This document shows, piece after piece, positions 1 to 40,866 of a stretch of DNA of 40,866 bases. The stretch spans positions 1 through 40,866 of IMG/VR virus record IMGVR_UViG_3300008448_000214; one strand, given 5' to 3'. Below the pieces are notes generated by a model, which was not told the DNA's origin, did not search any database, and saw only the letters and a program-made list of their open reading frames with translations. The stretch's first letter is position 1. Each line of letters starts with the position of its first letter. Made by a program: the position numbers and the translations under genes. This stretch comes from a virus.

Positions 1-33
1 GAAGGCTGAGTCCTCTCCCAGGAGAACACCCGC
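1..33 (-). tRNA. tRNA-Gly, 5' part only (anticodon probably UCC)
   Basis: The minus strand from position 33 reads GCGGGTG, a typical tRNA-Gly acceptor strand. A D-arm-like segment and a 5' anticodon-stem strand TCAGC follow, and the loop begins CTTC. These line up with T4 tRNA-Gly(UCC), whose anticodon loop is CTTCCAA. The window ends inside the anticodon loop, so the third anticodon base and the 3' half are not visible. It follows tRNA-Asp by six bases in the same transcript. Confidence 0.6.
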
Positions 34-39
34 AAAATT

Positions 40-114
40 TGGCGACCCGTAGGGGAATCGAACCCCTATCCCCTGATAGACAGTCAAGGATAATAACCAC
101 TATAAGAACGGGCC
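40..114 (-). tRNA. tRNA-Asp(GTC)
   Basis: A full cloverleaf can be folded. The acceptor GGCCCGT pairs with ACGGGTC (one G-U), followed by discriminator G and an encoded CCA. The anticodon stem CTTGA/TCAGG closes the loop CTGTCTA, giving anticodon GTC. The T arm is AGGGG-TTCGATT-CCCCT. Position 37 would be U rather than the usual purine. It is one of a tandem cluster transcribed leftwards. Confidence 0.88.
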
Positions 115-121
115 AAAAACT

Positions 122-195
122 TGGTGCCTTGTGAAGGAATCGAACCTCCGTCTGATCCTTGTAAGGGACCGGCCCTACCATTAGACGAACAAGGC
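122..195 (-). tRNA. tRNA-Val(TAC)
   Basis: The acceptor strands GCCTTGT and ACAAGGC pair perfectly and are followed by A and an encoded CCA. The anticodon stem GGTCC/GGATC closes the loop CTTACAA, giving anticodon TAC (Val). The T loop is TTCGATT. It lies between an unusual hairpin spacer (206-240) and tRNA-Asp. Confidence 0.9.
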
Positions 196-205
196 GAAAT
201 AGTAA

Positions 206-240
206 CCTTCCTGGTGCGCTTCTATGAGAGGCGTGGAAGG
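206..240 (-). ncRNA. structured spacer hairpin between tRNA genes
   Basis: The 57-nt spacer between tRNA-Gln and tRNA-Val holds a near-perfect inverted repeat. The outer stem is CCTTCC/GGAAGG, the inner stem CGCTTC/GAGGCG (one G-U), and the apical loop is 5 nt. There is an asymmetric internal loop of 5 nt against 1 nt. It has no U-tract, so it is not a standard terminator. It could be a tRNA-processing signal, a decayed tRNA, or a small stable RNA like those in the T4 tRNA cluster. Function unknown. Confidence 0.45.
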
Positions 241-252
241 TTTGTTAAATTT

Positions 253-326
253 TGGCAGGGGATACAAGAATCGAACTTGTACTACTTGAGTCAAAGTCAA
301 GTGTGCTACCACTACACAAATCCCCA
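253..326 (-). tRNA. tRNA-Gln(TTG)
   Basis: The acceptor TGGGGAT pairs with ATCCCCT except for an open 1-72 position. Discriminator G and an encoded CCA follow. A weak first pair and G73 are typical of tRNA-Gln. The anticodon stem CTTGA/TCAAG closes the loop CTTTGAC, giving anticodon TTG. The T arm is ACAAG-TTCGATT-CTTGT. Confidence 0.9.
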
Positions 327-333
327 ACAAAAC

Positions 334-407
334 TGGCTACCCTGCACGGGCTCGAACCGCGACCAAGAGTTTTGGAGACTCGTATGCTGCCATTACACTA
401 CAGGGTA
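334..407 (-). tRNA. tRNA-Trp(CCA)
   Basis: The acceptor TACCCTG/CAGGGTA pairs perfectly and is followed by G73 and an encoded CCA. The loop CTCCAAA gives anticodon CCA (Trp). The anticodon stem has four good pairs and an outer C-T mismatch. G73 fits tryptophan identity. T4 itself carries no tRNA-Trp, so this cluster is not a simple copy of the T4 set. Confidence 0.85.
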
Positions 408-478
408 ACTACCATATAGGAACACACTCCCCGGCTGAACCTAGGACACCGTTTGTGCATTAGGAATGTGTTTTTATA

Positions 479-554
479 TGGTACACCGTACGGGAATCGA
501 ACCCGTCTTTCCGCCTTGAAAGGGCAGCGTCCTTAACCGATAGACGAACGGTGC
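479..554 (-). tRNA. tRNA-Glu(TTC)
   Basis: The acceptor GCACCGT pairs with ACGGTGT (one G-U). Discriminator A and an encoded CCA follow. The anticodon stem CTGCC/GGCGG closes the loop CTTTCAA, giving anticodon TTC. The T arm is ACGGG-TTCGATT-CCCGT. It is the first tRNA after the promoter at 604-632. The 71 nt between it and tRNA-Trp (408-478) show no further cloverleaf. Confidence 0.9.
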
Positions 555-603
555 ATTATGGTGCCAAATTGTTAATGAGCGTTTGTTTCAACAACAGAAG
601 TAC

Positions 604-632
604 ATTGTAACACAGATCCAACATAAAGTCAA
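604..632 (-). promoter_or_regulatory. sigma70-like promoter of the tRNA cluster
   Basis: On the minus strand GTTGACT (-35 hexamer TTGACT at 627-632) is followed by a 17-nt spacer and TACAAT (604-609). It lies just downstream of a terminator and about 50 nt upstream of tRNA-Glu, so it should drive the tRNA operon alone. Six other sites in the window share the GTTGACT-N17 layout. Confidence 0.85.
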
Positions 633-655
633 CAGTTTTGTAACCCGTTGATATA

Positions 656-690
656 AAACAAAAAACCCCAAGTCTTTCGATCTTGGGGTT
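656..690 (-). terminator. intrinsic terminator between the gp41 operon and the tRNAs
   Basis: The stem CCCCAAG/CTTGGGG (666-672 with 682-688), extended by two A-T pairs, has a 9-nt loop. On the minus strand it is followed by a run of T. The plus-strand side is only moderately T-rich, so the main direction is leftward. It ends the gp43-gp41 transcription unit before the tRNA promoter. Confidence 0.85.
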
Positions 691-718
691 CTTGTTTAAC
701 TGCTATTTACTCTTACTT

Positions 719-826
719 CTACAAGAACCCCTCCGAACTCCAATCATTTCCAAGGCATACACGGAAAGCTGGCTCATAGGCTGTGCCATTTTTCTGTGTT
801 GACGGAATTAAGGATATTCTTTGCAT
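719..826 (-). CDS. small ORF, 35 aa, unknown (candidate)
   Basis: An ATG at 826 is preceded by AGGA with a 7-nt spacing and opens a 35-codon frame ending in TAG. It begins MQRISLIPST and ends NDWSSEGFL. It occupies most of the space between the metalloprotease stop and the terminator at 656-690, which favours a real last gene of the operon. I recognise no family, membrane segment or motif. The call rests only on the ribosome-binding site and position. Confidence 0.35.
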   Translation of the reverse strand: MQRISLIPSTQKNGTAYEPAFRVCLGNDWSSEGFL

Positions 827-874
827 TATGGTTCCTGTTAAATTTTGTACTGCTTTAGTATATATCTATCTTTT

Positions 875-1324
875 TCAGATTTTCAATGGATGACAAGAAA
901 TATTTTTTGATGCATCAAGGAATCTTAAGTATAAGCCAATATCGTTTGCGTAAGCCTCTTTCTCCCAAGGTTGCTTTCGATACTCAGTGTCCTCGTTTAT
1001 TTCCTTACCTTTCCAGTATGTAAGACACTGGGACAATTCACCTTTTGCAAATTGCTTGACATGGATCATTTCGTGAGCAAGGGTGGCAATTGGATCTTCA
1101 CCGTATGGACTTATTGTCAAAACAAAATTACGAGGTACTCCTTGCTTGTTATGCTGTGTAGCATGACACATACCATAACAATCTTTCATTCTCTTCATTT
1201 TGATAGTAAGTGTAATGTTACGAGTGAGGTTTCTGTGCATCAGTTTGCTAGCATAGTATGTTACAGCTTCGTCTATCAGAACTTTCAATCTTTTGTTTCT
1301 ACAGTTCTTGATACGTATATTCAT
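875..1324 (-). CDS. SprT-like zinc metalloprotease
   Basis: This 149-aa protein carries the gluzincin-type motif HEMIH at residues 84-88 (LAHEMIHVKQ). A downstream WEKEAYAND segment (about 120-128) could supply the third zinc ligand. The basic N-terminus and size resemble the short SprT/Wss1-like metallopeptidases common in phages. Its substrate is unknown. I chose ATG 1324 over an in-frame codon at 1369 because AGGAGGAGC sits directly before it. The gene follows gp41 and a small membrane-protein gene, so it is probably expressed with replication genes. A role in removing proteins from DNA is possible by family analogy but is not shown here. Confidence 0.75.
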   Translation of the reverse strand: MNIRIKNCRNKRLKVLIDEAVTYYASKLMHRNLTRNITLTIKMKRMKDCYGMCHATQHNKQGVPRNFVLTISPYGEDPIATLAHEMIHVKQFAKGELSQCLTYWKGKEINEDTEYRKQPWEKEAYANDIGLYLRFLDASKNISCHPLKI

Positions 1325-1331
1325 GCTCCTC

Positions 1332-1508
1332 CTATTCGCCTGGTGTTTCTTCCTTCTCTTCTGGTACACTATTCAACAAATCGAGCAGCTGTTCAGGAAT
1401 AAACAATATATCTACTACCCATGCCAAAAGGTGTGTGCTTGTAGACATGACAACAGCTATAGGTACCAATACACACAAACCAAAAAAGTTGAACAATAAT
1501 TTTGTCAA
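1332..1508 (-). CDS. small membrane protein, 58 aa, TTG start
   Basis: A frame opens with TTG at 1508, overlapping the gp41 stop (TTGA). It is preceded by GAGGA at a 6-nt spacing and closes with TAG at 1332. Residues 4-20 (LLFNFFGLCVLVPIAVV) form one hydrophobic segment. A second semi-hydrophobic stretch and an acidic tail (PEEKEETPGE) follow. The stop lies just before the ribosome-binding site of the metalloprotease. An internal ATG at 1448 has no ribosome-binding site, so TTG is preferred. The function is unknown. It could be a one- or two-pass inner-membrane protein made by coupling to gp41. Confidence 0.55.
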   Translation of the reverse strand: MTKLLFNFFGLCVLVPIAVVMSTSTHLLAWVVDILFIPEQLLDLLNSVPEEKEETPGE

Positions 1509-2884
1509 TTAAAATCCTCGAACATCTGCTTCTTGTCAAACTTCATCTTACTACCTGAAGGAGTAGAATCAAAAGCAGGACCGTCTACTAGGTTGTATTG
1601 AGAAGATTGTTCAGTATTAAACAGTCTCATCTTAGCCCTATCAATACCTACAATAAATCTTCGGTTCTTGTTTGGATCACTATACCGACTCTTCAACTGC
1701 TTGACCATAATCTGATTCATGTCTGATAGCTCTTCAGTAGAAATTAGAGCAAACATCAAATCAGCTGTTGCTGGCAAGCCAAAACTTTCACTTGTATCTT
1801 CAAGACCGACATCAGAACTTGTAAATCCAGATCGTGTAGTCTGTGTAGCTGAAACAATAGGAACATTGCACTCCACAGCCAGACCTCTCAACTCTTCTGC
1901 AATAGATTTAATGTAGGTATACGAATTGACCGAACCACTAAACTTCAAGCGTGAGGACATGCAAATATTTAGGTAGTCAATGTAAATGATATCCGGATGG
2001 AACTTCTTTTTCGTCTTTAACTCGTTGATTAGGTGTCTAAAATTATTTGCCCCAGCAGAAGCTGTTGGGTATTCCTTAATGATTAGCTTGCCTTTGGCCT
2101 TTTCTTTCACCCTGGACATCTTTAGGTCATAAGATTCTTTTGGAAGCATTGCCAATTCGTCTACAGCAACATTCAACAAGTTAGCATCAATTCGTTCTGC
2201 AATTCGTTCTTCGGCCATTTCCAAAGTGATATACAAAACATTCTTACCAATCATTAGGTTACTTGCAGCACAATGACACATGAACAAAGACTTACCGACA
2301 CCAGTTCCAGCCAAAGCAATGTTTAAAGTCTTCTTTGTTAAACCACCTTTTGTGATCAAGTTAAAGAACTCAAGATCAAAAGGAATTCTTTCTTCTACTT
2401 TATGGTAGCTCTTGTATCGAGCCTCACTATCGTCCAAGAAGTCGTGACCAATATGATCATCAAAAGTAACTGCTAGTGCATCAGTCAAAAGCTGTGGAAT
2501 AGCACCTTTATCATTCTTCTGGTCCTTACCATCCAGGATCTGAATTGAACCGTGTATAGCATTGTATATTGCTTTATCTTGACAGAATTTCTCTGTCTGA
2601 TCAACCAGCCAATCCAAATCTTTGGTTGGCTCAAAAGACCAACCGTTGATCGTTTCTTTTAGACTCTTGCACGAATCATCACTAATACCTTTCAACAAAT
2701 CACATTCAATCAACAAAGCCTCACGAGAAGGAACATTGTTGTAGCTGGTGATGAAGTTAGTGATCAAACCAAACAGGTTCTTGTCCATCTGATCACTAAA
2801 GTATTCCTTCTTCATAAAAGGAATTACTTTCCTTACATACTGTTCATTCGATGCAAGGTTCTCAAGTATTAAATTATCAATCAT
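1505..2884 (-). CDS. 41: gp41 replicative DNA helicase
   Basis: A 459-aa DnaB-family helicase that unwinds the fork for gp43 and activates primase in T4-like replisomes. The Walker A motif AGTGVGKS is at residues 192-199. The DnaB-like Walker B region is around IIYIDYLNICMS, and the SATQTTRSG sensor region follows. The N-terminal half resembles the DnaB collar domain. The start ATG overlaps the uvsX stop (ATGA), so the two are translationally coupled. Length is close to T4 gp41 (475 aa). No gp61 primase gene is in the window. Confidence 0.95.
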   Translation of the reverse strand: MIDNLILENLASNEQYVRKVIPFMKKEYFSDQMDKNLFGLITNFITSYNNVPSREALLIECDLLKGISDDSCKSLKETINGWSFEPTKDLDWLVDQTEKFCQDKAIYNAIHGSIQILDGKDQKNDKGAIPQLLTDALAVTFDDHIGHDFLDDSEARYKSYHKVEERIPFDLEFFNLITKGGLTKKTLNIALAGTGVGKSLFMCHCAASNLMIGKNVLYITLEMAEERIAERIDANLLNVAVDELAMLPKESYDLKMSRVKEKAKGKLIIKEYPTASAGANNFRHLINELKTKKKFHPDIIYIDYLNICMSSRLKFSGSVNSYTYIKSIAEELRGLAVECNVPIVSATQTTRSGFTSSDVGLEDTSESFGLPATADLMFALISTEELSDMNQIMVKQLKSRYSDPNKNRRFIVGIDRAKMRLFNTEQSSQYNLVDGPAFDSTPSGSKMKFDKKQMFEDFN

Positions 2885-3933
2885 TCTACAGTAACTTCCT
2901 CTTCATCATGTTCGCTATCATATTGACCATACTTAAACTCTTTTGCAACAGCTTGTTCTATTTGCTGCAATACTTCCTCGGTGTAGTATAGTTCTGGATG
3001 AGTGTTGATCTCTTTACCGAACACCTTCTTGCCATCTGGGAGTTCGTAACGCGTCGAGACCTTTTTAAACACCCCGTACTTTTCTGCAATGTCCAATAGA
3101 CCATAGTAACGATCTAGACCTTTGGAGTAAGTAAGTAGCACACCTGCTTGCTGGTTTTCTTTTGATAGTCTTGACTTGAACATCTTGACTTTGATGACGT
3201 TGCCAACGACATCATCACCATCTTTTTCTTTCTTTTTTGAGAGCATTGCAATAGTGCTGGCAGCGTACTTGAGTCCTGTTCCCCCACCAATTTCTTTTGT
3301 CGGTACATATGATCCCACCATTTCATAGACATGGTTAGTAACAAGCAAAGGAATCTTTACCTTTGCCAACTTGAGGGTCAATACTCGGAAAGCAGCTTTG
3401 ATCATCTGTGCTTTCGTCATATCACGTGTTTCTTTCCCCTCCAAGGAATCTTCCATCTCCTTTGTAGTCGATAGAAGCCCAAGACTGTCAAGAACAAACA
3501 TCATCTTAGGACGTTTGTCTTCTGGTTGTTTCTCATATGCTTCGATCATGCGCAATGCATGGTTCTTAAATTTCTGAATCGTGTCTGGTTCTGATACAAT
3601 AACTCGTTGCGTATCAATACCACGTTCTTCCATCATCGATTTCGTTACAGCTGCTTCTGTGTCATAGTACACAACACAATTTGTATCGTTTTGTTCCAAG
3701 AAGTTCTTTACAACACCTAGAACGAAGAATGTTTTACCTGTTGCAGATTCTCCTGCAAAAGCTGTTACCTTGTTATCAGGAACACCACCATAAATTGATC
3801 CTGACAAAACAGCATTCAACATATAACTACCAGTATCAATAAATCCACCAAACTCTGCACTACCAAGACCATCTGCTACAATCGATGTGTCTTCATCTTT
3901 AATCTGTTCAACCAACTGTCTCAAAAAACTCAT
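2881..3933 (-). CDS. uvsX: UvsX RecA-like recombinase
   Basis: A 350-aa RecA/Rad51-family strand-exchange protein that drives recombination-dependent replication. Walker A GESATGKT is at residues 61-68. The Walker B segment MMFVLDSLG and the NHVYEMVG/GGGTGLKYAAS loop (L2 region) are in the expected order. An acidic C-terminal tail (EHDEEEVTVE) matches the autoregulatory tails of RecA-like proteins. The start has AAGGAG upstream. It is coupled to gp41 by an ATGA overlap, and its mediator UvsY is encoded at 25414-25848. Confidence 0.95.
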   Translation of the reverse strand: MSFLRQLVEQIKDEDTSIVADGLGSAEFGGFIDTGSYMLNAVLSGSIYGGVPDNKVTAFAGESATGKTFFVLGVVKNFLEQNDTNCVVYYDTEAAVTKSMMEERGIDTQRVIVSEPDTIQKFKNHALRMIEAYEKQPEDKRPKMMFVLDSLGLLSTTKEMEDSLEGKETRDMTKAQMIKAAFRVLTLKLAKVKIPLLVTNHVYEMVGSYVPTKEIGGGTGLKYAASTIAMLSKKKEKDGDDVVGNVIKVKMFKSRLSKENQQAGVLLTYSKGLDRYYGLLDIAEKYGVFKKVSTRYELPDGKKVFGKEINTHPELYYTEEVLQQIEQAVAKEFKYGQYDSEHDEEEVTVE

Positions 3934-3942
3934 ACATTCTCC

Positions 3943-4716
3943 TTACATTTTGTGAACGGAACTTTCATTAATCTCTATTGTACCTCTTTTTCTTTTACTT
4001 TTCAACTCTTTTAATTTTGATGTCCAATGTTCTTGGATTTTCTCTTCGTCTTCTTTTGATCTCATACCATGACTAGCTGCTAACAACAAAGCAAGAGCAA
4101 GAGGATCAAACACCATCACAATAAGAATGATTACAAACCTAACAGCTGAACCAAGAGTGTGTTCATCTGTCTTTCCATATACCAACTCGGCAACATACTT
4201 TAATGGACCTACTTCAGCATTGAGCTTGTTTTCCTCTTGTAGTAAAGGTAACTTATCATTAGTCAGCTGAACAATCTTGTCTTGCGTTACTTGTATGTCC
4301 TTTTCAAATCTTCTAATAGGACCATTGTATTTGCTAGCCTGGTCAAGCAAAGTTGCAAGTCTTTGTTTCTCTATTGATATCTGTTGATTGATAGTTTCAA
4401 GCTGAACAGTCGTTGCTCCAGCTGTCGTTGTAAGATCGGTATGAGCTTTTGATAGGAAACCAAAAGTACCTAACGATGTGATAAGAGACAAAACAATAAT
4501 TGCACAAACCAAATACCACTTGATAATCACAGGAGCAGTTTTCCAATTCTGTTGCAACCAAGAAGTACCAACAACCTTTGCTGCTTCAATACTTGTACCC
4601 ATTACAACTACTGGCCAAAATGCAGCTGCAAAGATTGTGGTCAATCCAATAACAGAATAGTAGGCCGCTACCCCTGAAATAACAAGGGCAACAAACAACA
4701 CGATGTAATTAATCAT
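3943..4716 (-). CDS. membrane protein with central coiled coil
   Basis: 257 aa. Hydrophobic segments lie at about residues 4-22, 24-40 and 64-88, then again at 191-215. Between them, residues 105-170 form a Glu/Gln/Lys-rich heptad-like region, and the C-terminus is strongly basic. This matches the 'coil-containing protein' seen beside uvsX in marine T4-like phages. Function is unknown; an envelope-anchored scaffold is conceivable. Its ATG overlaps the stop of the preceding gene (ATGA). There is no signal-peptidase-type cleavage site. Confidence 0.7.
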   Translation of the reverse strand: MINYIVLFVALVISGVAAYYSVIGLTTIFAAAFWPVVVMGTSIEAAKVVGTSWLQQNWKTAPVIIKWYLVCAIIVLSLITSLGTFGFLSKAHTDLTTTAGATTVQLETINQQISIEKQRLATLLDQASKYNGPIRRFEKDIQVTQDKIVQLTNDKLPLLQEENKLNAEVGPLKYVAELVYGKTDEHTLGSAVRFVIILIVMVFDPLALALLLAASHGMRSKEDEEKIQEHWTSKLKELKSKRKRGTIEINESSVHKM

Positions 4717-5012
4717 TGTACTATTTTATCAACCTTGGCAATGAACTCTTTGATCTTCTCTGCCCTGTTTGGCCATAGAATGTATTCTTTTTCAGGGTTC
4801 TTTTGAAGATTGATCAATAAAGGCATAATCAACTGATACAAAGCACCCAGCTTTTCTTCATAAGTCTCAACAACCTGTTGTTTGTGCTGGGCTGTTTGTT
4901 GCAATGTTTGTTGCAACTGCTTTTCATGTTGTTTTAGTTCTTCTTCACTAACAGCGGAAAAACCATAGTCATCAAAAGCATCATCTAGTGATATCTGATA
5001 TTTTGGTTTCAT
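4713..5012 (-). CDS. conserved T4-like phage protein, 99 aa, unknown
   Basis: The start is ATG 5012, overlapping the gp43 stop (GTATGA); the longer in-frame opening lies inside gp43. The N-terminus MKPKYQISLDDAFDDYGF is acidic. A Gln-rich helical stretch follows, then the segment NPEKEYILWPNRAEKIKEF, which I recall as conserved in other environmental T4-like phages. No enzymatic motif is visible. Tight coupling to DNA polymerase suggests a replication-linked role, which is inference only. Confidence 0.65.
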   Translation of the reverse strand: MKPKYQISLDDAFDDYGFSAVSEEELKQHEKQLQQTLQQTAQHKQQVVETYEEKLGALYQLIMPLLINLQKNPEKEYILWPNRAEKIKEFIAKVDKIVQ

Positions 5013-7555
5013 ACAAAATAGTCCTCTAGTGAAGAATGCTTTTCTGCTTTCCAACCAATAGCGGTAAGGATAGTCTTAACAGGTTCTAGAAAAGCTTTCT
5101 CAAACTGTTTGTCGTAATCTATATAGGCATCCATTTTAAACTCACTTGGTAGTCTCGATTGAACAGCTAGTACATTTTGTTGAATAGGATTAGGTGTCTT
5201 CATGTAACAGAATCTAATCTTGTCACCACTAACAATGAACGGATACTTCAACTCTAGCTTGTTCTTCTTTACAAGGAAGTTATACATCAAAGCTCCTCGT
5301 ACATGGATAGGACAACCAGACTTGAATCCGTTACCTTGTACCCACTTGTTTAGACCTTGCACACTTCTTGGAAAAGACACTTCCTCGAATGGTAGACCAA
5401 AGAACTTTTCCTTAAAGTTAGCAATAAAGTCTATTGCAGCTTGCTCGTCCTCACTCATAATAACTCCAAGAACCTTCTTAAAGTTCTCTCGGCATATTGC
5501 TGGTGTCGATGATCGAATAGCTTCAATTCCCTGCATCTTCAACTTAGGCTCTTTATATTGAACACCTTCGTTGTTATACACATTGAGAATGTAATGCTTC
5601 TTACCAGTCCAGATTCCCTTATCAGCAATTGCTTCTCGCTTCATAATCATCTTTTGCTGATATGCATTAACATGATATGCAAGCTCTTCGTAAGCCTTAT
5701 CGATAACAGGTTGGAATACTGTCTCGTTATGCTTGTCTAGTGTACCAACAAAGTCTTCCGAGTCTGGAAGAAACTTCTCAACATAGTTTTGAAGATCAAG
5801 ATACATTGAGTCAGTATCACAAGCAATTACATAATCAGAGTTAGTATCCAGCTTTTCGTTAAGGAAAGCATTCATCTTCATCTCAACCCAACGAATAGCC
5901 AACTGGCCAGACAATGTAATTGACTCCGCATACTTACGATCATACCAACGGAAATGCTTGTTACCAAGAGCACCGTAAGCACTGTTCATCTGAATCTTCT
6001 TAGCCTGCTGCATGTTCTGACACTGAGCAATTTCATTTCTAAGCTCAATGGTAGGTGACACCTCGTACTTTTTCTTTGCTTCGATCATTCTGCTTTTCCA
6101 AACAACCCGATCGTTATACATCTTCTCCATCAGCTTAGGCAAGAAACCTTGATACTGTTTTGTAAACATACAACCTGTTCCACAAAACGTAACATTATCC
6201 CCAACAAGTTTATTGTGAAGTTTCTCGTTAGCAAACCTTGTCTCAATTAGCTTTGTAACCTCGACCCCACCAATCTGACCAACATAAGTGTCTGGTGAAA
6301 TGTTATACTGCATGATAATATGAGGATACAGACTATTCAAGTCGTATGACATTACCCAGTTATGCAATCCCACTTGAGGATCTTTTACATAAGCTCCTTG
6401 AATTTGTCCTTCTGGTTCTTCATCATCGTCCACTTCAATATCTCGAGATCTTGAAGCAAATGGAACAACAATACCTTGCTTTCTCAAGTAGTTGTGAATG
6501 ATCACGTCCCAAATTCTCACCGTGGTCATTGTTTCGATCAAGTTTACTTTCGAGTCATATGCAAGAGCATACACTTGCTCAAGCAGCTTCATCTTCTCTT
6601 CTAGCATGCAGACAAGTTCAACGTCCTTGATGTTATAATTGATGAAGTTCTGGTAATCTTTTTTATAGAATTCATCCAAGGTTTCATAACCAAGAGAAAA
6701 GTAATCTAACTTCTTTTCACCAAGCTCCATGAATGCAATATGGTCCAGCTTGTACGACTCTTGAGGAGTGTACGAAAACTTTTTATACAAAGCCAGGTAG
6801 TCAAGGACATTAATACCAGCAGGATGCTCTAGCTTCTCTGGTGCATCCAAGAACATACTCATTACCCATCGAGCATTCTTGAAACCAAACGGTGATAGCT
6901 TGTCCTCTTCACCCTCTCCAAGCACCCTTGCAATTCGTTTCATAAGGTATGGAATGTCAAAGTATTCTACGTTCCACCCAGTTACAACATCAGGGGCATA
7001 TCGTTTAGAATTCCATACAATGAGGAACTTCTGTAAGAGATCTTCCTCATTCTTACACTTGATGTAAGTAACATTAGGATCTTCTGTTTCGTATGGACGA
7101 CATCCAAATACTACAAACTCTTTGTTCTTCTTGATTGTAATAGCAATGACTTCTTTGTCTGCTGTTTCTTGGTTAGGGAATCCCCCTTCCGAGTCAGTCT
7201 CAATATCCAGTACTACCAACGATATTTGATCTACGGAATATTTAATATCTTCAGGGTACAAGTCGTTTATCAGACAATGTACCAACTCAAATTCTTTATG
7301 ACCAAGACCAAACACCTTAGCGTTTGAAATGGAACCGTACTCTTCAAGAAATGCTTTGAACTTCTTTTGTGAAGGGAAAGTCTTTTTCTTCACAGGTATT
7401 CCCTCCAATGTTTTTAGCTTGGAAGGTTCTTGTGTAGGGATGAAGCAATAAGGCTCACAAGCAAGGGTTGTATTGAACCTCTTACCGTCTTCGTAGCCTT
7501 TGATATGGAACTGATTAGTCTTTTCGTTTAGACTAACATTAGTATAAAAACGCAT
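5009..7555 (-). CDS. 43: gp43 family B DNA polymerase with proofreading exonuclease
   Basis: 848 aa against 898 in T4. Exonuclease motif I is LDIET (D117, E119), motif II GWNVEYFDIPY (193-203) and motif III YNIKD (307-311). Polymerase motif A is DLNSLYPHI (405-413), motif B KKIQMNSAYGALGN (519-532) and motif C CDTDS (579-583). All catalytic residues are present, so both activities are expected. It is the first gene after the promoter at 7581-7609, with GAGG before the ATG. No intron or split is seen. A C-terminal clamp-binding peptide is likely but not certain. Confidence 0.97.
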   Translation of the reverse strand: MRFYTNVSLNEKTNQFHIKGYEDGKRFNTTLACEPYCFIPTQEPSKLKTLEGIPVKKKTFPSQKKFKAFLEEYGSISNAKVFGLGHKEFELVHCLINDLYPEDIKYSVDQISLVVLDIETDSEGGFPNQETADKEVIAITIKKNKEFVVFGCRPYETEDPNVTYIKCKNEEDLLQKFLIVWNSKRYAPDVVTGWNVEYFDIPYLMKRIARVLGEGEEDKLSPFGFKNARWVMSMFLDAPEKLEHPAGINVLDYLALYKKFSYTPQESYKLDHIAFMELGEKKLDYFSLGYETLDEFYKKDYQNFINYNIKDVELVCMLEEKMKLLEQVYALAYDSKVNLIETMTTVRIWDVIIHNYLRKQGIVVPFASRSRDIEVDDDEEPEGQIQGAYVKDPQVGLHNWVMSYDLNSLYPHIIMQYNISPDTYVGQIGGVEVTKLIETRFANEKLHNKLVGDNVTFCGTGCMFTKQYQGFLPKLMEKMYNDRVVWKSRMIEAKKKYEVSPTIELRNEIAQCQNMQQAKKIQMNSAYGALGNKHFRWYDRKYAESITLSGQLAIRWVEMKMNAFLNEKLDTNSDYVIACDTDSMYLDLQNYVEKFLPDSEDFVGTLDKHNETVFQPVIDKAYEELAYHVNAYQQKMIMKREAIADKGIWTGKKHYILNVYNNEGVQYKEPKLKMQGIEAIRSSTPAICRENFKKVLGVIMSEDEQAAIDFIANFKEKFFGLPFEEVSFPRSVQGLNKWVQGNGFKSGCPIHVRGALMYNFLVKKNKLELKYPFIVSGDKIRFCYMKTPNPIQQNVLAVQSRLPSEFKMDAYIDYDKQFEKAFLEPVKTILTAIGWKAEKHSSLEDYFV

Positions 7556-7580
7556 AGCACCTCACTTTTAACAACCTATC

Positions 7581-7609
7581 ACTATACATAGGCCTCATAC
7601 AATAGTCAA
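7581..7609 (-). promoter_or_regulatory. sigma70-like promoter of the gp43 operon
   Basis: The minus strand shows GTTGACT (-35 at 7604-7609), a 17-nt spacer and TATAGT (7581-7586). It lies between the hsp20-operon terminator and the gp43 ATG, with a leader of about 20 nt. It is one of seven GTTGACT-N17 sites. Confidence 0.9.
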
Positions 7610-7610
7610 C

Positions 7611-7634
7611 AAAAAAGGGCCTTTCGGCCCTTTT
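7611..7634 (-). terminator. intrinsic terminator after the hsp20 unit
   Basis: The stem GGGCC/GGCCC (7617-7621, 7626-7630) has a 4-nt loop and four flanking A-T pairs. It is followed on the minus strand by six T. On the plus strand the tail is TTTTGTT, so it could act in both directions. The stop codon of the 31-aa gene lies 2 nt upstream and the gp43 promoter begins 2 nt downstream, a very compact junction. Confidence 0.92.
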
Positions 7635-7635
7635 G

Positions 7636-7731
7636 TTACGCCATACGGCGGTATCTATACTTCTGACGCAATTCGTGTGATTCACGTGCTGCATCTACTA
7701 ACTTCCAAAAAATACTCTTTAGCTTTGCCAT
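7636..7731 (-). CDS. small basic protein, 31 aa
   Basis: ATG 7731 follows the hsp20 stop by two bases, with GGAG at a 5-nt spacing. The frame ends in TAA just before the terminator stem. The product begins MAKLKSIFWKLVDAARE and ends in the Arg/Tyr-rich segment LRQKYRYRRMA. It would form an amphipathic helix with a very basic end. I know of short proteins with such tails in marine phages but cannot name this one. A good ribosome-binding site and the snug fit between hsp20 and the terminator support it. Confidence 0.55.
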   Translation of the reverse strand: MAKLKSIFWKLVDAARESHELRQKYRYRRMA

Positions 7732-7733
7732 CT

Positions 7734-8177
7734 CTACTCCGTTAAAAGTTGTTTGTCTGACTTTGGTGCTTCGTTAACCGGTACATTAATCTTCACTTTC
7801 TTACCAGCAAGTTTTTCAAGACCAATTTTCAACATACCATTAACCAGATCAGCATTCTTGACTTCAATGGAATCGCTAAGTTTGAACTCACGTGTGAATG
7901 CGCGGTTCGCAATACCTTTGTACAGGTAATTGTTCTCTGCATCGTCTTTAGCATTGCCTTTGATGCGTAGAGTTGAACCGTCTAGTTCAATATCAATATC
8001 TGTTTTGCCAAATCCTGCAACAGCCATCTCAATCGTGTATTTGTTGTCATCATTGCGTTTGACATTGATTGGAGGATAGCCGGGGATTGTTTTAGAAAGT
8101 GCTGCATTGAAACTATCGAACTCGTCCCAAAGACGGTCGAAACCAACAAAATACTTCTCAAAGTCTTTACTAGTCAT
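7734..8177 (-). CDS. hsp20: Hsp20 small heat-shock protein
   Basis: A 147-aa alpha-crystallin-domain chaperone. The domain spans about residues 35-135. It contains the A-x-x-x-n-G-x-L-type motif (NGMLKIGLEK, about 113-122), followed by KVKINV. Such proteins bind unfolding substrates as oligomers. Hsp20 genes are frequent in cyanophages and other environmental T4-like phages but absent from T4. The start is preceded by TAGGAGG. The 65-nt upstream gap has no consensus promoter, but a strong one lies inside the preceding gene (8426-8454). Confidence 0.92.
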   Translation of the reverse strand: MTSKDFEKYFVGFDRLWDEFDSFNAALSKTIPGYPPINVKRNDDNKYTIEMAVAGFGKTDIDIELDGSTLRIKGNAKDDAENNYLYKGIANRAFTREFKLSDSIEVKNADLVNGMLKIGLEKLAGKKVKINVPVNEAPKSDKQLLTE

Positions 8178-8242
8178 AATTGCCTCCTATTAAGCAAGGT
8201 TATTTAAAATTGTACTCCTTTCGGCAGTACATTAGTATATAG

Positions 8243-8698
8243 TCAATTTTGTTGCGGGGCAACAAATTCAAAGATTGATACTTCTGCTTCTTTGCACATC
8301 TGTCGAGTAACATCCATATTGAAATCCTTGATTTTAGGACTGTTTTTATCGACAGCATGTGTGACTATATGTTTTATTCCCCTTGAAATAATACTTTTGC
8401 AGCATTCATTACAAGGGAAAAATGTACTATAGATTGTACATCCTGTCAAGTCAACAGGAGCATTATCCATAGCGTTTCTTTCTGCATGACAAACAAACTT
8501 TAGTTTTGTTTCCCTGTCCGCATATCGTGCTGGGTCATCATTGACACCTTTTGGAAAACCATTGTAGCCAAGACTAACTACTTGATTGTTTTGGTTAACA
8601 ATAACAGCACCAACTTTAGATGAGGGATCTTTAGACCAAGAAGCCACATTACTTGCAAGGTCAAGATACCTCAAATCCCACTTCCAAGGATCAGACAT
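8243..8698 (-). CDS. cd: dCMP deaminase
   Basis: 151 aa from ATG 8698. The longer in-frame opening lies inside the methyltransferase gene and was discarded. It converts dCMP to dUMP, feeding dTMP synthesis. Zinc and catalytic motifs are HAE (71-73) and PCNECC (95-100), typical of the CDA fold. An allosteric-type segment (YNGFPKGVNDD) is also present. T4 Cd is larger (193 aa) and has extra zinc ligands that are not obvious here. The start overlaps the methyltransferase stop by 8 nt. An internal promoter for hsp20 lies within this gene. Confidence 0.92.
   Translation of the reverse strand: MSDPWKWDLRYLDLASNVASWSKDPSSKVGAVIVNQNNQVVSLGYNGFPKGVNDDPARYADRETKLKFVCHAERNAMDNAPVDLTGCTIYSTFFPCNECCKSIISRGIKHIVTHAVDKNSPKIKDFNMDVTRQMCKEAEVSIFEFVAPQQN
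8426..8454 (-). promoter_or_regulatory. intragenic sigma70-like promoter for hsp20
   Basis: Within the dCMP deaminase gene the minus strand reads GTTGACT (-35 at 8449-8454), a 17-nt spacer and TATAGT (8426-8431). Sequence and spacing match the gp43 promoter. Transcription would start about 240 nt upstream of the hsp20 ATG and end at the terminator 7611-7634. Confidence 0.7.
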
Positions 8699-9419
8699 TT
8701 CGAATGTAACTCGCTTTCCTTGCAGTCTTTTCAAGCAATGTCCAGCCGTTGTTAAACAAATGCTTTTCAATTTCATCGTGAGGATACAACTCGAGATCAT
8801 CGAATACCCAAACCGATCCAACAACACTTCGTGGTTGGAAGAAATCCATTTCTTCGTACAAGGCTTCTAGGTGATGAGGACCATCAAAGAACACAAAGGC
8901 ATATTTTTCTTCTACAATTTTGTTTTCATTGTAGAAAGGCATACCATCTGCATATCGTTTGAAGAACTCTGTATCTTCTAAACACATGAATACAATGTTG
9001 ATTGGTTTCCCACAAGCGTATTCATACAAAGCAGACAACGATTCGTTACGCATATCGTTGGTGTAATCAAGCTTTAGAGACGCTCTATTCTCTGTTTCCC
9101 CGATAGCATAATCGATATTACCATATGGATCAATACAAACGACGTTACGCTGGTAATCCTGGTTTTCCAAGATACTATCGCAAATGATCTTTAGGCTACC
9201 TCCACGACGCGTACCAATTTCACAAACAGCACCAGGAATCCCTTTGATCTTCTTAGCTGCGTTAGCTAGAACATGATAGTCCAAACTATCTGTCTCCAAA
9301 CCACGTCTTTGCTGTAGTTTGAATTCTCGGGAAAATTGCTTTGTCTCACCACCGTCAGTATAGACTGCACCCAACTTCATCAAACCATCTTGTACTTCAA
9401 CCCCAATCTTCATGTCCAT
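8691..9419 (-). CDS. class I SAM-dependent methyltransferase
   Basis: 242 aa from ATG 9419, with AAGGAG 7 nt upstream (a GTG at 9422 is less well placed). The Rossmann-type SAM motif CEIGTRRGGS is near residues 66-75. An acidic strand end VVCIDPYGN (about 93-101) and a FFDGPHH segment follow, as in the Methyltransf_24/TylF-like group. That group usually acts on small molecules or sugars rather than DNA. No target-recognition domain is visible, so the substrate is unknown. It lies between regA and the dCMP deaminase gene, where T4 has no such gene. Confidence 0.75.
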   Translation of the reverse strand: MDMKIGVEVQDGLMKLGAVYTDGGETKQFSREFKLQQRRGLETDSLDYHVLANAAKKIKGIPGAVCEIGTRRGGSLKIICDSILENQDYQRNVVCIDPYGNIDYAIGETENRASLKLDYTNDMRNESLSALYEYACGKPINIVFMCLEDTEFFKRYADGMPFYNENKIVEEKYAFVFFDGPHHLEALYEEMDFFQPRSVVGSVWVFDDLELYPHDEIEKHLFNNGWTLLEKTARKASYIRNV

Positions 9420-9433
9420 CACAAAACTCCTTT

Positions 9434-9823
9434 TTATCGCTTGCCTATATTATATTTAACCACCAACTCCCACTCATCTTTTTCTTTATGTGTTATCACC
9501 TTAATTTGGCTCAGCGGTGCCTTTGGTTCTCTGCTTTTTTCAGGAACAATTAGCTTGATCAATCCCCACTCAGCAAGTAAGTTAGCAATCGTATTTCTTC
9601 TGCCAATATCTTCTTCAGAGAAGTTGGTTGGTTTACCATCAAGAGCAAAAAGCTCTTTGAAATGAACGATGTAGTACCTACCCTGCTTGTGTAGAATGTG
9701 ACAGCTTTGGAATAGTTTTTTGTCTTTCTTGGAAGCCACACCAATTCTGGTTAGCGTTTCTCTTACTTTCAAGAAAGCTTCTTCCTCAGCTAATGTAACC
9801 TCTACTAGACTTTCGATGTTCAT
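9434..9823 (-). CDS. regA: RegA translational repressor
   Basis: 129 aa, close to T4 RegA (122 aa), and in the same place after gp62. RegA binds initiation regions of early mRNAs, including gp45 and gp44 in T4, and blocks translation. The segments EEAFLKVRETLTRIG, CHILHKQGRYYIVHFKELFALDG and IGRRNTIANLLAEWGL match the family. The last is the helix-loop region implicated in RNA binding. The start follows the gp62 stop directly (a TGA then ATAATG junction). Candidate targets at gp45 and gp44 are listed separately. Confidence 0.93.
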   Translation of the reverse strand: MNIESLVEVTLAEEEAFLKVRETLTRIGVASKKDKKLFQSCHILHKQGRYYIVHFKELFALDGKPTNFSEEDIGRRNTIANLLAEWGLIKLIVPEKSREPKAPLSQIKVITHKEKDEWELVVKYNIGKR

Positions 9824-10200
9824 TATTCACCCTTTTTTAATTTTTCTTTTATAAGGCTTATTTGATCACTAGAAAGTAATGACAGAGCTTCAAAAGTCTT
9901 TTCATTGCTATATTTGAAATACTCTTGGACAGCTTCAAAATCACTATTTTCCACTTTTTTCACCCACTTAGCATACCGTCTCGAGGGTCTAATACTATTT
10001 AGAAGATATTGATATTGTAGCTTGTTGTCCAATCCATGTCTGCGATTCATCTCGTTTGCATACATGATTGTATCTGAAAAATACGACAAAGACTTGTTGA
10101 TGAGGAAGGGTTGATATAGTTTCTCTGCTAAATCATCCTCCTTACCAATAAGGTTTTTCTTTCCATAAGTGATATCATTTACAAAGTCAAATGGGCTCAT
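9823..10200 (-). CDS. 62: gp62 clamp-loader small subunit
   Basis: 125 aa (T4 gp62: 187 aa). It partners gp44 in a 4:1 complex that loads gp45 on DNA. The N-terminus MSPFDFVNDITYGKKNLI is characteristic, as are YANEMNRRHGLD and IRPSRRYAKWVKK. The shorter length is usual in environmental T4-like phages. Its ATG overlaps the stop of the 48-aa microprotein (ATGA). In T4, gp44 and gp62 are directly coupled, so the insertion of a coding unit here is unusual. Confidence 0.9.
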   Translation of the reverse strand: MSPFDFVNDITYGKKNLIGKEDDLAEKLYQPFLINKSLSYFSDTIMYANEMNRRHGLDNKLQYQYLLNSIRPSRRYAKWVKKVENSDFEAVQEYFKYSNEKTFEALSLLSSDQISLIKEKLKKGE

Positions 10201-10343
10201 TTTGTCACCGCCATGTACAAACCAATGTTAGAACACGCGTAACTAGCGTATACAACGACCATAGCGGCGTTCCCCAATCGGTATTGATCAATGGCGACAG
10301 CACCGTAGATTAGCGCTGTAATAATGATTAGCCAGCCACTCAT
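10197..10343 (-). CDS. 48-aa hydrophobic microprotein between gp44 and gp62
   Basis: The frame runs from ATG 10343 to TGA 10197 and fills the gp44-gp62 gap exactly. Its ATG overlaps the gp44 stop (ATGA), and its stop overlaps the gp62 ATG (ATGA). The product starts MSGWLIIITALIYGAVAID, then YRLG, then a second hydrophobic stretch (residues 26-46) ending VTK. It should be a two-pass membrane hairpin. The perfect double coupling means ribosomes leaving gp44 must traverse it to reach gp62, which strongly supports a real gene. The function is unknown. Membrane tethering of the replisome is speculation. Confidence 0.75.
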   Translation of the reverse strand: MSGWLIIITALIYGAVAIDQYRLGNAAMVVVYASYACSNIGLYMAVTK

Positions 10344-11275
10344 TTGAATTCCACATCCACCATGATCTCAGTGAAACAAGCTGCCATATTGATTTCGCTA
10401 TCTGCAACGAAAGCAGCTTTGTACTGATAATCAGCAAGGAATAACACTAGCTGAGGAATGCTGTTTGGTACAACAAACTCTGATGCATAGTCATAAAACT
10501 TACGGAACATTGTTGTCTGGTCAATGTCTGAATTCTCACCAATCCACCTACGAACCTCGGTGAAGTTCTTTGCTCTCATTGCCTGAACCAATTGCTTGAA
10601 CGACTCATCAGAGAAAGAAACAAGGATACCAGAATCAATCTTGCCTGTTGCAGCATAGCGCTGAAGTTCATTCAGCATTCGTCTCCAATCAGGAAAGAAC
10701 TTCTTGATTAGCTCACCAACAACCTTAGTTTCGAACTTAACATTCTCTGTCTCAAGAATATTGACAACACGTTTGTAGAAAAGTGTAGCAAGCTTTGGAC
10801 GTTCCTCTAGCGGAATCTTAAAGTCAATAACACTACAACGACTATGCAATTCTTTAATGATTCGGTTTGGATAGTTACAAGTAAAGATGAAACCACAGTT
10901 ACCTGAGAACTCTTCAATAAAGTTTCGAAGAGCAGGCTGTGTTGAATTAGGATTTAGATAATCAGCCTCATCCAAGATCACATACTTTCTTCCTGTATGA
11001 AAAGATACAGATGAAGCAAAAGTTTGAATCTCGTTACGCAAAGTGTCAATGTTACCATTCAACGAACCGTTGATAACAATGTAATCACTATCTAGTTCAC
11101 GCAACATTGCTTTTGCAACAGTAGTCTTACCTACACCAGCCTTACCTGTCAGCAAAAGATTAGGAACAGTGCCATCATCTACAAACTTCTGGAAAGTAGC
11201 TTTCAAAGACGGTGACAAAATACAATCAGATATCGTTTGTGGACGATACTTTTCAACCCACAGAAAATCACTCAT
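10340..11275 (-). CDS. 44: gp44 clamp-loader ATPase subunit
   Basis: A 311-aa AAA+ ATPase of the clamp-loader family (T4: 319 aa). Motifs: Walker A GKAGVGKT (44-51), Walker B YVILDEADYL and the SRC arginine-finger motif (LHSRCSVIDF). It opens and places the gp45 ring in an ATP-dependent way. The start is preceded by GAGGGAG and an AT-rich element almost identical to that of gp45. The stop overlaps the ATG of the 48-aa microprotein. Confidence 0.95.
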   Translation of the reverse strand: MSDFLWVEKYRPQTISDCILSPSLKATFQKFVDDGTVPNLLLTGKAGVGKTTVAKAMLRELDSDYIVINGSLNGNIDTLRNEIQTFASSVSFHTGRKYVILDEADYLNPNSTQPALRNFIEEFSGNCGFIFTCNYPNRIIKELHSRCSVIDFKIPLEERPKLATLFYKRVVNILETENVKFETKVVGELIKKFFPDWRRMLNELQRYAATGKIDSGILVSFSDESFKQLVQAMRAKNFTEVRRWIGENSDIDQTTMFRKFYDYASEFVVPNSIPQLVLFLADYQYKAAFVADSEINMAACFTEIMVDVEFK

Positions 11276-11288
11276 AATATAAACTCCC
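11272..11288 (-). promoter_or_regulatory. candidate RegA operator / initiation region of gp44
   Basis: The minus strand reads GGAGTTTATATTATGA across the start codon. The gp45 initiation region is identical except for C instead of G at the fourth base. In T4, RegA represses gp45 and gp44 by binding AU-rich initiation regions that include the AUG. The assignment as operator is inference from this repeat. Confidence 0.55.
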
Positions 11289-11293
11289 TCAAG

Positions 11294-11947
11294 TTACTTC
11301 TTTTTTGGCGGATCGCCAGCAATCCAATATTCTACATCAGTTCCCTTAAAGTACGCAACATGATTAGCGTTAATGGTCACATTAAAGTCTTCAGGAAGCA
11401 CTTTGATTCGCTCACCTTTGAATACACTACTGAATGCATGCTCACTTGTTCCTACCTCAACCTCGTACTTATTGCTAGTTGGGTTCGATACATCGGTTGC
11501 ACACATCTTTACATTCTCTGTGTCACCTTCAACAACAATAGAAGGCAACTGTAGAACATGCAATGCTTTCAATACAGATGAAAGTGTTTGTTGTGGTAGA
11601 TCAAACTGTGCTACCACATTACCAGGAGGAAGCTTCTTATCACCAGGAGTAACAATTAGACTTGGGTCTGCATAAAAATAGTCTACATACTCCTTACCTT
11701 GCTTGATACGCATAAACTTCTCTTTGAACTCGATGTCAGGATCTTTGAACAGAGATAGCATTCCAAGAAACTTTTGGATTTCGTAAATTGCTATCTGCCG
11801 TTCAAATGTCTCTGTAATCGTAGCCTTTGCCATCACTTCCTTGAGGGTCGAGAGTGATGCAAGAGTGTTACCTGGTTTAATCACGATCGATTGGTTGATC
11901 AGCGAGAAGTTCTTCAACAGCTGAATCGTTCTACTCGATAATTTCAT
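11294..11947 (-). CDS. 45: gp45 sliding clamp
   Basis: 217 aa (T4: 228 aa). A trimeric DNA-encircling processivity factor that also activates late transcription with gp55. The N-terminal segment KLSSRTIQLLKNFSLINQSIVIKPGN is family-typical, as are QFDLPQQTLSSVLKALHVLQLPSIVVEGD and the C-terminal strand AYFKGTDVEYWIAGD. It heads the gp45-44-62-regA block, in the T4 order. Its initiation region carries the candidate RegA element. Confidence 0.95.
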   Translation of the reverse strand: MKLSSRTIQLLKNFSLINQSIVIKPGNTLASLSTLKEVMAKATITETFERQIAIYEIQKFLGMLSLFKDPDIEFKEKFMRIKQGKEYVDYFYADPSLIVTPGDKKLPPGNVVAQFDLPQQTLSSVLKALHVLQLPSIVVEGDTENVKMCATDVSNPTSNKYEVEVGTSEHAFSSVFKGERIKVLPEDFNVTINANHVAYFKGTDVEYWIAGDPPKKK

Positions 11948-11960
11948 AATATAAAGTCCT
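11944..11960 (-). promoter_or_regulatory. candidate RegA operator / initiation region of gp45
   Basis: AAGGACTTTATATTATGA spans the ribosome-binding site and AUG. It matches the gp44 initiation region over 15 of 16 positions. None of the other genes I compared (gp43, uvsX, gp47, gp55, gp62, regA) has this element, which suggests a shared regulator rather than general AT-richness. Confidence 0.55.
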
Positions 11961-11963
11961 TAA

Positions 11964-12209
11964 TCAGTTTAACTTCTGTTTCTTTTTCAGCATTGCTTCA
12001 GATGTTTCTTTGAAGAATAAAGCTGCGCCTTCCTCACCTAAAATGATTACATAACATTTTTGTACTACAGAAAACATTGCACTTGTTACTAACATCAGTG
12101 TTTGTGTATCATCAACATGCTGCTCAATCACAGCACTCATGTTTGATATAATGTCTTCTACAATTTCTTTATTGTATTCGAGATAGGTTCTAGCCTCCTG
12201 CTTATTCAT
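11964..12209 (-). CDS. hypothetical protein, 81 aa, helical
   Basis: The ATG overlaps the glycosyltransferase stop by one base (TAATG). The protein appears all-helical (MNKQEARTYLEYNKEIVEDII..., then hydrophobic LMLVTSAMFSVVQKCYVIIL) and ends in a basic tail (KKKQKLN). The hydrophobic stretch at about 38-57 is interrupted by Lys and Cys, so membrane insertion is uncertain. It lies just upstream of gp45. I do not recognise a family. Confidence 0.55.
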   Translation of the reverse strand: MNKQEARTYLEYNKEIVEDIISNMSAVIEQHVDDTQTLMLVTSAMFSVVQKCYVIILGEEGAALFFKETSEAMLKKKQKLN

Positions 12210-13162
12210 TATTTCTTTTTCTTCAGCTGGCCAGCATCTGCTGTAGCTGAAGCTCCTACTGAAGCAAGATCGGCAAGGCTACCACTAAACACATAGCTAC
12301 CAACGTGCTGCAACTGCATCCAAGGACATAACCAATTCTTCAGACCCATCTTGTCTACATTATAGCAGAACATATAGTCTTCGGACAAGTAGCGTTTGGA
12401 AGCACCGTTTGTTTGGTTCAACAAGAACTGTGCCCGCTTTTGTAGGTCTGTTGGATCTTTACCTTCTGCAACGTCTGCCAACAAGAGATCCAATTGTTCC
12501 ATCTGATATCCACGGTCAATGATACAATCAAAGAATGCCATGATTTCACGTGAACCATCAAACTCTGCTGTACGAACATGATCGGGCTTGTACCACTGGT
12601 GGGTGTATACTTTTTGGTACTCTTCAAAAGTCTTACGACGAATCATCATAAAACCAGTTCCTAGCTCACGAACCTCTACAGGACGGTTGAGAGGAATCTC
12701 ATTCTGACCACCTTTAGGATTAAACACATAATCACCAACATACTTTTCAAGCACGCTAGCGTTGTCATCAGCAACCCCTTTGTTAACAGCCTGAACAATC
12801 TTTTCCCAAGAAATACATTTCTTAGGATATGGACCACCCATAACATCGTAATCAGATTCTTCTGTCATCATTGCAAGCATTGCAATAACATCTTGAGGGT
12901 TGAATCCAATGTCCGAGTCAATGAACATTAGGTGAGTAGCATTGGAGCGCATAAACTCATCAGCACAGTAGTTACGAGCACGAGTGATCAACGACTCATT
13001 AAACAAGAAATACAACTGAAGCTGAATCTGATACTTTGCACAAATGGCAGCCAAGTCAGAAATAGACCTTGTGTACATACCAGCACACTGTCCACCATAC
13101 ATCGGCGTTGCTACGAACAGCTTTCGTTTTTGTAGCTCTGCTAATTCAATTTTTAATTCCAT
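12209..13162 (-). CDS. GT-A fold (family 2-like) glycosyltransferase
   Basis: 317 aa. The N-terminal strand KLFVATPMYGGQ is typical of phage GT-A glycosyltransferases, as are NESLITRARN and the metal-binding DxD in MFIDSDIGF (D82, D84). These transfer a sugar from a nucleotide-sugar donor. The acceptor could be DNA, a virion protein or a cell-surface glycan. A C-terminal KKKK tail and Ala/Ser-rich region follow the catalytic part. Its place between nucleotide-metabolism genes and gp45 makes a role in DNA modification thinkable, but the sequence alone cannot tell. Confidence 0.7.
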   Translation of the reverse strand: MELKIELAELQKRKLFVATPMYGGQCAGMYTRSISDLAAICAKYQIQLQLYFLFNESLITRARNYCADEFMRSNATHLMFIDSDIGFNPQDVIAMLAMMTEESDYDVMGGPYPKKCISWEKIVQAVNKGVADDNASVLEKYVGDYVFNPKGGQNEIPLNRPVEVRELGTGFMMIRRKTFEEYQKVYTHQWYKPDHVRTAEFDGSREIMAFFDCIIDRGYQMEQLDLLLADVAEGKDPTDLQKRAQFLLNQTNGASKRYLSEDYMFCYNVDKMGLKNWLCPWMQLQHVGSYVFSGSLADLASVGASATADAGQLKKKK

Positions 13163-13163
13163 A

Positions 13164-13661
13164 TTATTTCACTCCGTATTTTTTATCATGTTCAGAGCCC
13201 AAACCATAGGAGCCCTGATACTTACTCAACATCTCACTATCAAAAGAAAGATACTGTCCAATCCTTGTACCACGTTGAATCCTTATAGCACCAATCGTCA
13301 CGTGCATTACAGCAGCCATCACACCGTTATACCCACTATCGTACAATCCTGATGTTAGAAACACACCGTTTCTATTCAATGTCGAACGAGTAATTACCCA
13401 ACCAGCTTCTCCATCTCCAACAGTAATAATGTTCTTCATTACTACTTCATAGTGACCTGGTAGCAGCTGGTACCAACCAAGATCGTCTGGATGAACAATG
13501 CTTGTACCACGATGCTTTTTAAACTCTTCGTTGATAGTAAACACTTCAGGATGAATGTTGAATACTTGATCAAGTCTCAGATCAACAGCATTGGGTTGGG
13601 AGTCCTGAGGCTCAACTTCAGTCAACAAACTCCTAGAATTAGTTCCTAAAATATGTTTCAT
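13164..13661 (-). CDS. dUTPase / dCTP deaminase superfamily protein
   Basis: 165 aa from ATG 13661 (AAGGAAAGG upstream), one base after the stop of the preceding gene. The fold-defining motifs are visible: NAVDLRL, WVITRSTLNRNGVFL (about 88-102), GLYDSGYNG (105-113), IQRGTRIGQYLSF and YQGSYG near the end. GLYDSGYNG resembles dUTPase motif III with its Asp (D108), whereas dCTP deaminases have a Glu-containing PG-F/W-EG motif. A dUTPase-type dUTP hydrolysis is therefore more likely, with a bifunctional enzyme possible. It works upstream of dTMP supply alongside the dCMP deaminase. Confidence 0.75.
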   Translation of the reverse strand: MKHILGTNSRSLLTEVEPQDSQPNAVDLRLDQVFNIHPEVFTINEEFKKHRGTSIVHPDDLGWYQLLPGHYEVVMKNIITVGDGEAGWVITRSTLNRNGVFLTSGLYDSGYNGVMAAVMHVTIGAIRIQRGTRIGQYLSFDSEMLSKYQGSYGLGSEHDKKYGVK

Positions 13662-13662
13662 T

Positions 13663-14058
13663 TCACGCCTTTCCTTTATTAAGTAAATCTCGCCCAATAC
13701 TACTGATGTCTGTATTGCATAGTGCTATCCCACCTGACCCAATCCAAGCTGAAGTGTTTGGGACCCCTTGAAAAGATTCCGTGTTACATACTTCTTCAAC
13801 TTCTTTACCATGCACATACAACATCAAAATAATGTAATGAATTGCTTTAAGCAAATCCTTCTTATTCTTACCATCTTTCTTACCATACCGCATCAAATAC
13901 TTAATTGCCGTGTCTCTTGCTGTGGTTTCTAATGAACCAGAAGCTTCCCAGATATCAATTACCTGACTACCTGGCTTTACAACATAATGCTGATCGTAAG
14001 TTTTCGAAACATAGTCAATCAACTCACTAAGGATCTTGTCTTCGTTGTACCTATACAT
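13663..14058 (-). CDS. DUF3310-type small phage protein
   Basis: 131 aa. The segment DTAIKYLMRYGKKDGKNKKDLLKAIHYI (about 48-75) matches the DUF3310 pattern of nucleotide-binding-like small phage proteins, AIKYL..R.G.K....DL.KA.HYI. The remainder has no recognisable motif. It follows dpdA directly; the dpdA stop is adjacent to its ATG. Members often sit among nucleotide-metabolism genes, but their biochemical role is not established. Neighbouring genes suggest it belongs to the modified-nucleotide unit. Confidence 0.6.
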   Translation of the reverse strand: MYRYNEDKILSELIDYVSKTYDQHYVVKPGSQVIDIWEASGSLETTARDTAIKYLMRYGKKDGKNKKDLLKAIHYIILMLYVHGKEVEEVCNTESFQGVPNTSAWIGSGGIALCNTDISSIGRDLLNKGKA

Positions 14059-14940
14059 TTACTTCCCCATTGTAACGCAAAGATTGTTAATGTAGTTCAT
14101 GTTTTCAATACAGATTTGCTCTGTTGCAGTGTCCACCTTTTCAAAGTCAAAGTCAACTTCCTTCTCAAACTTTCCATTAACAAGACCTGTTGGAGAACTA
14201 TCAAACTTGATAGCATTCAATCCACACCACACAGCAGCACTAGAATCCCAAGAGGAAATATGCTTGTGGTATTTTCGTAGCAATTTGATTTCATTAGGAC
14301 CTTCTGTCATACCCAAGCAATGAAACCTCCTGTAAGTTGCCATGCTATCAAGCAATCCTCGGCGTTCCATTTCTTCAAACACCATTAACCGAGACAGATA
14401 ACGCTGCAACCTAAAAGATTCGTTACGATAGTGGGTTGCGTTACCGTGAGGTCTTTCAGTGATACCACAAGCAATTGGACATGCCAAAATAGAAATGCCA
14501 ATTAGATCAATTTGTTTGTTATTGATGGCCCAAGCAAGACTCTTCATTAGACCATCCATATCTCCCAGCTCACTCTGTGGCACGAAGAATGTGCTGTAGT
14601 TTCCACGTTTGTTTGCTAGAAACTTTTCTGCTTCTCTAACAGTGAGTTTCCAATGTTGTCCTGGATGATCTGTCATTACAACGCAGCTGGCTTCACACTT
14701 CTCTGCCATATCATGGATCTTAGAAGAGTCGTACATTGGCTGCCCTCTTTTAAACATCTCGAAAGCAGAGTTATCCATGATCTTAAATTCGCCTTTGACC
14801 TCTTCACGATAAAAACGAGCATACTCCTCGTTCTCTTCAACAAGGTGAGCCAATACCAAATGACTATTAGACCAATGAGAAAACTTTTCTAGGTACTTTG
14901 TAGGTGTGATATGACAAAAGTCAATAGGATTGTTTATCAT
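14059..14940 (-). CDS. dpdA: DpdA-like 7-deazaguanine DNA transglycosylase
   Basis: 293 aa, TGT-superfamily (TIM barrel). Phage DpdA exchanges guanine in DNA for a 7-deazaguanine base. Candidate catalytic residues: D56 in IMDNSAFE (aligning with the TGT D-S-G-G-F-Q motif), D91 in VVMTDHPG, and D232 in ISSWDSSAAVW, which fits the nucleophile position. FFVPQ, IDLIGIS and FHCLGMTEGP are barrel-strand signatures. The TGT C-terminal zinc site is absent, as in other DpdA proteins. A strong GGAGGTGAG precedes the ATG, which overlaps the stop of the T-fold gene (ATGA). folE, queD-like and queE genes lie upstream on the same strand. Confidence 0.82.
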   Translation of the reverse strand: MINNPIDFCHITPTKYLEKFSHWSNSHLVLAHLVEENEEYARFYREEVKGEFKIMDNSAFEMFKRGQPMYDSSKIHDMAEKCEASCVVMTDHPGQHWKLTVREAEKFLANKRGNYSTFFVPQSELGDMDGLMKSLAWAINNKQIDLIGISILACPIACGITERPHGNATHYRNESFRLQRYLSRLMVFEEMERRGLLDSMATYRRFHCLGMTEGPNEIKLLRKYHKHISSWDSSAAVWCGLNAIKFDSSPTGLVNGKFEKEVDFDFEKVDTATEQICIENMNYINNLCVTMGK

Positions 14941-15326
14941 TGTTTCTCACCTCCAAAATACATTCTGCATCCATTTTCACCATCTTCAGATACTTCGATC
15001 ACGATGTCTCGAGCTGGCCAATGCTTGATCATATCAGCGTGTAGATCTTTAGCAATCATTTCACAAGACTTGTAGTTAAGAGATAGTGTACCGTTAGAAT
15101 ACCAGCTCTCTAGTATCCTTTTCAATTGAATGAACTCAACATCACGGTCATCATGGAATACTTCCATTTCCACTCTAAAGTGGAACATATGACGGTGTGG
15201 AGTAGCAAGGAAACTAACATCCAGCCAATCGCCAGTTGCTAGCTTTGGGTCTGTAGCAGCTTGAGGATATCTATGAATACCTTCTTTCTGAAACGTCACC
15301 CAAATAAAAGACAAATCTTTAGCCAT
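14937..15326 (-). CDS. T-fold protein with three-His zinc site (QueD/PTPS-like)
   Basis: 129 aa. The order of elements follows QueD/pyruvoyltetrahydropterin synthase. H18 is followed by H44-R-H46 (TPHRHMFHFRVEMEV), matching the zinc triad spacing of PTPS. Then come an EFIQLKRIL helix, a KSCEMIAKDL helix (PT-E-LA-like) and a terminal EVSEDGENGC-MYF strand (the E-T-A-Y position). The catalytic Cys before the HxH is absent, as is the Asp-His pair. It is therefore either a different T-fold enzyme or a partner subunit. It is tightly coupled to dpdA (ATGA) and has AAGGAG upstream. The family call is from pattern only. Confidence 0.55.
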   Translation of the reverse strand: MAKDLSFIWVTFQKEGIHRYPQAATDPKLATGDWLDVSFLATPHRHMFHFRVEMEVFHDDRDVEFIQLKRILESWYSNGTLSLNYKSCEMIAKDLHADMIKHWPARDIVIEVSEDGENGCRMYFGGEKQ

Positions 15327-15702
15327 TATAATTCTCCTTCACGTGTTTCTTTACATTAGAAAACACACTTGTAATAAAACTCTCACTCATGCCTTCTGGT
15401 AGTATAAACATTTCTGTTATACCAGACAACCCATCAAAGGTTTTACTTGGTTTATTAAAATACTCTTCGAGATAGAAGTTTTTGCGGAAGAAGCATTGTA
15501 ACCATTTCTCAATCATTTCAACGGTCTGTCTTGCCTCACGAGCATCTTCCCTCTGAATGTATATATCATCTAAAATCTCAATATTGTTAAAAATATTGTA
15601 TTGTTCATCATTGAATCTTTTGATAGCTTGAAACCATTTTGTGTGGCCAATCTTATATGCCACTTTACCATCAAGAGTAAATTTAGCCAAGTATACTTTC
15701 AT
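15319..15702 (-). CDS. GIY-YIG-like T5orf172/MUG113-type protein
   Basis: 127 aa. The N-terminal MKVYLAKFTLDGKVAYKIGHTK resembles the T5orf172 branch of GIY-YIG proteins, which have short strands with a Y-KIGxT signature. R29 and a downstream Glu-rich helix (EARQTVEMIEKWL) follow. Members are DNA-binding or nuclease-like. Whether this one cleaves is unclear. It starts shortly after a terminator, with AGGTG before the ATG, and overlaps the T-fold gene by 8 nt, linking it to the dpdA operon. Confidence 0.55.
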   Translation of the reverse strand: MKVYLAKFTLDGKVAYKIGHTKWFQAIKRFNDEQYNIFNNIEILDDIYIQREDAREARQTVEMIEKWLQCFFRKNFYLEEYFNKPSKTFDGLSGITEMFILPEGMSESFITSVFSNVKKHVKENYNG

Positions 15703-15713
15703 TGTAACACCTA

Positions 15714-15743
15714 TAAAAAAAGAGCCGGACAGAGCCGGCTCTT
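15714..15743 (-). terminator. intrinsic terminator after the HTH gene
   Basis: The stem AGAGCCGG/CCGGCTCT (15721-15728, 15735-15742) has a 6-nt loop and a run of T on the minus strand. It lies between the HTH gene stop and the T5orf172-like ATG. No new promoter is visible behind it, so dpdA expression may depend on read-through or antitermination. Confidence 0.88.
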
Positions 15744-15759
15744 CTTAGTTTACACCAAA

Positions 15760-16008
15760 TTACTTGCTGCCGAACAATTCGGAACCAGCGATTGCGTACG
15801 AAGCAGCAATCATGCTACGGCTTGGCTTGCCAAGTTTGTAGAACGAACCAACGTTCTTACGGGTGTTGGTGTAGATCGAATGACCCTGAGCACGAAGCTC
15901 AGCAACACGTGCTGAAAGGTTAGTGATACCCCAGCTTCGAGCTTGGCGCTCGGTTAGTCGGTGTCCTTTGTTAAGGAAGTTCAAGATTGTTTCATATTGA
16001 GTTTTCAT
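15760..16008 (-). CDS. small helix-turn-helix protein
   Basis: 82 aa from ATG 16008 (GGAG upstream at 10 nt). The longer frame to 16068 has no ribosome-binding site and overlaps the promoter region. Residues 8-45 (LNFLNKGHRLTERQARSWGITNLSARVAELRAQGHSI) form a winged-HTH-like unit typical of small phage HTH proteins. The C-terminus is Ser/Ala-rich. It has its own candidate promoter (16075-16103) and terminator (15714-15743), so it may be a monocistronic regulator. Its target is unknown. Confidence 0.7.
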   Translation of the reverse strand: MKTQYETILNFLNKGHRLTERQARSWGITNLSARVAELRAQGHSIYTNTRKNVGSFYKLGKPSRSMIAASYAIAGSELFGSK

Positions 16009-16074
16009 AAATTTACTTCTCCATTTCAATGTCACATAATAATAGGGTACGTGACTTCCCTTTAACAACCATCT

Positions 16075-16103
16075 ATTGTCTCACATTTTCTTAAAAGAGT
16101 CAA
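16075..16103 (-). promoter_or_regulatory. candidate promoter of the HTH gene
   Basis: GTTGACT (-35 at 16098-16103), a 17-nt spacer and GACAAT (16075-16080) on the minus strand. The -35 and spacing match the other six sites, but the -10 is weaker (two mismatches). It overlaps the 3' end of the 71-aa gene and stands before a 72-nt gap. Confidence 0.55.
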
Positions 16104-16296
16104 CAGACAGTTTAGTTTTCTTTAATGCACTTGTTGCCATTTTCACTACACGTGGATGATCTTTCATCTTCAACACGTAGAATGGCTTTCCTTCAATATC
16201 TTCTTGACCCATAAAATAGGCTTCAAAGTATTCACCAGAAATGTTGTTAATAAAACCTGTCAAAATAGGTGCAGGTTTCACTTCACGTCTTTTCAC
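16081..16296 (-). CDS. hypothetical basic protein, 71 aa, GTG start
   Basis: The start is GTG 16296, overlapping the folE stop (GTGA), with AAGGGATG upstream. The sequence begins MKRREVKPAPILTGFINNISGEYFEAYFMG and ends in a Lys-rich helix (ALKKTKLSVDSFKKM). The central strands suggest a small beta fold. No family is recognised. Coupling to folE places it in the deazaguanine/pterin gene group, but this does not prove a role there. Confidence 0.55.
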   Translation of the reverse strand: MKRREVKPAPILTGFINNISGEYFEAYFMGQEDIEGKPFYVLKMKDHPRVVKMATSALKKTKLSVDSFKKM

Positions 16297-16985
16297 AATA
16301 CATCCCTTTGCATCTTCACATTGTTATAGAACTCTGCCTTAACAGAATCATTGTGGAACAATCCATGTACCACACAGGTCTGTGTTAGACTAGAGTGAGC
16401 TTCAACACCACGGTTTTCCATACAACCATGGGTCGCTTGAATATACACAGCTACGTTTTCAGTATCTGTGCTCTTCATAATTTCACGAGCAATCTGATTG
16501 ACTAGTTCTTCTTGAAGCTGGCCACGACGAGCACACCATTGTGCAATTCGTGCATACTTTGAAAGGCCAATCACTTCACCAGTAGGAATAATACCAATGT
16601 ACGCAACACCGCGTACAGGTTGGTGATGATGAGAACACATTGATGTAATTTCAGCTCTGATTACGAGCATGCCTTCAAATCGGCCAGGTCCTTCATTAGG
16701 AAATGCTGTTACCTTTGGTCGTTTATCAAAACGTCCAGCCATTAGCTCCCAAACATACATCTTAGCAAGACGCTTTGCTGTATCTTTAGAATTAGAATCG
16801 TTCTCAGTATCAATGACCAAAGAATCCAATACTCCTTGGAACTTTGTTTCAAGCTCTTTCACTAATTCTTCACGATCGTTCTCTGAAACAAATTCAGAGA
16901 TATTATCACATGCAAAATAACGAACCTTGTTTTGATCAAGGCGGTCTCTAATTACTTCTGAAATTGGTTTACCTAATTGATTCAT
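16293..16985 (-). CDS. folE: GTP cyclohydrolase I
   Basis: 230 aa. It converts GTP to 7,8-dihydroneopterin triphosphate, the first step to 7-deazaguanines and folate. The zinc and catalytic residues lie in TSMCSHHHQPV (C117, H119, H120) and THGCMENRG (H186, C188). The substrate segment is VIGLSKYARIAQW (about 139-150). The canonical E-H-H is S-H-H here; the metal-binding Cys and the following His are kept. AAGGATAATAA precedes the ATG. With queD-like, queE and dpdA nearby it probably serves DNA modification rather than folate. Confidence 0.92.
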   Translation of the reverse strand: MNQLGKPISEVIRDRLDQNKVRYFACDNISEFVSENDREELVKELETKFQGVLDSLVIDTENDSNSKDTAKRLAKMYVWELMAGRFDKRPKVTAFPNEGPGRFEGMLVIRAEITSMCSHHHQPVRGVAYIGIIPTGEVIGLSKYARIAQWCARRGQLQEELVNQIAREIMKSTDTENVAVYIQATHGCMENRGVEAHSSLTQTCVVHGLFHNDSVKAEFYNNVKMQRDVL

Positions 16986-16994
16986 TTATTATCC

Positions 16995-17213
16995 TTATTG
17001 TATTCTTTCTTCATGTCGGTACAACTGAGCCATGTCGTTATGGTACGAACAAACGTCGGTGTATGCTTCTTCATAGACTTGTTTTGCAATTTCTTCATCA
17101 CAGTCATGGTATCCAATTAGCATAGCCTTCACACACTCTTCATCCATACCATGGTCAATGTAATCCATTGCCATTCCAAGCATTTCAGTGTACAAATCTT
17201 TCATCACGCCCAT
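16995..17213 (-). CDS. hypothetical acidic helical protein, 72 aa
   Basis: The start is ATG 17213, overlapping the SWIM-gene stop, with AGGAGG 4 nt upstream. The protein is acidic and helical (LYTEMLGMAMDYIDHGMDEECVKAML...), with His/Cys residues (HDCDEE, CSYHND) that might bind a metal. No family is recognised. It lies between the SWIM and folE genes in one polycistron. Confidence 0.55.
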   Translation of the reverse strand: MGVMKDLYTEMLGMAMDYIDHGMDEECVKAMLIGYHDCDEEIAKQVYEEAYTDVCSYHNDMAQLYRHEERIQ

Positions 17214-17587
17214 ACATCCTCCTTGACTAACTGAATGTGTTTACACTTACCATGAAATTCAAAACCAGTACAGTTACAAGAGTAACTACCATTTGCTTTC
17301 TTGACAGTATACTTCTTTCCTTTTGATCCTACAACAGGAAAATCTTGTACTAGGTATCTTGCACCAGTGACCATCTTGATTGACTCAACACGGTTAATGT
17401 TGATCATTGAAATAGGATGGTATTTGCTTCCAGTCTCAACACAAAAGTAATCACCACCAAGCCAGGTAGGATTTTTTATCACTTTACCTACAGTAGAGTT
17501 AGCTTGTTGTTTTTCGTTACCGAGATACCAACTACGCATCTTTGTAGTAACAACAACAGTAGAACCAATTGAAGGAACAGAATTCAT
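17204..17587 (-). CDS. SWIM-type zinc-finger protein
   Basis: 127 aa from ATG 17587 (GGAG at 7 nt). The upstream ATG 17605 is too close to the promoter. The C-terminal motif CNC-x8-CKH (C104, C106, C115, H117) is a SWIM zinc finger, a module that binds DNA or protein. The N-terminal half has beta strands without an obvious domain. It is the first gene after the promoter at 17616-17644 and may head the folE-HTH operon. Such small SWIM proteins are common in phages; their role is not established. Confidence 0.65.
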   Translation of the reverse strand: MNSVPSIGSTVVVTTKMRSWYLGNEKQQANSTVGKVIKNPTWLGGDYFCVETGSKYHPISMININRVESIKMVTGARYLVQDFPVVGSKGKKYTVKKANGSYSCNCTGFEFHGKCKHIQLVKEDVWA

Positions 17588-17615
17588 TTGAGACTCCGTG
17601 AACATTTATTCTGCT

Positions 17616-17644
17616 AGTATACACGGAATCCCAAACAAAGTCAA
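17616..17644 (-). promoter_or_regulatory. sigma70-like promoter of the SWIM-folE unit
   Basis: GTTGACT (-35 at 17639-17644), a 17-nt spacer and TATACT (17616-17621) on the minus strand, in the 64-nt gap after queD. The predicted start lies about 20 nt upstream of the SWIM ATG. Confidence 0.88.
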
Positions 17645-17651
17645 CACCTAA

Positions 17652-18122
17652 TTACACGTGGTCTGCCACCCACATTGCAGAGTTAGAAGGAGTTTCCATC
17701 ACTTTGACCATTCGCAGCTTCACCCTACCATCCCCGTAGCCGTTCTCTTCCATCCAGATTTCTTGGATGTAGTCGGCCAAGAATTTGGCCAAACCTTCAC
17801 AACCAGTCCGCTCAACAACTACCATTTTCAATAGCTTGCGGTTGTGCAAATCTTCCCAGGTCTTAAATTCTGGGTCATCTTGAGCTGCCAAGAAAGTGTG
17901 GTCAAACCATTCGTCTAGCTTTTCTTTCAAAGACTTGTAACCACCAAAGTCAACACACCAGTTGCGTGCATCAAGATCATTCTCGTTACATTCAAACTCA
18001 AAGTGAAATGCTAGCGCATACCCATGTACCAAGTTACAATGAGTGTCTGCACGCCATTGCCTGTATGCTACAGCATAACCACGTTCGTGTCCATATGTTT
18101 TTGTTGAAATAAACTTACCCAT
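17652..18122 (-). CDS. queD: QueD-like 6-carboxytetrahydropterin synthase (variant active site)
   Basis: 156 aa, T-fold. It is expected to convert dihydroneopterin triphosphate to 6-carboxytetrahydropterin. The catalytic Cys is C29 in THCNLVHGY. DFGGYK, FDHTFL (the Asp-His pair) and TGCEGLAKFL...VKVMET follow in family order. However, the zinc HxH is HGY (H33, Y35), and the first zinc His position reads Tyr (AYRQ, Y20). I recall this AYRQ...HGYAL variant in other phages, so it is a subfamily, not a mutation. The start has GAGGAT upstream and overlaps the preceding stop. Confidence 0.8.
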   Translation of the reverse strand: MGKFISTKTYGHERGYAVAYRQWRADTHCNLVHGYALAFHFEFECNENDLDARNWCVDFGGYKSLKEKLDEWFDHTFLAAQDDPEFKTWEDLHNRKLLKMVVVERTGCEGLAKFLADYIQEIWMEENGYGDGRVKLRMVKVMETPSNSAMWVADHV

Positions 18123-18291
18123 GTCTATCCTCTTTCTTCTTCAAAGTCCAACCCATACCATCTCCATTGCTTGACCATACAAGCACATCTCCTATCTGCC
18201 AGCCAATTTGTTTCAACTCGTCTTCAGTGAATTCAATTAAGTATTCTTCTGTTTGTTCATCCTGTACAATTAACTTTGTGTAAGTTGTCAT
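18115..18291 (-). CDS. AbrB/SpoVT-like swapped-hairpin small protein
   Basis: 58 aa from ATG 18291, overlapping the queE stop. A GTG at 18300 is a less likely start. The segment EFTEDELKQIGWQIGDVLVWSS fits the strand-helix-strand pattern of AbrB/MazE-type domains (E-L-x-x-L-G-W-x-x-G-D). The product could bind DNA as a dimer. Tight overlaps with queE and queD on both sides indicate co-translation. The domain call is from pattern only. Confidence 0.5.
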   Translation of the reverse strand: MTTYTKLIVQDEQTEEYLIEFTEDELKQIGWQIGDVLVWSSNGDGMGWTLKKKEDRHG

Positions 18292-19178
18292 GTTCCCCAC
18301 GCATTCTTAAACAAAGGCACTTGCAACCTGTCACTGTACCGTAATCCATATCTCATGGCCATTTCAGCAACGTCTTTGTTATTCATAGAATACACTTGCT
18401 CTACACCACCTACAGGCATTAAGTAAACCGGACCTGTAAATCCAGCATTCCTATAATCTTCTATAGCTGTCCAAATTTCATTAGCTTCGGTTTCTTTTGT
18501 CACAACAAACTTCAAGTAAGTAAAGCCAATGTCTTGGTATTGCTTAATGATATGTGGCTTTATAGCATCTTCATATTTCTCACCGCTAGAGCTCAGCTTT
18601 GGACTGACACTGAATGTTAAGCTATCGTAGCTTCGAGCCTTCAAAACTCCTTCACGAGGATAAACATCTTTCTTCCAATACTGCAAGAAGGAAATCATAT
18701 CATCGTGGAGTTCTTGAGTACCATTAGTTTCAAAGGTGAGTTCTTGAAGAGCTCTCATATCTTCGTGATCTAGCAACTCTGGATACGACCTTTGCCAACC
18801 AAGCAATGGCTCACCACCAGTAATAACTAGATGCTCACTACCCCAAGCAGCTGCTGGCCACTTAGCAGGCAATAACTCAATAATTTTTTGTACGAGTTCT
18901 TTGACCTCAATCAAAGGTGACAAATGTTTAAACCTCACGTCCCATGATGCGTAACTATCGCAACCAGTGGACACTAGCGGTAGTTCTTTGTACGAGTTGT
19001 ATTCTGTGGCTTTCAAAGCAATAACATCTCGTTCCGTGCTATGTTCACCTTTTGGCATACCAAATCCACCACAGGTAAAGTTACAACCAAAAGTACGAAG
19101 AAACACTGAAGGTACACCCATGTACCTTCCTTCTCCTTGGATGGAATAGAATAGTTCAGATACTTTGATTTTGGACAT
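18288..19178 (-). CDS. queE: QueE 7-carboxy-7-deazaguanine synthase (radical SAM)
   Basis: 296 aa from ATG 19178 (AAAGG upstream), overlapping the deformylase gene by 23 nt. It converts 6-carboxytetrahydropterin to 7-carboxy-7-deazaguanine. FYSIQGEG (10-17) is the family N-terminal signature, and ITGGEPLLGW is the SAM-binding GGEP motif. The cluster motif is split: C32-x3-C36 is followed not by x2-C but by 36 residues and then C73 in TGCDSY, where CDS corresponds to the usual C-D-T. This indicates an expanded cluster loop with the three Cys retained. Confidence 0.85.
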   Translation of the reverse strand: MSKIKVSELFYSIQGEGRYMGVPSVFLRTFGCNFTCGGFGMPKGEHSTERDVIALKATEYNSYKELPLVSTGCDSYASWDVRFKHLSPLIEVKELVQKIIELLPAKWPAAAWGSEHLVITGGEPLLGWQRSYPELLDHEDMRALQELTFETNGTQELHDDMISFLQYWKKDVYPREGVLKARSYDSLTFSVSPKLSSSGEKYEDAIKPHIIKQYQDIGFTYLKFVVTKETEANEIWTAIEDYRNAGFTGPVYLMPVGGVEQVYSMNNKDVAEMAMRYGLRYSDRLQVPLFKNAWGT

Positions 19179-19686
19179 ATAAACCTTTCTTAATAGCTCT
19201 ATCAATTTGTTTCTTTTTATTCATACCTCGATCCAAATGATATGTTGAAACCCTGTCAGTATACACTATTCCATTCAAATGATCAAGCTCATGTTGGAAA
19301 CATCTTGCTGTCATCCCATCAAACTTCTGTGTTTGTGTTTCTCCATTAGGTAGCACAAATCTTACTTTGATTGTTCTTGGTCTTTTGATCTTCAAAAATA
19401 GATTAGGAAATGACAAACATCCTTCATCCATAAGAACAATGTTCAACTCTGTTTCATCAACGATTCTAGGATTGAAACAAACATAAACGGGATTTGCACT
19501 AAGAGCAAAAACTCTATAAGGTAACCCAATCTGATTGGCTGAAAGTCCTAATCCTTTGTTGTGTATCATTGTTTCAGTCAAGTCTCTCGCTAACTGAACA
19601 GGATCTGTTGGAGGGTTTGTAAAATCAAAAGGCTCCATCTTCTGTCTGAGAATAGGATGGTCACTTCTCACTAATTCGTGTATCAT
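19156..19686 (-). CDS. def: peptide deformylase
   Basis: 176 aa. It removes the formyl group from nascent N-terminal Met. All three motifs are present: GLGLSANQ (45-52), EGCLSFP (88-94, metal ligand C90) and HELDH (132-136). Phage deformylases are often shorter at the C-terminus, but this one is close to bacterial length. The ATG overlaps the gp46 stop (ATGA), and its end overlaps queE. Deformylases occur in cyanophages and other marine T4-like phages, where they may support host or virus protein maturation. Confidence 0.95.
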   Translation of the reverse strand: MIHELVRSDHPILRQKMEPFDFTNPPTDPVQLARDLTETMIHNKGLGLSANQIGLPYRVFALSANPVYVCFNPRIVDETELNIVLMDEGCLSFPNLFLKIKRPRTIKVRFVLPNGETQTQKFDGMTARCFQHELDHLNGIVYTDRVSTYHLDRGMNKKKQIDRAIKKGLYVQNQSI

Positions 19687-21398
19687 TGTTGTATCCTTGA
19701 AAAATTCTTATGCTTCTCAAATCGTATTACATTGGCAAACTTGTCAAACAACTGATCACCTTTGTGGCTAATAATGAATGTATTTGTTTCTTGAGTAAGG
19801 TTGTTCAGTATCTTCATAAACTCTTCTGTACCAGATCCGTCTAACGAGGAATCAAATACTTCATCCATAATAAGGATGTTAGTAGAAGTAGAATTACGAA
19901 GTTTAGCCACAGCTCGCCACGTGAATAGCAAAGCCAGGTCAATACGCATTTTTTCACCTTCTGAAAAACTCTCATAACTAAATTCATCTCTAAACCTCGA
20001 TTTTATTGTCTCTTCAAAATTCTCATTCAACTCAAAGTTTACAAAAAAGTCCATTGCTGCCAAATACTTGTTTATCAACTTATTCATTACAGGAATGTAT
20101 TGTTTGATAATTCTGGTCTTAATACCACTATCTTTCAACATCAAAGCAGCCAAATCTAAAGTTTGCTTTTGGTTTTGTAAATCTTCAAGATGTTGTTGAG
20201 AACTAACTAAATCAGTCTCTAGCTTCTCAACTTCCCCAACGTTGGTATCAATCTGCTTTGTGTTACCTTGAAGGTCTTTGATCTCATCTTTAAGATTAGT
20301 GATAGTACTTTTATGTATTCTTAGTGTGCTTGTTTCTTCGGATATTTGGAGCTTAAGTTTTGTTATTTGAGATTCTATCTTTTTCGTTTCTTCAATGGCA
20401 TCTTCAATTGCTTTGATCTGCTCACTAAGATCCTTCATTCCTTGTTCTACTTGTTGTTTATGACTATCCTTTTCGGCTACTGTAGTCGTTTTAAAGTCTT
20501 CGTCAATGTGTTGTTTGCAAGTAGGACAATTATCATGGTTACTAAAGAACTCAATCTCTTTCTTTAGTTTAGACAACCGGTCTTCTAGTTTACTCTCTAA
20601 GGTTGTAAGTTTGTTCAACTTCTTATCATTAGAAGTACTATCGGTTATACTTTCTTCAAGTTTTTCCACTTTGAGTTGAAATTCTCCAACTTTTTTGTCC
20701 CCTTCTTGTACCTTTACTTCAACCTCTTTGATCTTTGATTGCTTTGCACTGATAAGCTCATCAATGTTTTGCTGAATGCTATCAATGTGCTGTTTATGAA
20801 TATCAATCTTCTCTTTGATACCTTTTATACCATAAGAGACATCCACAATGTCGGTTTTATTCTGAGAAATCTTTTCTTTCAATAGAACATTCATCTTAGA
20901 AAAGATTTGAATGTCCAAAAGATCTTCAATGATCTCTCTTCTATTGGCTGCTGTAAGTTGCATGAATGGAACAAACGATGTTGCTCCAAGCACAACAATC
21001 TGTCCAAACGATTTGTGATTGAGCTTTAGTATTTGTCTTTCAAACATCTCTTGATATTCTTTTTGATCAGCAGTTTGATCCAATAGCTGATCATTACAAT
21101 AGATCTCAAAAGTGTTTGGTTTGATGCCTCTTATTACTTTGTATTTCTTTTTGCTTACATCAAACTCGACTTGAACCTCTAACCCCTTTTTGTTTATAGA
21201 GTTTAGAAGTTGGTTTTTGTTGATGTTTCTAAATGGCTTTCCATACAAAGCAAAACAAAGAGCATCAAGGATTGTAGACTTCCCTGCTCCATTTTCACCA
21301 ACAATCAATGTAGATTTACTGGTATCAAGACTGATCTCAGTAAAAGTGTTTCCTGTTGATAGTATATTTTTCCATCTTATCTTTTTAAATACAATCAT
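19683..21398 (-). CDS. 46: gp46 recombination nuclease ATPase subunit (Rad50/SbcC-like)
   Basis: 571 aa (T4: 560). Walker A GENGAGKS (34-41), long coiled-coil arms, and a zinc hook CPTC (291-294) at the apex. The ABC signature FSEGEKMRI is at about 478-486 and Walker B ILIMDE at 508-513. With gp47 it resects DNA ends for recombination-dependent replication. Its ATG overlaps the stop of the 158-aa gene, which sits between the two nuclease subunits. Confidence 0.95.
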   Translation of the reverse strand: MIVFKKIRWKNILSTGNTFTEISLDTSKSTLIVGENGAGKSTILDALCFALYGKPFRNINKNQLLNSINKKGLEVQVEFDVSKKKYKVIRGIKPNTFEIYCNDQLLDQTADQKEYQEMFERQILKLNHKSFGQIVVLGATSFVPFMQLTAANRREIIEDLLDIQIFSKMNVLLKEKISQNKTDIVDVSYGIKGIKEKIDIHKQHIDSIQQNIDELISAKQSKIKEVEVKVQEGDKKVGEFQLKVEKLEESITDSTSNDKKLNKLTTLESKLEDRLSKLKKEIEFFSNHDNCPTCKQHIDEDFKTTTVAEKDSHKQQVEQGMKDLSEQIKAIEDAIEETKKIESQITKLKLQISEETSTLRIHKSTITNLKDEIKDLQGNTKQIDTNVGEVEKLETDLVSSQQHLEDLQNQKQTLDLAALMLKDSGIKTRIIKQYIPVMNKLINKYLAAMDFFVNFELNENFEETIKSRFRDEFSYESFSEGEKMRIDLALLFTWRAVAKLRNSTSTNILIMDEVFDSSLDGSGTEEFMKILNNLTQETNTFIISHKGDQLFDKFANVIRFEKHKNFSRIQQ

Positions 21399-21871
21399 GC
21401 ATTAAACCATTCCGGAATTGGCCTATTAGTCCATTTAGCAAAATGAGCTTTGGCTCCTTTGTAATAATTTTTGTACGATTCGATATGATCACTTACTTTG
21501 AATTCTTCAGGCATAGCCAAAGGAGGAGGTGTAAATGATCCTGTTTCAATATTATAGGGAAGTTTTTTTAGAACGTCAATTAGTCTTTCACATGCATGAG
21601 TTTTCATGTACCTGTATTTGTACTCTCTCATTAACTCTCTCCACAGAACATATAACCAGTTGTAGTTACTGTCAGTTGTTCTAGCCCAAATGGCTGATGG
21701 ATGGTTTTTATGAGTAGACTTGTAAATTCCTTCACGTGCATTATTGCCATCAATTACATGATGGGCAGTAGAAAGAAGTTGAGCGGACTCAACGATCATT
21801 TTCACTACGTGCTTATCACAATGTAGTTCTGCACATTTTTCAGGATTATTGTCGAGATAAAAAATGTTCAT
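21395..21871 (-). CDS. conserved phage protein between gp47 and gp46, 158 aa
   Basis: I recall this family (MNIFYLD..., CDKHVVKMIVESAQLLSTAHH..., HKNHPSAIWARTT-NY-WL..., MPEEFKV...) as widespread in phages, usually without a function. It is rich in conserved His, Cys and Trp (H18, H21; HKNHPS; FAKWTNRPIPEWF), suggesting a metal or nucleotide site. The start follows the gp47 stop by a few bases, and the end overlaps gp46 (ATGA). A link to DNA-end processing would be inference from position. Confidence 0.7.
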   Translation of the reverse strand: MNIFYLDNNPEKCAELHCDKHVVKMIVESAQLLSTAHHVIDGNNAREGIYKSTHKNHPSAIWARTTDSNYNWLYVLWRELMREYKYRYMKTHACERLIDVLKKLPYNIETGSFTPPPLAMPEEFKVSDHIESYKNYYKGAKAHFAKWTNRPIPEWFNA

Positions 21872-21873
21872 AA

Positions 21874-22932
21874 TTATTCCAAAGTTAAAGCCTCACTATA
21901 CAATGACCTTAATAAATTTTCAAGCTTTTGTTTGTCTGCATTAACATTTACCTGCGTAATGTATTTGTTCAATATGGTCAACGTGTCTTCAGCTTCATTC
22001 ACTATATCTTTGTCTTCTTCAAGGTTGAGATTGTAGTGATCATCAACTACTTGTATGTCTATTACTCCAGCTTTCTCGAGCTTCTCAATGAACATATCAA
22101 ACCAATATGGATTAGTTTTGTTTCTGACTACTACTTTGACTATTGTTTTATTGTATATTGAAAAGTCATCTAACAACACATCCTCAATGGTTTTGTTCAA
22201 ATCGTCATAATGAACTTTGATAAACATTGATAGAGGATTAGGAATAAACTCTACTTCTCTTGTATTAGTGTCAAATATATGGAACCCTTTTTGGTCACTG
22301 TAATCTGACCAAGTTATTTCGTATGGAGTTCCAACATAGGTAATGTTACGTTTTGTTGACCTGTGATGGTAGTGTCCAGAGAACACAAACTCAAACTTAG
22401 AGAAGATGTTTGCATCAAGTCCTTCATCAATAATAGCACCTTTATACATTTCAAAGCCGCTAATTTCAAAGTGGCCACAACATATTTGAGCTTTAGATAT
22501 TTTGATTGCTTCAAACACTTCTTTCTCATTCTCTGGACATATCCAAGGAATCATCAAGAATGAAACACCACCAAAAGAAGTTTCGTATGGGTGGTGAATT
22601 GTGTTTATGTTTGAGTATTGACCAAGAATAAGATCTAATGAGTTGACACTATTTGTATTTTTGTAATACGTGTCGTGATTACCAATTAATAACCAGCTTT
22701 TGTATTTTTGGTTTAGTGGCTCAAAGAAATACTCTTTAGAATTCTTTAATGTTTGAAAGTTGATATACTTTCTACGATCAAACACATCACCAAGTTGAAC
22801 AACATAATCAACTTCGTGTTTATCAAGATATGGAAAAAATATGTCGTCGTAAAAATCTTTGAAGAATTGGTGAAAGACCGGATTGTCTCCTCTCGCACCA
22901 AAATGTGTATCACCTAATAACGCTACTCTCAT
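21874..22932 (-). CDS. 47: gp47 recombination nuclease subunit (Mre11/SbcD-like)
   Basis: 352 aa (T4: 339). Calcineurin-like phosphoesterase motifs: GDTH (D8, H10), GDVFDR (D49), GNHD (N85, H86), then GHFEISG and GHYHHR. These bind two Mn ions. It is the nuclease partner of gp46. GAGGAG precedes the ATG, which lies just after the gp55 stop. The C-terminal helical part should dock to gp46. Confidence 0.95.
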   Translation of the reverse strand: MRVALLGDTHFGARGDNPVFHQFFKDFYDDIFFPYLDKHEVDYVVQLGDVFDRRKYINFQTLKNSKEYFFEPLNQKYKSWLLIGNHDTYYKNTNSVNSLDLILGQYSNINTIHHPYETSFGGVSFLMIPWICPENEKEVFEAIKISKAQICCGHFEISGFEMYKGAIIDEGLDANIFSKFEFVFSGHYHHRSTKRNITYVGTPYEITWSDYSDQKGFHIFDTNTREVEFIPNPLSMFIKVHYDDLNKTIEDVLLDDFSIYNKTIVKVVVRNKTNPYWFDMFIEKLEKAGVIDIQVVDDHYNLNLEEDKDIVNEAEDTLTILNKYITQVNVNADKQKLENLLRSLYSEALTLE

Positions 22933-22933
22933 A

Positions 22934-23476
22934 TTACTCCTCTAGGAACTGCTCCAATCCTTTTTTCTTCTTCTTGCGCTTTTTCTCTTTGAGATTATCC
23001 TCAAAAGATTTGATAAACTCAACAGCTTGTTGGTTATCCACGTCAATTTGTGTGAAGTTAAATTCTTTGTCGTCAAACTCATTTTGCTCTACAATAGAGT
23101 CAAACAACATTGAGTTCTCTGCTGTCTTATGTTTGATATACGTCTGTTTCTTTTCTTTGAGAATACGTCTCAAAAATGCATAGTAAATTATCTGTGTAAA
23201 GTATGCAAAGGGATTAGTGGACTTGGCTGGATCAAAGTTATCAAAATAGCTGACACAGTTCTCAACGCCATCGGATATCATCTCATCCCTAAATGAATAA
23301 TTAATAAAGTTAGGTTTATGAGATAGGTTCTCTCCTATCATAAGAATACATTCACCAACATAGTTGGGAATAGGAGGCTTCTCCTGTTTGTTTTTCTTAG
23401 CTAAGATAGCTTGAGTCTTGTATTCCACTATACATTCGTATAGTTTCTTGTTATCTACATAATGATTATCGGCCAT
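22934..23476 (-). CDS. 55: gp55 late-transcription sigma factor
   Basis: 180 aa (T4: 185). It directs host RNA polymerase to TATAAATA late promoters and requires gp45 and gp33 for full activity. The region FRDEMISDGVENCVSYFDNFDP followed by NPFAYFTQIIYYAFLRRILKEKK matches sigma region 2, with recognisable -10-binding aromatic residues. A Lys-rich stretch lies near the C-terminus. The late promoters found in this window agree with an active gp55. No gp33 is seen here. Confidence 0.92.
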   Translation of the reverse strand: MADNHYVDNKKLYECIVEYKTQAILAKKNKQEKPPIPNYVGECILMIGENLSHKPNFINYSFRDEMISDGVENCVSYFDNFDPAKSTNPFAYFTQIIYYAFLRRILKEKKQTYIKHKTAENSMLFDSIVEQNEFDDKEFNFTQIDVDNQQAVEFIKSFEDNLKEKKRKKKKKGLEQFLEE

Positions 23477-23509
23477 ATTAATATCTTTCTTCTCCCTCTG
23501 GTATAGAGG

Positions 23510-23538
23510 ATTATAATGATTAACTAAAAAGAAGTCAA
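23510..23538 (-). promoter_or_regulatory. sigma70-like promoter of the gp55-gp47-gp46 unit
   Basis: GTTGACT (-35 at 23533-23538), a 17-nt spacer and TATAAT (23510-23515) on the minus strand. It fills the 62-nt gap between the LSm-like stop and the gp55 start. Confidence 0.92.
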
Positions 23539-23937
23539 CTAGTTTAATGGATGGTCTGTTGTAAAACTTTCAAGTAGCGCGGTGTACGCCTCTTGTTTGG
23601 TATCATCATTTAGTTTAAGGTCATCATAAACAACTTTGGTTAGTTCTCGGTCAACCAACTTATCAACCGATTCTCTAAAGTTGTTCAACGAATAATGATA
23701 GAACCTTTCCATTCCTTGTATAACTCCAACCACATTTAAAACATACTTCATATCAAATTCACTTTGTCTTTCACTTGCAAACTGCAAGTACCTTGTAACT
23801 GAAACGGCCGGCATTGGTCCATCAATGTTTCTGTAATTAATCTGTATAGGATTGTCCAATGTAATACTTTTCTTGGACTCTGATACAACCTCTCCCATTA
23901 CTTCAACACCACTTACTAGCTTTATTAGTTTTATCAT
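23539..23937 (-). CDS. LSm-like small protein, 132 aa
   Basis: The N-terminal MIKLIKLVSGVEVMGEVVSESKKSITLDNPI reads like the Sm1-type strands of LSm-like proteins found in marine T4-like phages. The rest is helical and acidic. The start follows the uvsW stop by one base, with GGAG upstream. Members are often found near gp55, but their role (RNA binding is a guess) is not established. The stop lies at the edge of the gp55 promoter. Confidence 0.55.
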   Translation of the reverse strand: MIKLIKLVSGVEVMGEVVSESKKSITLDNPIQINYRNIDGPMPAVSVTRYLQFASERQSEFDMKYVLNVVGVIQGMERFYHYSLNNFRESVDKLVDRELTKVVYDDLKLNDDTKQEAYTALLESFTTDHPLN

Positions 23938-23938
23938 T

Positions 23939-25417
23939 CTATGCTCCTAGCTTTACGGTGTAAATTTTGTAATCAAACTTTTCTGAGTCGTATATCTCTA
24001 CTCTTTCGTGAAAGTGATTCAACACATGGTTCTTTCTTGACTTCCAGGATATGTCATCAACAATATCATAAAGAACAGCTTGGTCTTTTGTGTTTCCTTT
24101 TCTTAGTCCTCTACCGATAGACTGAAGGTTTTTAACCTTAGATTTGAACGGACTTGCAAATACAATATTATGTATGTTTTTGATATTCACCCCTGTACTA
24201 AAGGTTCCATATGAAGCAACAATGATAGCGTCTTGTTCTTGTTCAACAACATAACGAATATCGTCTCGTTCTTTACCTTCAACACCACCGTGTACAAAAA
24301 ACACTTTTCTGTCTTTACTTGAATCTGATATTTTTTTGTACAAAGGTTTGCCTTGTTTTTCTACAAATTGGTATAGAACCAAAGTGTTTCCTTTTAATGA
24401 CAAACACAACCTTTTAATGAATTCGTTTCTGGCATTGTTCTCAACAACATATTGTATTTCATCTTTGTATAACTTAAGATTTTTGGAAGCCCATTTTCTC
24501 AACTCGTCAGGGTAGTCCAATACAATAGCTTTGATTTTGAAATTAGCTAGATGCTTTTGTTCTATCAACTCAGCTGTTGTTGTCACTTTGTGTACAGGAC
24601 CAAACAAACCTTCCAAAACCAATTGATGTGTTTGTGATCCATCAAGGGTTCCTGTAAAACCAAATCTATAATTTGCATTAATCAAGTTGGTCATAATTTT
24701 GGTAAGACTTGTAGCTTTGAATAAATGAGCTTCATCACCTATTACAACATCATATTTTTGAAACCATTTTTTGTCTTTGATATTGTAAATCGATTGCCAA
24801 GTTGTGATTGTTATTGGTCTATCTAAATCTTTGTCTTGGCCAGCAAACACTTTGTGACAGTACTTGGCTGCATCTAAACCGTAATCTTGAAAATCACTGT
24901 ATAGTTGATGGACAAGACCTGTAGTAGGAACTATGATCAAAGTCTTTTTTTGGTAGTACATTGATATTAAATAGATGATGAATGATTTACCAGATGCTGT
25001 TGGAGAAAGCAATACACATCTTTCATTTTTAACAGCATGTGAAAAGGCACTCAGCTGATAATCCCTTGGCTGCATTGTTAATCCGCCCCTAGCAGCAAGA
25101 TCAACGCAGAATTGTGTAGCATCATGTAGATCGAAAGAAATCGTTTTTACGGGGTTTTTATACTCTATATTATAGTCTCTTTCGGAAGCAAATTCTTCCA
25201 CAGCGGTAGCCAATCCACCATATATTGTTTGAGATCCAAGATTGAATAGACGGATTTTTCCATCCCAAACCTTTTCTTTGACTAGCGGATGAAACCTGGC
25301 ATTAGGCACCATAAACGTGAAATGCTCGTGTAACTCCATTGCTGTAGAGCGTTCACACCTAACTTTGATATGAACTGCGTCTACACGCTCTATAACAAGT
25401 GTATCGTAGTCTGTCAT
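23939..25417 (-). CDS. uvsW: UvsW DNA/RNA helicase
   Basis: 492 aa (T4: 502). A superfamily 2 helicase that dismantles R-loops and branched DNA, shifting T4 from origin- to recombination-dependent replication. Walker A PTASGKS is at about 139-145 and DEAH at 228-231. FTGTLDG is motif III, and SIGRGLRKG is motif VI. The N-terminal domain matches the UvsW double-stranded-DNA-binding part. The ATG overlaps the uvsY stop (ATGA). Confidence 0.94.
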   Translation of the reverse strand: MTDYDTLVIERVDAVHIKVRCERSTAMELHEHFTFMVPNARFHPLVKEKVWDGKIRLFNLGSQTIYGGLATAVEEFASERDYNIEYKNPVKTISFDLHDATQFCVDLAARGGLTMQPRDYQLSAFSHAVKNERCVLLSPTASGKSFIIYLISMYYQKKTLIIVPTTGLVHQLYSDFQDYGLDAAKYCHKVFAGQDKDLDRPITITTWQSIYNIKDKKWFQKYDVVIGDEAHLFKATSLTKIMTNLINANYRFGFTGTLDGSQTHQLVLEGLFGPVHKVTTTAELIEQKHLANFKIKAIVLDYPDELRKWASKNLKLYKDEIQYVVENNARNEFIKRLCLSLKGNTLVLYQFVEKQGKPLYKKISDSSKDRKVFFVHGGVEGKERDDIRYVVEQEQDAIIVASYGTFSTGVNIKNIHNIVFASPFKSKVKNLQSIGRGLRKGNTKDQAVLYDIVDDISWKSRKNHVLNHFHERVEIYDSEKFDYKIYTVKLGA

Positions 25418-25848
25418 GCGCCTTGGGTGAACTTGACCCAGTCCACAGCTGCTTTAATTTGATAGCCTCTTGTTGAAAGAGACTTGATAATAGATTCCAA
25501 GAAATCTACTTTCTCTTCTTGGAGCTTAATCTTCCAATCCGCCTGTTGTATTTGTTTGTTTGCTTCAATGTGTATATTAATTTCATTCTTGAGTATTTTT
25601 AGTGGGTTGGGCTCAAGACTATATTCTTCCATTTCTTCTTCACTCAATGTGCCATTGTAATATTCTACCAATACGCGATACAAGACTTTGTAATCTTGCA
25701 TCATAGACTTTAGTCTAAGACGTTCTTCACTGTACATTTTAAAGTATTTTGAATGGAGCTGTGGGATCTTGATACTCTCATCTCCCAATTCTGTTCTATC
25801 AATAACAGAATCTTTTGCCCAATGATTTTGAATCTCTTCAAGCTTCAT
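25414..25848 (-). CDS. uvsY: UvsY recombination mediator
   Basis: 144 aa (T4: 137). It loads UvsX on single-stranded DNA coated with gp32. The start MKLEEIQNHWAKDSVID resembles T4 UvsY (MRLEDLQEELKKDVFID), as do the SEERLRLKSMMQDYKVLYRVLVEYYNG region and ISTRGYQIK-type C-terminus (here LSTRGYQIKAAVDW). It is the first gene after the promoter at 25875-25903, with GAGG upstream. It is coupled to uvsW. Confidence 0.9.
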   Translation of the reverse strand: MKLEEIQNHWAKDSVIDRTELGDESIKIPQLHSKYFKMYSEERLRLKSMMQDYKVLYRVLVEYYNGTLSEEEMEEYSLEPNPLKILKNEINIHIEANKQIQQADWKIKLQEEKVDFLESIIKSLSTRGYQIKAAVDWVKFTQGA

Positions 25849-25874
25849 AACAACCTCACAATTAAATAATTACG

Positions 25875-25903
25875 ATTATACCAAATTTTGCAGGGGAAGT
25901 CAA
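25875..25903 (-). promoter_or_regulatory. sigma70-like promoter of the uvsY-uvsW unit
   Basis: GTTGACT (-35 at 25898-25903), a 17-nt spacer and a perfect TATAAT (25875-25880) on the minus strand. It lies in the 59-nt gap between the tube-like gene and uvsY and marks the switch from late to early/middle genes. Confidence 0.93.
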
Positions 25904-25907
25904 CGGA

Positions 25908-26456
25908 TTACAGAGTAATAATTTCAAACTTTCTATAGCGGAAACTTGCTTGACAAACCAAATAATTCACGTCTGTATCTGTAGAATTGAATTGGAGATC
26001 TCCAATTGATAGAGGGTAGCAATCCAAATAGTTTACTTGGTGAATTGGGTTCATAGCACTTGAAAGTATAGTAAGTGTAGCATCTGAATAAACACCCTGA
26101 CCTGTCATAGGATCAACCAAACCACTAATTGGACCGGTTCTAGTTTTATCTATGCCTTTGTATTGATCAAAGTTGTCTGGGAAACCCACAGCAATCAACC
26201 AATTATAAAGTTCCAAATAGTTCTTCATATCTTCATCAACTTTGAAGGTAATATCCAACTCACCAAATTGAAGTTGGTCACCAGCAATAGGTAATCTGCT
26301 TAGAGGTGTTTGCAAATCTGATGAACCAAGAGTAATACTTGGAATATTAACAGCCTGTACAAAGTAGTTAATATTTGGAGTCTTGTTAATTACAAACTTG
26401 AATCCTAATTGAGATAGGAAGTTTTTGTTTGTTGGTTGTGTATCAATGGTAGCCAT
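25908..26456 (-). CDS. tail-tube-like structural protein after gp23
   Basis: 182 aa. The opening NFLSQLGFKFVINKTPNINYFVQAVNIPSITLG and the LGELDITFKV-type strand (here FGELDITFKVDED) resemble the T4 gp19/gp54 tube fold. That fold is a beta sandwich ending in a strand such as ASFRYRKFEI. It is much closer to the marine-phage version of this protein than to gp19 itself, which is at 33106-33657. It is likely a baseplate or tube-initiator protein. A late promoter-like GATAAATA lies upstream at 26493-26500, and the gp23 terminator lies between, so it is transcribed separately. Confidence 0.65.
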   Translation of the reverse strand: MATIDTQPTNKNFLSQLGFKFVINKTPNINYFVQAVNIPSITLGSSDLQTPLSRLPIAGDQLQFGELDITFKVDEDMKNYLELYNWLIAVGFPDNFDQYKGIDKTRTGPISGLVDPMTGQGVYSDATLTILSSAMNPIHQVNYLDCYPLSIGDLQFNSTDTDVNYLVCQASFRYRKFEIITL

Positions 26457-26492
26457 ATTTGCTGTAATCCTGTTATTTACTGTTCACTAAAC

Positions 26493-26500
26493 TATTTATC
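26493..26500 (-). promoter_or_regulatory. candidate T4-type late promoter (GATAAATA)
   Basis: The minus strand reads GATAAATA, one base from the TATAAATA consensus. It lies about 37 nt upstream of the tube-like gene and just after the gp23 terminator. Confidence 0.5.
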
Positions 26501-26504
26501 CAGA

Positions 26505-26535
26505 CAAAAAAAGAGGAGCCGAAGCTCCTCTTTTA
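26505..26535 (-). terminator. intrinsic terminator after the capsid gene
   Basis: The stem GAGGAGC/GCTCCTC (26513-26519, 26524-26530) is extended by four A-T pairs. On the minus strand it has a TTCG tetraloop and a run of seven T. It stops the very strong gp23 transcription. It could also work in the plus direction. Confidence 0.93.
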
Positions 26536-26564
26536 ATTAACAACCTACTATTTTTATAATTATT

Positions 26565-27926
26565 TTACAAAATGTTATCAACTAACACTCTACGGTAGTA
26601 CACGTTAGAGTCTTTTGTAAGAGCTCCAAGACCTTCTGTTGCACCCTCAGCAAATGGGTTAGCAACCATACCGTAACGAGTTTTGAAACCAATCTTAGGT
26701 GCAAAGCTGTCTTGGTCAACAGCACGAACCATTTGTAGAGGAACGTATGGGCAGTAGAACAGACCAGCATCAAATGCTGACGAACCCTTGTAACCAACGA
26801 CCATATAGTTACCACCAGCATATGGATCGATGTAAACACGCATACGACCGTTTAGAACACCAGCAAATGTGTTGCCTGTGTCATCTACGTTTAGATTGTT
26901 TGAGTTAAGAGCTGGGGTGTAATCAAGAACACCAGCCATCTGAAGAGCAGAAGCAACATCAGACGAACAGATGATCATGTTACCCTTACCACGACGTGTT
27001 GACTTAGCAATTTGGTTAGCTTCACGCTCAACCTGGAACATCAAGCCCTTGAACTTTTCAACAGACCAACGACCGTTTGAGTCAACGTCCAAGTCGAAAC
27101 GACCAGCAGTTGTTGTACCTGTGTTAGCACCCTTTTGAGCGGTAACAAGAATGGTACGGATAACTTCACGGTTGATTTCAGCAAGAATTTCTGATGAAAG
27201 AATGTTTGAAAGCTCGGTTTCAGCATCAAGACCATGAATTGCTTTCAAGTCTTGTGCTAGTTCCATTGTGTACTCAGCCTTTAGAGCACGTGACTTAGCT
27301 GTGACAGACACTTTCTCAATTGAGAAGCCCATTTGTGGGAAAGCTGTGTTGCTAGTTGTACCCAATGCTTCAGCTTGAGCTGTTGACATACCAGCACCAA
27401 AGTTGTAAACACCAAGTTCAGCCAAGTTGGCTTGACCGGTTGTGTTACCAGCTGTGGTGTTACCTGGAACTGTACCAACGTGCTTATCACCAATAACATC
27501 TGTACCACCAACTACTGAAGAGAACGATGTGTTAACTTCGTTGTAGAAGGTTTCGGTAGAGCTGTTGTTAGAGTAACGTGAACGCATTGCAAAGATCAAG
27601 CCTGTTGGGCCTGTCATTGGCTGAACGCCGCAGATATCATAAGCAATAAGGTTAGGCATTGAACGACGAACCAACGAAATCAATACTGGATCGAATGTGT
27701 CAATGTTTGATGAACCACCAGCAGCTTGAATAGCGTTAGCTGGAATAGACCCTTCTGATAGAAGAGATTGTTGTGGCTGACGACCACCGTTCTCTTGAAG
27801 AGCACGTTCTGTGTTCTCAAGAAGGATAGCGGTTACACCACGGCGGTGTGAATCCTTGATTTCAGCAAGATCTGCGTGCTCAAGAATTGGCTTCCATTTT
27901 TGTTGTAGTTCTTCTGCTAGATACAT
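26565..27926 (-). CDS. 23: gp23 major capsid protein
   Basis: 453 aa precursor (T4: 521). It forms the hexamers of the prohead shell and is cleaved by gp21 at (L/I)-x-E sites. A fitting site is LSE58-GS, which would remove an acidic N-terminal delta peptide. The segments SLVRRSMPNLIAYDICGVQPMTGPTGLIFAMRSRY and VEREANQIAKSTRRGKGN are gp23 hallmarks. AAGGAG precedes the ATG, and a perfect late promoter lies 32 nt upstream. The shorter length reflects a smaller insertion domain, as in cyanophage capsids. Confidence 0.97.
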   Translation of the reverse strand: MYLAEELQQKWKPILEHADLAEIKDSHRRGVTAILLENTERALQENGGRQPQQSLLSEGSIPANAIQAAGGSSNIDTFDPVLISLVRRSMPNLIAYDICGVQPMTGPTGLIFAMRSRYSNNSSTETFYNEVNTSFSSVVGGTDVIGDKHVGTVPGNTTAGNTTGQANLAELGVYNFGAGMSTAQAEALGTTSNTAFPQMGFSIEKVSVTAKSRALKAEYTMELAQDLKAIHGLDAETELSNILSSEILAEINREVIRTILVTAQKGANTGTTTAGRFDLDVDSNGRWSVEKFKGLMFQVEREANQIAKSTRRGKGNMIICSSDVASALQMAGVLDYTPALNSNNLNVDDTGNTFAGVLNGRMRVYIDPYAGGNYMVVGYKGSSAFDAGLFYCPYVPLQMVRAVDQDSFAPKIGFKTRYGMVANPFAEGATEGLGALTKDSNVYYRRVLVDNIL

Positions 27927-27957
27927 ATGTTTCTCCTTAATTGGTAAGGTTTATTTT

Positions 27958-27965
27958 TATTTATA
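27958..27965 (-). promoter_or_regulatory. T4-type late promoter of gp23 (TATAAATA)
   Basis: An exact minus-strand TATAAATA lies 32 nt upstream of the gp23 ATG, as expected for gp55-dependent transcription of the capsid gene. Confidence 0.85.
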
Positions 27966-27970
27966 AAAGA

Positions 27971-28939
27971 CTAGTTCTTGACAGTACGAGAAATTGCAGT
28001 AACGTAACGAGACATTGGTCCTGTCACAACTGGGCGCTGAACTTCTTCGTTCAACTCTTCAGCTTCTTCAGAAACAACCTTCGAAACCTTTTTGTCGCTT
28101 GGGAAGTAGTTTTCCTTGACGATTTCTAGCTTCTTCTTGAATGTCTCAACATCATCAAACTCAACGCCTTCAGCCAATGTGCGTAGCTTCTCGATCTGTG
28201 TCTGAGCAAGACCTTCAGCAACCTCAGCGAAGACTTCTTCCTTCTCAACTTCAACAGTGACTTTTCTTAGCTCAATGTTTTCGTTGATTGATTCGTTAAG
28301 TCTGGCTTCTAGTTCTTCAACTTTAGCAGCCAATTCTTCAACTACGTCAACTTTCTCATCTGGAATATCAATATTGTGTTCTACGAATAGAGTCTTTAGA
28401 CCACCAATAAATTCCTCAGCAATTTCGGCACGTAGCGAGTTCTCTACGGCTACTTCGTTTGCAGCCATCCACTGCTCAACAACGTAGTCTAGGTACTCAT
28501 CTAGCTTCTCAGAAATTTCTTGCTGAATTTCCTCTTTGGCTAGCTCAAATGATTGATCGTATTGTTCAATCAAAGCAGCCTTTTCTTCTTCAACACGTAC
28601 ATTAACAGCTGTTTCAAAAATAACAGATGCTTTTTCTTTAAACTCTTCGGTTAACTCTTGACCTTCAAACATAGCGTCAATGTCTTCTTTCATGCTGACA
28701 GATGCTTTGTTCTTGGCAGACATATCACCAGTAGGTTTAGTGTTGTTCTCTGGACTTGTTTCTTCCATATCACCCTCTAGTTTTTTAGTTGCTAGATCGC
28801 CCTGGGTCTTTGAGTTACCAGGTGCTTGTGCTTTTTTGTTTGTTGACTCAGGGCCTTGTGATGTACCAGTAGCACCGCCACCAGTCATCACTTTTTCCTG
28901 AAGCTCATCAAACTTTTTAAGTTTGGTTTTTTGAGTCAT
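27971..28939 (-). CDS. 22: gp22 prohead scaffold protein
   Basis: 322 aa (T4: 269). It is the main component of the internal core, destroyed by gp21 during maturation. The sequence is almost entirely charged helix (Glu/Lys-rich, about 85-300), as expected of gp22. Several L/I-x-E sites could be cut by gp21. The N-terminal 80 residues are Gly/Ser/Thr-rich and disordered-looking, unlike T4. The C-terminus PMSRYVTAISRTVK is the typical end. AAGGAG precedes the ATG. Its own late promoter is only weakly indicated (an ACTAAATA-like site near 28963). Confidence 0.92.
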   Translation of the reverse strand: MTQKTKLKKFDELQEKVMTGGGATGTSQGPESTNKKAQAPGNSKTQGDLATKKLEGDMEETSPENNTKPTGDMSAKNKASVSMKEDIDAMFEGQELTEEFKEKASVIFETAVNVRVEEEKAALIEQYDQSFELAKEEIQQEISEKLDEYLDYVVEQWMAANEVAVENSLRAEIAEEFIGGLKTLFVEHNIDIPDEKVDVVEELAAKVEELEARLNESINENIELRKVTVEVEKEEVFAEVAEGLAQTQIEKLRTLAEGVEFDDVETFKKKLEIVKENYFPSDKKVSKVVSEEAEELNEEVQRPVVTGPMSRYVTAISRTVKN

Positions 28940-28974
28940 AAAAATCTCCTTATGATAATTATTATTTAGTAAAT

Positions 28975-29631
28975 TTACTTTTTAGAGAGCGAGTTAATGA
29001 AGCTTTCGAAGATTCTAAATTTGTCTACTTCTAGAGTCCCTTGTCTTACAGAGGTATTAATAGCTTTTTTGTAACCTTCGATCTCTCTTTGCTTCAGAAG
29101 ACCATTATCCCAAACCCACTCAACACCCTCCATAATTCCTTGCACGAATGCATTAGGAGCAGAAGGATCAGCAACGATATCCCCTGCAGTAGCCAAATGG
29201 AAGTCGTTTTGGACTTCCATCACGCCGTTCTTCTCAACAAGGGATCCCATCCCTCTCGAAGAAACACCCAATCCTGCACCCTCTTGAATCAAGTTTCTTA
29301 CGATATTTCCCATAGGAGTTTCCATGATCTTGGCTTTACCAATAATCTGGTTACCATCAACTTTTAGTTCTTTGATCATATGCGATACACGATCAAGGTT
29401 GATAGAAGGACCTTGTGGATGACCTAGTTCACCATAAGCTCTGTTATTCTTTACCTGTTCTTCAATATATTTTTGAACAACAGGGATTGTGTGTTCAGCT
29501 TTGTACACACGGTTGTTTCTGTTCTTGGTTTCCATTTCCATGAAAACACCCTGAATGTAGAACTCTTTTTTTCCTTCTTTTTGTTCTACAAGGTATTGAA
29601 CATTCTCTGATAGTTCGCAGAATAGTTTCAT
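28975..29631 (-). CDS. 21: gp21 prohead core protease
   Basis: 218 aa (T4: 212). A serine protease of the herpesvirus-assemblin-like fold that cleaves prohead proteins at (L/I)-x-E and then itself. The catalytic His is in GELGHP (H71) and the Ser in LGVSSRGMGS (S124 or S125). The KNRNNRVY and MIKELKVDGNQIIGKAKI segments are conserved. It lies between gp22 and the small 98-aa gene, in T4 order, with AAGGAT upstream. Confidence 0.94.
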   Translation of the reverse strand: MKLFCELSENVQYLVEQKEGKKEFYIQGVFMEMETKNRNNRVYKAEHTIPVVQKYIEEQVKNNRAYGELGHPQGPSINLDRVSHMIKELKVDGNQIIGKAKIMETPMGNIVRNLIQEGAGLGVSSRGMGSLVEKNGVMEVQNDFHLATAGDIVADPSAPNAFVQGIMEGVEWVWDNGLLKQREIEGYKKAINTSVRQGTLEVDKFRIFESFINSLSKK

Positions 29632-29641
29632 TTGCTTATCC

Positions 29642-29938
29642 TTAGTAATAACCTACTGATACCGCTTTGATACCAGTACCAACATATGCACCGCTTCCAG
29701 CAGCGTTGTTAGCGGTTAAAGTATCTGTTGGTTGTTTAATTACAAACATACTACCAAAACCAGTAGCTGAGCTACCTAATGTAAAGGTAGAAATTGTAGT
29801 ACCGTTTGCATATTTTTGAGTAATCAAAGCAGCATTAGAGCTATCAAGATTTAAAACATAAACTAAAGTACCAAGGTTAACATTATTAGCGGTTGATAAA
29901 TCTATTTGTGGAGCAAGAAATTTTACTGGATCAGCCAT
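29642..29938 (-). CDS. small structural-type protein between core gene and gp21, 98 aa
   Basis: The ATG overlaps the stop of the core gene (TAATG). The product is beta-rich, Thr/Asn/Gly-rich, without Cys: MADPVKFLAPQIDL..., VYVLNLDSSNAALI..., FVIKQPTDTLTAN. I recall similar proteins in marine T4-like phages in the same position, uncharacterised. Position in the prohead operon and composition suggest a virion or capsid-associated protein. T4 has no counterpart here. Confidence 0.6.
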   Translation of the reverse strand: MADPVKFLAPQIDLSTANNVNLGTLVYVLNLDSSNAALITQKYANGTTISTFTLGSSATGFGSMFVIKQPTDTLTANNAAGSGAYVGTGIKAVSVGYY

Positions 29939-31107
29939 TACGCACCTGCCTTTCCGTAGATAAGCTCACGCTTTTTAACTTTGTATCCTTGAGCAGCCAT
30001 TTCTTTTTCACCGCTTGCAGCATCTTGTGCTGAGAAGTGTTGTGCCCAAGTAGCCTTCTTTTCTGGGTGTGTGTAATGAATCTTTACACCAACTGGTTGC
30101 TTCTTGTATGCTGCTTCAACAATTTTGCTTAAAGAACCTGTACGCTCAAACAATGGAGCTTGTTCTTCTTCAACTTCTTCTCTCATTGGGGTAAGAGGCT
30201 TTGCATAATGAGCTTGTTGAGAAATTTGATCGTGCATATCTTCAAGACCACGCTTGTACATTTTCATATCACCAGCGTGACCATAATGAATAGAACCCAT
30301 TGAAGCATTGTCTTTATGCTGTTTAAGAGCGCTGCTAATTTTCTTTAGCATATCCATTGAATCTTTGTGATGCTGCATGTACAACGACTTTGCACCTTCA
30401 GCAGCTTCCAACAGCACTAGCTCTTCGTCTGAGAAATCATAATCTTCTTTGGCATACTTTGCACCAAGAGCCATATTAATTCTTTGCTCTTTTGATTTAC
30501 CAGCGAATTTTTTGTTCTTTGAATGAACGAAATCGTGGATCCAAGTAGAAGTAGGATCAGAAGCCTTTAGCTTTTCATCAATCTGTTCAACTTCTTCTTT
30601 CATTTTTTTCTTTGCATATTGTTTGGTAAACAAATCTGAAAGATGCTTTGCTGGATCTTTCTGAACTGCCTTGATAGTTTTCTTTGATACTTTTGGTCCA
30701 GGAGCAAATTGTTCTCCACCATCACGACCGGGAGGTGTTTGTGATTTATCCATTTCTTCAAGCCCCTCAACTTCTTCATTAGTTTTTGTCTTCATGCCCT
30801 TTTGAGCCAAAGCCTTCACTGAATCCATTGGTGTTCTGTTAGGATTCTTTGCTTTTTTGAAAGTAGATTTTGAAGGTGCAAATGGTGGGGTCTGATCAGC
30901 AGCCTCATACACTTCCTCATCCTTACCCTGATCGTAACCATGAGTAGGACCACGCTTGTATACTTTTACAGCAGGAGCAGTAAACTGTGCTTCGTTTTCA
31001 GTAGGCTTTGATAGCTTACTTTTAACAACAACGTGTTTGTCTTTAAATTTCTGCTCATCGCCAGCTTTTGGCTTGTAGCCATCAAGCATCTGATTCAGTG
31101 TCTTCAT
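29938..31107 (-). CDS. large prohead core-like protein in the gp68 position
   Basis: 389 aa. The start is ATG 31107, which has GAGG six bases upstream and overlaps gp67 by 26 nt. An ATG at 31146 lacks a ribosome-binding site. The product is Lys-rich and low-complexity, with long disordered segments and a short motif STWIHDFVHSKNKKFAGKSKEQRINMALGA (about 187-217, after renumbering) known to me from structural proteins of environmental T4-like phages. Several L-x-E sites for gp21 are present. T4 gp68 is only 141 aa. A core role is inferred from position and composition. Confidence 0.6.
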   Translation of the reverse strand: MKTLNQMLDGYKPKAGDEQKFKDKHVVVKSKLSKPTENEAQFTAPAVKVYKRGPTHGYDQGKDEEVYEAADQTPPFAPSKSTFKKAKNPNRTPMDSVKALAQKGMKTKTNEEVEGLEEMDKSQTPPGRDGGEQFAPGPKVSKKTIKAVQKDPAKHLSDLFTKQYAKKKMKEEVEQIDEKLKASDPTSTWIHDFVHSKNKKFAGKSKEQRINMALGAKYAKEDYDFSDEELVLLEAAEGAKSLYMQHHKDSMDMLKKISSALKQHKDNASMGSIHYGHAGDMKMYKRGLEDMHDQISQQAHYAKPLTPMREEVEEEQAPLFERTGSLSKIVEAAYKKQPVGVKIHYTHPEKKATWAQHFSAQDAASGEKEMAAQGYKVKKRELIYGKAGA

Positions 31108-31375
31108 CTTCGGCCTCGTCTTCTTGTTGTTCTGATTCTTCGTCATCTGAAAGATCTAAGTCCTCATCTTCCTCTTCACTTTCATCATCAGATTCGTCAG
31201 ACTCATCAGCAAACATTGTTTGTGCTAGATCTGCTTTTCTGTCTGCAACGGCTGCAGCCACTTTTCCCATCACCAAATCATTAAACACGCCAGCCATGTT
31301 GGCAGGATTTCCCTCCAAGGCATGGTTCAGCATGTCACGTGTTGTAAGAGGTTGAACTTCTTGTGTATCTTCCAT
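31082..31375 (-). CDS. 67: gp67-like prohead core protein, very acidic
   Basis: 97 aa (T4: 80). The N-terminal half is helical (TTRDMLNHALEGNPANMAGVFNDLVMGKVAAAVADRK), typical of gp67. The C-terminal half from about residue 57 is nearly pure Asp/Glu/Ser. It is placed between gp20 and the gp68-like gene as in T4, and is expected to be cut by gp21 during head maturation. GGAG precedes the ATG. Its acidic end overlaps the start of the next gene in another frame. Confidence 0.8.
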   Translation of the reverse strand: MEDTQEVQPLTTRDMLNHALEGNPANMAGVFNDLVMGKVAAAVADRKADLAQTMFADESDESDDESEEEDEDLDLSDDEESEQQEDEAEDEDTESDA

Positions 31376-31401
31376 GAAATATCTCCAGATTATTTATTAA
31401 T

Positions 31402-31409
31402 TATTTATT
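31402..31409 (-). promoter_or_regulatory. candidate late promoter before gp67 (AATAAATA)
   Basis: The minus strand shows AATAAATA, one base from consensus, 27 nt upstream of the gp67 ATG. A second copy at 31391-31398 is too close to the start to serve. The surrounding sequence is AT-rich, so chance matches are possible. Confidence 0.35.
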
Positions 31410-33060
31410 TAGCAGTTGGTCGGCTTGTCTGTGGTTTTGCTGCCTGTTTAGCCTGAGCTTTGGTCAATTCAATCTGCGCTTGTTTTGCTTCCATATCAGT
31501 TTGAGCTTGTTGCTGCTGCATTTCTTGATTTTGCATTTCGGCATCAGCTTGTTGCTGCTGTTGTTGTTGCTGTGCCTGTATTTCTGGGTCAGCTTCAATC
31601 TCCGCTGCCATTTCTTCTATTTGATCATCAGATTGTTTTAGAACGTGTCTCTTTACCCATTCTTTTGAATAGTAAGTTCCAACATATGGAACAATTTGAT
31701 CCAACACGTTCATACGTTCTTTTTGAACTTCGATGTCTTTTAACTCAGAGAAGAAGTTGTCTCTTGCATACAAGTACTTAAATTTGGTGCTAAGAATTTT
31801 CCAATCTTCTGAGGTAATGATACCTTTTAGAAGCAATTGTTTTTCTAGAGTCTTGGTGAACAAAGAGCTAAAACGAACACGAAGTCTATCAATGAATTTT
31901 GCAAACTTGACTTCGTCTCTTGAAATCTCTGATGAACGACCAAGATTGAAAGCTTGATCAGGTTGCATTCTTGAGATAGGTACATTCAACGATCTAAACA
32001 GTTTGTCTTGGAAGTATTTGATATCTTCAATCTCACCAAGGTTTTGTCCACCTGGTAGAGTTGTGATTTCTGTACCACGACCACCTTCACGACGAGGTAG
32101 CCAGAAGTCTTCAAGCATTGTCATAAATTTACGGTCGTCTCTAATCTCACCTGTATGCATATCGTATACAAGTTTGTTCTTATGACGAGTCATCATATCT
32201 TTAAGATACTGTTCAGCCTTCATCTTAGGAAGGTTACCAACGTCAATGTAGAAAATTCTACGTTCTGGTGCTCTTGAAAGTCTGTAAATTACAGACGCAT
32301 CTTCAATAGACTTTAGTTGGTTAAGAGGTTTGATTGCTTTGTGCAAGTAAGAAAGAACCAACGAAGACTTGCTATCTGTAAGACCAGAAGTAACATATAC
32401 AATACTGTCTTTGGCAATTCTAATACCGGCGGTCTGGTTGCTTGTAGCTGAAGGTCCTGTGAAACCCTTCTCGCTATACATATAGAATTCATTTGCTACT
32501 TCGGTAACTGATGTAAGAGCGTTTTCTTTGCTTTCTACTTTCTTTTTTCTTACTTCTTTAATCTTTTTGATCTTTCTAGGATCAATGTAGCGCATTTCTT
32601 GAATACCGGCTCTTGGATTATCTTTATCGATCACAGCTTGATAATACAATCTACCATCAACATACCAGCGCTTGAATATGTCATAGCCTTGATGGTTGAA
32701 GTCAAGCATATCAAAAATAGTTTCAAATTCAGCTTCAATCATCTTCTTGATTCTGTCTGTGACAGGAAGTTCATCAAGAACAATCTCGACAATTCTTTCA
32801 ACTTCAGAATTGATTGCTTCATTGATAATATCGTCAATAGCCCCTTCCACTTCTGGGTGGCCAGCCATGTCACGATATCTTGTTACAAGTTCTGATTCTG
32901 TTTTTGCTGAACCTTCAATGTCAACATACATCCCATAAGAACCACCTGCAGATACAACGAGAGAGCCATCGTCCGTCGGATCCTTCTCAGGGACGATAGC
33001 ATCTAGGTTCTTTTTTTCTTCGTTTTGTTTACGACGAAGCTCAAATCCGAAAAATTCCAT
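31405..33060 (-). CDS. 20: gp20 portal protein
   Basis: 551 aa (T4: 524). The dodecameric portal at the packaging vertex, initiator of prohead assembly. Family segments include TRYRDMAGHPEVEGAIDDIINEAI, YYQAVIDKDNPRAGI, YIDPRKIKKIKEV, RAPERRIFYIDVGNLPK and QDKLFRSLNVPISRM. The C-terminal 60 residues are Gln/Ala-rich with an 8-Gln run, a likely disordered tail. AGGAG precedes the ATG. It follows a terminator at 33071-33100. Confidence 0.95.
   Translation of the reverse strand: MEFFGFELRRKQNEEKKNLDAIVPEKDPTDDGSLVVSAGGSYGMYVDIEGSAKTESELVTRYRDMAGHPEVEGAIDDIINEAINSEVERIVEIVLDELPVTDRIKKMIEAEFETIFDMLDFNHQGYDIFKRWYVDGRLYYQAVIDKDNPRAGIQEMRYIDPRKIKKIKEVRKKKVESKENALTSVTEVANEFYMYSEKGFTGPSATSNQTAGIRIAKDSIVYVTSGLTDSKSSLVLSYLHKAIKPLNQLKSIEDASVIYRLSRAPERRIFYIDVGNLPKMKAEQYLKDMMTRHKNKLVYDMHTGEIRDDRKFMTMLEDFWLPRREGGRGTEITTLPGGQNLGEIEDIKYFQDKLFRSLNVPISRMQPDQAFNLGRSSEISRDEVKFAKFIDRLRVRFSSLFTKTLEKQLLLKGIITSEDWKILSTKFKYLYARDNFFSELKDIEVQKERMNVLDQIVPYVGTYYSKEWVKRHVLKQSDDQIEEMAAEIEADPEIQAQQQQQQQQADAEMQNQEMQQQQAQTDMEAKQAQIELTKAQAKQAAKPQTSRPTAK
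31549..31572 (-). repeat. CAG/CAA (poly-Gln) tract in the portal gene
   Basis: A run of CAG/CAA codons encodes eight consecutive Gln near the portal C-terminus. More Gln-rich repeats follow. It is low-complexity and prone to length variation. Confidence 0.7.
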
Positions 33061-33070
33061 AATATCTCCT

Positions 33071-33100
33071 AAAAAAGAGAGAGGGAAAAACCCTCTCCCT
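33071..33100 (-). terminator. intrinsic terminator between gp19 and gp20
   Basis: The inverted repeat GAGAGGG/CCCTCTC flanks a 5-nt A/T loop and has a weaker outer extension. Six T follow on the minus strand. It lies between the tail-tube stop and the portal ribosome-binding site. Confidence 0.82.
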
Positions 33101-33105
33101 CTTTA

Positions 33106-33657
33106 TTATACGCCACCAGCCTGACCGGTAACTCCACCTGAAACTTCCCACCAATCGTATTGGAAGGTCACAGTGAATTCTTCGATCTGGTCAGTAGCAT
33201 TCCAATCAAGGTCAATGGGCGAAATAGACGAAGGAAAAATGCCATTAAACTGATATGTTCTAATAGGTACACCAGTTTTTGAATACTGAGTTACCTGCGC
33301 GTTTGCTTTATATAGTAGGGGTGAAGCAGCACCAAACGTACGCAAGTTACCCTGCAACGAATTGATCTTGTTTGACCATTCTTCCATAGCGTTTCTAACC
33401 AAGAAATCTTCATCGTTGATAACTGTAACTGTCCAGTCACCAAATGTACGATCTCCAGCTAGTCTTACTTTACGACCGAAATATGGTACTTCAATAACAC
33501 CCAAATCCGATGAAGGGATTTGGGCGGTACGAACCATAAACGGAACTTTGATGTCAGCAACACTGTTAGCTGGGTTCTGAATAGTCACCTGGAATAGGGA
33601 CTGACGAGCACCACCTAGTGTTAATTGACTTCTGATCTCATTTACATTAAATGCCAT
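33106..33657 (-). CDS. 19: gp19 tail tube protein
   Basis: 183 aa (T4: 163). Hexamers stack to form the inner tail tube inside the gp18 sheath. The start AFNVNEIRSQLTLGGARQSLFQVTIQNP matches the family, as do FMVRTAQIPSSDLGVIEVPYFGRKVRLAGDRTF and EFTVTFQYDWWEV near the end. It is the tube gene in its T4 position, but separated from gp18 by an antisense endonuclease gene. The terminator 33071-33100 follows. The 99-nt upstream gap contains late-promoter-like sites. Confidence 0.95.
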   Translation of the reverse strand: MAFNVNEIRSQLTLGGARQSLFQVTIQNPANSVADIKVPFMVRTAQIPSSDLGVIEVPYFGRKVRLAGDRTFGDWTVTVINDEDFLVRNAMEEWSNKINSLQGNLRTFGAASPLLYKANAQVTQYSKTGVPIRTYQFNGIFPSSISPIDLDWNATDQIEEFTVTFQYDWWEVSGGVTGQAGGV

Positions 33658-33719
33658 TTTTGTGTTCTCCTTTGAGGACGCCTTAATTCACAATATCATG
33701 TATTTAGTAATACTTTTTT

Positions 33720-33727
33720 TATAAATA
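33720..33727 (+). promoter_or_regulatory. plus-strand T4-type late promoter (TATAAATA) of the endonuclease gene
   Basis: An exact TATAAATA followed by G lies 30 nt upstream of the ATG of the plus-strand endonuclease. T4 homing endonucleases such as I-TevI are expressed from late promoters. The opposite strand reads TATAAAAA nearby, which could help gp19. Confidence 0.75.
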
Positions 33728-33756
33728 GCCAACAACATCTACGTTCGGAGAATTAA

Positions 33757-34533
33757 ATGATAAAATCATACACATATTTAGTAGGGTGGACAAAATTAAA
33801 CTTATGGTATTATGGTGTAAGATATAAACAAGGCTGTAGTACTAACGATTTTTTTACTGTGTATTTTACTTCTTCAAAACTCATACACGCTTTAATGCTT
33901 ACCCACGGTCTTCCTGATGTACGAGAGATAAGGCGTACTTTTGACAACGTGAAAAAAGCTCTTGTATGGGAACAAACCGTGTTGCGTAGGTTGAAGGTTT
34001 TGAGAGATGAAAAATGGTTGAACCAAAATGTTTCTGGTGCTATAAATTTTACTCCGGCTATGCGTCAAATAATGTCCGAAAGAAAAAAAGGTAGAGTGTG
34101 GCTTACTAAAGATAATAAAAAAACTCTAGTAAGAAAAGAGTTAGTAGAAGTATTAATTGCCGAAGGATACCAAAAATGGCATCCGGATAATTCAGGTAAA
34201 AAAAATGGTATGTGGGGAAAAAAGCACACAAATGTATCAAAGAACAAAATTAAAGAAACCAAGGTAGGTAAATGCTATACTTCCGATGAAGGGTTGCATC
34301 AAAAGTCAATTTTTATGAAGAATAATAATCCAATGCATGATCCTACTATCAAACAACACCATAAAGAAAAAATGATCCAATTGAAAAATGCCAGCAAAAA
34401 AGTATACTATAAAGGATTTGTATACAATTCAGTCCGAGAAGCTGCTCAACATCACCCCCATATGAAATATTCTACACTAGCTTGGTCATGTGCAAATAAA
34501 AAAGCTGGATGGTCTTACGACGATCCAGCTTAA
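33757..34533 (+). CDS. GIY-YIG free-standing homing endonuclease
   Basis: 258 aa, the only plus-strand gene. The N-terminal YLVGWTKLNLWYYGVRY (7-23) is a divergent GIY-YIG core with YYG at 18-20 and R22. E72 in VWEQ and an Asn-rich WLNQN (87-91) could complete the site. Two NUMOD3-like boxes follow (NSGKKNGMWGKKHT, about 145-158; NNNPMHDPTIKQ, about 189-200). A C-terminal NUMOD1-like helix region is VYNSVREAAQHHP. It lies antisense between gp18 and gp19, so it interrupts a normally contiguous late cluster without breaking either gene. It is likely mobile. Confidence 0.85.
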   Translation: MIKSYTYLVGWTKLNLWYYGVRYKQGCSTNDFFTVYFTSSKLIHALMLTHGLPDVREIRRTFDNVKKALVWEQTVLRRLKVLRDEKWLNQNVSGAINFTPAMRQIMSERKKGRVWLTKDNKKTLVRKELVEVLIAEGYQKWHPDNSGKKNGMWGKKHTNVSKNKIKETKVGKCYTSDEGLHQKSIFMKNNNPMHDPTIKQHHKEKMIQLKNASKKVYYKGFVYNSVREAAQHHPHMKYSTLAWSCANKKAGWSYDDPA

Positions 34534-34554
34534 TTATTATATTAAAACACTATA

Positions 34555-36888
34555 TCAAAACTGCCCGACTACCTCGCTAAATTCAACACCAGTTCTTACA
34601 GCTACGAAATTCAACTGAATGTAGTTGATTGACTTGGCTGGTTTGATGTAGATGTCACCAACAAACTCGTTACGGTCAATAACTTCACCAGTGTTGTTTG
34701 TAGAATCGCAAACAACTTTGAAGTCGTAAATACCACGACGACCTTGAACATCACGTAGGAAAGGCTCAACAAGGTTCTTGAATTGGGCACGTGTAAACTC
34801 ATCGTTGAATTCGAACAGTGTATACTTAGCAGCTGTTGCAATTGCTTTCTCAAGCACAATGAACAATCTACGTACGTTGATACGATCAAAAGCACTTGGC
34901 TTTGTCAACATAGTCTTGTCACCGTAAAGAACTGTTCCTTGACCTGGGAAAGTTACAACAGGGTTAATGTTAGCCTTGTATAGAATGTCTCTGTTAGCCT
35001 TATCTGGGTTGTAAGCCAACTTGATGATATTCTTGATCTGACCTCTGTTGAAACCAGCTGGTGAGAACCATGGATCACGTGTATCGTCTGTACGCACGCA
35101 CAAACCAGCAGTATCACCGTTCAATGGAACATAGCGGTATACGTCATTGTATTTGTCGTACTGATATTTGTAACCAGAATCAAGAACAGCATAAGAAGTT
35201 GAGCGGCTTGCATTTCTGAAACCAACCATGTTGGTTGTTTCGTTACCAGCTGCACTAACAACGTCATCCTTTGCTGGAGAAATGAATGCTACGCAATCTT
35301 TTCTCGATTCACAAATGTTGTCAATGATGTAGTTTGCTAGCTGCGCGTTGTTTGCTGAACCAACAGCTTTACCCTGAAGAATCAACGATACATCCACTTC
35401 TTCTGCAGAAGCAAACAAATCAAAAGCGTTTGTAAGAACGTTGATCGAAACATCAGCTTCACCCTTACCATCAGTACCAAGTGTCATTGAACCAGTGAAT
35501 GGTTTTGTGTTGGTTGATGTAGTGATGTAAAGAGCTGTGTTAACATCTGAACCAGAACGGTGACCAACAACCCAAACATATTGTGAGTTTTGGTTAACAA
35601 CGTCTTTGTAGTATACAGTTGCGCCATCAGGTGACTTAGCATCGGTAGATCTTGAAAGATTTGAAAACACTTCAAGAATTGTACCTGGTGTACCACTAAA
35701 CAAACCATCTTGGTCTACAACAACAACGTGTAGTTCATCAACGGCAGCAGAGTTACCTGTTGCAGCTGCTGTTGCTGAAGTGCTAACATTGCGATCAACA
35801 CTTGGGTGGTATTCCCAACGACGCACAATGTTGTTTGCAGTGTAGTTAGTAGCAAGAGCAAATGGATCAGCAAGACCTAAAGTGAAGTAAGCATGTGATG
35901 CATTTGCAGCTAATGTGTCTATTGATGTGATGTTGATTAGTTGTGTACCAATTGTTGAGTTACCAACAACAAGAATATCACCTAGAGTGAATTTTGATCT
36001 TGCATCAGTTGCAGCTGCGTTTGTGTTAGCAGTTGTTGAACCAGCTATACCACCAAAACGCAAGGTAGCTGTGTTAGCACCAACAACAACAGTTACATCA
36101 GTTAGCGATGTATTAACATCGTATGATGTACCGTTAGAGAACACACCGTTTGAAAGATAAGCTGTTGATTCATAAGCTGAAGTGCTATCGCACACAGATA
36201 CCTTCAACGAGTTACCAATTACACCAGGATACTTTGCAATAACAACCGTATCAGCATCGGCAGCAGCGTAACTTCCGTTACCATCTTTAGTTGTAAAGTC
36301 GTCTTCATTTTTTGTAATGAAGCTGTTGATGCTTGACACTAAACCAGTTGAAAGAGCAGCGTTTCTAGATACGGTTGGATCTTCTGTAACAGCTGTAATT
36401 GTAGATGTGTTTGAACCATCAGTAATCATCAACCCTGTATTTGAACCAGTATAAACTGAGAACGCGCCCTGCATTGTAGCCACGTTAATAACCAAAGCAG
36501 TTGTGTTTGAAGTTACGATTGTTCCAACAGCGCTGTTTGTTGAACCATCATTTCTTTGATACACTGTTCCACTTACAAACTTGGTGTTTGCAGAAGGAAT
36601 TGTAAGGATTGTATCAGTGGTTGAAGTTGTGTTTGCACCACGAGATACATACAACTTGTTTCCGTAAGAAAGGAAGTTTGCTGCAGAAAAGAATGTTTCT
36701 GCGTTGAATGAAGTTGGACGCCCAAAACGGTTTGCAAGCTCTTGTTCTGAACTAACAAGAATGCGCTGACCTACTGGACCCCATCTGAAAACGCCACCAA
36801 TCGCACCTTCAGTTGTCGAAACTGCTGGAACAACTGTTGTTAGGTCGATTTCAGATACGTTTACACCAGGACTAACTTGAAATGGCAT
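34555..36888 (-). CDS. 18: gp18 tail sheath protein
   Basis: 777 aa (T4: 659). Contractile sheath subunit. I start at ATG 36888, with GGGGAG seven bases upstream; the upstream TTG 36903 contains that ribosome-binding site. The opening MPFQVSPGVNVSEIDLTTVVPAVSTTEGAIGG is the family signature. The C-terminal region (INVRRLFIVLEKAI...EPFLRDVQGRRGIYDF...GDIYIKPAKSINYIQLNF) is the conserved core and handshake part. The extra length sits in the variable middle domains, rich in Thr/Asn/Ala. A perfect late promoter precedes it. Confidence 0.95.
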   Translation of the reverse strand: MPFQVSPGVNVSEIDLTTVVPAVSTTEGAIGGVFRWGPVGQRILVSSEQELANRFGRPTSFNAETFFSAANFLSYGNKLYVSRGANTTSTTDTILTIPSANTKFVSGTVYQRNDGSTNSAVGTIVTSNTTALVINVATMQGAFSVYTGSNTGLMITDGSNTSTITAVTEDPTVSRNAALSTGLVSSINSFITKNEDDFTTKDGNGSYAAADADTVVIAKYPGVIGNSLKVSVCDSTSAYESTAYLSNGVFSNGTSYDVNTSLTDVTVVVGANTATLRFGGIAGSTTANTNAAATDARSKFTLGDILVVGNSTIGTQLINITSIDTLAANASHAYFTLGLADPFALATNYTANNIVRRWEYHPSVDRNVSTSATAAATGNSAAVDELHVVVVDQDGLFSGTPGTILEVFSNLSRSTDAKSPDGATVYYKDVVNQNSQYVWVVGHRSGSDVNTALYITTSTNTKPFTGSMTLGTDGKGEADVSINVLTNAFDLFASAEEVDVSLILQGKAVGSANNAQLANYIIDNICESRKDCVAFISPAKDDVVSAAGNETTNMVGFRNASRSTSYAVLDSGYKYQYDKYNDVYRYVPLNGDTAGLCVRTDDTRDPWFSPAGFNRGQIKNIIKLAYNPDKANRDILYKANINPVVTFPGQGTVLYGDKTMLTKPSAFDRINVRRLFIVLEKAIATAAKYTLFEFNDEFTRAQFKNLVEPFLRDVQGRRGIYDFKVVCDSTNNTGEVIDRNEFVGDIYIKPAKSINYIQLNFVAVRTGVEFSEVVGQF

Positions 36889-36941
36889 GTCATTTCTCCC
36901 CAAAAAATGTTATATAATTAGAGTTTTCTCAGATTATAAAC

Positions 36942-36949
36942 TATTTATA
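36942..36949 (-). promoter_or_regulatory. T4-type late promoter of gp18 (TATAAATA)
   Basis: An exact minus-strand TATAAATA, followed by G, lies 54 nt upstream of the gp18 ATG in the gap after gp17. Confidence 0.82.
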
Positions 36950-36980
36950 AATTCGCGTTTTTTATGGAAAAGTCAATCGT

Positions 36981-38609
36981 TTAGCTGAAAGCTAGCCATT
37001 TATCATTGCTGACTGAAAGAATAACATCCGAGGAATCTAGATCTTCATTAGTACTTATAAAGAAAGGTATCACATCTTCTTCTAATTCTTTTTGTTTTTG
37101 CTGTTGTAACGATGCTCTAATGTCAATGTTTGTCATTTCTTTGAAGAACTGTTGATTAGTCATCCACGCAAAAATTACACAGCACATTACTGTATCGTCG
37201 TTTCCATCCTCAGCTGAGTAAGAATTTTTGTTATCAGCTACAAAACGCATTAATTCATAAATGATATCATCACAGTGTAATAACAACTTGTGGTTTTCAA
37301 CTAACGACTTTAGAAGAGAACATCCAAAGCGTTTTGTTTGTGAGGTAGTTCTCAACCCCATATGTGATTGCCCGCCAAATCCTCCACTTAACACCTGGAT
37401 TCCTGATCTATCATCTCTCGATGTTGTCAACAGGTTATCATACTCAAGATCGTGGTGTAAGATGTCGCATACTTGTTGGCCAATATCGTTGGTCTCAACC
37501 AAGATATGAGCTTTGTTGTATTTGTCGGCTGCTGATAATATGATGTTGGGATACAACAATGGATCTATAGTATTACATCTGTAAATAGCACACACTTTGT
37601 AAGGGACCTCTGTAATATCAAAAACAACAAACACAGAATAATCGTTACCTTGTCCTCTTGCAGTATCAACCGTAATTACATAAGACTTGCCTTTTTCAGG
37701 TTCCTTATAAATCTTTGTTTCACCATGCAGCACAACTGGTTGTTCCCAAACCAAGTTTCTTAGAATGTCAGGATGAATTAGAGTATTAGATGAACCAACG
37801 AATTCACACTCAAATTCAACACGGAATTGTTCTTTGCTGGTGTTTCTAATTGTTTCTTCTTTCCAGGCTTCGTCTCTTCCTGGAACATCTGACCAATGAA
37901 CTGAAATTCGTTTGTAGCTGTTTCTACCTAATTCTGAATCTCGCCACATCTTGTAGAACAAGTTCAAACCGTTTGGCGTTGATGTGATCAACACCTTTGT
38001 TGTTTTACCAGATGAAATTGTTGGGTATGTAGACGAGAAGAACTTTTCTTGCATGTTGTTTGGAATAAACGCAAATTCGTCCAAATATACAAGGTTGAAC
38101 GAACCTCCACGAACAGCACTCGATGTTGTTGATGAAGCAATGATGCTGCAACCGTTTTCAAGAGTAATGTTTCTTTTGTTCCATTCAACAATACCTTGCT
38201 GTAGCCATTTTGGAAGGTTTTCATACGCAAGTTGAATTCTCGAAAGAATTTCTTGAGCTTGAGCAAGTTTATGTGCAAGAATAGCAATAGCGTAGTTTTC
38301 TTGGAACAGCAGATAGTGTAGCATCAAACCAACGATAGCTGTTGTCTTACCAGCTTGACGAGGAAGCTTACAAATAACGAAACGATTTTCAACACTTGTC
38401 CTAATGATATCCGACTGATAATCATAAGGAATAAAGTTTACCAAGCCTTCATCGACGTTGATAATCTTTACATAAGTTTCAATGAAGTATTCAGGGTTTC
38501 TGACACATTTAGCATACTCCATCAGCTCATTATGGGTATACTCTATTTGAACATCTGATTTTTTTAGATGTCGGTTTCCATGGTAGATGTCATTTTTGCT
38601 CATCAGCAT
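36981..38609 (-). CDS. 17: gp17 terminase large subunit
   Basis: 542 aa (T4: 610). ATPase motor and nuclease for headful packaging. The Walker A-like PRQAGKTT is at 83-90, Walker B VYLDE at 174-178 and the coupling motif TSTPNG at 209-214. The nuclease D315 is in ITVDTARGQGNDYS, with further Asp at VETND and near the end in GNDDTV. The start overlaps gp16; ATG 38609 and ATG 38603 are both plausible. gp17 is shorter than in T4 mainly at the C-terminus. Confidence 0.95.
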   Translation of the reverse strand: MLMSKNDIYHGNRHLKKSDVQIEYTHNELMEYAKCVRNPEYFIETYVKIINVDEGLVNFIPYDYQSDIIRTSVENRFVICKLPRQAGKTTAIVGLMLHYLLFQENYAIAILAHKLAQAQEILSRIQLAYENLPKWLQQGIVEWNKRNITLENGCSIIASSTTSSAVRGGSFNLVYLDEFAFIPNNMQEKFFSSTYPTISSGKTTKVLITSTPNGLNLFYKMWRDSELGRNSYKRISVHWSDVPGRDEAWKEETIRNTSKEQFRVEFECEFVGSSNTLIHPDILRNLVWEQPVVLHGETKIYKEPEKGKSYVITVDTARGQGNDYSVFVVFDITEVPYKVCAIYRCNTIDPLLYPNIILSAADKYNKAHILVETNDIGQQVCDILHHDLEYDNLLTTSRDDRSGIQVLSGGFGGQSHMGLRTTSQTKRFGCSLLKSLVENHKLLLHCDDIIYELMRFVADNKNSYSAEDGNDDTVMCCVIFAWMTNQQFFKEMTNIDIRASLQQQKQKELEEDVIPFFISTNEDLDSSDVILSVSNDKWLAFS

Positions 38610-38982
38610 CAGCCTTCTTCAACATCTTCAACAACTCACTAGTGCTACCAACAAATAAATTGTTGTTCACTGTGCTTGGGCCACCTTTATCTTGTTGAAG
38701 ATCTTGTTTACGTTTTGATAGTTCTAACAAGTCTTTACCAGAGTCAGAAAGAGTTTTAACCATGGTGGCAACCACCTCGTAAGCACGAGGTTGCTGAGAT
38801 TGAGAGGCTACACTCATTATTTCGTCAAGAGCCATTTCCCCTTTGTCCATAATAGAACGCAGACGGTTTCTGGCGTACTCATAGTCATCTTCCACATCAG
38901 AGATGGGAACAACTTGAATTTCTTTTTGAGGTTCCAATGGTGGAAGTCCTAATGTTTTGCTTATTGTGTCATTAATGTTCAT
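38590..38982 (-). CDS. 16: gp16 terminase small subunit
   Basis: 130 aa (T4: 164). Binds DNA as a ring and regulates gp17. The central helices (DYEYARNRLRSIMDKGEMALDEIMSVA, YEVVATMVKTLSDSGKDLLELSKRK) fit the family coiled-coil oligomerisation part. The ATG overlaps the gp15 stop (ATGA), and the end overlaps gp17. This is the T4 gene order. Confidence 0.92.
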   Translation of the reverse strand: MNINDTISKTLGLPPLEPQKEIQVVPISDVEDDYEYARNRLRSIMDKGEMALDEIMSVASQSQQPRAYEVVATMVKTLSDSGKDLLELSKRKQDLQQDKGGPSTVNNNLFVGSTSELLKMLKKADADEQK

Positions 38983-39809
38983 AGTGTTGTTCTAGTAATA
39001 ATATACCCATAGTTATCATTTGCCATAATTTGAGAAGCTGGAACAGTGGCAGAAGCGTTTGAAGTTGGCGAACCGTTTGCCAACAATCCAGGAGAAACAG
39101 TTGTTCTATCTAATGCTGTATTTACTGTTCCAGGTGCATCGTCAATGTTATCGACAATACTTGCATCGTAGAAGTTTGTGTTTGCAATATTGATAATGCC
39201 AGATTTTCTGACAGGACCAAAAATGTATCCTTTGAGAATAAAGTTAAGGGTCCACATTAAAGTTCTACGTGTTGTGAATCCTTCTTCGTAAATGTCTTGG
39301 CTTACTACATCTAACAGAACAACAGGTATATCCATTGCTATGTTCATTTCAGGAACCAAATTCACTGTTGCTGTCCATTCGGGGGTGAAGAATGGTAGTA
39401 TTTGCTCTAGAATTCTTGAACCATCTTCGGCATTCTTTGATAGAATATACAACGAAAACATAAAATCGTATGGAACAGGGTTGTATTGATACTTTTGCTT
39501 TGTAGCATTAGTAGAATCAATAGCTCTGTTTCTGTTGATTGTTTGTAGCTTTCGTTCTGAAGCATAGTTGATGTTTGTCATTTCAAAAGCCATTCTTGGC
39601 AGCTGAATTGCAAATTTTCTGTTTAAATTTGGGTCTTGATCTAATCTGGCCAGCACCTTTTCTTTTGGACCATAAGCAATAGGTACACGTAAAGATTGAT
39701 ATTGGTCTCCGTTAGAATCTTCTCTTGTGATTCTAACATCATTGAATAGCGTACCAAAAAGCGTTACGTATTTTCTTATTGATCCGTGATAAAAATCTAA
39801 GCCAAACAT
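38979..39809 (-). CDS. 15: gp15 proximal tail sheath stabiliser
   Basis: 276 aa (T4: 272). Caps the tail at the head-proximal end and joins it to the neck. The start MFGLDFYHGSIRKYVTLFGTLFNDVRI is typical, as are VPIAYGPKEKVLARL, QLPRMAFEMTNINY and the strand LMWTLNFILKGYIFGPV. The ATG overlaps the gp14 stop (TAATG). Overall length is that of the family. Confidence 0.93.
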   Translation of the reverse strand: MFGLDFYHGSIRKYVTLFGTLFNDVRITREDSNGDQYQSLRVPIAYGPKEKVLARLDQDPNLNRKFAIQLPRMAFEMTNINYASERKLQTINRNRAIDSTNATKQKYQYNPVPYDFMFSLYILSKNAEDGSRILEQILPFFTPEWTATVNLVPEMNIAMDIPVVLLDVVSQDIYEEGFTTRRTLMWTLNFILKGYIFGPVRKSGIINIANTNFYDASIVDNIDDAPGTVNTALDRTTVSPGLLANGSPTSNASATVPASQIMANDNYGYIITRTTL

Positions 39810-40537
39810 TAGTATGTCCCGTCTTCACTGAAAGGGTTTAATTCTGAGAAGTCCAAATATGTATCAGCTTCTGATTCAATAGTAACATTTTCTGCTGCTG
39901 GATCAATTACTTCCAAATTATATCCTTCAGAAGCAATTGCATATCCATCCTCTGCTAATAACAAACCACCAGTTTGTAATAAAAGAGAAAATCTTTGTAT
40001 GTCTAATGAATTTGTTTTGTACAGAGTATCAATTTCACCAATACCAGTGTCAAACACTTCTGAATTGTACTCAAACAACTCACACTTTAGGTCGTACATT
40101 TGCAACGAACCTAGTTGATAGAATACTGATTCGTGCTCGACAAACTTAATTTCAAACAGCTTTTTGTTTAGAGGAAAATAAACCAAATCCCCTTCACGTG
40201 GTCTATTGATTAGAAGAACATCACCGACCTCGTCAGTGAAAGTGCGACGTGCTATAGTGAAAGTGATTTGATCTCTAATTTGTAGGTTGAATTTGGAAAG
40301 GAAATCACCTTCACCTTCAAACCCTTCCACGTTTTTGATATACATTTCAACATCAATGGCTCTTGTATACTTTGAAGATTGAGTATCTTCACCATAAATT
40401 TTATCTTTGTCTTGTATAGTTCTAGGGACATATTTCACATCATGTCCATAAATCTTGATCGATTCAACGACAAGATTTTCTATCAACAGCTGTTCTTGAC
40501 TGTTGCCAAAGTTGTTGAAATAAAAAGATGTAGCCAC
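39809..40537 (-). CDS. 14: gp14 neck protein, GTG start
   Basis: 242 aa (T4: 256). Forms the neck with gp13. Segments LVVESIKIYGHDVKYVPRT, YGEDTQSSKYTRAIDVEMYIKN and LVYFPLNKKLFEIKFVEHES match the family. The start codon is GTG (40537) shortly after the gp13 stop, with GGTGGGA upstream; no better ATG exists in the frame nearby. Confidence 0.92.
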   Translation of the reverse strand: MATSFYFNNFGNSQEQLLIENLVVESIKIYGHDVKYVPRTIQDKDKIYGEDTQSSKYTRAIDVEMYIKNVEGFEGEGDFLSKFNLQIRDQITFTIARRTFTDEVGDVLLINRPREGDLVYFPLNKKLFEIKFVEHESVFYQLGSLQMYDLKCELFEYNSEVFDTGIGEIDTLYKTNSLDIQRFSLLLQTGGLLLAEDGYAIASEGYNLEVIDPAAENVTIESEADTYLDFSELNPFSEDGTY

Positions 40538-40539
40538 TT

Positions 40540-40866
40540 TTATCCCACCATATCCATAACTGGTAATGAGAAGCTGTTGATCATTTCACTTTCCATCTTC
40601 TTTAATTCTTCAGTAGCATCATCGTATATCTTTTGACCGTTGAATTGAACCCCACCAGGAAGTTGCAAGCCTGTGAATTTGGTTAGGTTTGCACCCCACT
40701 GCTGTTTAATTAATTGTGTGCAGTAGTTTTGCAACCAACGATCACCCCAAACATCTGTATAAACATCTGGATCAATAACTTGATAGGCACGGAACATTAG
40801 ATAATCACCAACGTTAATTTTGTTCCAATCCATGTCTGGATATATGATGTTTTTATGTCTGTTGTA
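40540..40866 (-). CDS. 13: gp13 neck protein, C-terminal part
   Basis: The frame is open to the window edge (at least 108 residues). It contains MFRAYQVIDPDVYTDVWGDRWLQNYCTQLIKQQWGANLTKFTGLQLPGGV and ends in LPVMDMVG. The repeated pattern Q-W-G-A-N-L-x-K-F fits the gp13 C-terminus, and it lies in the T4 place before gp14. The N-terminal two-thirds are outside the window. The ATG at 40833 is internal, not the start. Confidence 0.88.
   Translation of the reverse strand, partial: YNRHKNIIYPDMDWNKINVGDYLMFRAYQVIDPDVYTDVWGDRWLQNYCTQLIKQQWGANLTKFTGLQLPGGVQFNGQKIYDDATEELKKMESEMINSFSLPVMDMVG

Follow-up and report, generated by a model that had tools for sequence, protein, structure and literature searches.

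The gap between the clamp-loader genes gp44 and gp62 in the investigated virus record (40,866 bases, in the following termed the window; a T4-like phage fragment as judged from its gene content) is occupied by a 48-codon gene whose product is, with a probability of roughly two in three, a mobile accessory hairpin microprotein of the inner membrane (about 48 residues), horizontally acquired into a cargo slot and equipped with a built-in stop-start junction. To judge from its homologues and their conservation, the frame is a real gene and belongs to a so far undescribed family of mobile phage genes (see Table 1 for coordinates).

Table 1. Microprotein gene of the window, its junctions and the adjoining replication genes
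Feature	Position	Strand	Remarks
48-aa membrane microprotein gene	10197..10343	-	predicted two-helix hairpin, roaming phage family; homologues, dN/dS
ATGA stop-start overlap, gp44 stop / microprotein start	10340..10343	-	
ATGA stop-start overlap, microprotein stop (TGA) / gp62 start	10197..10200	-	
gp44, clamp loader large subunit, upstream neighbour	10340..11275	-	phrog_168 E 1.4e-114; Pfam Gp44_lid, AAA
gp62, clamp loader small subunit, downstream neighbour	9823..10200	-	phrog_225 E 8.5e-39; Pfam Phage_clamp_A
RegA translational repressor	9434..9823	-	PHROG/Pfam matches
gp45 sliding clamp	11294..11947	-	phrog_223 E 1.8e-67

The initial annotation had described a frame of this length that fills the gap with an ATGA at both ends, which was confirmed from the ORF coordinates and the sequence; the translated product is MSGWLIIITALIYGAVAIDQYRLGNAAMVVVYASYACSNIGLYMAVTK. 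The Shine-Dalgarno sequence of gp62 is located inside the microgene (−6.1 kcal/mol, spacing 5), that of the microprotein is weaker (−4.9 kcal/mol, spacing 12), and translational coupling in vivo would lead from gp44 via the microgene to gp62. Such a two-sided overlap is uncommon in the microprotein family (6 of 100 loci). The gp44 sequences closest to that of the window are found on IMG/VR contigs (72%) and, among annotated phages, in Methylophilales phages Melnitz and Stenotrophomonas phage DLP6 (59-60%); in both, a hypothetical gene is also located at the stop of gp44.

Elsewhere in the window, a minus-strand phrog_624 ORF (21395-21871) that looks like a pyrimidine-dimer glycosylase is positioned between a gp47-like (21874-22932) and a gp46-like gene (19683-21398) and overlaps the start of the latter by 4 nt, thus representing a second insertion within a core gene pair; a homing endonuclease gene (phrog_314; 33757-34533, plus strand) is present between tail-tube-like and sheath-like genes of the minus strand. 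Five tRNA genes (Asp, Val, Gln, Trp, Glu) are located at 40-554 (minus strand), and two further minus-strand ORFs (16293-16985 and 18288-19205) resemble, by eye only, GTP cyclohydrolase (FolE) and QueE, which are found in 7-deazaguanine pathways.

According to the AlphaFold model (mean pLDDT 92.4), the microprotein forms a helical hairpin with helices at residues 3-23 and 26-47 and a turn at G24-N25, in line with the two hydrophobic segments noticed initially; on the basis of this hydrophobicity, the predicted hairpin is probably located in the inner membrane. The charge is close to zero at the N terminus and in the loop and approximately +0.8 at the C-terminal end, a pattern that weakly favours a cytoplasmic position of both hairpin ends. 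The window protein fits the family motif MSGWLIII..IY..VA.EQ...GN..M...Y.GYAFSN.GLY and shares 40-68% identity with other members (alignments A3/A4); M1, L5, I6, Y13, Y35, N39 and G41 are invariant in an alignment of 32 sequences. The comparison of synonymous and nonsynonymous changes proposed by the initial annotation yielded a median dN/dS of 0.09 (220 pairs), a value that describes the sampled family and not the window copy, which has no close relative and is saturated at synonymous positions in comparison with its nearest kin. This value and the number of relatives given below bear out the view that the predicted membrane microprotein is encoded by a conserved gene. No Pfam, PHROG or NCBIfam model matched the window protein, and Foldseek searches of BFVD and PDB returned nothing significant for the hairpin; phrog_11319 was rejected as a family model, as it also matched E. 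coli and other controls and gave a single record at 4.8e-4.

Homologues of the window protein were detected by tblastn in five annotated phages (E 4e-8 to 6e-4), and a sixth, DSL-LC04, was found at E 0.3 by tblastn and at 5.8e-12 with the profile; the annotated carriers thus comprise Methylophilaceae phage P19250A, four Manatee Spring phages and DSL-LC04. The supposition that genes of this size fall below gene-finder limits and may be unannotated was weakened, since the six GenBank records found contain hypothetical-protein annotations for their relatives (141-159 bp; one of them called from a later start). The profile search of IMG/VR yielded at least 533 relatives and that of cellular genome contigs 13, mostly from MAGs; a plasmid copy (L274; NZ_CP126028.1, Bradyrhizobium elkanii pUSDA31-2), accompanied by phage-like genes, is located directly 3' of a SprT-like gene and annotated from a later start. 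The sequences read comprise 86 distinct variants. The genes adjoining the microprotein vary between loci: they code for a metallophosphoesterase (phrog_221) preceded by a SprT-like gene, a replication-initiation-like protein (phrog_270), a hydrolase weakly matched as proteasome-like, an apparently UvdE-like endonuclease (phrog_8420) and numerous orphans. In 31 of 106 loci (including L176, L197, L217, L251, L173 and L186), genes for SprT-like protein and metallophosphoesterase are found at most four genes away from the microprotein, in two opposite arrangements; a functional tie to them was not adopted, as these loci probably represent few lineages, and is kept as a lead. The window itself contains a SprT-like zinc-peptidase ORF (phrog_10499, HEMIH motif; 875-1369, minus strand) at a distance of 9 kb from the microprotein.

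In T4, gp44 and gp62 are directly coupled and produced in a 4:1 ratio, and the initial annotation had linked the insert to the clamp loader and the replisome. This tie was not supported: a true gp44 is present in no more than 5 of 50 virus records that carry the microprotein, and in four of these five the gene resides outside the gp44-gp62 gap (approximately 2 kb downstream of gp44 in the contig of L215, approximately 9 kb away in two others and approximately 103 kb away in that of L258). Copies within the gap are restricted to the window and to locus L249, which was found through the microprotein search. The expectation that related phages would share the frame at this position consequently held for L249 and failed for the other gp44/gp62 loci retrieved, none of which carries the microprotein in the gap; since many of these contigs are fragments, the absence is weak. 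The microprotein was likewise detected in none of 50 sampled gp44/gp62 records by a model that does match in carriers, and neither a pattern scan at gp62 starts nor a search with the gp62 of L249 revealed a gap carrier besides L249. As nearly all relatives reside in small phages without gp44, the sequence comparisons do not support the microprotein family as a part of the clamp loader.

In the 85-row tree, which was built on 48 columns and is weak with few forks resolved, no fewer than three label changes on branches with support are needed to account for the T4-like carriers, and the window is placed within non-T4 rows (98/91). According to this topology, T4-like phages would have gained the microprotein gene at least two or three times, and the simplest reading of the window and L249 lineages is that of independent acquisitions into the same gap.

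The gp44-gp62 gap is a tolerated cargo slot in aquatic T4-like phages. It holds at least one gene in 122 of 258 loci (57 families), whereas the gp62-regA junction (9820-9826 in the window) is broken by an inserted gene in 1 of 223 loci (Fisher 2e-39); the contig genes were called by a simple ORF caller, and the loci share ancestry. The inserts range from about 0.1 to more than 1.5 kb and are unrelated in content, comprising PurS-like, Dam, glutaredoxin-like and nuclease-like proteins as well as hypotheticals (names assigned partly by eye). Loci without insert show the direct gp44-gp62 ATGA in 44 of 70 cases; in loci with insert, ATGA is kept at the gp44 stop in 57 of 106 and at the gp62 start in 41 of 106, and coupling thus appears to be often preserved on insertion.

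The retained overlaps, together with the ATGA on both sides of the microgene, could also be explained if the insert were kept as a translated spacer that sets the gp62 level and brings it down against that of gp44, in the direction of the 4:1 complex. This would agree with a review according to which the amounts of the clamp-loader proteins are set by translational coupling that usually reduces the downstream product (PMC2988022). We nevertheless regard such a spacer as unlikely: direct ATGA coupling already exists in the majority of the phages without insert, size and content of the gap inserts follow no common pattern, and gp62 possesses its own Shine-Dalgarno sequence within the insert. The protein is also conserved where gp62 is missing, which argues for selection on the microprotein itself. 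An effect of the microgene on gp62 dosage is possible in the window phage.

A function in lysis, as a small holin, antiholin or pinholin, would fit the two-helix hairpin and the holin-like size, and in one lineage the gene comes after a row of holin-like and M15 endolysin-like genes (assigned by sequence) and then SprT-like and phosphoesterase genes. Yet P19250A and ctjtQ328 each possess a separate annotated holin, and in the window and many other loci the microprotein gene is situated among early replication genes. Furthermore, scans of 13 family members against Pfam, PHROG and NCBIfam gave no significant holin match, and the sole named holin in the fold search appeared at E 0.75. We therefore consider a lysis protein quite improbable.

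As suggested initially, the insert might place a membrane protein in the replisome operon; such a product could be imagined as a tether linking the membrane with early DNA or with the clamp loader. Small transmembrane proteins of several families recur in this gap: they were found in 64 of the 122 loci with an occupied gp44-gp62 gap, mostly as members of one 56/95-aa family, versus 2 of the 108 loci with an occupied gp45-gp44 gap. At the family level the excess is modest (5 of 19 recurrent small families in the gap versus 4 of 65 elsewhere, Fisher 0.025; the 68-aa transmembrane family 34 was left out, being the 95-aa gene read in another frame). The 56/95-aa protein, the commonest gap occupant (alignment A2; e.g. 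L126:2717-3004, L153:2720-3004), is highly conserved (...PPLLxLYPxWIxGCAMYAWAAYTRKSFGMLANYxLLxTIDxIGLxRM) and resembles the microprotein in being a small membrane protein of this gap that frequently has an ATGA at its junction with gp44; it differs in its four predicted helices, three of which are of membrane-spanning length. It gave no Pfam match above cut-off and no significant PHROG match, the Foldseek search of the 95-aa protein against PDB yielded nothing significant (SemiSWEET only at E about 3), and no BLASTP match was obtained between the 95-aa protein and the 78-aa protein preceding the microprotein copy of L258. A homology of microprotein and 95-aa protein, suggested by eye (Y..WA...G...Y....(N/D).GL), was rejected at an hhalign probability of 0.1%. 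A replisome tether is hence very doubtful: kinship with the common occupant is not indicated, the window family is absent from the other gp44-gp62 loci that searches with gp44 or gp62 had yielded, most of its occurrences are in phages lacking gp44, and the hairpin has no extramembrane domain past a few residues. Finally, an intergenic frame that is open merely by chance, to which the shortness and the lack of Pfam, PHROG or NCBIfam matches might point, is refuted by hundreds of homologues, the low dN/dS and the invariant residues.

The preferred reading of a mobile accessory gene with a built-in junction is further illustrated by its start. Codon 2 is a serine codon of the AGY type in 82 of 83 distinct microprotein genes (window: ATGAGT), resulting in ATGA or TTGA, whereas the conserved Ser38 of the same genes is encoded by AGY in 42 and TCN in 33 (AGY 42/75), and other genes beginning with ATG-Ser use AGY in 34 of 51 cases. 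Members with a TTG start have TTGAGY, so that the TGA is retained; together with the AGY bias at codon 2, this suggests that the stop-start tetranucleotide was kept by selection or history. A 4-nt overlap with the upstream gene was observed in 52 loci involving 26 distinct upstream families, and 16 families lack it; the upstream genes derive from a simple ORF caller, and 10 of the 26 families are shorter than 80 aa and may be spurious. Compared with the background in annotated carriers (25 of 126 other same-strand junctions, ~20%, hand count), the excess has a binomial p of 4e-9, or 0.005 with only the 16 upstream families of at least 80 aa, relatedness being ignored in both cases. Tentatively, and with more doubt than conviction, ATGAGY/TTGAGY might be regarded as a portable stop-start adaptor that eases entry into operons, with the gp44-gp62 gap as a preferred site for small membrane effectors.

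Among known genes, P19250A_0048 of Methylophilaceae phage P19250A (APC43933.1) and hypothetical CDS such as UOF80855.1 are homologous to the microprotein (47 aa, 51-52% identity). P19250A_0048 displays the same hairpin motif and overlaps its upstream gene by TTGA; in contrast to the window, however, its 38.7-kb genome is that of a small phage without clamp-loader context. The T4 gene 44/62 operon has the same order as the window (gp45-gp44-gp62-regA) and, to our knowledge, no gene between 44 and 62, whereas in the window the microgene relays the gp44-gp62 junction. A further parallel is T4 mobE, a free-standing homing endonuclease gene that overlaps nrdA (UAAUGA) (PMC2988022): both are mobile genes within a core operon with a stop-start overlap, and the coupling that often persists on insertion into the gp44-gp62 gap matches the description of mobE. 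The microprotein is no endonuclease, though, but a 48-aa membrane protein with no known self-mobility function.

Under the mobile-accessory reading, the microprotein gene would reach a T4-like phage by horizontal transfer and settle in the gp44-gp62 gap, where its ATGAGY start would also provide the TGA stop of the upstream gene. Ribosomes finishing gp44 would restart on the microgene and, in the window phage, those finishing the microgene would restart on gp62, which could in addition use its own Shine-Dalgarno sequence. The hairpin would then enter the inner membrane and presumably exert an accessory (moron-like) role on a host or phage component there, not on the clamp loader, possibly via the conserved polar and aromatic residues Y13, Y32, Y35 and N39 within the hairpin.

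The analysis thus defines a widespread family of putative phage membrane microproteins that is missing from the family libraries and has a testable expression device. A junction that is directly coupled in T4 often takes cargo in aquatic T4-like phages, while the gp62-regA junction almost never does, and this contrast makes a rule for phage cargo sites directly testable. If the adaptor reading were true, the start of the gene would both stop the upstream gene and capture its ribosomes, and expression would survive insertion even in core replisome operons.
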